From Solimonas sp. K1W22B-7 (GTDB lineage: Bacteria > Pseudomonadota > Gammaproteobacteria > Nevskiales > Nevskiaceae): 64,000 nt of DNA. The translations under genes were made by a program, and so were the position numbers. Under the pieces are notes generated by a model. That model did not search any database. It was not told where the DNA came from and saw nothing but the letters and a program-made list of their open reading frames with translations. The stretch covers positions 2,666,001 through 2,730,000 of the forward strand of contig NZ_CP031704.1 of the NCBI RefSeq assembly GCF_003428335.1, written 5' to 3'. Shown here one piece after another: positions 1 to 64,000 of this stretch. How positions within the stretch are numbered: position 1 is the stretch's first letter; each line of letters starts with the position of its first letter.

Positions 1-1
1 T

Positions 2-376
2 CCGCGGGTCATCCAGTATCTGGAAAGCATTGCAGTCGTCCCCATCGCAGGAGACCAGACGCCTTGGTGCGGCGCCTTCGTCGGGTGGGTCATGAAGCGC
101 GCAAATCGCTTGGATGGGTTGGCAGGTCAACCTGCCGACTTGCTTGCCGCCACGAGTTGGAAAAATTTCGGTACCGATTCGAGTGCGTCGCCCATGCCTG
201 GGGACATCTGTGTCGTCGAAAAGGAGGGGCATCACCACGTAGCCTTCTGGATTGCGCAGGATTCATCACGCGTCTGGCTGCTTGGCGGCAATCAAGGAAA
301 AACCGGAGCGGGAGCTGTCACGCTGGTGGCTTTCCGGTTGCCTGCTCACAAAATCGTCGCGCTGCGTCGCCCGTAG
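2..376 (+). CDS. TIGR02594-like NlpC/P60-type peptidase, 5' truncated
   Basis: The reading frame is open from the left edge, so the start codon lies outside the window and about 124 residues are visible. It has the pattern of the TIGR02594 family of small putative cell-wall peptidases. A D-Q-T-P-W-C motif near visible residue 20 supplies the likely catalytic Cys. A PGDIC segment is followed by a HHHVAFW segment with the likely catalytic His, then a LLGGNQGK motif. Such proteins are thought to cut peptidoglycan peptides and are often phage- or effector-linked, but nothing else here identifies a prophage. A downstream ATG at 92 is internal to the conserved domain and is not the real start. The fold call is fairly sure; the substrate is unknown. 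Confidence 0.75.
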   Translation, partial: PRVIQYLESIAVVPIAGDQTPWCGAFVGWVMKRANRLDGLAGQPADLLAATSWKNFGTDSSASPMPGDICVVEKEGHHHVAFWIAQDSSRVWLLGGNQGKTGAGAVTLVAFRLPAHKIVALRRP

Positions 377-433
377 CACGAGGGTGGCGGCGTTGCTGCG
401 GCGGCGCTCGAGGTAACCCGTGCCGGGTGCAGG

Positions 434-1066
434 CTATTCCTTGCTCTGGCGCAGCTTCGATGCGCCCGCAGCGAGCTGGCGGATGGCGTCCCAGTCGCGC
501 GCGGCGGTCCGGTCCGCGGGCGCGAGCCAGGAGCCGCCGACGCAGCCTACGTTCGGCAACGCCAGGTACTCGACCGCGCGCGCCGGATCGATGCCGCCGG
601 TGGGGCAGAACTGGACCTCGGGGAAGGGGCCGCGGAACGATTTGAGCATGGCGCAGCCACCCGCGGCCTCGGCGGGAAAGAACTTGAGCGTGTCGTAGCC
701 GGCGCTGCGCGCGGCGAGGATGTCGGAGGGCGTCATCACGCCCGGCAGGAAAGGCCAGCCTTCGAGGCGGCCTGCGGCCAGCAGCTCCGCAGTGGCACCG
801 GGCGAGACACCGAAGCGTGCGCCCGCCTCTCGCGCCGACGCCACGTCGGCGGGCGTCAGCAGCGTGCCGGCTCCCACCACCGCATCCGGGACTTCGGCGG
901 CGATGGCGCGGATGGCGGCCAGCGCTGCCGGCGTGCGCAGGGTTACTTCCAGGGCATACAGGCCGCCGTCCACCAGGGCGCGCGCCAGGGGCACGGCCAG
1001 GGCGGCGTCTTCGATGACCAGCACCGGCATCACCGGCCCCAGCTGCAGGAGTTCGCGAGCCTTCAT
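434..1066 (-). CDS. eda: KDPG aldolase (2-dehydro-3-deoxy-6-phosphogluconate aldolase)
   Basis: A class I aldolase that splits KDPG into pyruvate and glyceraldehyde-3-phosphate, the last step of the Entner-Doudoroff pathway in the cytoplasm. The 210-residue product has the normal family length. It shows the ALEVTLRT segment with the catalytic Glu, VGAGTLL, and TLKFFPAE, whose Lys forms the Schiff base, then CPTGGI for phosphate binding. The chosen ATG at 1066 overlaps the edd stop by four bases (ATGA), so the genes are translationally coupled. Longer in-frame extensions run into edd and are not credible. It should be co-regulated with edd from the HexR-like operator upstream of edd. Confidence 0.95.
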
Positions 1067-2937
1067 GACACCGCCTCCGTCACCGCGACCGTGTCCGGCG
1101 CCGGCCAGCCGAAACTCATGGCGCCTTGCTCGGCGCCGCTGGCCAGGCTGCGGAAGCCTGCGAACAGCGGGCGGCCGAGGCTGCTGCCGGAAGTGGGTCC
1201 GCGCGGCGCGGCGGGCACGCGTGCGGCCCACGCGACGGCATCGACCAGGGCCTCCAGGTGGCCGTGCTGGCCGTCGACGCGGATCAGGTCGCCGTCACGC
1301 ACGCGGGCCAGCGGGCCGCCGTCGAGACATTCGGGAGTGACGTGGATCGCGGCCGGGATCTTGCCGGAGGCGCCGGACATGCGGCCGTCGGTGACCAGTG
1401 CCACGTGCAGGCCGCGGTCCTGCAGGATGCCCAGCGTCGGCGTCAGCTTGTGCAGCTCCGGCATGCCGTTGGCGCGCGGCCCCTGGAAGCGGATCACCGC
1501 GACGAAGTCCTGCGTCAGCTCGCCGCGCTTGAATGCAGCCAGCAGTTCTTCCTGGTCGTCGAACACGCGGGCCGGCGCGGTGACCGACTGGTGCTCGGGC
1601 TTCACCGCCGAGGTCTTGATCACCGCGCGGCCGAGGTTGCCGGTGAGCAGCTTGAGGCCGCCGTCGGCGGAAAAGGGGGCCGCGCAGCCGCGCAGCACGT
1701 CGGTGTCGCGGCTGGCAGCCGGCGCGTCGCGCCACCGCAGCTCGCCATCCTGCAGGAAGGGCTCGCGGGTGTAGTGCGCCAGGCCCTGGCCCATCACGGT
1801 CCGCACGTCGGCATGCAGCAGTCCGGCCTGCAGCAGTTCGCGGATCAGCAGGCCCATGCCACCGGCGGCGTGAAAGTGATTCACGTCGGCGCCGCCGTTG
1901 GGATAGACGCGCGCCAGCAGCGGCACCACGGCGGACAGTTCGTCGAAATCGCTCCAGTCGATCAGCACGCCGGCGGCGCGCGCGATGGCGACCAGGTGCA
2001 GCGTGTGATTGGTGGAGCCGCCGGTGGCGAGCAGCCCGACGATGCCGTTGACGATGGCGCGGTCGTCGATGACGTCGGCCAGCGCGATGGGCTCGCTGCC
2101 CAGCGAAGTGATGGCCGCGCAGCGCTCTGCGGCGGCGGCGGTGAGGGCGTCGCGCAACGGCGTGTTGGGATTGACGAAAGCGCTGCCCGGCAGATGCAGC
2201 CCCATGATCTCCATCAGCATCTGGTTGCTGTTGGCGGTGCCGTAGAAGGTGCAGGTGCCAGGGCCGTGGTAGGACTTCATCTCGGCCGCCAGCAATTCTT
2301 CGCGGCTGGCCTTGCCTTCGGAGTAGAGCTGGCGCACGCGCGCCTTCTCGCTGTTGGACAGGCCGCTGGTCATCGGCCCGCCGGGCACGAAGATCGTCGG
2401 CAGGTGGCCGAACTGCAGGGCGCCGATCAGCAGTCCGGGCACGATCTTGTCGCAGACGCCCAGCGCGAGCACGCCGTCGAAGACGTTGTGCGACAGCGCC
2501 ACGGCAGTGGCCATGGCGATGACATCGCGCGAGAACAGCGACAGTTCCATGCCGTCCTGTCCCTGGGTCACGCCGTCGCACATCGCCGGTACGCCGCCGG
2601 CAAACTGTGCCACCGCCCCGGCCTTGCGCGCGGCGCTCTTGAGCAGCGCGGGATAGTGCTGCAGCGGCTGGTGCGCCGAGAGCATGTCGTTGTAGCTGGA
2701 GACGATGCCGAGGTTGGGAAAGCGCATCGCGCGCAGTGCCGGCTTGTCGTCTTCCGCGGCCGCGAAGGCATGGGCGAGGTTGGTACAGGACACCCGCGCG
2801 CGCTGGATACCGGCGGCGCGCCATTCGGCAACCTGGCCGAGGTAGCTGGCGCGGGCCGCGGCGCTGCGCCGGCAGATCCGATCGGTAACGGCGGCGAGCC
2901 CGGGATGCAGGGCGGCGGACACGGGAGTGGTGGCCAT
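1063..2937 (-). CDS. edd: 6-phosphogluconate dehydratase
   Basis: Dehydrates 6-phosphogluconate to KDPG, the committed Entner-Doudoroff step. The 624-residue protein belongs to the IlvD/Edd family of Fe-S dehydratases. Cysteines expected to hold the cluster are seen in CDGVTQG, in [10 protein letters not shown] and in the [13 protein letters not shown] segment, which also contains the typical NSNQML stretch. [12 protein letters not shown] and [10 protein letters not shown] are further family signatures. The ATG at 2937 is preceded by a purine-rich TGGAAG site and, at 2952-2966, by a HexR-like palindrome. The gene overlaps eda and diverges from zwf-pgl-hexR, as expected when both arms respond to the same sugar signal. 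Confidence 0.96.
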
Positions 2938-2951
2938 GGGGCTTCCAGCGA

Positions 2952-2966
2952 TGTAGTTAAGCTACA
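2952..2966. promoter_or_regulatory. HexR-like operator upstream of edd
   Basis: The 15-bp sequence TGTAGTTAAGCTACA has TGTAG/CTACA arms. It fits the published HexR pattern of gammaproteobacteria (TGTARTWWWATTACA type). It ends 14 bp upstream of the edd start codon, so a bound repressor would block edd-eda. The hexR gene itself lies 2.4 kb away. Binding is inferred from pattern and context. Confidence 0.75.
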
Positions 2967-3154
2967 TGCTAGACCCCTGGGCACCGTCCTACAAGCCTGG
3001 ACCGATCGGTGGCAGCAACGTCCAGGCATCCCGCATCATGCATGACATTATTTCGTCATATTATTGAATAATGAGAGATTTATTGCATTGCGCCATGGAT
3101 CGTTCCGGCGCATTCGCTGGCCGGGACGGGGTGGGGCAATCGACGACAAGTTGA

Positions 3155-3169
3155 TGTACTATTACTACA
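3155..3169. promoter_or_regulatory. HexR-like operator upstream of zwf
   Basis: The 15-bp sequence TGTACTATTACTACA has TGTA/TACA outer arms and an AT-rich core matching the HexR consensus. It lies 31 bp upstream of the zwf ATG. Together with the copy at 2952-2966 it would place both diverging transcription units under HexR, which is released from DNA by KDPG in characterised species. Confidence 0.7.
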
Positions 3170-3200
3170 TAACTGGCGGCGGTGCGGGAAGCGAAAAGCC

Positions 3201-4664
3201 ATGACTCCTCAAGATTCGTTCGATCTGGTCATCTTCGGCGGCAGCGGTGACCTGTCGATGCGCAAGCTGTTGCCTGCGCTGTACCACCGCCACCGCGACA
3301 CCCGCGACACCTCCGGCTGGCGCATCCTGGCGATCGGCCGGCAGGCACTGACTCGCGAGCAGTTCCTGGCGGTGGCGCAGGAGCGCGGGCGCCGTCATAT
3401 CGCCGCCGCGGATTTCTCCGACAGCGCCTGGGCCGCGTTTGCCGAGCGGCTCGACTACATCAGCATGGACTGCGCCGCCGCAGCCGACTACACGCACCTG
3501 GTGAAACGCCTGGGCAGCACCGGCGAACGCGTGCGGGTGTTCTACATGGCCACCACGCCCACGCTGTTCTCGACCATCTGCGGCAACCTCGGCAAAGCCG
3601 GCCTGGTGACGCCGCAGAGCCGCGTGGTGCTGGAGAAGCCGCTGGGCCGCGATCTGGCTTCAGCGGCGCGCATCAACGGCGAAGTGGGCGCGGTGTTCGC
3701 CGAGCACCAGATCTTTCGCATCGACCACTACCTGGGCAAGGAGGCAGTGCAGAACCTGATCGCCCTGCGTTTCGGCAACGTGCTGTTCGAGTCGCTGTGG
3801 AACCGCAACTGCATCCGCGACGTGCAGATCACCATCGCCGAAACCGTCGGCGTGGAAGACCGTGGCGAGTTCTACGACGGCATCGGCGCGCTGCGCGACA
3901 TGATGCAGAACCACCTGCTGCAGCTGCTGTGCATCGTGGCGATGGAGCCGCCCACCAGCATCGATGCCGACGCCATGCGCGACGAAAAGCTCAAGGTGCT
4001 GCGGGCGCTGCGGCCGATGTCGGCCAAGGATGTGGCGGCGCAGACGGTGCGCGGCCAGTACCGCGCCGGTGCGGTGGGCGGCGCGGCCGTGCCGGGCTAC
4101 CTGGAAGAAGAAGGCATTCCCGCAGGCAGCGAGACCGAAACTTTCGTCGCGATCAAGGCACAGGTCGACAACTGGCGCTGGGCTGGCGTGCCGTTCTACC
4201 TGCGCACCGGCAAGCGCATGCAGGAACGGCTGGCGCAGATCGTGGTCACCTTCCGCGACGTGCCGCATGCGCTGCTGCCGGTATCCACCTCCGGCTCGCC
4301 CTGCAACCGGCTGGTGATCACCCTGCAGCCCGACGAGGGTCTGAAGCTGAACATCATGGCCAAGGTGCCCGGCGAGGCGATGGCCTTGCGGCCGGTGAGC
4401 CTGGACCTGTCCTTCACGCGCACCTACCGCGGCCGCCAGTGGGAGGCCTACGAGCGCCTGCTGATGGACGCAGTGCACGGCAAGCTGACGCTCTTCGTGC
4501 GGCGCGACGAGGTCGATGCCGCATGGCGCTGGGTGGAACCGATCCTCGGTGCCTGGGCGACGCAGGGGGCCCCGCTGAAGCAGTATCCCGCCGGCAGCTG
4601 GGGACCAGTCAGCTCCAACGCACTCATCGTGCGCGAGGGGCATACCTGGCACGAGGAATCCTGA
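3201..4664 (+). CDS. zwf: Glucose-6-phosphate dehydrogenase
   Basis: Oxidises glucose-6-phosphate to 6-phosphogluconolactone with NAD(P)+, feeding the Entner-Doudoroff and pentose phosphate routes. The 487-residue length is typical. The N-terminal nucleotide site appears as IFGGSGDLSMRKL (residues about 11-23). EKPLGRDL and RIDHYLGKE follow near residues 140-180, the latter being the substrate-binding and catalytic signature with the His-Tyr-Leu-Gly-Lys core. The ATG at 3201 gives the correct N-terminus and is preceded by a GGGAAGCGAAAAG region. The stop overlaps the pgl start by one base (TGATG), giving tight coupling. A HexR-like site lies just upstream. Confidence 0.97.
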   Translation: MTPQDSFDLVIFGGSGDLSMRKLLPALYHRHRDTRDTSGWRILAIGRQALTREQFLAVAQERGRRHIAAADFSDSAWAAFAERLDYISMDCAAAADYTHLVKRLGSTGERVRVFYMATTPTLFSTICGNLGKAGLVTPQSRVVLEKPLGRDLASAARINGEVGAVFAEHQIFRIDHYLGKEAVQNLIALRFGNVLFESLWNRNCIRDVQITIAETVGVEDRGEFYDGIGALRDMMQNHLLQLLCIVAMEPPTSIDADAMRDEKLKVLRALRPMSAKDVAAQTVRGQYRAGAVGGAAVPGYLEEEGIPAGSETETFVAIKAQVDNWRWAGVPFYLRTGKRMQERLAQIVVTFRDVPHALLPVSTSGSPCNRLVITLQPDEGLKLNIMAKVPGEAMALRPVSLDLSFTRTYRGRQWEAYERLLMDAVHGKLTLFVRRDEVDAAWRWVEPILGAWATQGAPLKQYPAGSWGPVSSNALIVREGHTWHEES

Positions 4665-5389
4665 TGACCGCGGTGCCGGACGCCCTGGCCTTGCCGCCCG
4701 CCGTGCGGCAGCACGGTTTCGCCAATTCGCAGGACCTCGCCGCAGGCCTTGCGGCACACCTGGCGGGCATCCTGGACGATGCCCTCGAGCGGCGTGGCAA
4801 GGCCTCCCTGCTCGTGTCGGGAGGACGTTCGCCAACGGCCTGCTTCGAAGCACTCAGGGAGTACGACATCGACTGGGCGGGCGTGGTGATCGGGCTGGTC
4901 GATGAGCGCTGGGCGCCCCAGGGCTCGAGCGACCGCAACGATGCCTTGGTACGCCAGCATTTGCTGCGGGGCAGGGCCGCCGTGGCGCAACTGGTTCCGC
5001 TGGTGGAGGCAGGACTCGACATGGAAACGGAGCTGGCAGCAGCGCGCCGCAGGATGCCCTTGCTGCCGAGACCGTTCGATGCCGTCGTCCTCGGCATGGG
5101 GACCGATGGCCACACCGCTTCATGGTTCCCGTGTGCGCCGGAATGCCCGGAGGCGATGGCCCCTGACACCGCGGCGGAAGTGATCCTGGTCCACCCGAAG
5201 ACGGCGCCGTACCCGCGCTTCACGACGACGCTCCCCGTGGTGTTCGATACGCGCCAGTTGCTGCTCCAGATCGAGGGTGCGCAGAAGCGGGAAGTCCTCG
5301 TGCGGGCGGCGCAGCCTGGCTCCTCCCTGCCGGTTGCTGCGGTGCTGCGGCAGACCCGGGCACCGCTTCATGTTTTCGTCGGCGCCTGA
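4664..5389 (+). CDS. pgl: 6-phosphogluconolactonase
   Basis: Hydrolyses 6-phosphogluconolactone made by Zwf to 6-phosphogluconate. The 241-residue protein matches the DevB/SOL family length. It shows SLLVSGGRSP near residue 45, VDERWAP near 85, and GMGTDGHTASWFP near 145, the usual GxGxDGHxASxFP signature with the catalytic His. The start ATG at 4664 overlaps the zwf stop. The same frame stays open far upstream inside zwf, but that part has no lactonase similarity. hexR follows after 20 bp, consistent with one zwf-pgl-hexR transcript. Confidence 0.94.
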   Translation: MTAVPDALALPPAVRQHGFANSQDLAAGLAAHLAGILDDALERRGKASLLVSGGRSPTACFEALREYDIDWAGVVIGLVDERWAPQGSSDRNDALVRQHLLRGRAAVAQLVPLVEAGLDMETELAAARRRMPLLPRPFDAVVLGMGTDGHTASWFPCAPECPEAMAPDTAAEVILVHPKTAPYPRFTTTLPVVFDTRQLLLQIEGAQKREVLVRAAQPGSSLPVAAVLRQTRAPLHVFVGA

Positions 5390-5409
5390 GGGGCAGGGCA
5401 GGAGACCCT

Positions 5410-6288
5410 ATGCAGATCAGCTACTCCGTCATTGAGGGATCCGGCGCCAAGAGCAGCCTGCTCAAGCGCATTGCGGATTCGCTGCCCGGGCTGCGGCCTT
5501 CGGAAGGCCGGGTTGCGCAACTGGTGCTGGACGACCCGGCCCGCATGCTGCACCTGTCGATCGCCGAGGCGTCCCAGCTGGCGGGTGTCAGCCAGCCTAC
5601 GGTCGCACGGTTCTCGGCAGCACTGGGCTTCAGCGGGTTCCGTGAGTTCAAGCTGCGCCTCGCCCAGAGCATGGCGGCGGGCGTTCCCTATGTGCACCAC
5701 GATGTGCGGCCGCAGGACACGACGTCACAGATCGTCTCGAAGGTGTTCGATCGCGCCATAGGCTCCCTGGTGGACGTCCGCAACCAGCTGGACCCGGCCA
5801 TGGTGAGCCGTGTCATCGAGACGCTGGCGCATGCCCGGCGCATCGAATGCTTCGGCTTGGGCAACTCGGCCATCATCGCGCAGGACGCCCACCTCAAGCT
5901 GCTGCGCTTCGGCATTCCCTGCGGCGCGTACGCCGACTCACATTCCATGGCCATTGCAGCGGCCGTCCTGGAGCCCGACGACGTCGTGCTGGTTTTCTCG
6001 GCCAGCGGGCGTTCCATCGACGCCATCGAATGTGCGCGGGCGGCTCGTGCCAGGGGCGCGAAGATCGTGGCGATCACGGCCAGCGGCACCCCCCTGGCCG
6101 AGGCCGCCACGATGACCCTGGCCGCGGACGTCCCCGAGGACCCGGACACCTACGCGCCGATGACCTCGCGCCTGGCGCAGCTGGCCATCGTGGACACCCT
6201 CTGCGTGGGAATCGCCCTGGCCCTGGGGGCTGAAGGCATCGAAAGACTGGAGCGGGTCAAGCAGGCCGTGCGCAAACGGCGCCTCTAG
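5410..6288 (+). CDS. hexR: HexR-type RpiR family transcriptional regulator
   Basis: A 292-residue regulator with an N-terminal RpiR helix-turn-helix and a C-terminal SIS sugar-phosphate domain. The DNA-binding part includes EASQLAGVSQPTVARFS near residues 53-69. The SIS part starts near residue 125 and contains FGLGNSAIIA and VFSASGRSIDAIE, the phosphosugar-binding loop. HexR represses central glucose genes and is inactivated by KDPG in pseudomonads and Shewanella. Its place after zwf-pgl, plus two HexR-like palindromes in the edd/zwf divergent region, supports the assignment. It would control its own operon through the zwf-side operator. Confidence 0.9.
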   Translation: MQISYSVIEGSGAKSSLLKRIADSLPGLRPSEGRVAQLVLDDPARMLHLSIAEASQLAGVSQPTVARFSAALGFSGFREFKLRLAQSMAAGVPYVHHDVRPQDTTSQIVSKVFDRAIGSLVDVRNQLDPAMVSRVIETLAHARRIECFGLGNSAIIAQDAHLKLLRFGIPCGAYADSHSMAIAAAVLEPDDVVLVFSASGRSIDAIECARAARARGAKIVAITASGTPLAEAATMTLAADVPEDPDTYAPMTSRLAQLAIVDTLCVGIALALGAEGIERLERVKQAVRKRRL

Positions 6289-6314
6289 GAACTGCTCCAG
6301 GAACTGCAGCCTGC

Positions 6315-7232
6315 TCAGTGCGACAGCAGGCGATCCACCTCGGCACGCGCCGGCGCGTAGGCCCCCGGATGCATGCAGACGACTGCAGCGGTAGCGGCGG
6401 CAAAGCGCAGGTGATGCGACAGCGGCTGGCCGGGATCGCCCAGCAGGCTGCCGATGAAACCACCGATGCAGGCATCGCCGGCACCCACCGTGTCCGCCAC
6501 GGTAACGCTGAAAGCGGGCTGCTCGACGATGCCGTCCGTCGCGTGCAGCAGGATGCCGCTGGCGCCGCGCGTGTAGAGAATCAGCGCTGCGGGCGCGAAG
6601 CCGCGCACCCGCGCCAGCGCAGCTTCCGGCGCCTCGCCGGGGTAGATCTGCACCAGGTCCTCATCGGACAGCTTGATGATGCTCGCCAGCCGCGCCATGC
6701 GCTCGAACAGCACCGGGAAGTCAGGGCCCATCAGGTTGCGGTAGTTGGGGTCGTAGCTGATCTTCACGCCGCGCGCATGCAGTTCGCCGGCGATACGCAG
6801 CAAACGCTCGCCCAGCGGCTGGCGGACCATGCTGATGCAACCGAAGTGCGCGATCTCACAGGCGTCCCGCCAGCCCTCCGGCAGCTGCTGCTCATCGAAA
6901 GCCAGGTCCGCCGCGTCGTTGCCCAGGAAGAAATAGAGCGGTGGATTCGGCTGGTAGACCATCGCGATCAACGGCGGCCGCTGCACCTGCTGCAGGAAGC
7001 GCATGTCCAGCCGGGCCGCGCGCGACTTGTCGACGATCTCGTGGCCGAAGAAATCACTGCTCACCGAGCCGGCCCAGCCGGTCGCCACGCCCAGGGTTCC
7101 CGTCACTCGCGCCACGTTCCAGCAGGCGCCACCAGCGGCGCTGTGCCAGCTGTGCTCGCCGGTGCGCACGAAGTCGGTCAGTGCCTCACCAAAAACCACG
7201 ACTCGCGGCAGGGATGCGTCAGCGATCGACAT
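6315..7232 (-). CDS. PfkB family carbohydrate kinase (fructokinase-like)
   Basis: A cytoplasmic ribokinase-fold sugar kinase of 305 residues. It opens with VVVFGEALTDFV, carries AAGGACWNVA near residue 35, and ends with the PfkB signature DTVGAGDACIGGF near residue 245, whose Asp is the catalytic base. A YDPNYR segment near residue 155 also matches fructokinases. The ATG at 7232 has a GGAA ribosome site at good spacing; a TTG four codons earlier is possible. It is convergent with hexR and probably supplies phosphorylated sugar to the Entner-Doudoroff pathway. Fructose as substrate is an inference from family resemblance only. Confidence 0.85.
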   Translation of the reverse strand: MSIADASLPRVVVFGEALTDFVRTGEHSWHSAAGGACWNVARVTGTLGVATGWAGSVSSDFFGHEIVDKSRAARLDMRFLQQVQRPPLIAMVYQPNPPLYFFLGNDAADLAFDEQQLPEGWRDACEIAHFGCISMVRQPLGERLLRIAGELHARGVKISYDPNYRNLMGPDFPVLFERMARLASIIKLSDEDLVQIYPGEAPEAALARVRGFAPAALILYTRGASGILLHATDGIVEQPAFSVTVADTVGAGDACIGGFIGSLLGDPGQPLSHHLRFAAATAAVVCMHPGAYAPARAEVDRLLSH

Positions 7233-7318
7233 GCGGCGTTCCAATCAGGGAAGGCCGCGGATGTTAAGCCGGGACCCTGAGGCTGTCCCCACCCTGGAAC
7301 TCCCGATGATACTTAACA

Positions 7319-7350
7319 TAATATACATTATTGGTGTTTTAGGTGTGCAA
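7319..7350 (-). promoter_or_regulatory. Possible promoter of the PfkB kinase gene
   Basis: An AT-rich patch upstream of the kinase contains, on the minus strand, TTGCAC (7345-7350) followed by a TGTATATTAT stretch that can serve as a -10 region with about 17-19 bp spacing. It stands out from GC-rich surroundings. No start site is known, so this is tentative. Confidence 0.3.
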
Positions 7351-7375
7351 GGTCGGCGGCTGTATCGGAAGCGGC

Positions 7376-8830
7376 TCAAGGCGGTTTGGAAAGAAACCGA
7401 TTCACCAACTTCAGATGGAAATCACCTTTCACTCCCACCAGTTCGGCCGTGTTTTCACGCGTATCAGTTGTAGACCAGGTGAAGCGAAGCCGGTCGTCTA
7501 CATTTGCCGGCAACACAATGAAGGACTGCTTCAAGAACGACGTCTGTAGTTCCTGGGTGGAGCCATCGCTGTTCTTAACGGTGGCCGTTGCGCCTCCTCC
7601 CAAGTTCAAATGAACCGGGCTGGCAAGCATCGGGCCAAAGGAGAAATTCCTAGGAACCAGATTCTTGTAGTTGTCCGGATTTCCAGAAGCCACCGCCTCC
7701 TTGAACAGCTTCTGGTAGGCCTCCCAATTGTTGAATTGATCCAAGGTGAGGATTCCCGCAAATCGGGAATTGCCCCGGCCGTTGTCGATCGACAGCATGA
7801 TCACAAACTCAAAGCCCTTGGAAAAATCCTGCCTATTCATTCCTGGGAGTTGATGTTTCGGGAATGACGCCACTCTCATCCCATTCGAGATGGCATAACG
7901 AATCAAGTCCGTTTCTGGTAATGCAGGAGTCGCATCTTGGTTCTCCGAAGCCATGGATTTCAGAATCCTTACGATGGTCTCCACACGTTCCTCAGTTGGT
8001 CTCTCACTGATTATTTTCTTTAGGAGGTCGCCCACGTCGGCTCTGTTTTCGCCCAGGGTGACCAGAGTCATCAGAACTTCTTCCTTCAGCGGCCCTGTTC
8101 CCGACTCGCTGTAAGCCACCAACAATTTGTCGACGCCTGATGTGAATCCTACCTTTGCCACATACTTGGCCGCTGCAATCCGAATTTTTTCGGACACTTC
8201 ATCGGATCGTACCAAGCCGAGTGCCGCGCTCCCCATGCTCTGTTGCTCGAAAGCGTCGAGAATCGTGTGAATCTTCTCCGGTTGCTTCCGCATCCACTGG
8301 AATGGCGGTTGCGCGCCCAGCATGTCAGAGAGGAACAGGTTTGCGTCCTTTTCCCTCCTTTCCTGATTCTGCGCCGAGAGAACCGAGAGGGCATTGGCAA
8401 AGTCCTCGCGCGGTAGCTCTGGAAGCTGAATCCACTGCCGTAAACGCTCCCAGTCGACTGTGGAGAGCTCTAGTGATTCAACCCCTTTGTTTTTTTGCTC
8501 AGCGAGGTTTGCAGCAACTACTGTTCTATTGAGGAGGTCACGAAGGGTGTCCCGCAGGCTGGTTTCAGTGTTTGCTTTCTCGATCAGGCTTTCCGCCTTC
8601 TCGATGACAGCCTTCCTCACGAGTCCCTTGAGTTCAGCCCAGCTGGCTATTCCCGCGATCGTGGCCGCTGCAAAGAACACGACCACTGCCGCGCCCATAA
8701 TCTTTGTCGCAAGACCCACGGTCTCTTTCAGAAGCGACTTTTCCTTCTGCAGCTGCGCTTCCACCTCGCGACGGATTAGCGCCTCGAGTTCGAGCGCCGT
8801 TGGCGCTTTCGGCTCTTCAGGTTCGGCCAC
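7376..8830 (-). CDS. Hypothetical membrane-anchored protein with a HEAT-like helical region
   Basis: I do not recognise this 484-residue protein. It begins with a charged, probably coiled-coil stretch (residues about 10-40), then one membrane segment around residues 45-66 rich in Ala, Val and Phe. A long helical region (about 70-320) follows with repeats reminiscent of HEAT units, such as EKIRIAAAKYVAKVG and LKEEVLMTLVTLGENRADV. The C-terminal part (about 330-484) looks beta-rich. The start is a GTG with a GGGGGA site seven bases upstream. Base composition is clearly lower in GC (near 50-53 percent in sampled lines) than its neighbours, which suggests transfer. It sits between a sugar kinase and an rRNA operon, with no partner genes that hint at function. 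Confidence 0.7.
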   Translation of the reverse strand: MAEPEEPKAPTALELEALIRREVEAQLQKEKSLLKETVGLATKIMGAAVVVFFAAATIAGIASWAELKGLVRKAVIEKAESLIEKANTETSLRDTLRDLLNRTVVAANLAEQKNKGVESLELSTVDWERLRQWIQLPELPREDFANALSVLSAQNQERREKDANLFLSDMLGAQPPFQWMRKQPEKIHTILDAFEQQSMGSAALGLVRSDEVSEKIRIAAAKYVAKVGFTSGVDKLLVAYSESGTGPLKEEVLMTLVTLGENRADVGDLLKKIISERPTEERVETIVRILKSMASENQDATPALPETDLIRYAISNGMRVASFPKHQLPGMNRQDFSKGFEFVIMLSIDNGRGNSRFAGILTLDQFNNWEAYQKLFKEAVASGNPDNYKNLVPRNFSFGPMLASPVHLNLGGGATATVKNSDGSTQELQTSFLKQSFIVLPANVDDRLRFTWSTTDTRENTAELVGVKGDFHLKLVNRFLSKPP

Positions 8831-9040
8831 GGCATTCCCCCGCTGTCGCGATCTCTACGTGTGGACCCGCCCGAAGCAGTGTCCTACCCTTTTGCATGGA
8901 TCATGGCACAGCCGCTGATTCATAAGGCGTTTCGACGACGACGGTCGGCAGGGCAGCCGGCCCTATCGCTATGTTTCAAGCCTTTACCGCTAGAGCATTT
9001 TGGGTTTAAACGCTTGCATCGCAGCTGTTTCATCATCAGC

Positions 9041-9066
9041 GTCATACCGGCGAAAGCCGGCATGAC
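9041..9066. repeat. 26-bp REP-like palindrome, copy 1
   Basis: A hairpin with GTCATACCGGC and GCCGGCATGAC arms around a GAAA loop. An identical 26-bp copy lies at 24002-24027. It resembles the small CCGGCGAAAGCCGG palindromes dispersed in many proteobacterial genomes. It lies between the 484-residue gene and the rRNA terminator. Confidence 0.8.
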
Positions 9067-9103
9067 GGGTTTCATGGGATAGCAGGAAGGAATCGCGCCC
9101 AAA

Positions 9104-9136
9104 GAAAAACCCCCGAAGCTTTCGCTTCGGGGGTTT
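9104..9136 (-). terminator. Rho-independent terminator of the rRNA operon
   Basis: Reading leftward, a 10-bp perfect stem (CCCCCGAAGC paired with GCTTCGGGGG around a four-base GAAA loop) is followed by a TTTTTCTTT tract. It lies 14 bp after the 5S gene. Confidence 0.92.
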
Positions 9137-9149
9137 GTCCTTCTTTAAG

Positions 9150-9267
9150 AGCCTGGCAGTGTCCTACTCTCACATGGCTATTGCCACACTATCATCGGCG
9201 CTGTGTCGTTTCACTTCCGTGTTCGGGATGGGAACGGGTGGTTCCAACACGCTATGGCCGCCAGGCA
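9150..9267 (-). rRNA. rrf: 5S ribosomal RNA
   Basis: On the minus strand the gene starts TGCCTGGCGGCCATAGCG and ends near ACTGCCAGGC, whose ends pair to form helix I. Internal CCCGAACACGGAAGTGAAAC and GCCGATGATAGTGTGG blocks are typical. The 3' end is placed to within a few bases. Confidence 0.95.
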
Positions 9268-9392
9268 AACTGGCTGACGAGTCGCGACTTTTTAAGGGTC
9301 TCGCCTCATCGAATTGGGTTTGTAGTTAAAACACTGCGACGGTTCTCAATGCCCTTCAGGTACATTGACGTCAAAAATGCTTGAGCGTTATA

Positions 9393-12243
<2,851 letters not shown>

Positions 12244-12402
12244 ATATAACCTCAAACATTCTCTCGAATATTTTCAGCCATAGATTAAATCAATCTATCA
12301 CTTACATTTCGCCGTCAAGCACCTTTGGCATTGAGTCTGATTACTTCCTATTAAAAGGACGTAAACAGATACTTTGTCTACAGTGTTTAACTACAAACCT
12401 AA

Positions 12403-12415
12403 TTGTTAAAGAACA
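12403..12415 (-). promoter_or_regulatory. boxA antitermination element before 23S
   Basis: On the minus strand the spacer between tRNA-Ala and 23S contains TGTTCTTTAACAA, which matches the rRNA boxA consensus bound by NusB/NusE. The remaining 230-bp spacer holds no other recognised gene. Confidence 0.75.
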
Positions 12416-12477
12416 GTTAAATCCACTTTCGCGGATTCATGAAAACATCCACTAGGACGCTTTCATGAATCGGAATT

Positions 12478-12553
12478 TGGTGGAGCCAGTCGGGATCGAA
12501 CCGACGACCCTCTGCTTGCAAAGCAGATGCTCTCCCAGCTGAGCTATGGCCCC
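12478..12553 (-). tRNA. tRNA-Ala (TGC anticodon)
   Basis: A 76-base cloverleaf beginning GGGGCCATAGCTCAGC and ending in an encoded CCA. The anticodon arm reads CTGCTTTGCAAGCAG with TGC anticodon, and the T arm contains GGTTCGATCC. It is in the usual place between tRNA-Ile and 23S. Confidence 0.97.
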
Positions 12554-12583
12554 GGTGACCAACGCGCCTTTGTCTGCCAAAGA

Positions 12584-12660
<77 letters not shown>

Positions 12661-12747
12661 AGGTGCGTGTGAACCGCCAGGCGGCGATTCCGACTGTCTT
12701 AGCAAGTAACTTGTGTGGATGCTCCCAGAGACGCTTCGAAGCGTTCT

Positions 12748-14279
<1,532 letters not shown>

Positions 14280-14446
14280 AATTTTTATAACTGGATCAAG
14301 CACTCTCAGCCCCGAAGGACCTAAAGCGCTCAGAGTTATTCCCCGTTTAGCTCAATTTTTAACATTGGCTCTACGTTGATACTCTCGGTTTTGTTGCTAT
14401 GGCTTCTGCCACGCTCCGGGAGCACCCACACAAATTACTTGCTAAT

Positions 14447-14460
14447 TTGTTCTTAAAGAT
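14447..14460 (-). promoter_or_regulatory. Leader boxA of the rRNA operon
   Basis: The minus strand reads ATCTTTAAGAACAAATTAGC, then GTAATTTGTGTGGGTGCTCC. This copies the arrangement of the E. coli rrn leader boxA followed by boxC-like sequence, about 170 bp before mature 16S. Confidence 0.65.
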
Positions 14461-14511
14461 CAGTGCTTTAGGGCTTCCAACGTTTCCGTCGTTGCCGTCA
14501 GCGGGGGGCGA

Positions 14512-14539
14512 ATAATAGGCGATTTTCGGGTCGGCGCAA
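14512..14539 (-). promoter_or_regulatory. rRNA operon promoter (sigma70, P1-like)
   Basis: On the minus strand TTGCGC (14534-14539) and TATTAT (14512-14517) are separated by 16 bp. A GC-rich discriminator TCGCCCCCCGC follows the -10, as in stringently controlled rrn P1 promoters. Upstream lies an A/T-rich block with an AAAAAAA run that fits an UP element. Confidence 0.8.
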
Positions 14540-14808
14540 CAGCTTTTTTTCAAAGAAATATCAAGTTGCTGTTTTTAAACGGTTTCCTGATCAGGCCCGA
14601 GTCCCCGCCAGCCCCCATCGCGACTCCGCCAAGCATTGGATCGGCATGGCATTTCCTCCCGGAGGTTCGATCAACCCCGCCGATTGGCGACAGGAATCAG
14701 CGCGCTGCACGTCCTGCTGCCGGCAGAGCCGCTGAAATGGCAGGATACCCATGCGACCCGGTTCCTGGAGTCGTTCTCGCTGCTGGACTGGCAAATCACC
14801 CTTCGCCC

Positions 14809-15117
14809 ATGACTTCCCGCCTCCGGGCAAAGCTGTCCGAACACGCCCTGCCCCTGCTGGGCGCGCTGGCCGTCGGAGGCCTGGCGCTGCTGCTGCTCTG
14901 GACCCTGCAGACGTCGGTGGAGATGGAGTCCTATGACCCGTCGAAGCATGACAGAGTGCGCGTGGTGACGATCGACCAGGCAAAGCAGAAGGAATGCCTG
15001 GACCGCTATCCCGTAGAGCAGCGCAGGAGCGTGGGCTACCTGCACTGCACCGAGGGCTATGTGTACGAGCGGCGGCAGGATTTCTTCGTCGACAAGCGGC
15101 CTGCCGTGGCACCCTGA
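14809..15117 (+). CDS. Small single-pass membrane protein, unknown function
   Basis: A 102-residue product starting MTSRLRAKLSEH, with one strong membrane segment at about residues 14-32. A hydrophilic part follows with two Cys (KECLDRYP and YLHCTEGYVY) that could pair outside the cytoplasm. Conserved-looking residues argue that it is real, but I do not recognise the family. No clear ribosome site precedes the ATG, so the start is uncertain. It is convergent with the cytochrome c gene next to it. Confidence 0.5.
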   Translation: MTSRLRAKLSEHALPLLGALAVGGLALLLLWTLQTSVEMESYDPSKHDRVRVVTIDQAKQKECLDRYPVEQRRSVGYLHCTEGYVYERRQDFFVDKRPAVAP

Positions 15118-15133
15118 GCGCGGTGCCTGCCGT

Positions 15134-16420
15134 TCACCACAGCGGCCCCTGTCGGTTCAGCCCGACCTCGGCCGCCGATACCGGCCGGCCCTGGTTGCCC
15201 CAGGCGCCGCGGGTGTAGGTCAGCACGTCGGCAATCTGCTCGTTGCTCAGGGTGCTGCCGAAGGGCGGCATGCCGAAGGGACGCGGGTTGCCGGCAGTGC
15301 CCGGGGCGTAGCCGCCGAACAGGATTGCGCGGATCGGGTTGACCGCAGATTCCATGGTGACGGCGCGGTTGCCGCGCAGCGCAGGCGCCATCGGCGGGGC
15401 ACCCTCGCCCGCTTCACCATGGCAGTTGGCGCAATGTTCCGTGTAGATCGCCGCGCCGCGCTTGGCCATGTGATCCACGGCCTGGGCCCGAACCTGGATC
15501 ACGCCCCTGGTGGCCGGTGGCCGGGTCGGTGCCAGCGACTTGAGGTAGGTCGCCATGGCGCCGAGATCTTCGGCGGAAGCGTGCTGCAGGCTCTCGTAGA
15601 CCACTTCGGCCATCGGCCCCAGCGTCGATGCCCGCGGCGCAACGCCGTCGCGCAGCAAGGCCACGATCTCTTCCTGCGGCCAGTCCTGCACGCCTGCTTC
15701 TGCCGGCGCGGCCAGCGCGGGCGCGTACCAGTTCAGCACCAGCCCGCCGGCCGGGTTGTCGCGCGACTGCACGGCGCCCAGTGCGTTGCGTGCCTCGTGG
15801 CAGGCGCTGCAGTGGCCCAGGCCCTGCACCAGGTAGGCGCCGCGGTTCCACTGCGCGTCACGCGCGCCGTCCGGCTGGTACACACCCGGCCGGAAGAACA
15901 GTGCGCGCCAGCCCACCAGCAGCAGGCGGTAATTGTAGGGAAACTCCAGGCGGTGCTCGCGCCGCGGCTCGCTTACCGGCGGCAGGCCCTTGAGGTAGGC
16001 GAACATCGCATCGCTGTCGTCGCGGGTCAGCCTGGTGTAGTTGGTGTACGGAAACGACGGGTACAGCAGCGAGCCGTCGCGCGAGCGGCCTTCGTGCAGC
16101 GCCTTCCAGAAATCGTCGGCCGACCACTCGCCCAGGCCGGTCTCGTTGTCCGGCGTGAGATTGGGCGAGTAGAACGTGCCGAAAGGCGTCGGGATCGCCC
16201 GCCCGCCGGCGTAGTCGGCGCCGCCCTGGCGCGTGTGGCAGGCCATGCAGTCGCCGACGCGCACCAGGTAACGTCCGCGCTCGGTGGCGGCGATGCCTGT
16301 GGGCGGTTGCAAGGGGCTGGTTGCCGACAAGTCACCGGGATCGGCGCGCAAGCCCAGCCAGGACACTGCAGCCGCCAGCGCGATGCCCAGCAGCAGCACG
16401 GCAAGGACGAGGCGCTTCAT
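15134..16420 (-). CDS. Triheme cytochrome c (dehydrogenase cytochrome-subunit type)
   Basis: A 428-residue secreted c-type cytochrome with an N-terminal hydrophobic signal or anchor (residues about 1-22). Three heme motifs are visible: CMACH near residue 58, CSACH near 204 and CANCH near 330. The arrangement and the GGRAIPTPFGTFYSPNLTPD segment match cytochrome subunits of membrane alcohol, gluconate or sorbosone dehydrogenases, which pass electrons to the respiratory chain. Axial Met candidates include GMPPFG. The start ATG overlaps the upstream cytochrome stop by four bases (ATGA). No dehydrogenase flavoprotein or quinoprotein is adjacent, so the electron donor is unknown. Confidence 0.88.
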   Translation of the reverse strand: MKRLVLAVLLLGIALAAAVSWLGLRADPGDLSATSPLQPPTGIAATERGRYLVRVGDCMACHTRQGGADYAGGRAIPTPFGTFYSPNLTPDNETGLGEWSADDFWKALHEGRSRDGSLLYPSFPYTNYTRLTRDDSDAMFAYLKGLPPVSEPRREHRLEFPYNYRLLLVGWRALFFRPGVYQPDGARDAQWNRGAYLVQGLGHCSACHEARNALGAVQSRDNPAGGLVLNWYAPALAAPAEAGVQDWPQEEIVALLRDGVAPRASTLGPMAEVVYESLQHASAEDLGAMATYLKSLAPTRPPATRGVIQVRAQAVDHMAKRGAAIYTEHCANCHGEAGEGAPPMAPALRGNRAVTMESAVNPIRAILFGGYAPGTAGNPRPFGMPPFGSTLSNEQIADVLTYTRGAWGNQGRPVSAAEVGLNRQGPLW

Positions 16421-17124
16421 TGCACGCCCTCCTTGCTGCCGACACTGCCGCAGTCCAGCGGCAGCGCCTGGGGCAGGCTGGCGGCCGGGTGCGGGTCTGC
16501 CGGCATCGGTTGCGCGGCCAGCCATGCGGCCACGGCACCGATGTCTTCAGGGCTGAGCCTGGCCGTGATCGCGGCCATGCAATCCGGCGCCTTGCCATGG
16601 CGCGTACCCTCGCGCCAGGCCCCGAACTGTGCGACCAGGTAGTCGTAGGGCAGGCCCAGCAAGCCGGGAATGTCCGGCGCCACGCCGGTCATCTTCTGGC
16701 CGTGGCAATCGTTGCAGGCCGGCACGCCACGCGCGGCATCACCCTGCCGCACCAGCTGCAGGCCGTGCTGCAGGCGCGCGGCATCGGCCTGGGTCGGCTG
16801 CGGTGCCGGGTACGGCAGCGACAGCGCGGAGAAGTACTGCGCCATCTCGCGCAGGTAAGCGTCGGACTGACGCTCCAGCAGGTAACTCATCTGCGCGTTG
16901 AGCCGGCGGCCTTCGCGGAAGTTGAGCAGCTGGTGATAGAGATAGCCGGCCGGCTTGCCGGCGATGCGCGGATAGAAACCATCGCTGGTGGCGCGGCCCT
17001 CGGCACCGTGGCAGGCGGCACAGGGAAGCAGGCGCTGGGCGATGCTGTCTTCCGGCGGGGCAGCCTGCGCCGAGCCCCACAGCAGCAGCGAGGCCAGCAG
17101 CACAAACCGGGGTATGCGCGACAT
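16417..17124 (-). CDS. Diheme cytochrome c, c4-like
   Basis: A 235-residue periplasmic protein with a clear signal peptide (residues 1-21, cleavage after AQA). It has two heme sites, CAACH near residue 35 and CNDCH near 138, each heading a cytochrome c domain. The MSYLLERQSDAYL and DIPGLLGLPYDYL segments resemble cytochrome c4 and related diheme carriers. It is translated just before the triheme cytochrome, and the two genes overlap. The pair probably forms an electron-transfer unit toward a terminal oxidase. Confidence 0.86.
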   Translation of the reverse strand: MSRIPRFVLLASLLLWGSAQAAPPEDSIAQRLLPCAACHGAEGRATSDGFYPRIAGKPAGYLYHQLLNFREGRRLNAQMSYLLERQSDAYLREMAQYFSALSLPYPAPQPTQADAARLQHGLQLVRQGDAARGVPACNDCHGQKMTGVAPDIPGLLGLPYDYLVAQFGAWREGTRHGKAPDCMAAITARLSPEDIGAVAAWLAAQPMPADPHPAASLPQALPLDCGSVGSKEGVQ

Positions 17125-17218
17125 TACCTGGGCTCCGTTCTTCGACCGGCCGGGATGCTACGCCTGATGCCGGTCGACGGACAGTCTTCAGGGCCTGTCA
17201 AATTGTCCCAGTGCTCGC

Positions 17219-18385
17219 CTAGAACGCCGCGATCCCCGTCTGCGCACGCCCCAGGATCAGCGCGTGGACGTCGTGCGTGCCCTCGTAGGTGTTCACGGAT
17301 TCCAGGTTCATCAGGTGACGGATCACATGGTACTCGTCGGAGATGCCGTTGCCGCCGTGCATGTCGCGTGCGCTGCGGGCGATCTCCAGTGCCTTGCCGG
17401 CGTTGTTGCGCTTGATCAGCGAGATCATCTCGGGCTGCGCCCTGCCCTCGTCCATCAGGCGGCCGACGCGCAGGCAGGCCTGCAGGCCCAGGCTGATCTC
17501 GGTCTGCATGTTGACGAGCTTGAGCTGCACCAGCTGGGTGGCGGCCAGCGGCCGGCCGAACTGCTTGCGCTCCATCGTGTAGTTGCGCGCGGCCTGCCAG
17601 CAGAACTCCGCCGCACCCAGCGCGCCCCAGGCGATGCCGTAGCGCGCCTTGTTGAGACAGCCGAAGGGTCCCTTGAGGCCGCTGACGCCGGCCAGCAGCT
17701 GTTCCCCCGGCACGAAGACCTCGTCCATCAGGATCTGCCCGGTGAGGGAGGCGCGCAGGCTGAACTTGCCCTCGATCTTGCGCGTCTCCAGGCCCGCCAT
17801 GCCGCGCTCCAGGATGAAGCCGCGGATCGCGCCGTCGTCGTCCTTGGCCCAGACCACGAACACGTCCGCGATCGGTGCATTGGTGATCCAGGTCTTGCTG
17901 CCGTGCAGCCGGTAGCCGCCGTCCACCTTGCGTGCACGCGTCAGCATGCCGCCCGGATCGGAACCATGGTCCGGCTCGGTGAGCCCGAAGCAGCCCACCC
18001 AATCGCCGCTGGCCAGCTTCGGCAGGTACTTCTGCCGCTGCGCCTCCGAGCCGTAAGCATGGATCGGGTGCATCACCAGGCTGGACTGCACGCTCATCAC
18101 CGAGCGGTATCCGGAATCGACGCGCTCCACCTCGCGCGCGACCAGCCCGTAGGAGACGTAGTTGAGTCCGGCGCAGCCGTAACCCTGCAGCGTCGGGCCG
18201 AGCAGACCTTGCTCGCCCATCTCCCGCACGATCGCCCGGTCGAAGCGCTCGTGGCGATGGGCATCGCGCACCTGCGGCATGAGGCGGGACTGGCACCAGT
18301 CGTGCGCCGAGTCCCGCGCCAGCTTTTCCTCGGCGCTGAGCTGGTCCTCCAGCAGCAGCGCGTCGTCCCAGCGGAATCCGCTCAA
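17219..18385 (-). CDS. gcdH: Glutaryl-CoA dehydrogenase (acyl-CoA dehydrogenase family)
   Basis: Flavoenzyme that oxidises and decarboxylates glutaryl-CoA to crotonyl-CoA in lysine, tryptophan or aromatic degradation. The 388-residue length and motifs fit: [26 protein letters not shown] for [14 protein letters not shown], and near the end [15 protein letters not shown] with the catalytic Glu. The start ATG at 18385 overlaps the transporter stop by four bases, so it is cotranslated with an RND/MMPL protein. Regulation is not visible. The close match to the GcdH-specific C-terminus makes a general acyl-CoA dehydrogenase less likely. Confidence 0.92.
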
Positions 18386-20952
18386 GCGGCCCCCTCCTCC
18401 TGCTTCTGGGGCTTGAGCAGGAACGCGGCGAAGGCCGGCAGCAGCAGCACCGCCGCCACTGCGTTGGCGAGGAACATGATCGTCAGCAGGATGCCCATGT
18501 CCACCTGGAACTGCAGGCCGGACATCAGCCAGGTGCAGACGCTCGCCGCCAGTGCCAGTGCCGTGAACAGCACCGCCTTGCCGGTCTGGTGCAGGGTCTG
18601 CTCATAGGCCTTGCGCAGGGTCATGCCCTTGTTCACGCATTCCTCGAGCACGCTGTAGATATAGATGCCGTAGTCCACGCCGATGCCGGCGGCGAAGGCC
18701 GCGACGGGCAGCGTGGAGACCTTGACGCCGATCTGCAGGAACACCATCACCGCGTAGGACAACACCGAGACCAGCGCCAGCGGCACCAGCACGCAGATCA
18801 GGCCGGAGAAGCTGCGGAACGACAGGAACACGCAGACGCCGATCCCCAGGTAGACCCACAGCAGGATCGGCCGCTCGGTTTCCCGGATCACGTCGTTGGC
18901 GGCGGCCATGACGCCGACGTTGCCGGTGGCGAGCTTGAGCTTGACCGGGGAGTCCGGGCCCCGCTCCTCCTCGAACTTCTTCACCGCCGCGATGATGCCG
19001 TCGATCGTGTCGGCCTTGTGATCCGCGGTGAAGATCAGCACCGGGATCGCGCTGCAGTCGTTGTTGAGCAGCCCGGTGGACGGCGGGATCGGCTGCAGGG
19101 TGATGACGAAGCCGTCGGCGTTGCGCGGCAGCACGCGCCACTTGGGGTTGCTCTCGTTGAAGGCTTCGAACACCAGGCGCGACATCTGCGGCAGCGACAG
19201 CGTCGATTGCACGCCCGGCGTGTTCTGCATGCGCCAGGCAAAGTCGTCGATGAGGTTCATCGCATGCTTGTCGATGCAGCTGTCCTTGGGGGCCTCGGCT
19301 ACGACCTTGAGGATGTCCACGCCGATGGAGAACTCGCGCACGATCGCCGCGGTGTCCTTGTTGTAGCGCGAATCCGGGCGCAGTTCGGGCACGCCGTTGT
19401 GCAGTTCGCCGATCTCGAGATCGCGCCCCACCCATTCGGCCCAGCCGTAGACCAGCACGGAGATGACCAGCACCACTGCGGCCACCGGCTTGAGCGTGAT
19501 GGCTGAAATGGCGGTCCACACCGGCGCGAAGACTGCATCGCGGCGGCGCTGATGCTCGCGGAAACGCACCGGATCGGGCAGCGTGGCGTAGGACAGCAGG
19601 CAGGGCAGCAGGATCTTCTTGCAGACGATGATCGCCACCAGGCCGAACATGGCGTTGATCGCCATTTCCTGGACGATGCCGATCGGCACCAGCAGGATCG
19701 TGCCGAAGCCGACCACGTTGGTCAGCACCGCGGAGATGCCGGGAATCACCAGGCGGCGATAGGTGGCGCGCGAGGCCTCGAAGCTGTCCTGGCCATGGTC
19801 GGCCACCTCGTACAGCCAGAAGCTGGTGATCTGGATGCCGTGGGAAACGCCGATCGCCAGCACCAGGAACGGCACCAGGATCGCGAACGGATCCAGGCCG
19901 AAGCCGAACAGGTGCAGGAAGCCCAGTTCCCAGACCACCGCCAAGGTCGAGCAGGTCAGCGGAATCAGCGCGATGCGCAGCGAGCCGCAATACCACCACA
20001 GCAGCAGCAGCGTCAGCAGCAGCGTCAACCCGAAGAAGCCGACCACTTCCAGCGTGGCGTCGGAGATATCGCCGACCACCTTGGCGAAGCCGATGATGTG
20101 GATGTCGACATTGGGGTTGTAGTCGGGATTGGCCACCTCGGTGGCCACCAGCGCGTTACCGGGAATCTCGTGGGTGCGCGTCTCGCCGTTCTCGTCGGTG
20201 TGGTCGATGTCGAAGCTTTCCATCCACAGCGGCCAGCGCAGCTTGCTGTAGCCGAGGCGGATCAGGTCGCCGGACTTGAATGGCGCCAGGTCATGCTTGA
20301 GCTTGTACTCGAACATCTTCGGCTGCATGAAGCGGCCGCGGATGTCCTCGATCTTGTGCGCCATGCGCACGTAATCCAGCGGCTGCTTGCTGATCGGGTC
20401 CGTTTCCAGCAGCTCGGAGAACACCATCGCACCGCCCTGGTCGTTGGCCACCAGGCGACCGACGACGTTGGCCTTGGCCACGTTCTCGCGGATCTTCGTG
20501 AACATCTCCGGCGTCGGGGCGTATTCGGCCGGCACCACGTTGCCGCCGGCGAAGCCGTCTTCCACCACCTCGATGTAGCGCACGTCGGGTGTGAAGATCG
20601 AGCTGACGCGCGCCGTGTCCATGCCGCGGGTGAAGAACACCGCGTCGGTGAGACTGCGCAGCGTGCGCAGGTACTCGGCGTTGTAGATGTTGCCTTCCTT
20701 CTGCACCGCGGCGAACAGCACCAGGTTGGCACCGCCGAATTCGCGCTGGTACTGCTTGAACACCTGGATGTACGGATGCCCCAGCGGCAGCTGCTTCTCG
20801 AAGCCGGTTTCCGGGCGCAGGTGGAAGGCCTGCCAGGCCATGAACAAGGTCAGCAGTCCCAGCACCAGCAGCGTGCGCGGCCGGCGACCGAACACGATCG
20901 GCTCGGTCACGCGGATAAAGAGCTGCGAAAAACGCCCACGCGCGTCGTGCAT
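18382..20952 (-). CDS. RND superfamily (MMPL-type) membrane transporter
   Basis: An 856-residue inner-membrane protein with the duplicated layout of RND/MMPL exporters. TM1 is near residues 27-43, followed by a large periplasmic domain (about 45-285). A block of membrane segments spans about 305-460, then a second periplasmic domain (about 500-690) and a final membrane block (about 695-850). Conserved segments include [18 protein letters not shown] and [15 protein letters not shown], which carry the Gly/Asp residues of the proton relay. MMPL proteins move hydrophobic substrates such as lipids or hopanoids. Coupling to gcdH by an ATGA overlap is unusual and gives no firm substrate. Confidence 0.88.
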
Positions 20953-21074
20953 CTGTTCTCCCCCACCTTATAGTCGTTCTGATATCCCGGGCACTGACCG
21001 GGTGGCCGATGTTGGCACGATGTGACCCGTACTTACGAGCCCCGCTTCGTTCCGGTCGCGCGGGCCCGGGACGA

Positions 21075-21803
21075 TCAGCGGCAAAGCACCGGGCGGATCG
21101 TCGGGTTCTCCTTCAGCTCGACCAGGCGGCTGCGGACCTTGCCCGCCACCGGCGAATCGGGAAAGCGCTTCACGAAACCCCGCAGTTCCCGGCTGACGCT
21201 GGCCTCGTCGCTGCAGGTGCAGACGCCGAGTGCCACCACTTCTTCCAGGTCCGTCAGCGTCTGGCGCGTGAAGCCGGCATAGGCCTGCGGATACTTGCGG
21301 GCGAAGCCGCGCCAGCCTTCGTACTGCTTCGCCACCACCCCTTCGCCGAAGCGTACGCAGGGAGTGGGCCGCTTGCCCAGGCTGAGGTAGGCCGGCAGCA
21401 GTTCCGGGCTCCAGTAGGCCCGGTAGAGGCGGAAGAACTCGCGGTCCATCACGCCGCCATGGACCTGCGCCAGCCGATCCAGGAAGGCGGCATCGGGCTG
21501 GGCATAGACATCGAAGCCGCGCGACAGCGTGAATCCGCGCAGCTCGGCGCGCAGCTGGCCATAGGCGGGCTCGTCCAGCCGCTCGAGCCAGGCCTGGTCG
21601 CCCAGGCCCTCGATCTCCATCAGGGCATCCTGGGCGGCAAGCGCCGCGGCCATGAGCGGCTCCAGCGACACCGGGGCCGTCGCGGCCTCCACCCCCGCGA
21701 GTGCCTTGAGGTAGGCGTCCAGCGCCGCCGGTCGTACCGGCTCGGCCTGCGCCAGGCCTGCAAGGCCCAGCAATGCAGCGACAAGGACGATGCGCAATTT
21801 CAT
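21075..21803 (-). CDS. Secreted protein of unknown function
   Basis: A 242-residue product with a signal peptide (residues about 1-20, AQA cleavage site). The mature part is helical, with a CVRFGEGVVAKQYEGW segment and a CTCSDEASVSRELR segment. Four Cys could form disulfides, including the last Cys-Arg. I do not recognise the family. The chosen ATG at 21803 begins the signal peptide; the frame is open further upstream but has no signal there. It lies downstream of nothing on its strand and faces the GGDEF/EAL gene across a 480-bp intergenic region. Confidence 0.65.
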   Translation of the reverse strand: MKLRIVLVAALLGLAGLAQAEPVRPAALDAYLKALAGVEAATAPVSLEPLMAAALAAQDALMEIEGLGDQAWLERLDEPAYGQLRAELRGFTLSRGFDVYAQPDAAFLDRLAQVHGGVMDREFFRLYRAYWSPELLPAYLSLGKRPTPCVRFGEGVVAKQYEGWRGFARKYPQAYAGFTRQTLTDLEEVVALGVCTCSDEASVSRELRGFVKRFPDSPVAGKVRSRLVELKENPTIRPVLCR

Positions 21804-22284
21804 GACGGGGTGGCTCCTGGAAATGGGGTGGGCAGGCTCGATGGGATGACCGCCGGAAAAGGGGGCGTCGCAGCGGCACGATCCCGCCGCCGATATAAAG
21901 TTTAATATTTTCATCACGATGTGACGATAATCTTGGGCAATCCCAAATAAACACCCTGGTATGGGACAAAAGTTGCCTGGGGCCAAACTTACTAGCTGAC
22001 TCATTCGTCAGCTAAGCCCCCTGCGCGGTATCATTGCACCCAATCGGGGGGTTCCTTGAATCAAGCCTCCGGCGCCGCCCCATGCAGGTCATGGGAGTAC
22101 CCGCGCCGGCGGCGGTGTATTGGGTGAATCCCGCTGCATTGTCGGCCAAACAAGCGTCTCAAGCGCCACCGCGGCTCCGCGCAGCGCCAACAGGAGGGTT
22201 CGTGTCAGTGACGGTGGGATTCGCAAGGGGCGTGGCCCCGGATTTGCTTGCGCTCCTGACTCTGCCGCTTCCTCCCACCCTCCG
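21804..22284. other. Divergent intergenic region without genes
   Basis: Between the secreted-protein gene and the GGDEF/EAL gene. It holds an AT-rich patch around 21895-21930, a 22-bp inverted repeat at 21993-22014, and otherwise GC-rich sequence. An open frame from 22120 runs into the GGDEF/EAL gene, but its first 55 residues look random. Confidence 0.5.
21993..22014. promoter_or_regulatory. 22-bp inverted repeat, possible operator
   Basis: Perfect 8-bp arms TAGCTGAC and GTCAGCTA around TCATTC. The TGAC-N6-GTCA core resembles operators of TetR-type repressors. It could control the secreted-protein gene on the left (190 bp away) or the GGDEF/EAL gene on the right (270 bp). No regulator gene is adjacent. 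Confidence 0.4.
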
Positions 22285-23985
22285 ATGACCGACCTGCTCC
22301 CCAAAGTCAGCCGCAACCTTCCGGTCCGCTGGAAGCTGACCCTGCTCGTGGTCACCGTCGCCCTCACCGCCGCCGCTCCGATGGCCGTGTACGCGCTGCA
22401 GGCCTGGGTCGGCGACAGCGTCGCCGGGGTCATCGGCCTGATCGTGGCCGGTGTCGTACTGACGCTGGTGGCCATCATGGTCCTGGGCTTCGTGCAGTCC
22501 ATCGTGCGGCCGCTGGACGAACTGGTGCAGGGTGCCGAAGGCCTGATCCGCGGCTCCTGGGATACGCCTCTGCCGGAAAACCGCGGTGACGAGATCGGCG
22601 CCGTGGCCTCCGCGCTGGGCGAGTTCCGCGACCGCGCGCAGCGCTGGGACTACCTCGCCCACCATGACTCCCTGACCGGCCTGGCCAACCGCGCCCGCCT
22701 GGAAGCCCTGCTCAATGCCGAGGGGCCGGACCTGCGCGCCCAGGGCCAGGCGCTGATCGTCACCTACATCGGCCTGGACCAGCTCACCGGCATCAGCGAC
22801 ATGATGGGTGCCGCCGCTGCCGACGAATTCCTGCGCATCGCCGCGCGCCGCCTGCGCGCCTGCACCGACGACAGTGGTCGCCTGTTCTATGTCGGCGGTG
22901 CCCTGTTCGCGGTGGTGTCGCAGCAGATGCCCAACAACGCCCGCCTTGTGGAGCTGGCCGACCAGCGCGCCCGCGCCCTGATCGGCGAACTGTCGCGGCC
23001 GTTCACGCTCAACGACCAGGAACTCGACATGACGGTCAACGTCGGTGTCGTGACCTGCCCGCAGGACGGCAGTACCTGCGAGGAAATCTTCGCCAATGCC
23101 CAGGCCGCGCTGAGCCATGCGCGCCAGAACCCCGGCAACGGCTTCCAGTTCTACACCCGCCAGATCGCCGAGAAGGTGCGCAGCCGCGCCGCGCTGATGT
23201 CGCAGCTGCGCCGTGCCGTGCAGGGCGAGGAACTGCGCGTGTACTACCAGCCGGTGCTCGACGTGAGCAGCGGCCGCGTGGTCTGCGCCGAAGCCCTGAT
23301 GCGCTGGCAGCACCCGACGCGCGGCCTGGTGATGCCGGGCGAGTTCATCCAGGTGGCGGAGGAAACCGGCGCCATCGGTGCGATGGGTGGCTGGTGCCTG
23401 GCCAAGGCCCTGTCAGACGCCAAGAGCTGGCGTCTGAATGGTGGCGGCTCGCCGGTGAAACTGGCGGTGAACCTGTCGGCGCGTCAGCTCAACGATCCGG
23501 GCCTGGTGGACTCCATCCAGCACATCCTGGAGAACATCGAGGCCGATCCGGCCAATCTGGAACTGGAGCTGACCGAAAGCACGATGATGGGCAACCCTGC
23601 CCACAGCGCGCGCGTGCTGCGCAGCCTCAAGTCCATGGGCATCACGCTGTCGGTGGACGACTTCGGCACCGGCTATTCCTCGCTGGCCTACCTGCATCGC
23701 TTCCCGCTGGACAAGATCAAGATCGACCGCAGCTTCGTCTCGCGCGTCAACCGCAGCCGCAAGGATGAGCTGATCGTGCAGGCCACCACGGGCCTTGCCG
23801 CCAACCTGGGCCTGCAGGTGGTCGCCGAAGGCGTGGAAACCCGCGAGCAGCTGGCAACGCTGCGCGGCCTGGGCTGCAACATGATGCAGGGCTTCCTGTT
23901 CAGTCCCGCCCTGCCGCTGCCGGACTTCATGACCTGGTGCCAGACGCCGGAGATCGCCGAGAAGGCGATGTCCACGGTCAACTGA
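22285..23985 (+). CDS. Membrane GGDEF/EAL protein with degenerate GGDEF site
   Basis: A 566-residue inner-membrane signalling protein. Two membrane segments (about 15-34 and 44-66) are followed by a HAMP-like linker, a GGDEF domain (about 125-295) and an EAL domain (about 305-560). The cyclase signature site reads GGALF instead of GGDEF, so cyclase activity is unlikely. The EAL domain keeps AEALMRW, NLSARQL, ELELTES, DDFGTGYSS, KIDRSF and VVAEGVET, so it should cleave cyclic di-GMP. The ATG at 22285 begins just before TM1; the upstream open frame is random-looking. A hairpin and REP-like repeat follow the stop. Confidence 0.92.
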   Translation: MTDLLPKVSRNLPVRWKLTLLVVTVALTAAAPMAVYALQAWVGDSVAGVIGLIVAGVVLTLVAIMVLGFVQSIVRPLDELVQGAEGLIRGSWDTPLPENRGDEIGAVASALGEFRDRAQRWDYLAHHDSLTGLANRARLEALLNAEGPDLRAQGQALIVTYIGLDQLTGISDMMGAAAADEFLRIAARRLRACTDDSGRLFYVGGALFAVVSQQMPNNARLVELADQRARALIGELSRPFTLNDQELDMTVNVGVVTCPQDGSTCEEIFANAQAALSHARQNPGNGFQFYTRQIAEKVRSRAALMSQLRRAVQGEELRVYYQPVLDVSSGRVVCAEALMRWQHPTRGLVMPGEFIQVAEETGAIGAMGGWCLAKALSDAKSWRLNGGGSPVKLAVNLSARQLNDPGLVDSIQHILENIEADPANLELELTESTMMGNPAHSARVLRSLKSMGITLSVDDFGTGYSSLAYLHRFPLDKIKIDRSFVSRVNRSRKDELIVQATTGLAANLGLQVVAEGVETREQLATLRGLGCNMMQGFLFSPALPLPDFMTWCQTPEIAEKAMSTVN

Positions 23986-24027
23986 CCGGGCTTCAAGCCC
24001 GGTCATACCGGCGAAAGCCGGCATGAC
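23984..24027. repeat. Stop-codon hairpin followed by REP-like palindrome copy 2
   Basis: GACCGGGC and GCCCGGTC form an 8-bp stem with a TTCAA loop at 23984-24004, starting inside the stop codon of the GGDEF/EAL gene. It runs straight into a 26-bp palindrome (24002-24027) identical to the one at 9041-9066. It may act as a terminator or mRNA stabiliser, but there is no T tract. Confidence 0.7.
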
Positions 24028-24076
24028 GGAGTTCCGCATTCTCAGATGGGGAGGCCTTTCCTGAACGGCCTTTGCC

Positions 24077-24748
24077 TCAGAACCCCTTGAGCGTCGCGAA
24101 CTCTTCCAGCCCCGCGCGCCGCGTGCGCAGCTTGTTCACCGGCGCCGACTCGTCCATGGTGCCCAGCGACATGCCGCAGCAGAGCATCAGTTCCGGCGGC
24201 ATGCCGACGAATTCCGCCACGGTCTTGTGCCACATCGCCCAGGCTTCCTGCGGGCAGGTATGCAGGCCCTGCTCGCGTGCCGCCAGCATGAGGCTCTGCT
24301 GGAAGATGCCGATGTCCATCCACTGGTCGATGCCCATCTGGCGGTCGACGGCGATGAACAAACCTACCGGCGCATCGAAGAAACGGAAGTTGCGCATCAC
24401 CTGCATCACGCGCCCGCGCTTGTCCTCGCGCGGGATGCCCAGCGTGGCGTAGAGATCCTCGCCGCACTCGAAGCGCCGCGTGCGGTAGGGGTCGCCGAGG
24501 TTCTTGGGGTAGATGTCGTACTCGCTGCCCTCGCCGCCCGGGTTGGCCTGCCAGCGCTTCTCCATCAGCGCCACGAACTCGCGCAGCGGCTCGCCGGTGA
24601 GCACGTAGACGTGCCAGGGCTGCAGGTTGCCACCGGAGGCCGACTGCTTCGCCGCTTCCAGCAGGGCACGGATTTTTTCCTCGGGCACCGGGGTGTCGAG
24701 GAAGGCGCGACAGCTGATCCGTGTCGCCAGGGCTTCTGAAACCTTGAT
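24077..24748 (-). CDS. Nitroreductase family protein
   Basis: A flavin-dependent oxidoreductase of the nitroreductase fold, about 223 residues. QSASGGNLQPWHVYVL near the N-terminus is the FMN-binding S-x-x-N-x-Q-PW motif. EAWAMWHKTVAEFVGMPPEL and CCGMSLG fit the C-terminal half. Residues before the first GTG (24688), KVSEALATRISCRAFLDTP, are clearly part of the family fold. The only well-placed start is an ATC at 24748, seven bases after an AGGAG site that overlaps the GMC stop codon. An unusual start or a base change is implied; GTG at 24688 would lose part of the FMN domain. Confidence 0.85.
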   Translation of the reverse strand: MKVSEALATRISCRAFLDTPVPEEKIRALLEAAKQSASGGNLQPWHVYVLTGEPLREFVALMEKRWQANPGGEGSEYDIYPKNLGDPYRTRRFECGEDLYATLGIPREDKRGRVMQVMRNFRFFDAPVGLFIAVDRQMGIDQWMDIGIFQQSLMLAAREQGLHTCPQEAWAMWHKTVAEFVGMPPELMLCCGMSLGTMDESAPVNKLRTRRAGLEEFATLKGF

Positions 24749-24758
24749 GGGAAATCTC

Positions 24759-26447
24759 CTAGGCTGCTGCCAGTTCGGTAGCTGATTCTAGGACCTCGGC
24801 CTGTATCAGCACGCCACCCTTGGCATCCTCCACGATCATCGCCGCCGCCTTCTCGCCGACCATGGTCGCCGGGGCATTGGTGTTGCTGCCCGGCACGGTC
24901 GGCATGATCGAGCAGTCGGCCACGCGCAGGCCGGCGATGCCGTGCACCCGCAGGCGCGAATCCACCACGGCCATCGGATCGCTGGCCGGCCCCATCTTGC
25001 AGGTGCCCACCGGGTGGTAGGCCACCTCGGCGGTGCTGCGCACGAACTCGCGCAGTTCCTCGTCGCTTTGCAGATGGGCGCCTGGCGAGACCTCCACGTC
25101 GCGGTGCGGATCGAAGGCCGCCTGCGCCAGCACGCGGCGCGTCTCGCGCACGCCGGCCACCAGGCGATCGACGTCGCGCGCCTGCGAGGCAAAGTTCGGA
25201 TCGATGCGCGGCGGCGCCAGCGGGTTGGCGCTGCGCAGGCTGACCCGTCCTCGCGACAGCGGCCGCAGGTCGTAGCTCATCACCGAGTAGCCGTAGTACT
25301 TGAAGGGTCCCGTCAGGTCCAGCGCGTGCTTGGCATTCATCGTCGGCAGGATGTGCCACTGCATGTCGGGAATCGGCTCGCGTGGACTGGAGCGGTAGAA
25401 GCCGCCGGCCTCGCCCATGTTGGTGGTCAGCTCGCCGCGTTTCAGGAACAGGTACTGGAACGTCGCGATCAGCAGGCTCCACCAGCGCGTCGGGTGGAAG
25501 GAAAACGCCACGCGCGATTTCGCCCGTGTCTCCACGAACACGTCGAGATGGTCCTGCAGGTTCTCGCCCACGCCCGGCAACTCGTGCTGCAACTCGATAC
25601 CGTGGCGTTCCATCTCGGCGCGCGACCCGATGCCGGAGAGCAGCAGCAACTGCGGCGACTGGAAGGCCCCCGCGCAGAGGATCACCTCGCGCGTCGCACG
25701 CAGCTCCTGGTCCTTGCCGCCACGGCGAAACTGCACACCCATCGCGCGGCGCTTCTCGATCAGCAGCTTCGTGGCCTGCGCGCCGGTGATCACGGTCAGG
25801 TTGGGCCGGGATTCGGCGGACCTGAGGTAGGCGCGCGCATTGCTGCAGCGCTGGCCGTCCTTCTGGAACACCTGGTAGAGGCCCACGCCTTCCTGACGCG
25901 CGCCGTTGAAGTCCGGGTTGTGCTTGTGGCCGGCCTGCTGCGCCGCCTCGACGAAGGCCAGGCTCAGCGGATTGTTGACGCGGCGCACGGCGATGTTGAG
26001 CGGCCCACCCTTGCCATGGAACGGCCGGTCCTCCGGCGCGCTGTCGGGTTCATGGTTCTCGGAACGGATGAAGTACGGCAACACGTCCTCGTAGCTCCAG
26101 CCGTCGCAGCCGGTGGCCGCCCAGTGATCGTAGTCGCGCGGATGGCCACGGGTGTAGACCGTACCGTTGATGCTGCTGGAACCCCCCAGCGTGCGGCCGC
26201 GCGGCTGGTACAGGCGGCGACCGTTGAGATGCTGCTGCGGCTCGCTCCAGAAACTCCAGTTGCAGAACCAGCCGCGCACCAGCGGGATGATGCCGGCGGG
26301 CATCGCGATAAAGGGATTCCAGTCGCGCGGTCCCGCTTCCAGCAGGCAGACACGATATTCGCCGCTTTCGCTGAGGCGATTGGCCAGCACGCAGCCGGCG
26401 GAGCCGCCGCCGACGATCAGGTAGTCGTATTCCATGGTCATTGGCAT
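24759..26447 (-). CDS. GMC family oxidoreductase (choline dehydrogenase-like)
   Basis: An FAD-dependent alcohol dehydrogenase of 562 residues. The dinucleotide motif YLIVGGGSAGCVLANRLSE is at residues about 8-26. RGRTLGGSSSINGTVYTRG is the first GMC signature and VILCAGAFQSPQLLLLSGIG the second. Near the C-terminus, AYHPVGTCKMG carries the catalytic His and NTNAPATMVGEKAA closes the FAD site. Three closely spaced in-frame ATGs exist; 26447 has the best AAGG ribosome-site spacing. Its stop is 11 bases before the nitroreductase start, so the two are likely cotranscribed. An AraC regulator diverges upstream. The alcohol substrate is unknown. Confidence 0.92.
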   Translation of the reverse strand: MPMTMEYDYLIVGGGSAGCVLANRLSESGEYRVCLLEAGPRDWNPFIAMPAGIIPLVRGWFCNWSFWSEPQQHLNGRRLYQPRGRTLGGSSSINGTVYTRGHPRDYDHWAATGCDGWSYEDVLPYFIRSENHEPDSAPEDRPFHGKGGPLNIAVRRVNNPLSLAFVEAAQQAGHKHNPDFNGARQEGVGLYQVFQKDGQRCSNARAYLRSAESRPNLTVITGAQATKLLIEKRRAMGVQFRRGGKDQELRATREVILCAGAFQSPQLLLLSGIGSRAEMERHGIELQHELPGVGENLQDHLDVFVETRAKSRVAFSFHPTRWWSLLIATFQYLFLKRGELTTNMGEAGGFYRSSPREPIPDMQWHILPTMNAKHALDLTGPFKYYGYSVMSYDLRPLSRGRVSLRSANPLAPPRIDPNFASQARDVDRLVAGVRETRRVLAQAAFDPHRDVEVSPGAHLQSDEELREFVRSTAEVAYHPVGTCKMGPASDPMAVVDSRLRVHGIAGLRVADCSIMPTVPGSNTNAPATMVGEKAAAMIVEDAKGGVLIQAEVLESATELAAA

Positions 26448-26667
26448 CCAGCCCTTATGTCTTCCAGGGTGGCCGCCAGCAACATCGCGGTGCTTACTTT
26501 CCACAATCCGGCCGACATGCAGGTCTCCTCCAGCCGTATCCCGATCTGATATGCCCGTCATGGCACGCAGCATCGGCGCGGACAGGGCTGGCTGCAAGAC
26601 TAAAGAGCCCCTGCCCGGACTGTTATGATCCCGCCGGACAGAAGATAGACCGAAACGGACAGGGAGC

Positions 26668-27678
26668 ATGGAACCGGGAATCCGCCGGGCTGCCGCCAGC
26701 GTGCAGTTGTTCGTGCAGATCGGGGCGGAACACGGCCTCAGCGCCGCGCAATGCCTGGAGGGCACCCAACTCGACGCCGCGCAGCTGTTCGATGCCGGCA
26801 GCGAGGTCAGCGCCGCGCAGGAACTGCAGGTGATGCGCAATCTGCAGCAGCGACTGCCGCAGGTGCCGGGCCTGGGCCTGCAGGCCGGCCTGCGCCTGCG
26901 CCTCAGCACGCACGGCACGCTCGGCTACGCGATGCTCAGCAGCGCCACGCTGCGCGATGCCCTGTCGCTGATGCTGCGTTACCTCGACCTGGCCTACGCC
27001 TACTGCGATGTGCGCCTCGAGAGCGACAGCCGGGAATTGCGTATCCTGATCGACGACAGCGGCGTCCCGGCCGACCTGCGGGGCTTCCTGCTGGAGCGCA
27101 TCGCCGGAGGAGCCTATGCCCTGGCCCACGAGATGCTGGGACGTGCGCCGGAAGTACGGCGGCTGTGCTTTCGCATGGCGCGTCCCGCACACGCCGCCCA
27201 TTATGCGCAGCTGGTGGGTGTCGAGCCGGAGTTCAACGCCGGGTACAACCTGATCGCCGTGGACATCCGGCTGATCGACCTGCCCCTGCCGCAGGCCAAT
27301 GCGCTGACGCAGAGGCTGTGCGAAGAACAGTGCCGCATGCTGCTCAACCGGCGCCGCACGCGCAGCGGCGTCGCCGGACAGGTCCGCGACCGCCTGCTGC
27401 AAACCTATGACCGCATGCCCGACATCGAACAGCTGGCTGCGGCACTGCACATCACCGGGCGTACGCTGCGCCGCCGGCTCGAAGCCGAAAGCACCTCGTA
27501 CCGCGATCTCGCCGACGAGGTGCGCTGCACGCTCGCGGAAGGCTGGCTGGCGGCGGGCCTGACGGTCGAAGAGGTGGCGCTGCGGCTGGGCTTCTCCGAG
27601 TCGTCGAGCTTCATCCGCGCCTTCAAGCGCTGGACCGGCAGTACGCCCGGAGCGCAGCGCGGAGCGGCAGCGCAGTAG
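26668..27678 (+). CDS. AraC family transcriptional regulator
   Basis: A 336-residue regulator with an N-terminal arabinose-binding-like domain (residues about 15-200) of the OruR/GbdR-related type and a C-terminal AraC helix-turn-helix domain (about 230-330). The DNA-binding part shows EQLAAALHITGRTLRRRLE and VEEVALRLGFSESSSFIRAF, ending in KRWTGSTPG. An AGGGAG site precedes the ATG. It diverges from the GMC oxidoreductase gene with 220 bp between, so it probably controls that operon. The effector is unknown. Confidence 0.9.
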   Translation: MEPGIRRAAASVQLFVQIGAEHGLSAAQCLEGTQLDAAQLFDAGSEVSAAQELQVMRNLQQRLPQVPGLGLQAGLRLRLSTHGTLGYAMLSSATLRDALSLMLRYLDLAYAYCDVRLESDSRELRILIDDSGVPADLRGFLLERIAGGAYALAHEMLGRAPEVRRLCFRMARPAHAAHYAQLVGVEPEFNAGYNLIAVDIRLIDLPLPQANALTQRLCEEQCRMLLNRRRTRSGVAGQVRDRLLQTYDRMPDIEQLAAALHITGRTLRRRLEAESTSYRDLADEVRCTLAEGWLAAGLTVEEVALRLGFSESSSFIRAFKRWTGSTPGAQRGAAAQ

Positions 27679-27685
27679 AAGCCCA

Positions 27686-28816
27686 TCAGCCGCGGGTCTG
27701 CTCCACCGCCGTCCGCAGGCGCTGGACGGTCCCGGCCACGTCCTTGAGCTTGTCCAGGCCGAACAGGCCGACGCGGAAGCTGCGGAAGTCGGCGCCCTCG
27801 TCGCACATCAGCGGCACGCCGGCCGCCGTCTGCAGGCCCAGCGCGACGAACTTCTTCGCATTGCTGAGTTCGGCGTCGCTGGTGTACGACACCACCACGC
27901 CCGGGGCTTCGAAACCGGCGGCGGCGACGCTGGGATAGCCCAGTTCCGCGAGCATCGCGCGCACGCCGCGCCCCAGCGCCCACTGCGATTCACGCAAGGT
28001 CTCGAGCCCGCATTCCAGCGTGTCGTTCATCGAATCGCGCAGGCGCAGCAGGCCCTCGGTGGGCATGGTGGCGTGATAGGCATGCCCGCCGTCCTCGTAG
28101 GCCTGCATGATCTGCAGCCACTTCTTCAGGTCGGCGGCAAAGCTGCTGCTCTGGGTCTGCGCGATGCGTGCCTTGGCCTCGGCGCTGAGCATGACCAGGG
28201 CGGCGCAGGGCGTGGAGCTCCAGACCTTCTGCGGCGCGGTCAGCAGCAGGTCGATGCCGCAGGCGCGCATGTCCACCCAGATCGCGCCGGAAGCCACGCA
28301 GTCCAGCACGAACAGGCCGCCGTGCGCATGCACCGCCGCGGCCACGCGCTGGAGGTAGTCGTCCGGCAGGATCATGCCGGAGGCGGTTTCCACGTGGGGT
28401 GCAAACACCAGATCCGGCTGCTCGCGGCGGATCGCTTCCTCCACCTCTTCGATCGGTGCCGGCGCATAGGGCGCCTGCGGACCGGCAACGGCTTGGCGCG
28501 CCTTCAGGACGGTTTCGCGCGACGGGATGCTGCCCATCTCGAAGACCTGCGACCAGCGGTAGCTGAACCAGCCGTTGCGGATCACCATGCAGTTCTTGCC
28601 GCCCGCGAACTGCCGCGCGATCGCCTCCATGCCGAAGGAACCGCCACCGGGCACCACGGCCACCGCCTCGGCCTTGTAGACGTCCTTCAGGGTTGCGGAG
28701 ATGTCCCGCATCGCCTGCTGGAACAGCTTCGACATGTGGTTGACGGCGCGGTCGCTGAAGACCACCGAGTACTCGAGCAAACCATCAGGATCCACGGAAC
28801 GAAAGTGACGCGACAT
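27686..28816 (-). CDS. Class V aminotransferase (alanine-glyoxylate/serine-pyruvate type)
   Basis: A PLP enzyme of 376 residues. VVPGGGSFGMEAIARQF near residue 55 binds the cofactor phosphate. VLDCVASGAIWVDM contains the PLP ring Asp, and LLTAPQKVWSSTP near residue 195 contains the Schiff-base Lys. APHVETASGMILP matches the family position that touches the substrate. Likely reactions are transamination of serine, alanine or 2-aminoethylphosphonate-like donors with glyoxylate or pyruvate, but the exact substrate cannot be read. It ends seven bases from the convergent AraC gene. Confidence 0.85.
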   Translation of the reverse strand: MSRHFRSVDPDGLLEYSVVFSDRAVNHMSKLFQQAMRDISATLKDVYKAEAVAVVPGGGSFGMEAIARQFAGGKNCMVIRNGWFSYRWSQVFEMGSIPSRETVLKARQAVAGPQAPYAPAPIEEVEEAIRREQPDLVFAPHVETASGMILPDDYLQRVAAAVHAHGGLFVLDCVASGAIWVDMRACGIDLLLTAPQKVWSSTPCAALVMLSAEAKARIAQTQSSSFAADLKKWLQIMQAYEDGGHAYHATMPTEGLLRLRDSMNDTLECGLETLRESQWALGRGVRAMLAELGYPSVAAAGFEAPGVVVSYTSDAELSNAKKFVALGLQTAAGVPLMCDEGADFRSFRVGLFGLDKLKDVAGTVQRLRTAVEQTRG

Positions 28817-29035
28817 CGGGATGCTCCAGGCAAGGGAATCGGGTCCGCGCAGCAGCGCGGGCGGGCCATTCTGGTGGCATGGCGGACCTCAGGCAATCCA
28901 CCCCTGCAGGCCCTTCCGACTGGCGCCGGGTGACAATTGAGCGTACCGTGGCCCTGTCAGGCCACCGGCATTGGCACAGCTGCGACCTTGGGGACTCCTG
29001 GCTGCTCACGTTGCACACTGCCTCCCGAGGAATGC

Positions 29036-29446
29036 ATGGCCACGTATGTCCAGGATTTGTTCACCGTCGCCATGGGTGGCGGCAGTGTCCGCCGCTTCGG
29101 CGACATGGCGGTTGTGATCCTCCCGGACGCCTCGCTGGTCACCACCAAGCAGGAATTCCAGGATGCCCAGCGCTGGGCGCGCAGCCGCAACACCACGGGC
29201 GACGAGGTCAAGGACCGCGCGCAGATGCTGGCGCAGTTGCAGACCATGGTTGCGTCCGTCAGCGGCGGCAGCGATACGCGGGGCGCCATGCCCAAGATCG
29301 CGCGCCTGGCCGGCATCATGAGAACCGAGGGGATGGACCTGGAGGCCTGGCGCATTCCGCAGGCGATACTCGACGTGCTGCCGCCGGCACCCATCGTCGA
29401 GCCGCCGCCTCCCATTCCTCCTCGCGCTGCGCGGCGCAGCCCGTAA
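29036..29446 (+). CDS. Hypothetical protein, paralogue of the 30008-30391 gene
   Basis: A 136-residue protein I do not recognise. After MATYVQDLFTVAMGGGSVRR comes FGDMAVVILP, then TTKQEFQDAQRWARSR, GGSDTRG and an EAWRIPQAI segment. The same order (GGG, VV.LP, TT-QEFQ-Q-WARS, GG-TRG, GM-E-W-IP) recurs in the gene at 30008-30391 on the other strand. A GAGG ribosome site precedes the chosen ATG. The C-terminus is a Pro-rich tail. Its stop overlaps the next gene start (TAATG), so the two are coupled. It may be a small soluble structural or regulatory protein. Confidence 0.6.
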   Translation: MATYVQDLFTVAMGGGSVRRFGDMAVVILPDASLVTTKQEFQDAQRWARSRNTTGDEVKDRAQMLAQLQTMVASVSGGSDTRGAMPKIARLAGIMRTEGMDLEAWRIPQAILDVLPPAPIVEPPPPIPPRAARRSP

Positions 29447-29736
29447 TGGTCAACGCGGCCCGCCGGCCCAGCACCCCGGGAGCGCCGGCGGCACCGCGCG
29501 CGGACGTCCGCATCCTGAATGTCGCCAAGCGACGTGTTGCCGTCGTCACCGACTGGGGCTACACGGTGGCCGAGACCAACGAGGGCGAGTTGCGGCTGCG
29601 TGATGTGGTCGAGGGACCGTTCGAGGCAACCGGTCGCTGCACGTGGAACAATCTCTCTACCGGCCTGCCGGTCAGCGTAACGGTGACCCACGTGCAGGCA
29701 ACGATGATCGGCGCGGAGCGCCTCGTGCAGCGTTAG
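29446..29736 (+). CDS. Small hypothetical protein coupled to the preceding gene
   Basis: A 96-residue product. The first 20 residues are Ala/Pro-rich. The rest looks like a small beta domain: DVRILNVAKRRVAVVTDWGYTV, ELRLRDVVEGPFE, CTWNNLSTGLPVSVTVTHVQATM. Start and stop overlap with the upstream gene (TAATG) supports translation. Its last 65 bases overlap, on the opposite strand, the 3' end of the YodC-like gene. No known family was recognised. Confidence 0.5.
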   Translation: MVNAARRPSTPGAPAAPRADVRILNVAKRRVAVVTDWGYTVAETNEGELRLRDVVEGPFEATGRCTWNNLSTGLPVSVTVTHVQATMIGAERLVQR

Positions 29737-29947
29737 GCGGGCCCGCGCCTTCGCGCGCCGGATTGGGAAAGGCGGACACGGTACCGGGCGCCAGGTCCTC
29801 GAGCAGGAACTTCTTGCGATGCACCGCCGGCCCGCGCTTCCACGAGCAGGTGATGCTGCCGTCGTGCTTGTCGATCGCCTCGACCTTCATGCGGATATTG
29901 CTGCCGACCGATTCCACCGTGTCGCCGACTTCGAACTTCTTGTCCAT
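29672..29947 (-). CDS. YodC/DUF2158-like small protein
   Basis: A 91-residue product whose first 55 residues fit the DUF2158 (YodC) pattern. These are KFEVGDTVESVGSNIRMKVEAI, then GSITCSWKRGPAVHRKKFLLEDL, a compact beta-barrel-like domain. The function of the family is unknown. The tail from about residue 58 is low-complexity, rich in Ala, Pro and Arg, and overlaps the 3' end of the opposite-strand gene by 65 bp. The chosen ATG at 29947 starts at the domain; a slightly longer start is possible. Confidence 0.65.
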   Translation of the reverse strand: MDKKFEVGDTVESVGSNIRMKVEAIDKHDGSITCSWKRGPAVHRKKFLLEDLAPGTVSAFPNPAREGAGPPNAARGAPRRSSLPARGSPLR

Positions 29948-30007
29948 GGGTTCCTTCGTTACCTGGGTGTAGGCCGTCCTTGAGACGGCCACTGTGCTGA
30001 GTTCGGT

Positions 30008-30391
30008 TCAGGCAGCCGGATCGAGCGCCGCCGGACGTCGCTTGACCTCGACGCTTTCGTTGATGTTGTGCGGAATGGACCATTCTTCCATCTGCATGCC
30101 GCCCTGCTTCATGCCGGCGATGATGCGCTGCAGGATCGAGCGGCTGCCGCGGGTGGCGAGGCCGCCGCCGCTGCGCGCCAGCACCGTCTCGAAACGGCCG
30201 ACGAAGAACGTGCGATCGCGATGGACGTTGCCCAGCGAGGTTTTCGAGCGCGCCCAGGTCTGCACCTGCTGGAATTCCTGTGCCGTGGTGGCGAAGGACA
30301 TGGCCGGCAAGGTAACGACGACGAAGTCGGCGTAACGGGATGTGCGCCCACCACCGCTGAGGGTGCTGAGCAACAGGTTGAGGACGATCAT
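30008..30391 (-). CDS. Hypothetical protein, paralogue of the 29036-29446 gene
   Basis: A 127-residue product starting MIVLNLLLSTLSGGG, preceded by a GGAG site at five bases. It aligns by eye along most of its length with the 136-residue protein encoded at 29036-29446 on the other strand. Shared blocks are GGG, YADFVVVTLP, TTAQEFQQVQTWARSK, RSGGGLATRG and EEWSIPHNI. The N-terminus is more hydrophobic here. The two copies face each other around two other small genes. Family and role are unknown. Confidence 0.62.
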   Translation of the reverse strand: MIVLNLLLSTLSGGGRTSRYADFVVVTLPAMSFATTAQEFQQVQTWARSKTSLGNVHRDRTFFVGRFETVLARSGGGLATRGSRSILQRIIAGMKQGGMQMEEWSIPHNINESVEVKRRPAALDPAA

Positions 30392-30544
30392 GGTGACTCC
30401 AGATGCACGAAGGCTGCGGACGTCAGCCAGGTCGCGAATCTGGGGGGCGTTACAAGGATGGGCGGCCAGCAGTCGAAGGCGCCGCACCATCTGCGACAGT
30501 ATGCGCCTGCGGGCGCAGCCTGTCGCCCGCTTCCCGCCGGGCGG

Positions 30545-31330
30545 TCAGATCAGGCCCGGAATCACCGCGCGGCGCTGCACCGGGTAGTCCGCGAACGTGC
30601 GTCGATACCAGCGGTGATTCTCCAGTGCGCGCGGCATCAGGTTGGCCAGCGTCCACAGCAGGAACACCGCGCCGGCGGTCGACCAGGTGGCGATGGCCCA
30701 GCCAGTCCACACCAGGAACTCGCCGAAGTAGTTGGGGCAGCTGATGCGCTCGTAGAGCCAGCCGCGCGGGACCTTGTAGCCGGTCTCGCCGGGCTTGCGC
30801 AGCGCCGCCAGCATGGCGTCGGCCTTGCGATTGATGCGCCAGCCGGTGGCGAAGATGGCGGCGCCGATCAGGAAGCGCGGATCGGCCAGCCACGACAGCT
30901 CGTAGCCCTGCCCGATCTGCGACCAGGACAGGATTGCGGCATTGAGGAAGGACACGCCGATGTTGGTGCAGAACGCCAGCAACGGCACCAGCAGCGGCGT
31001 GGTGTCGCCCGGCTTCACCCGGCGGAAGAAGGGATAGACGAAGCTGCGATGGAAGTAGTGCGCCTGCCACATCGCCAGCAGGATCAGCGGTACCGGCGCC
31101 AGCGCGCGGTCGCCCATGAAGTAGATCGCGGCGAAGCCCAGCGCGGAGGGCGCTTCCATCACCACCCAGGCCCAGCGCGTCGGCACGCCGGGGCCCCACC
31201 ACCAGGCGGTCTTGTCGCCCTTGTGGCGGCCATAGGCCGCCTTGGCCACGAACATCAGGCTGGAGAACACGAACAGCGAACCGGCGAAATAGCCGATCAG
31301 CAAACCTTCATGCCACTGGGCTGCGCTCAT
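30545..31330 (-). CDS. Steroid 5-alpha-reductase C-terminal-domain membrane protein
   Basis: A 261-residue polytopic membrane protein with about six to seven hydrophobic segments. The C-terminal signature is clear: the stretch GWLYERISCPNYFGEF is followed by ALENHRWYRRTFADYP and RRAVIPGLI. This is the 3-oxo-5-alpha-steroid 4-dehydrogenase fold that uses NADPH to reduce delta-4 steroids or related enones. Bacterial members can act on steroids or serve other lipid or protein substrates, so activity is uncertain. It is about 100 bp from a divergent AraC regulator that may control it. The start ATG at 31330 opens the first membrane segment. Confidence 0.82.
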   Translation of the reverse strand: MSAAQWHEGLLIGYFAGSLFVFSSLMFVAKAAYGRHKGDKTAWWWGPGVPTRWAWVVMEAPSALGFAAIYFMGDRALAPVPLILLAMWQAHYFHRSFVYPFFRRVKPGDTTPLLVPLLAFCTNIGVSFLNAAILSWSQIGQGYELSWLADPRFLIGAAIFATGWRINRKADAMLAALRKPGETGYKVPRGWLYERISCPNYFGEFLVWTGWAIATWSTAGAVFLLWTLANLMPRALENHRWYRRTFADYPVQRRAVIPGLI

Positions 31331-31432
31331 GCAATGCACCTGCTGGGGTCCGGGGACGATGAAGCATTGTTCGCGCCGGCCAGGGGTCGCGTCTTGACAG
31401 GCATCGCCATTCCATTGGGAAATCTCGCCACC

Positions 31433-32458
31433 ATGACGATAAAACCCAGCAGCGGCGCAGCAGGCGGACAGATTTCGGCGCGCTTCGGTGCCGGGCTGCT
31501 GGAGCAGCTGCGGCTCATGGGCATTGCCCCCGAGGACCTGCTGCCGCCGCAGCGCCTGCGCGAGATCCGCGCCAGCGACGCCCGCACGCAGATGCCCCTG
31601 TCCGAATGGGTTGCGATCATGGAGGGCGCGGTCCACGTCAGCGGCGATCCCGACCTGGCGCTCAAGGCCGGTGCCGGCATCAAGCCCGGCCAGCTCGGCC
31701 TGCTGGGCCACGTGCTGATGAGCTGTGCCACGGTCGGCGAGGCGATCCGCCAGGCCGGCCGCTACCTGCGCCTGCTGCATGCCATCGGCGGCGCCGAGCC
31801 GGTGATCCGAGACGGCCAGCTGGAGGTGCCCATGTCCTGGACCGACGGCACGCTGCCCAGCCCGCTGATCGCGCAGTTCCGCCTGGCCGCCTGTGCCGGC
31901 ATGGGTCGCTGGCTCACCGGGCTGCCGGAACTGCGCATGGACGCCTGGTTCCAGTTCCCTGCCCCGCAGGACCTCAGCATCTACCAGCGCGTGTTCGGCG
32001 GCCGCCTGCATTTCGACCAGGCGCAGACCAAGCTGGCGCACCCGGTGGACTACCTGCAGCTGCCGGTGGCGATGGCCGACCCTGCCATGCAGCAGCTGGC
32101 CCAGGCGCAGGCAGAAACCCTGCTGCGCGAGCTGGCAACGGAGTCCGCCTTCCTGCAGGAACTGGATGCGGTGCTGACGCGCGGCCTGCCGCTGGGGCGT
32201 GTGTCGCTGGCGGAAACTGCCGCGGCGCTGCGCCTGTCCACGCGCACCCTGCACCGCCGCCTGGAGGAAGAAGGCACTGCGTTCCGCGCCGAGCTCGATC
32301 GCGTGCGCCGGCGAATTGCAGAGACCCTGCTGCGCGATCCACGCGTGACGCTGGCGGATATCGCCTTCCTGCTGGGCTATACCGAGCAGAGCACGTTCCA
32401 GCAGGCATTCAAGCGCTGGACGGGGAAGACGCCGGGGCAGTATCGCAGCCAGCAGTAG
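31433..32458 (+). CDS. AraC family transcriptional regulator
   Basis: A 341-residue regulator with an N-terminal arabinose-binding-like domain (about 20-215) and a C-terminal AraC DNA-binding domain (about 245-340). The latter shows SLAETAAALRLSTRTLHRRLEEE and LADIAFLLGYTEQSTFQQAFKRW, then TGKTPGQYR. The ATG at 31433 has GGGAAA upstream; the much longer open frame before it is antisense to neighbours and not coding. It diverges from the 5-alpha-reductase-like gene and is the likely local regulator. The effector is unknown. Confidence 0.9.
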   Translation: MTIKPSSGAAGGQISARFGAGLLEQLRLMGIAPEDLLPPQRLREIRASDARTQMPLSEWVAIMEGAVHVSGDPDLALKAGAGIKPGQLGLLGHVLMSCATVGEAIRQAGRYLRLLHAIGGAEPVIRDGQLEVPMSWTDGTLPSPLIAQFRLAACAGMGRWLTGLPELRMDAWFQFPAPQDLSIYQRVFGGRLHFDQAQTKLAHPVDYLQLPVAMADPAMQQLAQAQAETLLRELATESAFLQELDAVLTRGLPLGRVSLAETAAALRLSTRTLHRRLEEEGTAFRAELDRVRRRIAETLLRDPRVTLADIAFLLGYTEQSTFQQAFKRWTGKTPGQYRSQQ

Positions 32459-32592
32459 ACCCTCTCTGCCACCAGCGGGGTTGCCATCCATGGCGGGACT
32501 TCACTTCCTGATCTAGCCCCTGGCCGGCCATCCATGGCCGGCCGTGATCCGCCGCAGGCGATGCCATTTAGGCATCGCCAAAGCGCGGCAGA

Positions 32593-34068
32593 TCACCCAG
32601 GCGAAATCGGCTGCACCAGGATCCACAACCCCGCCACCGTAAACAGCATCATCAGCACCAGCATCGGCAACTGGCTCAGCACCGCCTTGCCGCGCCCCGG
32701 GAACAGGCGCAGTGCCTCGACGTGCGCGAGGTACACGCTGACGATGTGACCGAACAGGATCAGCCCCACCTGCGTGTGCCAGACCAGGCCCATCTCCGGC
32801 AGGAACGGCGCGCGGAACCTGCCCGCGGTGCCGAACAGGTTCCAGCCCCAGCCGAAGGGATCGGACAGCAAGCTGAAGATCTTCACGCCCTGGGTCAGGA
32901 TCAGCGTGTAGTAGTGCGTGATGTTGTAGACCAGCACGATCGGCAGCAGCGAGAAGGCGAAGGCCAGGGCCAGGTGCTTCATCGAATGCGGGCTGCGCGT
33001 CAGTGCCTTGGCCAGGGCGATGAAGAACAGGTACACCGCCAGGTACAGGAACGGCGACAGCAGCAGGCACAGGGTTTCGTAGGCCAGGTACCAGGGCCGC
33101 AGCTGCACGAACAGGTAGATCGGCGACTGCCCCAGCCACTCGCGCAGCAGGCCGGTGGAATCGCCCCAGAACAGCATGTACCAGGGCCGCGTCACATGCA
33201 GGCCGTCGTAGGCGGTGGACGAGAGCATGAACAGGATGAACAGCAGCAGGCTCCAGTGCTCGGCACGTTCCTGCAGCAGGCCGGTAAAGGGCGCGCGCAG
33301 CAGCAGGCGGCCGCGCTCGCCGGGCCGTGTCGCGGGGCGATAGTCCAGCGGTGCCATGCGCGCCACCAGGCGCAGGAACACCGCGAGGAATTCGCAATAG
33401 CGGAACCACGCCGCCGAGCCGAACAGCCAGACACCGGCGAGGTTGATGCCGCTGTAGATCAGCAGCAGCAGCGCCAGCGAGAACGGCCGCACGTGGAAGA
33501 ACAGCTCCAGCCAGATCAGCGCCATGTAGAAACCCAGCGCCGGCCAGTAGGCCAACGCCGGCGGATAGGCCAGGCGCCCGCGCTCGTAGCCGGGAAACAC
33601 GCGGCCGATGCCGCGCGCGATCAGCCGCCAGGGATTGAGCAGCGCATAGAGATCGCCCGCCGCCGCGCAGAGGTAGCTGAAGCCGAGCAGGAACACGACC
33701 CAGACGAAGGTCATGCTGAAGTTGCGGTAGGGGTCGCGGCTGCCGAAGAAGCCGGTGGCCAGGCACAGCAGCAGGCACAGCAGGCTCAGGCCCTGCAGCC
33801 AGGGCAGCATGCGACGAAACAGCCTGGCCGCGATGCCGTCACTGATGTCGCGCGGCGGCCGCGAGGCCGTGGCGGCCGACACCGTGACGAAGTAGCCCAC
33901 CACCAAGAAGGACAGCAGCAAGGCAGCCGCGGCGCCGTAGAGGTACATCCACAAGGGCACCGGCAGGTTGTACATCCGGCCGAAGGAATGCGCCTGCGCG
34001 GCGCAGGGAATGAAAAGCGCCGCCAGGATGGCGGCGCTGGTGAATCTCCGGCGGCTACGCAGGGACAT
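32593..34068 (-). CDS. Polytopic membrane protein, unknown function
   Basis: A 491-residue inner-membrane protein with about ten to twelve hydrophobic segments after an N-terminal signal-like stretch. Its mature start reads HSFGRMYNLPVPLWMYLYGA. Other landmarks are DPYRNFSMTFVWVVF, GDLYALLNPW, and YNITHYYTLILTQG with His residues placed in membrane helices. I recall similar proteins in Proteobacteria and Actinobacteria sometimes labelled fenitrothion hydrolase, but I cannot confirm this and the label may be wrong. The start ATG overlaps the stop of the upstream metallohydrolase lipoprotein by one base (TGATG), so the two are cotranslated and may work together at the envelope. Confidence 0.72.
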   Translation of the reverse strand: MSLRSRRRFTSAAILAALFIPCAAQAHSFGRMYNLPVPLWMYLYGAAAALLLSFLVVGYFVTVSAATASRPPRDISDGIAARLFRRMLPWLQGLSLLCLLLCLATGFFGSRDPYRNFSMTFVWVVFLLGFSYLCAAAGDLYALLNPWRLIARGIGRVFPGYERGRLAYPPALAYWPALGFYMALIWLELFFHVRPFSLALLLLIYSGINLAGVWLFGSAAWFRYCEFLAVFLRLVARMAPLDYRPATRPGERGRLLLRAPFTGLLQERAEHWSLLLFILFMLSSTAYDGLHVTRPWYMLFWGDSTGLLREWLGQSPIYLFVQLRPWYLAYETLCLLLSPFLYLAVYLFFIALAKALTRSPHSMKHLALAFAFSLLPIVLVYNITHYYTLILTQGVKIFSLLSDPFGWGWNLFGTAGRFRAPFLPEMGLVWHTQVGLILFGHIVSVYLAHVEALRLFPGRGKAVLSQLPMLVLMMLFTVAGLWILVQPISPG

Positions 34069-36260
34069 CAACGGTTGACCGTCTTCTCCCACATCTGGAT
34101 GTAGGCCTCGGCCGAGTTGTAGAGCGCGTCCAGGCCCTCACGCCCGCCCTCGAGACGGATCTCCTCGACGTAGTCGGCGACCATGCCGTAGTGGGCCGTG
34201 CCCACTTCGTCGATGTTCCAGGTCTTGCCGCTCTCCGGAACCGTCTGCAGATTGAACTTCAGCGGCGCGATGCCCTTGAACTGCGGACCCCACTCCGGTC
34301 CCTTGAACAGGGTGAAGGGGTACTGCAGCGGCGTGCTGCCGGCACCCCGCGGACCGGCGCGGTCGGCAATGCCGTTGGCGTCCATGCCGTAGCCCACCGC
34401 CATCGGCTTGCCCGCCGGCCAGATCGGCTTGAGCTTCTGGATGAACTCGACGTGACCCTTGCCGTTGGGCTTGAAGGGATAGATCAGGCCGCCCAGCGCG
34501 AGGATGTCGCGGGCCTGCTGCACCGAGATGCCGCCATGACCGCCATGGGCAGAGATCAGCGGATAGGTCGGGGTCTGCTGCTTGGCCATGTCGATCATGT
34601 CCTGCTTGATCGACAGCTCGGCATGGTCGATGTCGAGGATGAACTTCTTGTCCATCAGCTTCTGCACCGTGTAGCGGCCCAGCTCGGTCATGCCGCGAGC
34701 GTTGCACTGGCGCTTGTCCGGCGGGTACAGCGGCACCGTGCCGCCCAGCGTGCCGAGCACGATCTGCGTCAGCGGATCGTTGCCGGTGCCGGGGATCGCC
34801 GTGGTCATCCTGGCGCCGGCGTCGTAGAAGTAGGTCTCGCCTTCGCCGCCATCCGGGCAGTCGTAGGTATCCCAGAAGTGACCCGTGCCCCAGAAGCCGA
34901 CCAGGTTCAGCACCAGTCCGTCGAAGATGCCGGTGCCGCCCAATGCGCTGTCGACGTCGTGGTACGGAAACAGCTCGCGCACGCCCAGGGCGTAGACCTC
35001 GTCGATCTGGCGGTCGATGTCTTCCCGGGTGCAGCCCACCTGCTCGCCCAGGCCCAGCACCGACTTGGTCGTGCAGTTGAACAGGTTGGAAAACTCCAGG
35101 CCGGGCACCACGGCGAGCTTGCCGTCGTTGATCACCCGGCGCGCCTCGGCCGGGCTGCCGACGATGCGGAACCAGCCCTTGCCCGGGCCGCCTTCCTGTG
35201 CATCGACGTAGTCCTGCAGGGTCTTGAGGTACTTTACCTGGCCGATGCCCAGGTTCATGTCGTTGCAGTCGTAGGTCGGTGCTTCCGGCCTGACCGTGGT
35301 CATGTAGATGCGGGCCACCTCGCAGAGCGCGGCGATGTTGGTGCCCTCCGAGACCATCACGCGCAGGCCGGCCTTCCAGGCGCGCTCGACCCACTTGTAG
35401 TACATGGCCTGGTGCAGCTGCGACTGGTACGCCGGCCAGTCGACGAAGTCGGGCCAGCCCTGGGTGTCGTGCGTCACCAGCGGCGTCAGGTCGAGGATCA
35501 GGGCCTCGGGATCGCGGATGCCGTTGGGGCCGTGATAGGCCTCGCAGTTGTCCAGGGCCTCCGGTGCGCCGAAGCGGTTGTACATCTGGCCGTACATCAC
35601 GCCGCCGGCGGAAGGGCCGACCGGATGCGTGCCGTCCGACATTTCGTGGCCCATCGCCATGTGCGTGTGCACTTCGGCGAAGCCGACCACGGGCTTGTTG
35701 ATGCCACTGCCCCTGTAGGTCTGGCCGACGACGTCGTCGCTGATCTCCGGGTAGGCGGTGCAGCCGCTCGCCGGCACGAAGTTGAAGGTCGAGGGCGCGG
35801 CGGCCATCACCAGCTTGCCGGCGCTGTCCGTGGCCAGCGCCTGGCCGGCCGAGGCCGAGCTCACCGTGTACTGGCCCGGCGCGGTGGTGTCGATGGTCCA
35901 GTCGGAGCCGTCGACCGCGCGGGTCACGGTGCCCACCCCGCCGCCGTCGGTGGTCAGGATCGCCGCATCCTTGGCATGGAACAGGTAGCGGCCCAGGGCC
36001 GTGGGCTTCATGTAGAAGTGCTCGGCGGAGGCCGCGTCGGCCGCGGTGGCGGAGTAGCCGGCGCCGTCGCGCTGGATGTAGCTGTTGCCGGCCGACTTCA
36101 GCACGTAGCAGTGGTTGGCCAGGTCGTAGCGCGTCTTCGGCGCCGCATTCGCCGCGGGATTGCCCGCGCCATTGTCGCCGCTGACCGGGCTGGAATTGCC
36201 GCAGCCCCCCAGGGTTGCCAGTGCCAGTACCGCCAATGCCGCCGATTTGTGTGAAGCCAA
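34068..36260 (-). CDS. Exported lipoprotein with amidohydrolase-like metal site
   Basis: A 730-residue protein with a lipoprotein signal (hydrophobic residues about 7-19, lipobox LGGC at about 17-20). A beta-rich N-terminal part of about 150 residues resembles a carbohydrate-recognition or fascin-like domain. The hydrolase part begins with GFAEVHTHMAMGHEM, the usual first metal-binding HxH strand. It continues with IDHAELS, LISAHGGHGG and a late AVGYGMDANG Asp motif, consistent with an amidohydrolase or membrane-dipeptidase fold. Its substrate is unknown. It is translationally coupled to the downstream 491-residue membrane protein. A 266-bp structured repeat lies 90 bp upstream of its start. 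Confidence 0.78.
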   Translation of the reverse strand: MASHKSAALAVLALATLGGCGNSSPVSGDNGAGNPAANAAPKTRYDLANHCYVLKSAGNSYIQRDGAGYSATAADAASAEHFYMKPTALGRYLFHAKDAAILTTDGGGVGTVTRAVDGSDWTIDTTAPGQYTVSSASAGQALATDSAGKLVMAAAPSTFNFVPASGCTAYPEISDDVVGQTYRGSGINKPVVGFAEVHTHMAMGHEMSDGTHPVGPSAGGVMYGQMYNRFGAPEALDNCEAYHGPNGIRDPEALILDLTPLVTHDTQGWPDFVDWPAYQSQLHQAMYYKWVERAWKAGLRVMVSEGTNIAALCEVARIYMTTVRPEAPTYDCNDMNLGIGQVKYLKTLQDYVDAQEGGPGKGWFRIVGSPAEARRVINDGKLAVVPGLEFSNLFNCTTKSVLGLGEQVGCTREDIDRQIDEVYALGVRELFPYHDVDSALGGTGIFDGLVLNLVGFWGTGHFWDTYDCPDGGEGETYFYDAGARMTTAIPGTGNDPLTQIVLGTLGGTVPLYPPDKRQCNARGMTELGRYTVQKLMDKKFILDIDHAELSIKQDMIDMAKQQTPTYPLISAHGGHGGISVQQARDILALGGLIYPFKPNGKGHVEFIQKLKPIWPAGKPMAVGYGMDANGIADRAGPRGAGSTPLQYPFTLFKGPEWGPQFKGIAPLKFNLQTVPESGKTWNIDEVGTAHYGMVADYVEEIRLEGGREGLDALYNSAEAYIQMWEKTVNR

Positions 36261-36350
36261 GACCTTGTCTCCCCGTCCGTTTTATTACCGGATCATGAAG
36301 AGCCGATCCTAAGTCCCCGGTGCCCTGTTGATCTAGGGTAGAAAAGACTC

Positions 36351-36616
36351 AGGGCCTGTCACCCATTCCCCGATCGCTGCGACGGAGGCCGCCTGGGTGC
36401 AGGGCTATGTCCCGAGGCGCGCCGTGTACTTGATGTACATCAGCGACTCGGGACGCCGCCCTGCGCCCAGGCGGTCCCGCCCTTCGGGTGCCCCCGTCTT
36501 TGCCGCCATGCTGTGTTGCTCGTCAGTCTCTTATTCCCGATAAGCGACCTCCTCGCGCCTTGCCTGGCGGCAAATACGGGGGCATCGCAGCGACCGGGGA
36601 ATGGGTGACAGGCCCT
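36351..36616. repeat. 266-bp multi-stem inverted-repeat element (MITE-like)
   Basis: The ends are 32-bp inverted repeats with one mismatch (36351-36382 and 36585-36616, beginning AGGGCCTGTCACCCATTCCC). Inside are a second hairpin with 28-bp arms (36389-36416 and 36447-36474, loop holding TGTACTTGATGTACA), a short CCCG/CGGG hairpin at 36476-36488, and a third with 20-bp arms differing at one base (36489-36508 and 36565-36584). Nested this way, the strand can fold as a cloverleaf. It has no protein-coding frame of note and no obvious target duplication. It fills the gap between the PhoD stop and the upstream region of the metallohydrolase gene. Confidence 0.85.
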
Positions 36617-36621
36617 AGCCT

Positions 36622-38328
36622 TCAAAGCCTTGTCAGCACAGGCGAGCCCGCCGGCACCTCGAAGCGCGCCAGTTCCAGCGAAGGATTGGCCAGGGGCAGC
36701 TGGGCCAGCAGGCCGCGCATCGCCACCGTGCAGCGCTCCGGGGTGAATTCCACCTCCAGCCAGCCGTTGCGCGTGCCGTCCCAGTGCGAGAAATGCGGAT
36801 TGTTGGCGGTGATGTTCGGCGCCTGCAGGAACAGGTTGGCCGGCGGATTGAGCGTGGCGATCGGCGTCGCGGCGGCACAGCTGGTGATGAACTCGGTGCC
36901 CACGGCCGGGCCATCCGGATAGCCGTCGCGCAGGGTGGCGGCGCCGAAGGCGTGCAGGTCGCCGGCCAGTACCACGAGGTTGGGCGTGCCCTTCAGGGCC
37001 GCCAGCAGTTCCGCGCGCTCGGCGGTGTAGCCGTCCCAGTGGTCGGTCTCGTAGACCGCGGGCGGGGCCTGCGCGATGCGGATCGGCGAGAACGGCACCG
37101 GCAGGCCCAGCACCCGCCACTGCGCCGCGCTGCCGCGCAGCGTATCCAGCAGCCAGCGTTTCTGCGCCGCGCCCAGCATCGTGCGGCCGGCCTCGTCGCG
37201 TGCGGCGCACTCGCTCTCCAGCACCAGCTGGCGCTGGCCCAGGTTGCCCTCGCCGCAGGGATGGGGGCTGCGGTGCATGCGCAGTTCGGTCAGCGCCAGT
37301 TCCACCAGCCGGCCGAAGCGGAAGCTGCGCTCGGCTTCGAGCACGTCGGGAAAGGCCGCAGCGGGGCGGTAGGCAACGCGCACCGGCAGGTAGCGGTACC
37401 AGGCATCCAGCGCCTCGCGCACATAGGCGCTCATCGCCACCGGATCCTCGTCCAGCGGGTGGCCGGGGCCGCGCGGGCGCTCGCCGTCGAAGTAGAGATC
37501 GTTGGCGAACTCGTGATCGTCGAAGGTCGCCAGCAGCGTGTGCCGCTCCAGCAGGGCGCGCAGGTTCGCGTCGCCGCGGTGCGTGCGGTAGATCGTGAAC
37601 AGGTCCTCGCGCGTGCTGGCGTAGGAGCCACCGGAGGGCAGTGCGATGCGGCGCAGCGGCGAGATGGCGCTTTCGTAGATGAAGTCGCCCAGGTGAACGA
37701 CATAGTCCGCCTCGGCCCGCGCCATTTCGCCGAAGGCGTGGAACCAGGCCAGGGTGTAGTCCTGGCAGGAGGTCACCAGCAGGCGCAGGCTGGACAGGTC
37801 TTGTTCCGGCAGCGGCAGGGTGCGCAGGCGCCCGGCACGGCTGGAGACGCCGTCATGGGCGAAGCGGTACCAGTAGAAGCGGTTGGGCTGCAGCAACCCG
37901 TCGGTGTCGAGCTTGAGCGTGTAGTCCTGCTGCGCGGACAGGCGCGAGGCCGGCAGCGCACCGGCCGCGACCGGGCGGGTGAAGGCCTCGTCCTCCGCCA
38001 GCTGCCACAACAGGTCCTCGCCGCTGCGCAGTGCCTCCGGCGCCAGGCGCGTCCACAGCACGGCGCCGTGCGGCGTGGGGTCGCCACTGGCCAGGGAACA
38101 GGGAAACACCGCGGAGGCTTCGCCGCTGCCCAGCGGCGGCAGCGCCACCACAGAAGGCACTGCGCGCGGTACTTGTTCGCCGCCCGCGGCCCCCTCCCCG
38201 CCCGCCACCGGCGCGGAGCTGCCGCAGCCGGGCAGCAGCCCGGCCCCGCCCAGGCCGGCCATGAGGGCCAGCAGCTGACGGCGCGAAAGGGTCAGCGGTG
38301 ATCCGGCGGAGTTGGGGGTCTTGGCCAT
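36622..38328 (-). CDS. phoD: PhoD-like alkaline phosphatase, Tat-exported
   Basis: A 568-residue phosphodiesterase/phosphatase-like metalloenzyme. The N-terminus has a SRRQLLALMAG twin-arginine-type signal followed by LLPGC, so it may also be lipidated. The PhoD domain starts with an FPCSLASGDPTPHGAVLWTRL segment near residue 75. Metal ligands are seen in VHLGDFIYE, TFDDHEFAND and LVVLAGDLHAFG. It should release phosphate from esters outside the cytoplasm. The stop is six bases from the 266-bp repeat. A low-phosphate (Pho) box was not found by eye. Confidence 0.9.
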   Translation of the reverse strand: MAKTPNSAGSPLTLSRRQLLALMAGLGGAGLLPGCGSSAPVAGGEGAAGGEQVPRAVPSVVALPPLGSGEASAVFPCSLASGDPTPHGAVLWTRLAPEALRSGEDLLWQLAEDEAFTRPVAAGALPASRLSAQQDYTLKLDTDGLLQPNRFYWYRFAHDGVSSRAGRLRTLPLPEQDLSSLRLLVTSCQDYTLAWFHAFGEMARAEADYVVHLGDFIYESAISPLRRIALPSGGSYASTREDLFTIYRTHRGDANLRALLERHTLLATFDDHEFANDLYFDGERPRGPGHPLDEDPVAMSAYVREALDAWYRYLPVRVAYRPAAAFPDVLEAERSFRFGRLVELALTELRMHRSPHPCGEGNLGQRQLVLESECAARDEAGRTMLGAAQKRWLLDTLRGSAAQWRVLGLPVPFSPIRIAQAPPAVYETDHWDGYTAERAELLAALKGTPNLVVLAGDLHAFGAATLRDGYPDGPAVGTEFITSCAAATPIATLNPPANLFLQAPNITANNPHFSHWDGTRNGWLEVEFTPERCTVAMRGLLAQLPLANPSLELARFEVPAGSPVLTRL

Positions 38329-38380
38329 GGGAGCGGGGGGGGGAAAGTTGGCCCGGCGATGCTAGTGTGGTGTCTCAGAA

Positions 38381-38466
38381 GTTCGTTGAATAAATACCCC
38401 TCTCCCGCTTGCGGGAGAGGGGACTGCCATTTAGTGAAACGAACCTCTAATGCATCACATTAGAGG
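38381..38466. repeat. Intergenic hairpin cluster with CCCCTCTCCCGC stem
   Basis: A 26-bp palindrome (38397-38422, CCCCTCTCCCGC arm) is flanked by GTTCGTT (38381-38387) and AACGAAC (38438-38444) as an outer inverted pair. A separate 9-bp perfect hairpin, CCTCTAATG/CATTAGAGG, follows at 38444-38466. Similar CTCTCCCGC palindromes recur at 47175-47200 and 47256-47281. Confidence 0.7.
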
Positions 38467-38504
38467 GATGCGGCCGCAAAGGCGAAGCCACTGAGGCGAA
38501 TTTG

Positions 38505-39530
38505 CTAAGCAGGTCCCGCCGCCCGAAGCGCCTCGGCCAGGGCCAGCACCGACAGCGGCGCCGAACCCTCGGCCTTGTTGCTCACCGTGACATAGGCCGG
38601 CTGGCCCCTCCCCGTCACTCCGGCGACCAGCTTCGCCAGCGCCGCACGGGTCTCCAGGTCCGGATCCTGGAGGCGATCGTAGGGCTCGTACTGCCGACGC
38701 GCGTCCTCGTAGCCGAAAGCGCCATGCAGGGGATTCAGGTTCCAGCGGCAGACCAGCGGCCCCGGCCACAGCGCCCGCAGGATCGGCAGCTGCTCGTCGA
38801 TGCGCGGCATCTTGGCGTGCAGGCCCATGCAGTAGGTCGCGCCCGTCGCCCTCAGGGCCGCCACGAATTCCGGCGTCAGCCACTGCCGGTCGCGCACTTC
38901 CACGGCCACCGCCACGCCCGGGGTCTTCGGCAGGCTGCGCAGCAGCTGGTAGAGGGCATCCACCAGGTCGGGAATCCGCAGCAGCAGCTGCCCCGGCAGG
39001 GGACTCAGCTGGAACACCAGGGCCCCGAGCTTGCACCCCAGCCCCTCCGTGGCCGGCTCCACGAAGCTGCGCAGCGCCAGGGACGGGTCGAGGAACTCCG
39101 CGTTCATCTGCATGCCGCGGCCGGACTCGTCGCGAACCATGGCGTCCGCCACCCGGCTCGGCGCCTTGACCACGAAACGGAAGTCCTCCGGCACCTGTGT
39201 GGCGTAGGCGCCGTATTGCCCCAGGTCCAGCGGCCGGTAGAAGGCGCGGTCCAGGCTCACGGTACGGAACAGCGGGTGCTGCACGTAGGCCCCCAGCCCG
39301 TACTTCGACAGCTTCGAATCGGGATAGTCCTGGTCCCAGACCGTGCCGACCCAGCCGGCATAGGTCCAGGACGAGGTGCCCAGGCGCAGCTTGGGCGGCA
39401 GCGCGGCGGCCAGGGTTCGCAGCGCGGGGTCATGCGCGGCCGGCTGCACCTTGGCGCCACGCTTGGGCGCAGGCGGTGGTGGGGGTGAGACCGGCGGCGG
39501 ATCGAGATCCGGGAACAGGGAATCTGGCAT
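38505..39530 (-). CDS. DUF72 domain protein
   Basis: A 341-residue cytoplasmic protein of the DUF72 (YecE-like) family, which has a TIM-barrel fold and no settled function. Family marks are LRLGTSSWTYAGWVG near residue 48, a FRTVSLDRAFYRP segment, FVVKAPSRV, FQLSPLP, and VAVEVRDRQWL near the middle. The first 35 residues are a Pro-rich low-complexity leader. It is the first gene downstream of pyruvate carboxylase on this strand, but a strong terminator separates them. Confidence 0.85.
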   Translation of the reverse strand: MPDSLFPDLDPPPVSPPPPPAPKRGAKVQPAAHDPALRTLAAALPPKLRLGTSSWTYAGWVGTVWDQDYPDSKLSKYGLGAYVQHPLFRTVSLDRAFYRPLDLGQYGAYATQVPEDFRFVVKAPSRVADAMVRDESGRGMQMNAEFLDPSLALRSFVEPATEGLGCKLGALVFQLSPLPGQLLLRIPDLVDALYQLLRSLPKTPGVAVAVEVRDRQWLTPEFVAALRATGATYCMGLHAKMPRIDEQLPILRALWPGPLVCRWNLNPLHGAFGYEDARRQYEPYDRLQDPDLETRAALAKLVAGVTGRGQPAYVTVSNKAEGSAPLSVLALAEALRAAGPA

Positions 39531-39557
39531 GCAGGAATACTAGCGCTCTGTTCAAAC

Positions 39558-39587
39558 GAAAAAAGCCCGCTTGCGCGGGCTCTTTTT
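39558..39587. terminator. Rho-independent terminator after pyruvate carboxylase
   Basis: A 7-bp stem AGCCCGC/GCGGGCT with a four-base loop lies at 39564-39581, flanked by A and T tracts on both sides. It ends the leftward pyc transcript and could work in either direction. Confidence 0.9.
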
Positions 39588-39602
39588 GTTCAGCTGCGGC
39601 CT

Positions 39603-42600
39603 CTACTCGGCCGGCTCGATCACCAGCAGCAGATCCTTGGCCTCGATGCGCGTGCCCTTGGGCGTAACCACTTCCTTCACCGTACCGGCGAAGGGCGCCG
39701 TCAGCAGCGTTTCCATCTTCATCGCCTCGATCGCCAGCAGCGGGTCGCCCAGCTCCACCTTCTGGCCGTCCTTCACCGCCACACTGACCACCACGCCCGG
39801 CATCGGCGCGGCGATGTGGCTGGTCTGGCCGATTTCGGCACGGCGGCGCTGCTTGGCGGCGCCGGCATGAGTGCGCTCAGTGACGCTGACCACGCGCTGC
39901 TGGCCGTTGAGTTCGAAGAACACCTTGCGCTCGCCGTTCTCGTTGGCGGCGCTGGTGGTGACGAAACGGATCACCAGGGTCTTGCCCTTCTGCAGATCGA
40001 CGCTCAGTTCCTCGTGCTCGCCCAGGCCGTAGAAGAACTGCTGGCTGGGCAGCTGGCTGAGATCGCCGTAGTTCTTGCGGTGCTGCGCGTACTCGGTGAA
40101 GACCTTGGGGTACATCAGCCAGGAGGCGACGTCCGTCTCGCTGACGCTGGCGGTGCCGAGCACGGCCGCGGTTTCCTTGCGCGCGGCGTCCAGATCCTGC
40201 GGCGGCAGCTGCGCGCCGGGACGTGCGGTGCTGGCCGCGGCACCCTTGAGGATCTTCTTCTGCAGCGCCGCCGGCCAGCCACCGGGCGGCTGGCCCAGTT
40301 CGCCGCGGAACAGTTCCACCACCGACTCCGGGAAGGCGATGTCCTTGGCGGGGTCGGCGACATCGGCCGCCGTGAGGCCCGAGCTGATCATGTACAGCGC
40401 CATGTCGCCGACCACCTTGGAGGTGGGCGTGACCTTGACGATGTCGCCGAACAGTTCGTTGACCTGGGCATAGGCCTCGGCCACTTCCGGCCAGCGCTGT
40501 TCCACGCCCATCGAGCGCGCCTGCTCGCGCAGGTTGGTGTACTGGCCGCCGGGCATGGCATGGCGGTAGACGTCGGCCGTGCCGCTGCGGATTTCGCTTT
40601 CGAAAGCGCCGTAGGTCTGGCGCACCACTTCCCAGTAGCGCGAGACCTCGCGCAGGGCCTGCGTGTCCAGGCCCGGATCGCGCGCGCCATCCTTCAGCGA
40701 GGCGACGATGGATTCCAGGTTGGGCTGCGAGGTCAGGCCACTCCAGGAGCCGATGGCGCCGTCGACCGCGTCGCAGCCGGCTTCGGCCGCCGCCAGCACG
40801 CTGGCGGCGCTGATGCCGCTGGTGTCATGGGTGTGGAAGTGGATCGGCAGCGCGGTTTCCTGGCGCAGCGTCTTCACCAGCAGCCGGATCGCATCCGGAC
40901 GGCAGACGCCGGCCATGTCCTTGATACCGAGGATATGGGCGCCCGCGGCCTCCAGTTCCTTGGCCATGCTGACGTAGTACTGGAGGTCGTACTTGTTGCG
41001 GCCCTTCGACATCAGGTCGCCGGTGTAGCAGATCGCAGCCTCGGCCAGGGTGCCGGTCTCACGCACCGCGTCGATCGCCACGCGCATGTTCTCGACCCAG
41101 TTCAGCGAGTCGAAGATGCGGAACACGTCGATGCCTTCCTGGGCGGCCTGCGCGACGAAGTGACGCACCACGTTGTCCGGGTAGTTCTTGTAGCCCACCG
41201 CGTTGGAGGCGCGCAGCAGCATCTGCAGCAGCATGTTGGGCATGCGGCTGCGCAGCTCGCGCAGGCGTGCCCAGGGGTCCTCGTGCAGGAAGCGCATCGC
41301 CACGTCGAAGGTCGCGCCGCCCCAGCATTCCAGCGACAGCAGTTGCGGCAGCAGGCGCGAGTAGTACGGCGCGATGCGCAGCATGTCGTGGGTGCGCATG
41401 CGCGTGGCGATCAGCGACTGGTGCGCGTCGCGCATCGTCGTGTCGGTGAGCAATACCTGCGGCTGCTCGCGCAGCCATTGGGCAAAGCCCTCGGCACCGA
41501 GCTGCTGCAGGCGCTGGCGGTTGCCGTCGGGGATCTCGCCCGGCAGCGCCCTGGGCAGCGGCGCCACCGGCATGCTGGACGGCCGCACGCGGCTGCGCAC
41601 CTCGGGCTGGCCGTTGACGATGACGTCGCCCAGGTAGCTCAGCAGCTTGGTGGCGCGGTCCTGGCGTTCCGGGAACTTGAACAGGTCCGGCGTCTCGTCG
41701 ATGAAGCGCGTGGTGCACTCGCCCGACTTGAACAGCGGGTGCGCAATGACGTTCTCGAGGAACTGCAGGTTGGTCGACAGGCCGCGGATGCGGAACTCGC
41801 GCAGCGCGCGGTCCATGCGGCGGATCGCCTCGTCGGACTCGGCGCCCCAGGCGGTGACCTTGACCAGCAGCGAGTCGTAGGCCGTGCCGATGACGGCGCC
41901 GGAATAAGCCGTGCCGCCGTCGAGGCGGATGCCGAAGCCGGCCGGGCTGCGATAGGCCAGCAGGCGGCCATAGTCCGGCAGGAAGCCGTTCTGCGGGTTC
42001 TCGGTGGTGACGCGGCACTGCAGGGCATGGCCACTGAGGCGGATCTGGTCCTGCGGCGGCACGCCGGAGGCCGGCGTGCCCAGCCTGGCCCCGCCCGCCA
42101 CCAGGATCTGCGCCTTGACCAGGTCCACGCCGGTGACCTGCTCGGTCACGGTGTGCTCCACCTGGATGCGCGGATTGACCTCGATGAAATAGAAGTTGTT
42201 GCTGTCGCGGTCGAACAGGAACTCCACCGTGCCGGCATTGCTGTACTGCGCGGCGCGGCCGATGGCCAGCGCGGCATCGCAGATCGCGACGCGTCGGGCC
42301 GGGTCGTTCTCGAGATACGGCGCCGGGGCACGCTCCACCACCTTCTGGTGGCGGCGCTGCACCGAGCAGTCGCGCTCGTAGAGATGCACCAGGCCGCCGT
42401 GGCGGTCGCCCAGGATCTGCACCTCGACGTGGCTGGCGCGGCGGATCAGCTTCTCGAGGTAGACCTCGTCGTTGCCGAACGCGGCCCCGGCTTCGCGGCG
42501 GGCGGCGTTGACCGAGGAGATCAGGTCGGCCTCGGTCTCGATGACGCGCATGCCGCGGCCACCGCCACCCCAGCTGGCCTTGCACATGAACGGGTAGCCG

Positions 42601-43070
42601 ACGCTCGCCGCCAGCTTGACGATCGCCGCGTCGTCCTTGGGCAGCGGGCCGGTGGCCGGGATGGTGGGCACGCCGGCCGCGTCGGCCAGCTGCTTGGCGG
42701 CCACCTTGTTGCCCAGGCGGCGCATGGCCTCGGGCGAGGGACCGACGAAAACGATGCCGTCGCGGGCGCATGCCTCGGCGAAGTCCGGATTTTCAGACAG
42801 GAAGCCGTAGCCCGGGTGGATCGCGTCCACGCCCGCCTCGCGGGCCACCGCCAGGATGCCCTCGATATCCAGGTAGGCCGCCAGCGGCTTGCCCGCCTGC
42901 CCCACCCGGAAGCTCTGGTCCGCCTTGAAGCGGTGCAGGGCAAAGCGATCCTCCTCGGAGTAGATCGCAACGGTCTCGATGCCCAGCTCCGCCGAAGCCC
43001 GCATGACGCGGATGGCGATTTCGCCACGATTGGCGACGAGCAGGCGCTTGAAAGGCCGGGTGTGTGGCAT
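39603..43070 (-). CDS. pyc: Pyruvate carboxylase, single-chain
   Basis: Biotin enzyme converting pyruvate and bicarbonate to oxaloacetate with ATP, refilling the TCA cycle. The 1155-residue chain has all domains. Biotin carboxylase spans residues 1 to about 455 (LLVANRGEIAIRVMR, the ATP loop KASWGGGGRGMR, and EVNPRIQVEHTVTEQ). The carboxyltransferase spans about 530-810 (LTDTTMRDAHQSL, FDVAMRFL, HFHTHDTSG). The allosteric region and biotinyl domain follow, with EAMKMET carrying the biotin Lys at about 1118. The ATG at 43070 gives the usual PFKRLLVANRGE start. It stands alone between DUF72 and the branched-acyl oxidation cluster. Confidence 0.96.
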   Translation of the reverse strand: MPHTRPFKRLLVANRGEIAIRVMRASAELGIETVAIYSEEDRFALHRFKADQSFRVGQAGKPLAAYLDIEGILAVAREAGVDAIHPGYGFLSENPDFAEACARDGIVFVGPSPEAMRRLGNKVAAKQLADAAGVPTIPATGPLPKDDAAIVKLAASVGYPFMCKASWGGGGRGMRVIETEADLISSVNAARREAGAAFGNDEVYLEKLIRRASHVEVQILGDRHGGLVHLYERDCSVQRRHQKVVERAPAPYLENDPARRVAICDAALAIGRAAQYSNAGTVEFLFDRDSNNFYFIEVNPRIQVEHTVTEQVTGVDLVKAQILVAGGARLGTPASGVPPQDQIRLSGHALQCRVTTENPQNGFLPDYGRLLAYRSPAGFGIRLDGGTAYSGAVIGTAYDSLLVKVTAWGAESDEAIRRMDRALREFRIRGLSTNLQFLENVIAHPLFKSGECTTRFIDETPDLFKFPERQDRATKLLSYLGDVIVNGQPEVRSRVRPSSMPVAPLPRALPGEIPDGNRQRLQQLGAEGFAQWLREQPQVLLTDTTMRDAHQSLIATRMRTHDMLRIAPYYSRLLPQLLSLECWGGATFDVAMRFLHEDPWARLRELRSRMPNMLLQMLLRASNAVGYKNYPDNVVRHFVAQAAQEGIDVFRIFDSLNWVENMRVAIDAVRETGTLAEAAICYTGDLMSKGRNKYDLQYYVSMAKELEAAGAHILGIKDMAGVCRPDAIRLLVKTLRQETALPIHFHTHDTSGISAASVLAAAEAGCDAVDGAIGSWSGLTSQPNLESIVASLKDGARDPGLDTQALREVSRYWEVVRQTYGAFESEIRSGTADVYRHAMPGGQYTNLREQARSMGVEQRWPEVAEAYAQVNELFGDIVKVTPTSKVVGDMALYMISSGLTAADVADPAKDIAFPESVVELFRGELGQPPGGWPAALQKKILKGAAASTARPGAQLPPQDLDAARKETAAVLGTASVSETDVASWLMYPKVFTEYAQHRKNYGDLSQLPSQQFFYGLGEHEELSVDLQKGKTLVIRFVTTSAANENGERKVFFELNGQQRVVSVTERTHAGAAKQRRRAEIGQTSHIAAPMPGVVVSVAVKDGQKVELGDPLLAIEAMKMETLLTAPFAGTVKEVVTPKGTRIEAKDLLLVIEPAE

Positions 43071-43184
43071 GGCTGGATTATCCTTCTGGGTAACCGTGGA
43101 AGCATAAACAGCTTCCGTGCCACGTGCCCCACCCGTAGGGATGGAGCGGGCCGCCAAAATGGCGGCCCGCCCTAAAACCAGGGT

Positions 43185-44279
43185 TTAGCGCCCCAGGATT
43201 TCCTTGTTGTGTTCGCCCAGCCTGGGGCTGGCGCCGTTGATCGTCCTGGCATGGCTGAACTGGATCGGGTTGGCGAACACCGGCTTGCCGTTTTGCTGCT
43301 GCACGATGCCGCGGGCCTGGACCTGCGGGTTGGCCAGCACCTCGTCCATGTCCAGGATGCCGGAGATGCAGGTGTCGCCGTCGGCCAGCAGGGCCTCCCA
43401 CTCGTCGCGGGTCCTGGACTTGAACAGCTCCGCCAGGGCCTGGCGCAGCGGCTCGCCCTTGGGACCGACGGCGAACGGCAGCTTCAGCAGGTCGGGCCGG
43501 CCGGCCATCTGGCAGACGTTGGCGAAGAACTTGTATTCCAGCGCGCCGCAGGCGATGTGGCGGCCGTCGGCGGTTTCGTAGATGCGGTAGTTGGGGGTAC
43601 CGCCGGACAGGATGTCGCCGCCGCGCGGCGCGGGCTTGCCGGTGGAGCGCATGCCTGCCAGGGTCAGTACCTGCAGGGCCAGGGTGCCGTCGAGCATCGC
43701 CACGTCGACGAAGCTGCCCTGTCCCGAGGCGCGGGCGCCGATCACGGCGGCCAGGATGCCGATGACGCAGGTCAGCGCGCCGCCGGCCAGATCGGCAACC
43801 TGGAAGTTGCCCACCGACGGAGCATCGCCGGCGGCGCCGGTCTGGCCCAGTTCGCCGGCGTAGCCGCGGTAGTTCATGTCATGGCCGGGACGGTTGCGGT
43901 ACGGGCCGGTGTGGCCGTAGCCGGTCAGCGCGGCGAACACCAGCTTCGGGTTGATCGCGCGCAGGGTCTCGTAGTCGCAGCCCAGCTTGCCCATCACATC
44001 CGGACGGAAGGACTCGATCACCACGTCGGCGCTCTTCACCAGCTCCTTGAACGCGTTCTGGTCCTCGACCTTGCGCAGGTCCAGGGTCACCGACTTCTTG
44101 CCGCCGTTGACCACCTCGAACATCTCCGGCGTCAGGCGCGCGTAGTCGCCGCCGTTCGGTTCCTCGATCTTGATCACCTCGGCACCGAGCTGGGCCAGGT
44201 AGAGCGTGGCGAAGGGGCCTGGCAGCAGGCGCGACAGGTCGAGCACGCGGATACCGGCCAGCAGGGGATTCAGCGACAT
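43185..44279 (-). CDS. Family III CoA-transferase, alpha-methylacyl-CoA racemase-like
   Basis: A 364-residue CaiB/BaiF-family enzyme. Family marks are VLDLSRLLPGPFATLYLAQLG at the N-terminus, VIKIEEPNGGD, and ADVVIESFRPDVM. The pair GHDMNYRGYAG (His) and VADLAGGAL (Asp), about 25 residues apart, copies the His/Asp proton-transfer pair of alpha-methylacyl-CoA racemases more than the single Asp of CoA-transferases. Racemases invert the 2-methyl centre so that branched or sterol side-chain acyl-CoAs can be dehydrogenated. This fits the SCP2, SCPx and MFE-2-like genes just upstream. It is the last gene of that presumed operon. Confidence 0.85.
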   Translation of the reverse strand: MSLNPLLAGIRVLDLSRLLPGPFATLYLAQLGAEVIKIEEPNGGDYARLTPEMFEVVNGGKKSVTLDLRKVEDQNAFKELVKSADVVIESFRPDVMGKLGCDYETLRAINPKLVFAALTGYGHTGPYRNRPGHDMNYRGYAGELGQTGAAGDAPSVGNFQVADLAGGALTCVIGILAAVIGARASGQGSFVDVAMLDGTLALQVLTLAGMRSTGKPAPRGGDILSGGTPNYRIYETADGRHIACGALEYKFFANVCQMAGRPDLLKLPFAVGPKGEPLRQALAELFKSRTRDEWEALLADGDTCISGILDMDEVLANPQVQARGIVQQQNGKPVFANPIQFSHARTINGASPRLGEHNKEILGR

Positions 44280-44390
44280 GGGAACTCCGATGAGATTGCT
44301 TGTTTGAGAATTCTAGGAAACAGGACGGATGTTCGCATCGTTAGCCCGGGACCCGCGCCACCCTTGAAGCCCCCTGCATGGGGCGCTCCC

Positions 44391-45569
44391 TCAGTAGCCA
44401 TCGAGTCCGCAGTGCCGGTCCATGAAGACCTTCATGCGGCGCAGGTACCTGCCCTGGTTCAGGTGCAGCAGGTGGTTGCCGGGGAACCAGTGCAGGTGGC
44501 TGCCCTGGAAGTGATCGTGCAGCAGGCGCACATGGCGCGGCGGCGTGAAGCGGTCCCCCGCCCCGCCGATCACCAGCACCTTGTCGCCTTCGATCTTCGG
44601 CGGGTAGCTCAGCGGGTTGTGCACCGCCAGCGCATGGCGCAGCTGCGCCAGGCTGATGCCGGCGCGCTCCAGCGTCATCGCCATCAGGGTACCGGTCGGC
44701 TGCCATTCGCGCGCGATGTCGACGATGCTGGCCACCGGGGAATTGGGAATGCAGAAAGCCAGGCGCGGATCGACCGTGGCCAGCAGCGCCGAGGTATAGC
44801 CGCCCAGCGACAGGCCGGACACACCCATCTTCGGGACGCCACGGCGTTCGAGGAAATCCAGCAGCACGCGCAGGTCGCGTATCGCATGGACGATGGCCTC
44901 GTTGAAGCAGGGCAGCCCGTTGGCGAACAGGCCGTAGCCACTGAACCAGTCGCCCTTCTCCACGCGGTAGCCGTGGAAAGGCATGGTGTACAGCAGCACG
45001 TCGTAGCCCTGCTTGTAGAACCAGCGCAGCGAGAACATCTGCGCGTTGAGCCAGTAGGCGTCGGCGCCGAAGCCATGCACCATCACCAGCGTCGGCCGCG
45101 GCGCGCCGCGGTGGAACCAGTACTGCGCATAGGCGTCGCGATTGCGGAAGCTGCGCGCGTAGACCTGCGCCAGTTCCGGGTTCAGCGGCTGGTGGCCGCT
45201 GTCGAAGCGCAGCAGCCGGTAGTTGACGCCAAAGGGGCGATACGAAAACACGCGCGGCCTGAGCTGCTCGACGTGGATGCCCTTGCGCGAGCGCCCGAAC
45301 ACCGCCTCGCTGTCGCCGGTATCGGCCAGCGCCTCGTGCGCTTGCATCTGGCGCATCTGCTGGTGGATGCGCTCCGGCGTCAGGAAGCCACGGCCCAGGG
45401 CTGCGGTCACGGCGACGCCCAGCACGGAGCGCAGCACCCGGTCGATGGCGGCGGTGGTCGCCACCTTCACACGGTGCTCCGCGTCCAGCTCGGTGCCGTC
45501 CGCCTGCCGGAAGAAATCCTCCGGCAGGCGTTGCCACCAGGCGCCTGCCGCGGTGGCCTGCTCCGGCAT
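44391..45569 (-). CDS. Alpha/beta hydrolase
   Basis: A 392-residue alpha/beta-hydrolase fold protein. The oxyanion HG motif appears as TLVMVHGFGADAYWL near residue 160. The nucleophile elbow is GLSLGGYTSALLA near residue 255 with Ser. A late Asp (GGAGDRFTPP) and His (FPGNHLLHL) complete the likely triad. The N-terminal 110 residues are helical and may bind a lipid substrate. The start overlaps the SCP2 gene stop by one base. The context suggests a thioesterase or ester hydrolase acting on sterol or branched acyl substrates, which is inference. Confidence 0.82.
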   Translation of the reverse strand: MPEQATAAGAWWQRLPEDFFRQADGTELDAEHRVKVATTAAIDRVLRSVLGVAVTAALGRGFLTPERIHQQMRQMQAHEALADTGDSEAVFGRSRKGIHVEQLRPRVFSYRPFGVNYRLLRFDSGHQPLNPELAQVYARSFRNRDAYAQYWFHRGAPRPTLVMVHGFGADAYWLNAQMFSLRWFYKQGYDVLLYTMPFHGYRVEKGDWFSGYGLFANGLPCFNEAIVHAIRDLRVLLDFLERRGVPKMGVSGLSLGGYTSALLATVDPRLAFCIPNSPVASIVDIAREWQPTGTLMAMTLERAGISLAQLRHALAVHNPLSYPPKIEGDKVLVIGGAGDRFTPPRHVRLLHDHFQGSHLHWFPGNHLLHLNQGRYLRRMKVFMDRHCGLDGY

Positions 45570-45886
45570 CAGGCCAGCTTCGAGGCGTCGAAGAAATTGC
45601 CCATGCGCTGGGCCAGCATCAGGTCGCCGTCGACCTGCAGCTTGCCGGTCATGAAGGCGGTCATGCCGTTCAGCTCCCCCTTCAGCAGGGCGACCAGATC
45701 GTCGTCTTCCATGGTCACGGCCAGGTCGGAGGCGGCGGCAGTGCCCTCCACCACGGTGCAGCCGCCGTCCTTGATCAGGACATGGGCCGGCGTGGAGATG
45801 TTGAACTGGATCGTGCAGTTGGCACCGGCGGCGGCATCGGCATTGAAGGCAGCGGGCAGCTTCTTGAGGAACGCGGAGGCGCTCAT
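45569..45886 (-). CDS. SCP2 sterol-binding domain protein
   Basis: A 105-residue single-domain protein of the SCP2 fold, which holds lipids or acyl-CoAs in a hydrophobic tunnel. The pattern is typical: CTIQFNISTPAHVLIKDG, then DLAVTMEDDDLVALLKGELNG, MTAFMTGKLQVDGDLMLAQRM and a short helix. It is encoded just before the alpha/beta hydrolase with a TGATG overlap and after the SCPx-type thiolase, as if it were the detached C-terminal half of eukaryotic SCPx. Confidence 0.9.
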   Translation of the reverse strand: MSASAFLKKLPAAFNADAAAGANCTIQFNISTPAHVLIKDGGCTVVEGTAAASDLAVTMEDDDLVALLKGELNGMTAFMTGKLQVDGDLMLAQRMGNFFDASKLA

Positions 45887-45968
45887 GGGGGTACTCCTGG
45901 TGGGTAAAAGGTACGGGACGGCGGGGCCGGCTGGCCCCTGCCGTCCGGGAGGGGTGGGAGGAGAAAAT

Positions 45969-47150
45969 CTAGTCCCTGCGGTACATGGTGACGACGCAGG
46001 CGCCGCCCAGGCCGAGGTTGTGCTGCAGGGCGATGTTGGCGCCCTGCACCTGGCGTGCGTCGGCGGTGCCGCGCAGCTGCCACACCAGCTCGGTGCACTG
46101 GGCCAGGCCGGTGGCGCCCAGCGGGTGGCCCTTGGACAGCAGGCCGCCCGAAGGATTGGTCACGACCTTGCCGCCGTAGGTGTTGTCGCCATCCCAGATG
46201 AACTTTTCGGCGCCGCCCTCGGGACAAAGTCCCAGGCCTTCATAGGTCAGCAGTTCGTTGGCCGTGAAGCAGTCGTGCAGCTCGACCACCTTGATGTCCT
46301 TGGGGCCGATGCCCGAGGCCTCGTAAACCTGGCGGGCGGCCTCCTTGGTCATGTCATAGCCGACCATCTTGATCATGCTGCGCTCGTCGAAGCTGCTGGC
46401 ATAGTCGGTGGTCATCGACTGTGCGGCGATATAAACGGGGTTGCTGATGCCATGCTTCCTGGCGAACTCGTCCGAGCAGAGGATCGCCGCGCCGCCGCCG
46501 CAGGTCGGCGGGCAGCACTGGAGGCGGGTCAGCGGGTCGAACACCTCCGGCGAAGCCATGATCTCGGCCAGGCTCGCCTTCTCGTTGAACAGCGCATAGG
46601 GATTGCGGCTGGCGTGGTTGCGGGCCTTCTCGGAGATCTTGCCGAAGGTTTCCTTCTTGGTGCCGTGCTGGAAGCGGTATTCGCGACCGGCACCGCCGAA
46701 CATCTGCGCGGCCGGCGGGGCAGCACTCATGCCCTGCACTTCGATCATCACCTGGGCGTGGCGGCCCATCGGCGGTTCGCGATCGTCGAACTTGTTGCCC
46801 AGCGCGCCCTTCTCCATCTTCTCGAAGCCCAGCGCCAGCACGCACTCGGCGGCGCCGCTCTCGATGGCCTGGCGCGCCAGCCAGAGCGCGGTGGAACCGG
46901 TCGAGCAATTGTTGTTGACGTTGACCACCGGGATGCCGGTCAGGCCCAGTTCATAGACCGCACGCTGGCCGCAGGTGGAGTCACCGTAGACGTAGCCGAC
47001 GTAGGCCTGCTGGACTTCCTTGTAATCGATGCCGGCATCGGCCAGCGCCTTCTGGCCGGCCTCCCTGGCCATCTCGTAGTACTCGGGGCTGGCGCCGGGC
47101 TTGGCGAACTTGGTCATGCCCACACCGATGACGTTGACGCGACGTTTCAT
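45969..47150 (-). CDS. SCPx-type thiolase (lipid-transfer protein/acetyl-CoA acyltransferase)
   Basis: A 393-residue thiolase of the SCPx subfamily, which cleaves 3-oxoacyl-CoAs with 2-methyl branches. The acyl-accepting Cys is in [13 protein letters not shown] near residue 91. Other marks are [14 protein letters not shown] near residue 290 and [17 protein letters not shown] near residue 345, whose His activates CoA. The second Cys position, [10 protein letters not shown], is near the C-terminus. The gene lies between SCP2 and the MFE-2-like gene, matching the order of action in branched-chain oxidation. Two short hairpins separate it from the MFE-2-like gene. Confidence 0.92.
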
Positions 47151-47174
47151 TTGAGTCTCCTTGTTTTCTGGTCT

Positions 47175-47281
47175 CCTCTCTCCCGCCTGCGGGAGAGAGG
47201 CCGGGAGAGAGGGGTTCTGTAACTCGTGAGTGCGCTACAGAAACCCTCTCCCCCACCCCTCTCCCGCAAGCGGGAGAGGGG
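47175..47281. repeat. Pair of CTCTCCCGC-type palindromes
   Basis: Two 26-bp palindromes, CCTCTCTCCCGC-armed at 47175-47200 and CCCCTCTCCCGC-armed at 47256-47281, sit in the 146-bp gap between the thiolase and MFE-2-like genes. The second matches the one at 38397-38422 except for the two central loop bases. They may attenuate or stabilise the message. Confidence 0.75.
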
Positions 47282-47296
47282 AGCGTGGTTGATAGA

Positions 47297-50200
47297 TCAA
47301 ATCAGCTTGTCGAGCACCGCCAGCTCCTGCGCCAGCTTCACGTCGCCGTCGACGCGCAGCTTGCCGCGCTGGAACAGGTCGCGCACCTGGGCCTCGCCCT
47401 TGACCAGGGCCACCAGGTCCTCGTCGGCGATGCCGAACACGGCATGGGCTTCGCCTGCCGCACCCTGCTCCAGCTTGGGCGCCTTGCCGGACAGGTCCAG
47501 CAGCCAGCTGGCCTCGGGGTTCTTCAGGTTGAAGCGGATGACCTGGCCCTTGAGGCCGTTGACCGCCTTCGGGTCGGCACCGATACGCTGCTGCAGGGCG
47601 GCGAAGATCTCCGCGCCACGGCCGGCCTTCGCGGCGGCGGGAGCGGCCGCGGCCGCCTTGGGCGCAGCCGCTGCACCGCCGGCGCCGCGTGCCTTCACGG
47701 CATCCGCCAGCAGCTTCGGATCCAGCTTCTGCAGGAAGCCGAGCTTCTGCGAGGCCATGACGTTGCCGCTGACCTTCATCTTGCCGCCGAAGTACAGCTT
47801 GTTGGGGTCGGCCTTGCCGGTGGACATGGCGATGAAATCCTCATCGCTCAGCTCCAGCGTGACGTCCGGATTGGCGGCGTCGCCCGGGTTGACCGTGCCG
47901 TCGCCGGCCTTCATGTCCAGGTGCCAGCTGCTGTCCGGGCCCGTGAGCCTGAACTGGAACACCGTCTTGACCTGGTCGCCCAGGCCCTTGGTCGCGGCCA
48001 GGTGCTTGCCTATGGCGGCAAAGATGTCCGCCGAGGTCGGGCCGCTGGGCGCAGCCGCTGCAGGAGCCGCGGCCGGCGCGGCACCGGCGCGGGACTTCAG
48101 CACTTCTTCCAGCAGCTTCGGATCGAGCTTCTGCAGGAACCCAAGCTTCTGCGAGGCCATGACGTTGCCGCTGACCTTCATCTTGCCGCCGAAGTACAGC
48201 TTGTTGGGGTCCGCCTTGCCGGTGGACATGGCGACGAAGTCTTCCTCGCTCAGCTCCAGGGTGACGTCCGCCGCCGCGGCGCTGCCCGGGTTGACCGTGC
48301 CGTCGCCCGACTTCATGTCGAGAGTCCAGCTGGCATCCGGCGACTTGATGTTGAACTGGAACACCGTCTTGACCTGGTCGCCCAGGCCCTTGGTCGCGGC
48401 CAGGTGCTTGCCGATGGCGGCGAAGATGTCGGCCGAGGTCGGTCCGGCCGGAGCAGCGATCGCGGCCGCGGCGGCGGCGGCCTTGGCCACGGCCTTGCGC
48501 TGCGGAATCTGCGCGTACAGCTCCACCGCGGCACTCTTGATCACGACCTTGTCGCGCTCCTTGACCTTGGTCTCGAAGATCACGCGCGTGTCCGATTCCT
48601 TCCACATGCGCGTCACCAGGGTCTCGCCCGGGAACACACTCTCGGCGAAGCGCACCTTGATGCTCTTGAAGCGGCGCGGATCGTTGTCGAGGAAGGCCTT
48701 GATGACATGGCGGCCGACGTGGCCATAGGTGCAGAGGCCGTGCAGGATCGGCTTGTCGAAACCGAAGGCCTTTGCAAAGGCCGGGTCGGCATGCAGCGGG
48801 TTCCAGTCGCCGGACAGGCGGTACAGCAGCGCCTGGTTGGCGTCGGTCTTCTCCTCGATCACCGCATCCGGCTCGCGCGCCGGCGGCACGTTGATCTCTT
48901 CCGAGGAGCCGCGTTCGCCGCCCCAACCGCCCGCACCGCGGACGAAGGTGGTGATCTCGTTGTAGGCGATCTCCTCGCCGGTCTCGTCGGTGGTCGATAC
49001 CGACATGATGACCACGGCGTGCGGCGCCTTGTCGTAAGCGGCCTTGAACTTGAAGGTGTTCTTCAGCTTGCCCTTGGGCGGCAGCGGGTACTTGAGCTCG
49101 GTGTACTGCTCCCCGTGCAGCACGCGGTCGAAGCCGAAGTTGAAACCCTGGATCGGCTGCTTGCCCTCCTTGGCCAGCGCCAGCATGGCGTTCATCGGCG
49201 GCATCACGGCGTAGGTCGGCAGCGCGTAGAACTTGTCGCCCTTCAGCTCGTAGACGTAGGACAGCTCCTTGTCGTCGAGCGGGTTGTTGGCGGCGCCCAC
49301 GCCCAGGGCGTAGATCGACAGGTCGCGCTGGTCGTAGGACGACTCCAGCGTCACTTCCGACTTCGAAGCCTGGTCCAGGTCGATGAACTCGTTGCCGCCC
49401 AGCGACTTCGAGTTCATGTTGCCCAGCAGCGGCGCCATCGACTCGTTGATGTTGGTCGGGTACTCGCCGTCCTTGAAGTCGGTGACCTTGCCCCAGTTCT
49501 TCGCCACTTCCTCCGGGCCGAAACCACGGCCGAGCTTGAAGGAATGGCCGCGCGTGCGCTCCCAGCGCAGTTTGGCGTGGTAGCCGGCGCCGACCTCGAA
49601 CAGGCCGCCGGTCTCCTTGCAGTCCTCATGGCAGAGCCAGCCGACCAGCGGGCTGACGTACTCGGGCTTGAGCGCGTCGAGCAGTTCCGGCGGCAGTACC
49701 GTCTCGGTCAGTCGCGAACCCGCGATCGGAGCGATGGTGTTGACGTGGACGTTCTTGGAACGGCCTTCCTGCGCCAGGGTGTTGGCCAGGCCCACCAGCG
49801 CCAGCTTGGCCGCCGAGTAATTGGCCTGGCCGAAGTTGCCGTAGATGCCGGCGGCGGAGGTGGTCATCACGATGCGGCCGTAGCCCTTGTCGCGCATGAT
49901 CGGCCAGGCCGCGTGCGACACCGCGAAGGAACCGTTGAGATGCACGCGCACGATCAGGTTCCAGTCGTCCACGCTCATCTTGTGGAAACTGACGTCGCGC
50001 AGGATGCCGGCATTGTTGATGACGATGTCGACCGTGCCGAAGGCGTCGACCGCCGTCTTGACGATGCTGGCGCCGTCCTCGACCGAGTCGTAGTTGGCGA
50101 CGGCGTCGCCGCCCAGCGCCTTGATTTCCTCGACCACCTTGTCGGCCGCCGCGGAGGACTTGCCGCCGCCATGGATGTTGCCGCCGAGGTCGTTGACCAC

Positions 50201-50308
50201 CACCTTGGCACCGCGCGCGCCGAACATCAGCGCATGCTGGCGGCCGAGGCCGTTGCCGGCGCCGGTGACGATGACGACCTTGCCGTCGTAGCGAAGCTCG
50301 TTTGACAT
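47297..50308 (-). CDS. MFE-2-like (3R)-hydroxyacyl-CoA dehydrogenase/2-enoyl-CoA hydratase with three SCP2 domains
   Basis: A 1003-residue fusion resembling peroxisomal multifunctional enzyme type 2. Residues 1 to about 300 are a short-chain dehydrogenase with VIVTGAGNGLGRQHAL for NAD, INNAGILRD, and YSAAKLALVG with the catalytic Tyr near 164. Residues about 315-600 are a hotdog 2-enoyl-CoA hydratase with GDWNPLHADPAFAKAFGF near 500, the Asp/His hydratase-2 signature. Three SCP2 domains follow at about 621-730, 755-865 and 893-1003, joined by Ala/Pro linkers. The first two are near-identical repeats. It would hydrate enoyl-CoAs and oxidise the (3R)-hydroxy product to 3-ketoacyl-CoA for the thiolase next door. 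Confidence 0.93.
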   Translation of the reverse strand: MSNELRYDGKVVIVTGAGNGLGRQHALMFGARGAKVVVNDLGGNIHGGGKSSAAADKVVEEIKALGGDAVANYDSVEDGASIVKTAVDAFGTVDIVINNAGILRDVSFHKMSVDDWNLIVRVHLNGSFAVSHAAWPIMRDKGYGRIVMTTSAAGIYGNFGQANYSAAKLALVGLANTLAQEGRSKNVHVNTIAPIAGSRLTETVLPPELLDALKPEYVSPLVGWLCHEDCKETGGLFEVGAGYHAKLRWERTRGHSFKLGRGFGPEEVAKNWGKVTDFKDGEYPTNINESMAPLLGNMNSKSLGGNEFIDLDQASKSEVTLESSYDQRDLSIYALGVGAANNPLDDKELSYVYELKGDKFYALPTYAVMPPMNAMLALAKEGKQPIQGFNFGFDRVLHGEQYTELKYPLPPKGKLKNTFKFKAAYDKAPHAVVIMSVSTTDETGEEIAYNEITTFVRGAGGWGGERGSSEEINVPPAREPDAVIEEKTDANQALLYRLSGDWNPLHADPAFAKAFGFDKPILHGLCTYGHVGRHVIKAFLDNDPRRFKSIKVRFAESVFPGETLVTRMWKESDTRVIFETKVKERDKVVIKSAAVELYAQIPQRKAVAKAAAAAAAIAAPAGPTSADIFAAIGKHLAATKGLGDQVKTVFQFNIKSPDASWTLDMKSGDGTVNPGSAAAADVTLELSEEDFVAMSTGKADPNKLYFGGKMKVSGNVMASQKLGFLQKLDPKLLEEVLKSRAGAAPAAAPAAAAPSGPTSADIFAAIGKHLAATKGLGDQVKTVFQFRLTGPDSSWHLDMKAGDGTVNPGDAANPDVTLELSDEDFIAMSTGKADPNKLYFGGKMKVSGNVMASQKLGFLQKLDPKLLADAVKARGAGGAAAAPKAAAAAPAAAKAGRGAEIFAALQQRIGADPKAVNGLKGQVIRFNLKNPEASWLLDLSGKAPKLEQGAAGEAHAVFGIADEDLVALVKGEAQVRDLFQRGKLRVDGDVKLAQELAVLDKLI
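47711..48460 (-). repeat. Tandem intragenic duplication of an SCP2 module
   Basis: Two copies of a module with a period of 402 bp (134 codons) encode the first and second SCP2 domains of the MFE-2-like protein. Over the segment from 47711 and its partner from 48113, the DNA differs at only a few bases per 100. This points to recent duplication or ongoing gene conversion. The third SCP2 domain is much more diverged. Confidence 0.85.
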
Positions 50309-50340
50309 GAATCAGTGCTCCCTCAAGCCAGATTAATCAG

Positions 50341-50412
50341 TCCGCAAATGAACGCGAATGAACGCAAATAGATGAAAGCTTTGATTCGCGTTCATTTGCG
50401 TTCATTCGCGGA
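50341..50412. repeat. Long hairpin with 9-bp periodic arms
   Basis: Two 29-bp arms (50341-50369 and 50384-50412) pair at 26 of 29 positions around a 14-bp loop. Each arm is itself three units of about 9 bp of the form ATTYGCGTT. It lies between the MFE-2-like gene and the acyl-CoA dehydrogenase stop. A related structure is at 59089-59171. Confidence 0.8.
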
Positions 50413-50422
50413 TTGAAGTTCT

Positions 50423-51565
50423 TTACATCGTCCGCGCGATCAGCTCTTTCATGATCTCGTTGGTGCCGCCGTAGATGCGCTGCGCGCGCGAGTCGATCCA
50501 GGCGCGGGCGATCGGGTACTCCAGCATGTAGCCGTAGCCACCATGCAGCTGCAGGCACTGGTCGATCACCTTGCACATCAGGTCGGAGGTCCACATCTTG
50601 GCGGTGGCGGCGTCGTCCACGCCGAGCTTCTTCTTCACGGCCAGCTCGATGCAGCGGTCGACGTAGACGCGGCCGATCGCCAGTTCGGCCTTCATCTCGG
50701 CCATCTTGAAGCGGGTGTTCTGGTAGGAAGCCACCGGCTTGCCGAAAACCTTGCGGCTGCGGGTGTAGTCCAGGGTGTGCTTCAGGGAGGCCTCGGCACC
50801 GGCGATCGAGGTGATCGCGATCATCAGGCGTTCCCAGGCCAGTTCCTGCATCAGCATGATGAAGCCCATGCCTTCCTTGCCGCCCAGCAGATTCGCCTTG
50901 GGCACGCGCACGTCCTTGAAGAACAGCTCGCAGGTGTCCTGCGCGTGCATGCCGATCTTCTTCAGCGGCTTGCCCTTGCTGAAGCCCGGGCTGTCGGCGT
51001 CCACCAGCAGCAGCGAGATGTCCTTGGCGCCCTCGCCGGAGTTGCCGGTCCTGGCCACCACGATCACCAGGTCGGAGAGATAGCCGTTGGTGATGAAGAT
51101 CTTGGAGCCGTTGAGGATGTAGTCGTCGCCGTCGGCCACGGCGGTGGTCTTGACCGCCTGCAGGTCGGAGCCGGTGCCCGGCTCGGTCATCGCGATGGCA
51201 CCGACCAGTTCGCCGGTGGCCATGCGCGGCAGGTACTTCTCCTTCTGCTCCCTGGTGCCGTTGTGGTTGATGTACGGCGCGACGATGTCCGAGTGCAGCG
51301 AGAAGCCCACGCCCGAGTCACCGGCATAGGACTGCTCTTCCATCAGGATCGTGCTGTAGGTGCGATCCACGCCCAGGCCGCCGTATTCCTCCGGCATGGT
51401 GACGCAGAGCAGGCCCAGTTCACCGGCCTTGTTCCACAGCTTGCGGTCGACGTGCTGCTGCGCTTCCCAGGCCTCGCGGTGCGGCACGACTTCTTCGGCG
51501 AAAAAGCGGCGCACGGTCTTGCGGAAATCTTCGTGCTCGGCCGTAAAGAGGCTTCTTGGGATCAT
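50423..51565 (-). CDS. Acyl-CoA dehydrogenase
   Basis: A 380-residue FAD enzyme introducing the first double bond into an acyl-CoA. Marks are GAIAMTEPGTGSDLQAVKTTA for FAD and substrate, KIFITNGYLSD, a RKVFGKPVASYQNTRFKMAEM stretch, QLHGGYGYMLEYPIAR, and the C-terminal RIYGGTNEIMKELIAR, where the catalytic Glu is in GGTNE. A GGAG site precedes the ATG at 51565. The gene leads the branched-acyl cluster and its promoter region carries an 18-bp palindrome facing a TetR gene. It would replace the peroxisomal acyl-CoA oxidase of the analogous eukaryotic pathway. Confidence 0.94.
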   Translation of the reverse strand: MIPRSLFTAEHEDFRKTVRRFFAEEVVPHREAWEAQQHVDRKLWNKAGELGLLCVTMPEEYGGLGVDRTYSTILMEEQSYAGDSGVGFSLHSDIVAPYINHNGTREQKEKYLPRMATGELVGAIAMTEPGTGSDLQAVKTTAVADGDDYILNGSKIFITNGYLSDLVIVVARTGNSGEGAKDISLLLVDADSPGFSKGKPLKKIGMHAQDTCELFFKDVRVPKANLLGGKEGMGFIMLMQELAWERLMIAITSIAGAEASLKHTLDYTRSRKVFGKPVASYQNTRFKMAEMKAELAIGRVYVDRCIELAVKKKLGVDDAATAKMWTSDLMCKVIDQCLQLHGGYGYMLEYPIARAWIDSRAQRIYGGTNEIMKELIARTM

Positions 51566-51598
51566 CTGGGGGACTCCGGAGGGAAATGGATCATTTAC

Positions 51599-51616
51599 AT
51601 ACAGTCTGGACTGTAT
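51599..51616. promoter_or_regulatory. 18-bp palindromic operator, likely TetR site
   Basis: ATACAGTC and GACTGTAT are perfect 8-bp arms separated by TG. The site lies 34 bp upstream of the acyl-CoA dehydrogenase start and about 100 bp from the divergent TetR start, where a repressor would control both. No second copy was seen in this window. Confidence 0.75.
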
Positions 51617-51713
51617 CATAGTGTTTCCCATGGAACGGCTGTCAACCGCGGCGCGAGCGCCCCGGGGCAAGCCCTTCACGACATTCGGAATTTGCTTGCG
51701 GAGACACCCGGGT

Positions 51714-52424
51714 ATGCCGAGAATCGCGCCCGCCATGAAAGCCACCGCCGAGAAGAAGCCGCCCCGCCGCACGCAGGAAGAGCGTAGCGGCGCCATGCGC
51801 AAGCGCCTGCTGGCCGCCACGCTGGAAAGCCTGGCCGAGGACGGCTATGCCGGCAGCACGCTGAGTTCCATCGTGCGCCGCGCGGGTGTTTCCCGTGGCG
51901 CCCAGGTCCATCACTACCCCAGCAAGCAGGCGCTGATGCTCGACGCCTCGGAAGACCTGCTCAAGCGCACCTATCGCCGGCTGGGTGAGCTGCTGCTGTC
52001 GGTGTCCGAGGAGGACAATCGCCTGCAGGCCCTGGTGGACGCCGTCTGGGAACAGATGTTCGCCACGCCGCTGTACCGCGCCTACTGCGAACTGGTGGCG
52101 GCCAGCCAGCGCGACCAGGAACTGGCGAAGGCGCTCAGCGGCATGCTGCAGCGCGTGATGGCGCTGTTCGAGCCGGCCGCGAACTACTACTTCGAGACCA
52201 GCGGCACGAAACTGCGCCCGGCCGACCTGTTCCTGCAGCTCAGCTGCGTGCTCAGCGGCCTGGGCCTGCAGGCGCCGCTGCTGAACCAGGTGGTGATCCG
52301 CTCGCAGCTCGACGCCTGGGTCAAGCAGACGGCGCCGGTGCTGCGTGCGCGCAAGGGCATCAACCGCCCGCCGCCGCGCCCCGCTGCCTGGGACCGCATC
52401 CTCGACGCCAAGCCACCGCGCTGA
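51714..52424 (+). CDS. TetR family transcriptional regulator
   Basis: A 236-residue repressor. The N-terminal helix-turn-helix reads LLAATLESLAEDGYAGSTL and SIVRRAGVSRGAQVHHYPSKQALM, typical of TetR. The C-terminal ligand domain has conserved helical content and a PADLFLQLSCVLSGLGLQAPLL stretch that may line a hydrophobic pocket. Two start codons are possible. The ATG at 51714 has a GGAG ten bases away; the one at 51735 is closer to the domain. It is divergent from the acyl-CoA dehydrogenase, so an acyl-CoA or sterol-derived ligand is a reasonable guess. Confidence 0.9.
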   Translation: MPRIAPAMKATAEKKPPRRTQEERSGAMRKRLLAATLESLAEDGYAGSTLSSIVRRAGVSRGAQVHHYPSKQALMLDASEDLLKRTYRRLGELLLSVSEEDNRLQALVDAVWEQMFATPLYRAYCELVAASQRDQELAKALSGMLQRVMALFEPAANYYFETSGTKLRPADLFLQLSCVLSGLGLQAPLLNQVVIRSQLDAWVKQTAPVLRARKGINRPPPRPAAWDRILDAKPPR

Positions 52425-52576
52425 CCCCCGGAGTCGCCTGGTCCAGTACCGGACACCCTCGGCAGGCAGGCCCATGGCACGCCAGCGGGAACCTCACCTG
52501 GGCATCAGGGAGCCGGCGAGCGTCCGGCCGCCCCCCGCGGCGCTGCGGCCGCTGTAACGCCGCCCCGGCCAAAAAG

Positions 52577-52604
52577 TTGTCAGAGAAGGCTCGCGTGCTA
52601 GCAT
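52577..52604 (+). promoter_or_regulatory. Likely promoter of the cNMP-binding/rhodanese gene
   Basis: TTGTCA (52577-52582) and TAGCAT (52599-52604) are spaced by 16 bp, about 40 bp before the start codon. The sequence between TetR and this gene (52425-52576) is GC-rich with nothing else recognised. Confidence 0.5.
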
Positions 52605-52646
52605 TGCAGACATAACGACCCATAAAGCGATTACGCTGACACCTCC

Positions 52647-53702
52647 ATGAGCACGGGCACGGCAATCGACCCATCCGTTTTCGCGAACTACGTGCCGCTC
52701 AACGCACTGCGGCCGGAGAGTCGCGTGGACCTGGCCAAGAAGGCCATGGTCGCCACCGCCCGCTCCGGCGACTACCTGTTCAAGATCGGCGATTCGGCCA
52801 AGGACGCGATCTTCCTGGTCAGCGGTGAAATCCACCTGGAGGACGCCGCCGGCAAGCCGATCGCGCGGCTGCGCGCCGGCGATCCCACCGCGCATCACCG
52901 GGTGGCGCACCAGTCGCCGCGCAAGGTCTCCGCGCGCTGCCATGGCGCAGTGCAGTATTTCTCGGTGGATGCCGGCCTGCTCGACGTCATGCTGACCTGG
53001 GACCAGACCGGCAGTTTCGAGGTCGGCGAGCTGCAATCCGGCGGCGACAGCGGTGCCAGCGACGACTGGATGTCCAAGCTGCTGCAGATCCGCACCTTCC
53101 AGATGATCCCGCCGTCCAACCTGCAGGCCATGTTCATGCGCATGCAGGAGATCAAGGTCGAGCCGGGCCAGGTGGTGGTCAAGCAGGGCGACGACGGCGA
53201 TTTCTTCTACGTCATCATGTCCGGGCGCTGCATGGTGACGCGCGAGCAGCCCAACCAGAAGGCGGTGCGCCTGGCGGAGCTGGAAACGGGTTCCTGCTTC
53301 GGCGAGGAAGCCCTGATCTCCGACGCCAAGCGCAACGCCACCGTCACTTCGCTGACGCGCGGCAGCCTGATGCGCCTGTCCAAGGACGACTTCCGCAAGC
53401 TGCTCAACGACCCGCTGGCGCGCAAGATCAGCCTGGTCGAGGCGCAGAAGCTGGTGGCCAGCGGCTCGGCCAAGTACCTCGACGTGCGCCTGCCCAGCGA
53501 GTTCCAGGCCCACAGCATGCCCGGCAGCATCAACCTGCCGCTGTACATGCTGCGCATGAAGCTGACCATGGTCGATCCCAAGACCACCTGGATCGTCTGC
53601 TGCGATACCGGCCGCCGCAGTTCGGTGGCGGTATTCATCCTGACGCAGAAGGGCTACGACGCCTACGTGCTGGACAAGGGCATCCCCCCGGCCGCGACGT
53701 AG
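52647..53702 (+). CDS. Cyclic-nucleotide-binding protein with C-terminal rhodanese domain
   Basis: A 351-residue cytoplasmic protein with two cyclic-nucleotide-binding-like folds and a rhodanese domain. The first fold (about 15-130) is divergent and lacks the phosphate cassette. The second (about 140-250) contains QGDDGDFFYVIMSGRCMV and FGEEALISDAKRNATV. That cassette has Asn where the consensus has Arg before A-T-V, so nucleotide binding is uncertain. The rhodanese part (about 258-345) has YLDVRLPSEFQAHSMPGS and a WIVCCDTGRRSS loop whose Cys would take sulfur. There is no DNA-binding helix-turn-helix, so it is not a CRP regulator. It stands alone, with terminator-like repeats after it. Confidence 0.85.
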   Translation: MSTGTAIDPSVFANYVPLNALRPESRVDLAKKAMVATARSGDYLFKIGDSAKDAIFLVSGEIHLEDAAGKPIARLRAGDPTAHHRVAHQSPRKVSARCHGAVQYFSVDAGLLDVMLTWDQTGSFEVGELQSGGDSGASDDWMSKLLQIRTFQMIPPSNLQAMFMRMQEIKVEPGQVVVKQGDDGDFFYVIMSGRCMVTREQPNQKAVRLAELETGSCFGEEALISDAKRNATVTSLTRGSLMRLSKDDFRKLLNDPLARKISLVEAQKLVASGSAKYLDVRLPSEFQAHSMPGSINLPLYMLRMKLTMVDPKTTWIVCCDTGRRSSVAVFILTQKGYDAYVLDKGIPPAAT

Positions 53703-53766
53703 GGTGCGCACCGCGCACGCGGAGCAAGCACGGCCAGGAACACATGGTGCGCAATGCGCACCCTAC
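53699..53766. repeat. Inverted repeat overlapping a stop codon
   Basis: Arms GTAGGGTGCGCACCGCGCAC (53699-53718) and GGTGCGCAATGCGCACCCTAC (53746-53766) pair over about 20 bp with a few mismatches. The left arm begins inside the last codons of the rhodanese fusion gene and supplies its TAG stop. Confidence 0.7.
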
Positions 53767-53782
53767 TGCCAAAATTTTCTCC

Positions 53783-53812
53783 AAAAAAAGCCCTCCGCAA
53801 GGAGGGCTTTTT
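53783..53812. terminator. Bidirectional rho-independent terminator
   Basis: An 8-bp stem AGCCCTCC/GGAGGGCT with a GCAA loop (53789-53808), with A and T runs on each side. It can end both the rightward rhodanese-fusion gene and the leftward pilZ transcript. Confidence 0.92.
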
Positions 53813-53832
53813 CGTTGCGGCCGGGGCTGGCG

Positions 53833-54198
53833 CTACATCGTGTGCGTGGGGCGATCCGCGCCAAGCGCACCCGCCAGCAGGCCCTCGATCTTCTTCTGCG
53901 TGGTGCCGCCGTCCTGGGTGCTGAACTGCACGCCGATGCCCTGCAGGCGCTTGTTCTGCGCGCCGCGCGGCGTCACCCAGACCACCTTGCCGGCCACCGG
54001 CAGGCGCTCGGCGCCGTCCATCAGCGTCAGCAGGATGAACACCTCGTCACCGAGCCGGTATTCCTTGTTCGTAGGAATGAACAGGCCACCGTTCTTCACG
54101 AACGGCATGTAGGCCACGTACAGCGCCGACTTGTCCTTGATGTTCAAGGTCAGGATGCCGGGCTGGGCGCCGCCTGGACGTGGTGCCGGTGTGCTCAC
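53833..54198 (-). CDS. pilZ: PilZ domain protein (type IV pilus PilZ type)
   Basis: A 121-residue protein matching the stand-alone PilZ of gammaproteobacteria, needed for type IV pilus assembly and unable to bind cyclic di-GMP in characterised cases. It shows ILTLNIKDKSALYVAYMPFV, GGLFIPTNKEYRLGDEV, and GKVVWVTPRGAQNKRLQGIGVQF. The N-terminal RxxxR cyclic-di-GMP motif is absent. The start is a GTG with a strong GGAGGGGAGA site. It follows holB by 49 bp, the usual place in this gene string. Confidence 0.9.
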   Translation of the reverse strand: MSTPAPRPGGAQPGILTLNIKDKSALYVAYMPFVKNGGLFIPTNKEYRLGDEVFILLTLMDGAERLPVAGKVVWVTPRGAQNKRLQGIGVQFSTQDGGTTQKKIEGLLAGALGADRPTHTM

Positions 54199-54247
54199 TC
54201 TCCCCTCCTGTATTTGTCGTATTGCCGCAATGTAACTGATTTGGGAG

Positions 54248-55264
54248 TCAGGTTGCGCGCCTTTGCGCCCGCGCCTGCCGCGAAGCCAGCACCAGCAGGG
54301 CCTCCAGCAGCATCTGCGGGTTGGCATTGCCCTCCAGGCGTCGGCGGGCGTCGGTGGCCTCCTGCATCAGCCGGTGCAACTCCGGCGGCGGCAGCAGCCC
54401 GCCCCCGGCCAGGGCCTGCTTCAGCGTCCCGGTGAGCCAGCCCAGCAGCCAGGCCAGGAAGGCCGCAGCGTCGTCCTTGCCGATACGCTGCGCCGCAGCA
54501 ATCGGCTCCTGCTTGAGCTGCAGCACGCCGGTCAGCAGCTCGGCCCAGTCGCGCGAACGGGAACGGTCCGAGTCCGCCAGTTCCAGCGCCCGCAGCGGCG
54601 CCCCGCACGCCTCGCGCAGCAGCGCCGCGTCGGCCTGCGGCTTGCGCGCCTGCAACCACTCCAGACCCGCGGCTTCGTCGGGCGCCGAGAAACGCAGGCG
54701 CTGGCAGCGGCTGCGCAGCGTCGCCTTGAGCGCCTGGGGCCGCTCCGAAACCAGCAGCAGATGCGTACCGGGCGGCGGCTCCTCGATGGTCTTGAGCAGC
54801 GAATTGACACTGTTTTCGTTCAGAGAGTCGGCCGGATCGAACATCACGACCCGGGCTCCTTGGTAGTGGGTCGCCAAGGCAATCATTTCGATCATGCGGC
54901 GCACGCCATCAGTCGCAATATCGCGCTTGGCGCTATCGGGCTTCGGCAGCCAATGTGCCAATCCCTGCTCGTGCCTGCCGCTCTCGGTCATCGCGAGGCC
55001 ATGCAGGCCTTCCCTTGATAACAGCAAAGCATTCGGATGATTGCCCACCGCGAGCTGTTGGCAACTGCGGCACTGGCCGCAGGCATAGCCGGAGCGCGCT
55101 TCGCAGAGAAGAAAGGCAGCCAGCGCGCGCGCAAAGCTTCGCTTCCCGACGCCGGCAGGCCCGGCCAAAAGCAGCGCATGCCCCAGGCGCCCCTGCAGCG
55201 CGAGGGCTGTAGCATCGAGCCACAGGTCCTTCTGCCAGGGCAAGGGCTGCGTCATGGTGCTCAC
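54248..55264 (-). CDS. holB: DNA polymerase III delta' subunit
   Basis: A 338-residue clamp-loader subunit. It opens with LPWQKDLW and HALLLAGPAGVGKRSFARALA, a P-loop-like motif, followed by a zinc module C-x8-C-x2-C-x2-C (CEARSGYACGQCRSC). DPADSLNENSVNSLLKTIEEPPPGTHLLLVS is the sensor region ending in RSRCQRLRF. The GTG at 55264 overlaps the tmk stop by four bases and has a GGAG site at eight bases; an ATG three codons later is also possible. It acts with the other clamp-loader subunits at the replication fork. Confidence 0.94.
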   Translation of the reverse strand: MSTMTQPLPWQKDLWLDATALALQGRLGHALLLAGPAGVGKRSFARALAAFLLCEARSGYACGQCRSCQQLAVGNHPNALLLSREGLHGLAMTESGRHEQGLAHWLPKPDSAKRDIATDGVRRMIEMIALATHYQGARVVMFDPADSLNENSVNSLLKTIEEPPPGTHLLLVSERPQALKATLRSRCQRLRFSAPDEAAGLEWLQARKPQADAALLREACGAPLRALELADSDRSRSRDWAELLTGVLQLKQEPIAAAQRIGKDDAAAFLAWLLGWLTGTLKQALAGGGLLPPPELHRLMQEATDARRRLEGNANPQMLLEALLVLASRQARAQRRAT

Positions 55265-55881
55265 AGGCGGCTCTCCAGCGCCAGGCGCAGCGACTCGCGC
55301 ACCTGTTCCAGCGGCGGCGCCGCATCGATCACCTGGTAGCGCGCACCGCCGGCCGCGGCGCGGCGCAGGAAACACTCGCGCACGCGGGCCATGTAGGCCA
55401 GCGACTCGTCCTCGAAGCGGTTGACCTCGCCGCGGCCGCGCGCACGCGCCAGGCCCTGCTCCGGCGGCAGGTCGAACACCAGCGTCAGCTGCGGGCGGAA
55501 ATCGCCCAGCACCAGCGACTCCAGGGCCGCGATGTGGCGCTCGTCCAGGCCCTTGCCGGCACCCTGGTAGGCATAGGACGAATCGACGAAGCGATCGCAG
55601 ACCACGTCCCTGCCGGCGGCCAGCGCCGGCAGCACCGTGGCCCTCAGGTGCGCCGCGCGCGCCGCGAACATCAGCAGCACCTCGCTCTCGGCGCCGACAC
55701 CCTCGGCCCAGCCCTGCAGCACCACGCGGCGGATTTCCTCGGCCAGCGGCGAGCCGCCCGGTTCGCGCGTCAGCAGCACCTCGCGGCCGCGCGCCTGCAG
55801 CCAGTCGCGGATGAAGGCGGCGTGCGTGGACTTGCCGGCGCCCTCGCCGCCTTCCAGGGTGATGAAGCGGCCTGCGCTCAC
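55261..55881 (-). CDS. tmk: Thymidylate kinase
   Basis: Phosphorylates dTMP to dTDP. The 206-residue protein has the P-loop FITLEGGEGAGKSTHAAF at the N-terminus, TREPGGSPLAEEIR, and DRFVDSSYAYQGAGKGLDE, a DRY-like nucleotide-binding motif. RARGRGEVNRFEDE is the lid region. The start is a GTG that overlaps the mltG stop (GTGA). Order mltG-tmk-holB is conserved in gammaproteobacteria. Confidence 0.95.
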   Translation of the reverse strand: MSAGRFITLEGGEGAGKSTHAAFIRDWLQARGREVLLTREPGGSPLAEEIRRVVLQGWAEGVGAESEVLLMFAARAAHLRATVLPALAAGRDVVCDRFVDSSYAYQGAGKGLDERHIAALESLVLGDFRPQLTLVFDLPPEQGLARARGRGEVNRFEDESLAYMARVRECFLRRAAAGGARYQVIDAAPPLEQVRESLRLALESRL

Positions 55882-56879
55882 GGCCGCCCCAGCTGGTAGC
55901 GGCGCACCGCTGCCTCGTGTTCGGCCAGCGTGTCGGAGAACTGGTGCGTGCCGTCGCCCTTCGAAACGAAGTAGATCGCGCTGCCCGGCGCCGGGTGCAG
56001 CGCTGCATGGATCGCGGCCCGGCTGGGCAGGCAGATCGGCGACGGCGGCAGGCCGTCGCGGGTGTAGCTGTTGTAGGGATTGTCGGCCAGCAGGTCGGCA
56101 CGGCGAATGTTGCCGTCGAAAGCCTCGCCGAGGCCATAGATGATCGTCGGGTCGGTCTGCAGGCGCATGCCCAGGCGCAGGCGGCGCACGAACACGCCGC
56201 CGATCTCGGGACGCTCCGCGACGGCGCCGGTTTCCTTCTCGATGATCGAGGCCATGGTCAGCGCCTCTTCCGGCGAGGCATAGGGCAGATCGGCCTCGCG
56301 AGCCTCCCACTCCTGCGCCAGGGCCTTGTCCATCGCCTCCGCCGCATGCTGCAGGAAGGCGACATCCGTGGTGCCCTTGGGGAAATTGTAGGTATCCGGG
56401 AACAATCGCCCCTCGGGGTGCACGCCGGCACGGCCGATCGCTGCCATCAGTTCTTCTGCCGTGGCCTGCGCCCGCGTCTGCCGGATCGCCGGATGCTCGC
56501 GCAGCAGCTTCAGTGCCTGGGCGAAGGTGCGTCCTTCGACGATCAGCAGCGTATGCAGGCGCGTCTTGCCCTCGACCAGCAGGGCCAGCATGTCCAGCGG
56601 ATTGATCCCCGGCGCCAGTTCGTACTCGCCGGCCTTGATCAGCGCCGACACGCCGGTGAAGCGCGCGTACAGGCGCAGGTACAGCGCCAGCCGCGGCGGC
56701 TGCACGATGTTGCGCGCCTGCAGGCCATTGAGGATCGACGTCAGCGAACTGCCGGGCGCGATCTCCAGCGACTCCGCCTGTTGCAGCGGCAGCGGCGTCT
56801 TCAGCAGGCGGCCGGCATCCCAGTACAGCGCGCCGGCGGCGATCAGGATGAGCAGCAACAGATTGAAGAATGTGCGCAT
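55878..56879 (-). CDS. mltG: Endolytic murein transglycosylase MltG
   Basis: A 333-residue inner-membrane enzyme that cuts nascent glycan strands to end their growth. One N-terminal membrane segment (about 5-22) leads to the periplasmic YceG domain. Family marks are GRLFPDTYNFPKGT, LTMASIIEKETGAVAERPEIGGVF, whose Glu in EKETG is the catalytic acid, and TDPTIIYGLG followed by NPYNSYTRDGLPPSPIC. It overlaps tmk by four bases and follows pabC by ten. Confidence 0.95.
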   Translation of the reverse strand: MRTFFNLLLLILIAAGALYWDAGRLLKTPLPLQQAESLEIAPGSSLTSILNGLQARNIVQPPRLALYLRLYARFTGVSALIKAGEYELAPGINPLDMLALLVEGKTRLHTLLIVEGRTFAQALKLLREHPAIRQTRAQATAEELMAAIGRAGVHPEGRLFPDTYNFPKGTTDVAFLQHAAEAMDKALAQEWEAREADLPYASPEEALTMASIIEKETGAVAERPEIGGVFVRRLRLGMRLQTDPTIIYGLGEAFDGNIRRADLLADNPYNSYTRDGLPPSPICLPSRAAIHAALHPAPGSAIYFVSKGDGTHQFSDTLAEHEAAVRRYQLGRP

Positions 56880-56889
56880 GAACAGGAGC

Positions 56890-57708
56890 CTATCCGAGCC
56901 TCGGGTGATCGAGCGCGGCCATCAGCCGCTGCGTCAGGGGGCCGGGCGCCTGCAGGGCGGCACCATCGAACTCCCGCACCGGCCAGATACCGATCAGGCT
57001 GTTGCAGACGAAGATTTCGTCAGCCTGCCGCAGCTGTGTCGCGTCGGTGTCGTCGAAGTGCACGGGCATCTGCAGTCGCTCGGCCAGTTCCAGGATTTTT
57101 TCACGCATCATGCCGCGGATGCCGCAGCGTTCCAGCGCCGGCGTGACCAGGCGACCGCCCGCGACCCGGAACAGGTTGCTGCGCGTGCCACACACCACCA
57201 GCCCGCGAGCATCGCATACGAATCCTTCTTCGGCATCTCCCGGCCAGTCTCGGCTGGCCAGCACCTGTTCCAGGCGATTCAGGTGCTTGATGCCGGCCAG
57301 CAGCGGCTGGTCGGCCAGGCGCACCGGGCTCAGGAAACAGCGCACGCCCCGCTCCCAGCAGGCCGCGGGATAGCGCGGCACCGGCAGGCGCAGCAGCAGG
57401 CGATCGCAGTCGTCATCGGCCGCACGGTAGCCGCGCCCACCGGCACGGCGCGTGAGGATCAGCTTGATCACGCCGAGTTCCTCGTCGGCGCAGAGCGCGG
57501 CGATCTCCTCCTCCAGCGTCGCGCGCGGCGGCGACAGCAGGCCCAGGCCCGCGGCATCGCGTTCCAGCACGTCGAGCTGGCGCCGCAGGTCCACTACCGC
57601 GCCCTGCCACAGCAGCATGGTGCGGAACACCCCGTCGCCGTAGTGCAGGCCGCGCGACTGCGCCAGCGCGTGGTCGCAGGCGGCACCGTTGAACAACATG
57701 GCACTCAC
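56890..57708 (-). CDS. pabC: Aminodeoxychorismate lyase
   Basis: PLP enzyme releasing pyruvate from aminodeoxychorismate to give 4-aminobenzoate for folate. The 272-residue protein of the class IV aminotransferase family shows SRGLHYGDGVFRTMLLW, LTRRAGGRGY, GIKHLNRLEQVLA with the PLP-binding Lys, and a VVCGTRSNLFRV segment. The start is GTG with a four-base overlap with the pabB stop, so both subfunctions of 4-aminobenzoate synthesis are coupled. Confidence 0.93.
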   Translation of the reverse strand: MSAMLFNGAACDHALAQSRGLHYGDGVFRTMLLWQGAVVDLRRQLDVLERDAAGLGLLSPPRATLEEEIAALCADEELGVIKLILTRRAGGRGYRAADDDCDRLLLRLPVPRYPAACWERGVRCFLSPVRLADQPLLAGIKHLNRLEQVLASRDWPGDAEEGFVCDARGLVVCGTRSNLFRVAGGRLVTPALERCGIRGMMREKILELAERLQMPVHFDDTDATQLRQADEIFVCNSLIGIWPVREFDGAALQAPGPLTQRLMAALDHPRLG

Positions 57709-59033
57709 GCTTCCACTCCAAGCGCCAGCAACAGACCGCGCGCCTTGGCCCGCGTCTCCGCCAGCTCGGCCTCGGGTTTCGAATCGGCGACGATGCCGGC
57801 GCCGGTGCGAAAGCTGACCTCGCCGTTCTCGCAGACCAGGCTGCGGATCAGGATGTTGGTGTCCAGGCGCCCGCAGTTGGAGAGATAGCCCATCGCACCG
57901 GTGTAGGCGCCGCGGCCCACGCCCTCCAGCTCGGCGATGATCTCCATCGCCCGCACCTTGGGGCAGCCGGTGATCGTGCCGCCGGGAAACACCGCGCGCA
58001 GCACCTCGGCCGGGCCGATGCCGCCGCGCAGGCGGCCGCGCACGTTGGAGACGATGTGATGCACGTGGGCGTAGCTCTCGATCGTCATCAGCTCGCTGAC
58101 CTCCACGCTGCCGGGCTCGCAGACACGGCCCAGGTCGTTGCGCTCCAGGTCGATAAGCATGACATGCTCGGCGCGCTCCTTCAGGTTGCCGATCAGGCCC
58201 TGCTTGAGGCGCTCGTCCTCCTCGGCCGATGCACTGCGCGGCCGCGTGCCGGCGATCGGCCGGGTCTGCGCCCAGCCGCCGTCGATCTGCACCAGGCGCT
58301 CCGGCGAGGAACTGAGCACGGCACTGCCGCCCCAGCAGGCCAGGCCGGCGAAGGGCGCGGGATTGCGCTGGCGCAGGCGGCGATAGACCCCCTGGTAGTC
58401 CTGACCGGATGCCAGTTGCGCACGCCAGGCGCGCGACAGGTTGGCCTGGAAGATGTCGCCCGCCTGGAGATAGTCCAGGATCCGCCGCACGCCTCCCAGG
58501 AAGCGCTCGTCCGAATCTTCATGCACAGACACTATCAGTTCTGAATCAATGTCTTGCATAGTGTTGTTAAAGTACTTATCCACATCCTGCCGCAGCTGCT
58601 CCAGCTGCGCTGGATCCTGCTCTGCCAGCAGTGTGGTGACGCCGCGCTCGCGGTCGTGGATCGCGGCGGCGGTGCAGCGCACCGCCAGGGCGTCGGGCAG
58701 GCCGTAGGGAGACGGCGGCAGCCTCAGGCCCGGCTCGACGAAGCGTGCCGCCTCGTAGCCCAGCAGCAGGAACCAGCCGCCGCAGAACGGTAGCCCGGTC
58801 GGCGCCGCCGGCAGAGCTTCCTCACGGATCGCCCGGGCCAGCTCGCCGAAGAAATCGCCGCCCGCGACGGCGCGCGCCTGCAGGCTGCGCCCGGGGAAGC
58901 CGAAAAGGATGTCGTAGCGGCCGGACTGCGGATGCCCGGCAACGCTCTGCAGCAGGAAGGGATAGCGCTCCGGCGCCTGCCGATGCACTTCGAAAAGATC
59001 AATGGAACCAGCGATTTCAGCGCGCAAACTCAT
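57705..59033 (-). CDS. pabB: Aminodeoxychorismate synthase component I
   Basis: Converts chorismate and ammonia to aminodeoxychorismate. The 442-residue chorismate-utilising enzyme has IFQANLSRAW, SSSPERLVQIDG, TRPIAGTRPR, LIDLERNDLGRV, and FPGGTITGCPKVRAMEII motifs. The PIAGTR site has Ala where E. coli PabB has Lys274 (PIKGT), which is the anthranilate synthase pattern. Position next to pabC argues for PabB rather than TrpE, and the usual TrpE tryptophan-site region is not evident. The glutaminase partner (PabA/TrpG) is not in the window. Confidence 0.88.
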   Translation of the reverse strand: MSLRAEIAGSIDLFEVHRQAPERYPFLLQSVAGHPQSGRYDILFGFPGRSLQARAVAGGDFFGELARAIREEALPAAPTGLPFCGGWFLLLGYEAARFVEPGLRLPPSPYGLPDALAVRCTAAAIHDRERGVTTLLAEQDPAQLEQLRQDVDKYFNNTMQDIDSELIVSVHEDSDERFLGGVRRILDYLQAGDIFQANLSRAWRAQLASGQDYQGVYRRLRQRNPAPFAGLACWGGSAVLSSSPERLVQIDGGWAQTRPIAGTRPRSASAEEDERLKQGLIGNLKERAEHVMLIDLERNDLGRVCEPGSVEVSELMTIESYAHVHHIVSNVRGRLRGGIGPAEVLRAVFPGGTITGCPKVRAMEIIAELEGVGRGAYTGAMGYLSNCGRLDTNILIRSLVCENGEVSFRTGAGIVADSKPEAELAETRAKARGLLLALGVEA

Positions 59034-59088
59034 GCCACGAGTTTACGGCATCCGCGCGCGCGCTCGTGCCTCGCAAAAGAACTTCCTG

Positions 59089-59171
59089 GCCGCGGATTGC
59101 GCGGATAAACGCGGATTCAAAGACCTGAAAATCTCAAAATCTTATCCGCGTGCATCCGCGTGATCCGCGGC
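59089..59171. repeat. Long hairpin with CCGCGGAT-type periodic arms
   Basis: Arms of 29 bp (59089-59117 and 59143-59171) pair at 24 of 29 positions. Each contains three GCGGAT units about 9 bp apart. The plan is the same as the hairpin at 50341-50412, suggesting one repeat family. It lies between pabB and fabF. Confidence 0.75.
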
Positions 59172-59215
59172 AAATCCTCTTGGCACGGTCTGGAGGCGCG
59201 CCGACGCAAGAAGCG

Positions 59216-60457
59216 TCAGGCGAAGCGTCGGAAGGCCACCGTACCGTTGGTGCCGCCGAAGCCGAAGGAGTTGGACATCACCACTTCGAGCCTGGCCTGG
59301 CGCGCCGTGTGCGGCACGTAGTCCAGGTCGCAGCCCTCGCTGGGATTCTCGAGGTTGATCGTCGGCGGGATGACCTGGTCGCGCAGGGCCAGCACGCTGA
59401 AGATCGCCTCGATGCCGCCGGCGGCGCCCAGCAGGTGCCCGGTCATCGACTTGGTCGAGGACACGGCCAGCTTGTAGGCGTAGTCGCCGAAGGCGCCCTT
59501 CACCGCCAGCGTCTCGGCGATGTCGCCGGCCGGGGTCGAGGTACCGTGCGCGTTGACGTACTGGACGTCTTCCGGGTTCAGGCCGGCGTTGCGCAGGCAG
59601 GCCTGCATGCAGCGGCGCGCGCCGTTGCCGTCTTCCGGCGGCAGCGTGATGTGGTAGGCGTCGCCCGACATGCCGAAGCCGATGAACTCGGCATAGATCT
59701 TCGCGCCACGCGCCTTGGCGTGCTCCAGGTCCTCGAGGATCAGCACACCGGCGCCGTCGCCGAGCACGAAGCCGTCGCGATCCTTGTCCCAGGGCCGGCT
59801 GGCGCGGGTCGGATCGTCGTTGCGGGTGGACAGTGCGCGGGCCTGGCAGAAGCCCGCCAGCCCGGCGGGTGCGGAGCCGGCTTCGCCGGCACCGACGATG
59901 AAGACATCGGCATCGCCAGCCTGGATCAGGCGGGCGCCGACGCCGATCGCGTGCGTCGCGGTGGTGCAGGCCGTGACGGTCGCGAGATTCGGCCCGGTGA
60001 TGCCGAGGTCGATGGAAACATGCCCCGAGATCATGTTGATGATCGACGAGGGAACGAAGAACGGCGAGACGCGCTTGGGACCGGACTTGTGCAGCGTGGC
60101 GCACTCGGTCTCGATCGCACCGATGCCGCCGATGCCCGAACCGATGCAGATGCCGATGCGCTCGCGGTTGGCGTCCGTGATCTCCAGCCCGGAGTCCTTC
60201 ACGGCCTGCTTGGCCGCGGCGACGCCGTAGTGGATGAAGGGATCGGTACGACGGACTTCCTTCGGGCCGAGATAATCCTCGGCCCGAAAGTTCCTGATCA
60301 TGCCCCCGAAGCGGGTCGTATAAGCCGACACGTCGTAGTACTCGATGGGACCGATACCCGACCTTCCGGCCAGGATCGATTCCCATGCGCTATCAACCGT
60401 GTTGCCGACGGGCGAAATAATGCCCAGGCCGGTGACGACGACGCGTCTGCGGCTCAT
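59216..60457 (-). CDS. fabF: 3-oxoacyl-ACP synthase II
   Basis: Condenses malonyl-ACP with growing acyl-ACP in fatty-acid synthesis. The 413-residue enzyme has [13 protein letters not shown] at the start, [13 protein letters not shown] with the active Cys near residue 164, [11 protein letters not shown] with one catalytic His, [16 protein letters not shown] with the other, and [11 protein letters not shown] near the C-terminus. An AGGAA site precedes the ATG. It follows acpP by about 50 bp and is cotranscribed with fabG and fabD. Confidence 0.96.
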
Positions 60458-60506
60458 AAGAGGATTCCTGCTTGGGGGGTTTCTTTGCGGGGTGTACCCG
60501 GCGCCA

Positions 60507-60749
60507 TCAACCCTGCTGGGTGTGGGCCTTGATGTAGTTCAGAACGTCCGAGAAGGTCACGATTTTCTCGGCTTCCTCATCCGGGATGTCGATTTCGAAC
60601 TCTTCTTCCAGCGCCATCACCAGCTCGACGGTATCCAGGGAGTCCGCACCCAGATCCTCGACGAACGAGGCGGTGGGGGTGATCTGATCTTCGCTGACGG
60701 ACAGCTGCTCAGCGATGATCTTCTTTACTTTCTCTTCCAACGTGCTCAT
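60507..60749 (-). CDS. acpP: Acyl carrier protein
   Basis: An 80-residue acidic carrier of fatty acyl chains. [19 protein letters not shown] contains the Ser that receives the phosphopantetheine arm (D-S-L). Length and charge match AcpP. A strong CAGGAG site precedes the ATG, as expected for a highly made protein. A possible -10 element lies about 45 bp upstream. Confidence 0.97.
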
Positions 60750-60790
60750 GCATCACTCCTGGGACAATCTGTTTGTTTGAGAGGCGGCGT

Positions 60791-60821
60791 ATTGTAGTGG
60801 TGCGTTGCGGCAAAAACACAA
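60791..60821 (-). promoter_or_regulatory. Possible promoter between fabG and acpP
   Basis: On the minus strand TACAAT (60791-60796) is a good -10. A TTGTGT (60816-60821) lies 19 bp upstream, a weak -35 match with long spacing. An extra acpP promoter is usual because the protein is abundant. Confidence 0.4.
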
Positions 60822-60858
60822 GCCTGCATATCGGGTTGACATTGCAGGATACAGGTGT

Positions 60859-61584
60859 TCAGGCCATCAGCATGCCACCGTTGACGTGCAGGGTTTCGCC
60901 GGTGATGTAGCCGGCGTCCTTGGAGGCCAGGAAGGCCACCGCAGCAGCGATATCTTCCGGTTTTCCGAGGCGTTCGAGCGGAATCTGGTTCTGCAGCGCC
61001 GTGCGCGCATCTTCTCCCAGTTTCTGCGTCATGTCGGTGTCGATGAAGCCCGGCGCCACCACGTTGACCGTGATGCCGCGCGAGCCGATTTCGCGGGCCA
61101 GGGACTTCGAAAAGCCGATCAGCCCGGCCTTGGCCGCGGCGTAGTTGGCCTGGCCGGCATTGCCCATGGTACCCACCACGGAGCCGACGCTGATGATGCG
61201 GCCGTGGCGCGCCTTCATCATGCCGCGCAGCACCGCGCGGGACAGGCGGAAGACCGAGCTGAGGTCGGTTTCCAGCACGTCCGCCCAGTCCTCGTTCTTC
61301 ATGCGGACCAGCAGGGTATCGCGGGTCACGCCGGCGTTGTTGACCAGCAGCGACACCGGGCCGATCTCGGCGATCAGCGCATCGCAGGCGGCGGCATCGC
61401 GCACGTCCAGCACCTTGCCCTGCCCGCCCAGCGGGCCCAGCCAGGCCTGGATGGCCTCGGCACCGGCGGCGCTGGTAGCCGTTCCGGTGACCTTGGCGCC
61501 TTCGGCCGCCAACCGCTCCGCGATGGCCTTGCCGATGCCACGACTGGCGCCGGTGACCAGAGCGGTTTCGCCCTGCAACTTCAT
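60859..61584 (-). CDS. fabG: 3-oxoacyl-ACP reductase
   Basis: NADPH-dependent reduction of 3-oxoacyl-ACP in fatty-acid elongation. The 241-residue short-chain dehydrogenase shows ALVTGASRGIGKAIAERLA for the cofactor, LVNNAGVTRDTLL, a SVVGTMGNAGQANYAAAKAG active-site stretch with the Ser-Tyr-Lys triad, and VAPGFIDTDMTQKL. The ATG at 61584 is preceded by a GGGGG site; an extension of five codons is possible but less likely. It sits between fabD and acpP. Confidence 0.96.
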   Translation of the reverse strand: MKLQGETALVTGASRGIGKAIAERLAAEGAKVTGTATSAAGAEAIQAWLGPLGGQGKVLDVRDAAACDALIAEIGPVSLLVNNAGVTRDTLLVRMKNEDWADVLETDLSSVFRLSRAVLRGMMKARHGRIISVGSVVGTMGNAGQANYAAAKAGLIGFSKSLAREIGSRGITVNVVAPGFIDTDMTQKLGEDARTALQNQIPLERLGKPEDIAAAVAFLASKDAGYITGETLHVNGGMLMA

Positions 61585-61661
61585 CAATTGAACCCCCAAA
61601 TACCGTTCTTCCGTGAACGACTGTTTATTTTGCCATTACGATCAATGACTTGCATCATATA

Positions 61662-62621
61662 TCAAGCAGCGGATGGGCTGCAAACCGCGGCCTCGCCGGC
61701 GACCAGCGCACGGGCCTTCTCCAGGCCCGCCGGCTCGGACAGGGAAGCCGCAGCAAGCTCCTTGCCAATCCGCTTGCACAGCCCCGCCAGCACCTCGCCC
61801 GGACCGCACTCCACGAACGCCCCGATTCCCTGGGCGGAAAGGCCCCGGATGGTCTGGGTCCAGCGCACCGGGCAGTACAACTGTACTTTAAGTGCTTCGC
61901 GGATCGAATCAGCATCCTGACGCGCCTGCGCGTCAAAATTGTGAAACACCGGGATGGAAGGGGGCTGGACGGCGATCGTGGCCAGTTTTTCCGCCAGCTT
62001 TTCGGCCGCACCGCGCATCAGCGAGCAGTGCGAGGGCACGGAAACGGGCAGCGGCAGGGCGCGCTTGATGCCATGGGCCTTGGCGTTGGCGGCCAGCCAA
62101 TCCAGCGCGGCCTTCTCGCCGGCGACCACCACCTGGCCGGGGGAGTTGTAGTTGACCGGCTCCAGCACCTCGGAACCGGGGTAGGCCTTGCACACCGCCT
62201 CCACCTGCTCGTCCTCCAGTCCCAGGATCGCCATCATGCCGCCGGTGCCGGCCGGTACCGCGGCCTGCATCAACTGGCCGCGCAGCTCCACCAGCTTCAG
62301 CGCGTCGGCGAAGTCCAGGCTGCCGGCGGCGACCAGGGCGGTGTACTCGCCCAGGCTGTGGCCGGCCAGGGCCGCCGGAGGCGGCAGGCCCTGCTTCTGC
62401 CACAGGCGCCAGGCGGCGATGCCGGCCGCCAGCAGCGCCGGCTGGGCGCGCTCGGTGCGGTTCAGTTCCTCGACCGGGCCATTGGCGACCAGGCCGGCCA
62501 GGTCCCAGCCCAGCACGGCGGAGGCTTCGGCGTAGGTGGCGGCGACGACGGGGTCGGCATGGGCCGACAGCATGCCCACGGCCTGGGAACCCTGGCCGGG
62601 GAAGACGATTGCATATTGCAT
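61662..62621 (-). CDS. fabD: Malonyl-CoA:ACP transacylase
   Basis: Loads malonyl groups onto ACP. The 319-residue protein has AIVFPGQGSQAVGM at the N-terminus, AALAGHSLGEYTALVAAG with the catalytic Ser in GHSLG near residue 90, the QLMQAAVPAGTGGMMAILG Gln/Met site, and VSVPSHCSLMRGAAE with the catalytic His near 200. VECGPGEVLAGLCKRI closes the fold. The ATG at 62621 starts exactly at the conserved MQYAIVFPG. A rhombosortase gene lies 34 bp upstream on the same strand. Confidence 0.96.
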   Translation of the reverse strand: MQYAIVFPGQGSQAVGMLSAHADPVVAATYAEASAVLGWDLAGLVANGPVEELNRTERAQPALLAAGIAAWRLWQKQGLPPPAALAGHSLGEYTALVAAGSLDFADALKLVELRGQLMQAAVPAGTGGMMAILGLEDEQVEAVCKAYPGSEVLEPVNYNSPGQVVVAGEKAALDWLAANAKAHGIKRALPLPVSVPSHCSLMRGAAEKLAEKLATIAVQPPSIPVFHNFDAQARQDADSIREALKVQLYCPVRWTQTIRGLSAQGIGAFVECGPGEVLAGLCKRIGKELAAASLSEPAGLEKARALVAGEAAVCSPSAA

Positions 62622-62655
62622 GGGTACTGGCTGCTCTCTGTCGGAGTTGGGGGCT

Positions 62656-63273
62656 TCACCGCGCCTCGGGGGCGCGGCCTTCTGGAGTCCTGGGGCGAAA
62701 CAGGCCGGCAATGGCGGCGTAACACAGGGCGGTCATGATGCCGAAGCGGTGCGCTTCGTGCGCCACCCTACCACCGAGTGCCTGTTCATCGGAAATCGGG
62801 GTGCCCGTCGCCCATTCCCAGGCCAGCTTCGCCAGCAGGCAGGCGATGGCCGCCAGGGCAATGCCGTCCCGCCGCAATGCCTGCGGCAGCAGCCCCAGCA
62901 GGAACAAGCCGTGCAGCACCCCCGAGAATCCGACATAGCTGCGCCACTGCGGCGCCAGCGCATACAGCCCGACGGTCACGCCAAGGCCCAGCAGCAGCAG
63001 GCGCAGCAGCCAGGCGCGTGCCGGCAGCGGCTCCGGGCACAGCAGCACCAGCACCCAGAGACCCGCCAGGTTCAGTCCCAGGTGATACCAGCCGAAGTGC
63101 AGGAAGTTGCCGCTCAGCAGCCGCCACCACTGGCCCGCGGCCACGGCCTCGCGCCGGTACTCCAGCGCCGCGCGCGCCGCGTCGCCGCCCAGCGCCAGCA
63201 GCAGGCACAGCAGGCCGATCGCCACCGGCATGGCCCACACGGCGCGGGAACGCGCGAACGACTCTGCTATCAT
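62656..63273 (-). CDS. rrtA: Rhombosortase (rhomboid-family intramembrane protease)
   Basis: A 205-residue inner-membrane protein with about six to seven membrane segments. Rhombosortase marks are QWWRLLSGNFLHFGWYHLGLN near residue 55 and RSYVGFSGVLHGLFLLG, where the Ser of GFSG is the nucleophile, with a second His (VAHEAHRFG) later. Rhombosortases process GlyGly-CTERM proteins in type II secretion bacteria. It diverges from gspG with 45 bp between. Start choice is uncertain; ATGs at 63306 and 63309 would add 11-12 residues. Confidence 0.88.
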   Translation of the reverse strand: MIAESFARSRAVWAMPVAIGLLCLLLALGGDAARAALEYRREAVAAGQWWRLLSGNFLHFGWYHLGLNLAGLWVLVLLCPEPLPARAWLLRLLLLGLGVTVGLYALAPQWRSYVGFSGVLHGLFLLGLLPQALRRDGIALAAIACLLAKLAWEWATGTPISDEQALGGRVAHEAHRFGIMTALCYAAIAGLFRPRTPEGRAPEAR

Positions 63274-63318
63274 TTTTTGCGGCCGATCCAGGCCTGTTCC
63301 AGACATCATCCCATCCCC

Positions 63319-63771
63319 ATGCAGAAAGCTTTCGCCACGCGCCGCCAGGGCGGTTTCACCCTGATCGAGATCATGGTCGTCGTCGTGATCCTCGGCATCC
63401 TGGCCGCCTTCGTCGTGCCCAACATCATGAGCAAGCCCGACGAGGCCCGCATCGTCAAGGCGAAGCAGGACATCCGCGCCCTCGAATCGGCGCTGAGCAT
63501 GTACAAGCTGGACAACTTCTACTACCCCAGTTCGCAGCAGGGCCTGGAAGCGCTGGTGACCAAGCCCTCGGGCGAGCCGGAGCCGCGCAACTACAACTCC
63601 GGCGGCTACATCAAGTCCTTGCCCAAGGACCCCTGGGGCAATCCCTACCAGTACCTGTCGCCCGGCACCCACAACGCCGACTTCGACATCTTCTCGCTGG
63701 GCACGGACAACCGCCCGGGCGGCGAAGGCTCGGCTGCCGACGTCGGCAACTGGGAAACCGCCAAGCAATAG
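63319..63771 (+). CDS. gspG: Type II secretion major pseudopilin GspG
   Basis: The 150-residue major pseudopilin of the type II secretion system. The prepilin peptidase site is RRQGGFTLIEIMVVVVILGI, with cleavage after the second Gly and Glu at position 5 of the mature protein. The C-terminal half shows NFYYPSSQQGLEALVTKP, KDPWGNPYQYLSPG and the calcium-loop region FDIFSLGTDNRPGGEG, all typical GspG. No clear ribosome site precedes the ATG. gspH follows after nine bases. Confidence 0.97.
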   Translation: MQKAFATRRQGGFTLIEIMVVVVILGILAAFVVPNIMSKPDEARIVKAKQDIRALESALSMYKLDNFYYPSSQQGLEALVTKPSGEPEPRNYNSGGYIKSLPKDPWGNPYQYLSPGTHNADFDIFSLGTDNRPGGEGSAADVGNWETAKQ

Positions 63772-63779
63772 GCGCCGCC

Positions 63780-64000
63780 TTGCGTCGCCGTTCCGCAGCC
63801 TGTCCGGCAAGCCCCGCGGCGACGCGGGGCTTTACGCTGGTCGAGCTCATGGTGGTGGTCGTCATCATCGGCATCATGCTGAGCTTCGTCACCCTGCCCT
63901 TCGGCGGCCGCTCGGTCGACGACCGCATCGAGTTCGAAGCCAAGCGCCTGGACCGCACGCTGCGCTTCGCCCTGGAAGAGGCGGAGATCAAGGGCGTGCT
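63780..64000 (+). CDS. gspH: Type II secretion pseudopilin GspH, 3' truncated
   Basis: The gene runs off the right edge, with about 73 residues visible. A prepilin leader ends TRGFTLVELMVVVVIIGIML, with Gly before Phe and Glu at position 5, marking a type IV pilin-like minor pseudopilin. The position after gspG and the segment LPFGGRSVDDRIEFEAKRLD fit GspH. The likely start is a TTG at 63780; the frame is open into gspG with no better start seen. The rest of the gsp operon should continue beyond the window. Confidence 0.85.
   Translation, partial: MRRRSAACPASPAATRGFTLVELMVVVVIIGIMLSFVTLPFGGRSVDDRIEFEAKRLDRTLRFALEEAEIKGV

Follow-up and report, generated by a model that had tools for sequence, protein, structure and literature searches.

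The window, the whole 64,000-nt stretch of Solimonas sp. K1W22B-7 DNA analyzed here, contains a 266-bp non-coding element next to two genes of the minus strand. Only 5 bp separate its end from the stop codon of a gene for a PhoD-like phosphatase, and relative to the start of the next gene the element is upstream (Table 1). An earlier note, made from the letters of this DNA, had described the element as a nested palindrome. We find its coordinates to be exact and its architecture to be as described, with outer arms of 32 bp each that differ by a single base and constitute terminal inverted repeats with one mismatch. The element has no complete ORF of at least 80 aa and hence no transposase gene of its own. 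The further statement that almost no unpaired spacer is left is slightly overstated, as internal loops lie near the tips of both hairpins, and it is in these loops that the family shows its most conserved motif. The predicted DNA fold has an energy of -117 kcal/mol, as against -55.7 +/- 3.8 for 200 dinucleotide shuffles, none of which folds as well (z = -16.3), in agreement with the claim that such folding is beyond chance. With RNA parameters the element reaches -200.6, and the best of 480 other 266-nt segments in the 64 kb reaches -151.

Table 1. Parts of the cloverleaf element and its neighboring genes (positions in the window)
Feature	Position	Strand	Description
Entire element	36351..36616		266 bp
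Left outer arm	36351..36382	+	32 bp; AGGGCCTGTCA = IS5-like terminal inverted repeat, about 12 variable nt, TCGCTGCGA
Right outer arm	36585..36616	-	pairs with left arm; the one mismatch is A.C
Hairpin 1	36383..36479	.	internal loop and tip TGTAC..GTACA
Central small hairpin	36480..36488	.	9 bp, CCC-TTC-GGG, between the two long hairpins
Hairpin 2	36489..36584	.	class-wide consensus tip is that of hairpin 1, inverted
Conserved 5' internal-loop motif of hairpin 2	36505..36522	+	GCCATGCTGTGTTGCTCG; class consensus GCCATGCGGCGTTGCTCG
Conserved 3' internal-loop motif of hairpin 2	36552..36568	+	CTCGCGCCTTGCCTGGC
Left junction dinucleotide	36350..36351	.	CA in this copy; TA expected
Right junction dinucleotide	36616..36617	.	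TA
Gene for PhoD-like phosphatase	36622..38328	-	
Next gene	34068..36260	-	

Copies, insertion sites and candidate transposases

The 5.37-Mb chromosome carries about 35 copies, many of full length and 79-95% identical; there are about 15 matches in each of three congeners and fewer in other genera of the family, the exact copy counts resting on search tables. When 24 genomes of the same order but of other families were searched at the DNA level, no copies were found. Among named organisms, Solimonas fluminis and Stagnimonas aquatica are the closest by protein. For the end motif AGGGCCTGTYA the count is 71, as against four for a reversed control pattern. Copies fall into size classes of 50-56 (outer arms alone), 176-188, 264-271, 315-338, 366 and 416 bp; TCGCTGCGA and TCGCAGCGA also form near-direct repeats, and the 55-bp form would fit a deletion between the two. 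The check proposed in the earlier note thus recovered many copies with covarying stems rather than a lone copy lacking covariation. A solo AGGGCCTGTCA end without a partner is seen at positions 17190-17200 of the window, and the genome has more such solo ends, many of them after YT.

The flanks of 73 complete elements mostly place the element between YT and AR (CT/AG 25, CT/AA 8, TT/AA 5, TT/AG 3), such that most have TA on both sides, the window copy deviating at its left. The cases of the form TTAG...CTAA fit a TA duplication and do not fit a 4-bp duplication. Synteny at the orthologous site of the window copy is broken in the congeners, and hence other sites were used for comparison: five insertion sites are without the element in all three congeners. 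At one of these, presumably of the folP/glmM type, two of the three congeners read the intact CTAG target GGGCTAGAGAG, where K1W22B-7 has CT and AG separated by the element. Many copies are located at gene 3' ends or shortly past them, and a simple ORF analysis placed 11 of 27 exactly on a TAG or TAA stop codon; as the first base of the element, which follows TA, is G, insertion would restore the stop codon.

IS5-family insertion sequences have inverted repeats that match the AGGGCCTGTYA ends. A congener (G003) has an IS5-family element (NF033580) of about 806 bp with two overlapping ORFs, TA at both sides, and the ends GGGCCTGTTAACACTAAC and GGGCACGTTAACACTAAC. Related IS5-family elements carried by plasmids of Enterobacter, Pseudomonas, Polaromonas and Variovorax terminate in identical or almost identical sequences, which adjoin CTAG; the sharing between the cloverleaf element and these insertion sequences is limited to the outer 11-17 nt. 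From the many copies, the IS5-type ends, the YTAR/TA flanks and the empty sites in congeners, we conclude that the element is a MITE, as the earlier note had suggested in speaking of one moved by a transposase encoded elsewhere. Its movers are very probably IS5-family transposases, judging from these ends and flanks. An IS5 (DUF4096) partner was looked for in the K1W22B-7 genome and none was found, so that current mobility there is putative. When the end pattern was used to look for autonomous elements of 0.8-3 kb bounded by the ends of the cloverleaf element, none was present among the matches listed except nested IS630 and IS5 elements.

Two other types of mobilizer were considered and rejected. 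The IS630 family also duplicates TA, and in a relative (G017) two AGGGCCTGTTA ends enclose an IS630-family element (L137:526-1679). However, all five copies of this IS630 have their own ends (TACTAACC), the one in question being merely nested at TA within a 50-bp palindrome of the cloverleaf element's family, and the IS630 of the K1W22B-7 genome has unrelated ends; a MITE of the IS630 family is thus exceedingly unlikely. With regard to the earlier note's suggestion that a relaxase-like enzyme might recognize the DNA structure, one HUH family was searched for, the Y1/RAYT transposases. A REP-like element moved by a Y1/RAYT (HUH) transposase that recognizes the folded strand would be consistent with a hairpin bearing conserved mismatches and with the 11 Y1_Tnp matches in the K1W22B-7 genome, but none of those 11 genes is flanked by the element. 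Moreover, the symmetric ends, the TA on both sides and the IS5 partner argue for a DDE transposase, making this origin very unlikely.

Distribution and ends across Gammaproteobacteria

A covariance model (R1) of the cloverleaf of about 267 bp gave matches in 63 of 274 genomes drawn evenly from the class Gammaproteobacteria, covering 55 genera and 53 families. Many of these matches are of full length (264-285 bp), and at most seven candidates per genome were scored with R1, so that the copy numbers obtained there are lower bounds. Named hosts include Azotobacter, Halomonas and Methylophaga plasmids; searches of phages, E. coli and viral contigs returned nothing matching. Across the class the stem sequences have been largely replaced, with the pairing retained. 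The loop motifs are present in 45/46, 46/46, 40/46 and 42/46 representatives, as against 29%, 35%, 5% and 9% in shuffles. At consensus level, the tip of hairpin 2 is that of hairpin 1 in inverted form (z = 10). The central loop occurs in two orientations: 54 sequences have TTC/TCC, and 13 have its reverse complement, GAA/GGA.

Most of the distant copies have GGGCCTGTT-type ends; others have AGAGCCTGTCTGTG, AGAACCTATCTCA, AGGAATCTCTGATT, GTGTCCTGTCTCC and yet more types, all around one body. In Leptospira, an 863-bp IS5-family element flanked on either side by TA has ends that match the AGAACCTATCTCAAAAAT of the AGAACCTATCTCA-ended copies, a correspondence with a blast E of 2 that was judged from ends and flanks together. 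A search of plasmids with the AGAGCCTGTCTGTG end yielded no insertion sequence. On the simplest reading of these sequence comparisons, one and the same body has become attached to different IS5-type ends, depending on the lineage.

Pairing in DNA or in RNA

Covariation in the stems is strong. Among congeners, 41 of 103 pairs display at least two Watson-Crick types and 95% of the cells are Watson-Crick, and among 40 Nevskiaceae copies 76 of 94 pairs have changed on both sides. The earlier note had offered a structured RNA as one possible identity, and a mobile RNA whose cloverleaf is selected as a transcript (e.g. an mRNA-end stabilizer, an RNase III substrate or a regulatory RNA) would be compatible with this covariation, with the conserved unpaired motifs, and with the many copies at or just past gene 3' ends, which read-through transcription would cover. 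RNAs tolerate G.U intermediates, and in the RNase P RNA of the same genomes the G.T and A.C types of mismatch number 40 and 8. In the element they number 45 and 41, or 41 and 40 if the opposite strand is used to derive the structure (Fisher p = 0.00035 and 0.00029 for the two structures against RNase P RNA); hence, neither strand has an excess of G.U, and the changes in pairing do not pass through it. At the level of the class the two types are again balanced, with 57 G.T and 52 A.C. The inverted form of the central loop likewise speaks against a transcript, and Rfam yielded no credible match to any described family. We therefore disfavor the structured RNA, which we consider improbable, and take the near-equality of G.T and A.C to mean that the pairing is kept in DNA. 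Thus, covariation alone is no proof of RNA, and here the ratio of G.T to A.C separates the two cases.

The pattern suggests that the process keeping the pairing is probably template switching, which is known to maintain hairpin pairing in DNA and to invert loops (PMC8794818). Passages of the literature describe it as homogenizing inverted repeats and maintaining hairpins without G.U intermediates (PMC8794818; PMC8604942). A purely passive palindromic MITE, the stems of which are kept perfect by template switching alone and the body of which has no function, would accord with this homogenizing action and with the changes from one Watson-Crick pair to another with few intermediates. Yet passive correction should erase the internal loops, whereas their motifs and the length of about 267 bp have been retained across 53 families; we thus regard a wholly passive element as rather unlikely. 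The family offers a natural data set of many copies for studying how DNA hairpins keep perfect pairing, be it by template switching or by selection.

A proposed history and comparison with known elements

We consider it likely that the element is a non-autonomous MITE with IS5-type ends used in trans, an old cloverleaf body, stems recopied at the DNA level and a tip motif under selection. Under this proposal, an IS5-family transposase would recognize the ends in trans and insert the element at the TA within YTAR targets, often stop codons, with duplication of the TA. The body, comprising the outer stem, hairpin 1, the small central hairpin and hairpin 2, would be an old conserved cloverleaf to which lineages have joined differing IS5-type ends. 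Its stems would stay near-perfect despite turnover of their sequence because each arm is copied anew from the other at the DNA level, presumably by intrastrand template switching. The internal-loop motif repeated at both hairpin tips may be held by selection, its function probably being the binding of a protein to extruded or single-stranded hairpins; the element thereby hints at a putative protein that reads folded DNA. More tentatively, the cloverleaf might possibly be an independent, ancient mobile DNA module, recognized by a protein in its folded form via the duplicated tip motif, that persists throughout Gammaproteobacteria by adopting the ends of whatever IS5-type transposase is available.

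The usual view of MITEs is that they are remnants of insertion sequences that decay and have a narrow distribution; in the cloverleaf MITE a complex shape and length are kept over a bacterial class while stems turn over and ends differ. The T-shaped terminal repeat of parvoviruses, with two internal hairpins on an outer stem, resembles it in architecture alone. The IS5-family insertion sequences with GGGCCTGTTAACACTA ends (E. cloacae pIncA CP071789, P. aeruginosa pWTJH2 and a Polaromonas plasmid) share the outer 11-17 nt and the CTAG/TA surroundings, but they code for a transposase, measure about 800-830 bp and are without the cloverleaf body. MITEPsy1 of Pseudomonas syringae, an IS5-type MITE, is likewise non-coding, with inverted ends, CTAG or YTAA targets and a presumed derivation from the IS5 family; it differs in its 100-bp length with 18-bp ends, its reported 4-nt duplication and its restricted distribution, and no cloverleaf body is described for it (PMC3189936). 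Correia/NEMIS, RUP, ERIC and similar bacterial MITEs are also short mobile palindromes with TA at their ends, but these are single hairpins of about 100-200 bp with a limited host range, for which comparable covariation or exchange of ends is not reported in PMC2229807. The CIR repeats of Caulobacter and Brucella have two hairpin arms with a linker and a structure conserved between species, but are about 110 bp long, lack terminal inverted repeats and have GANTC in the loop (PMC2229807), a distinction that we draw from their description. We found no earlier description of the cloverleaf element in the open-access literature, and a search of published sequences with its end found nothing.

Certain copies display further peculiarities. 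Three (L024, L021 and L070) have an additional hairpin of about 50 bp with GCGACATTGAGTCGC in hairpin 2, and L024 has it in hairpin 1 too; this may be a second mobile hairpin lying within the element. One copy (L006) lies within a GC-rich hairpin (AAAACGCCGCCC...GGGGCGGCGTTT) resembling a terminator. In a fragmented genome (G020) the element is found at contig ends in several places (L102, L152), which suggests near-identical recent copies.
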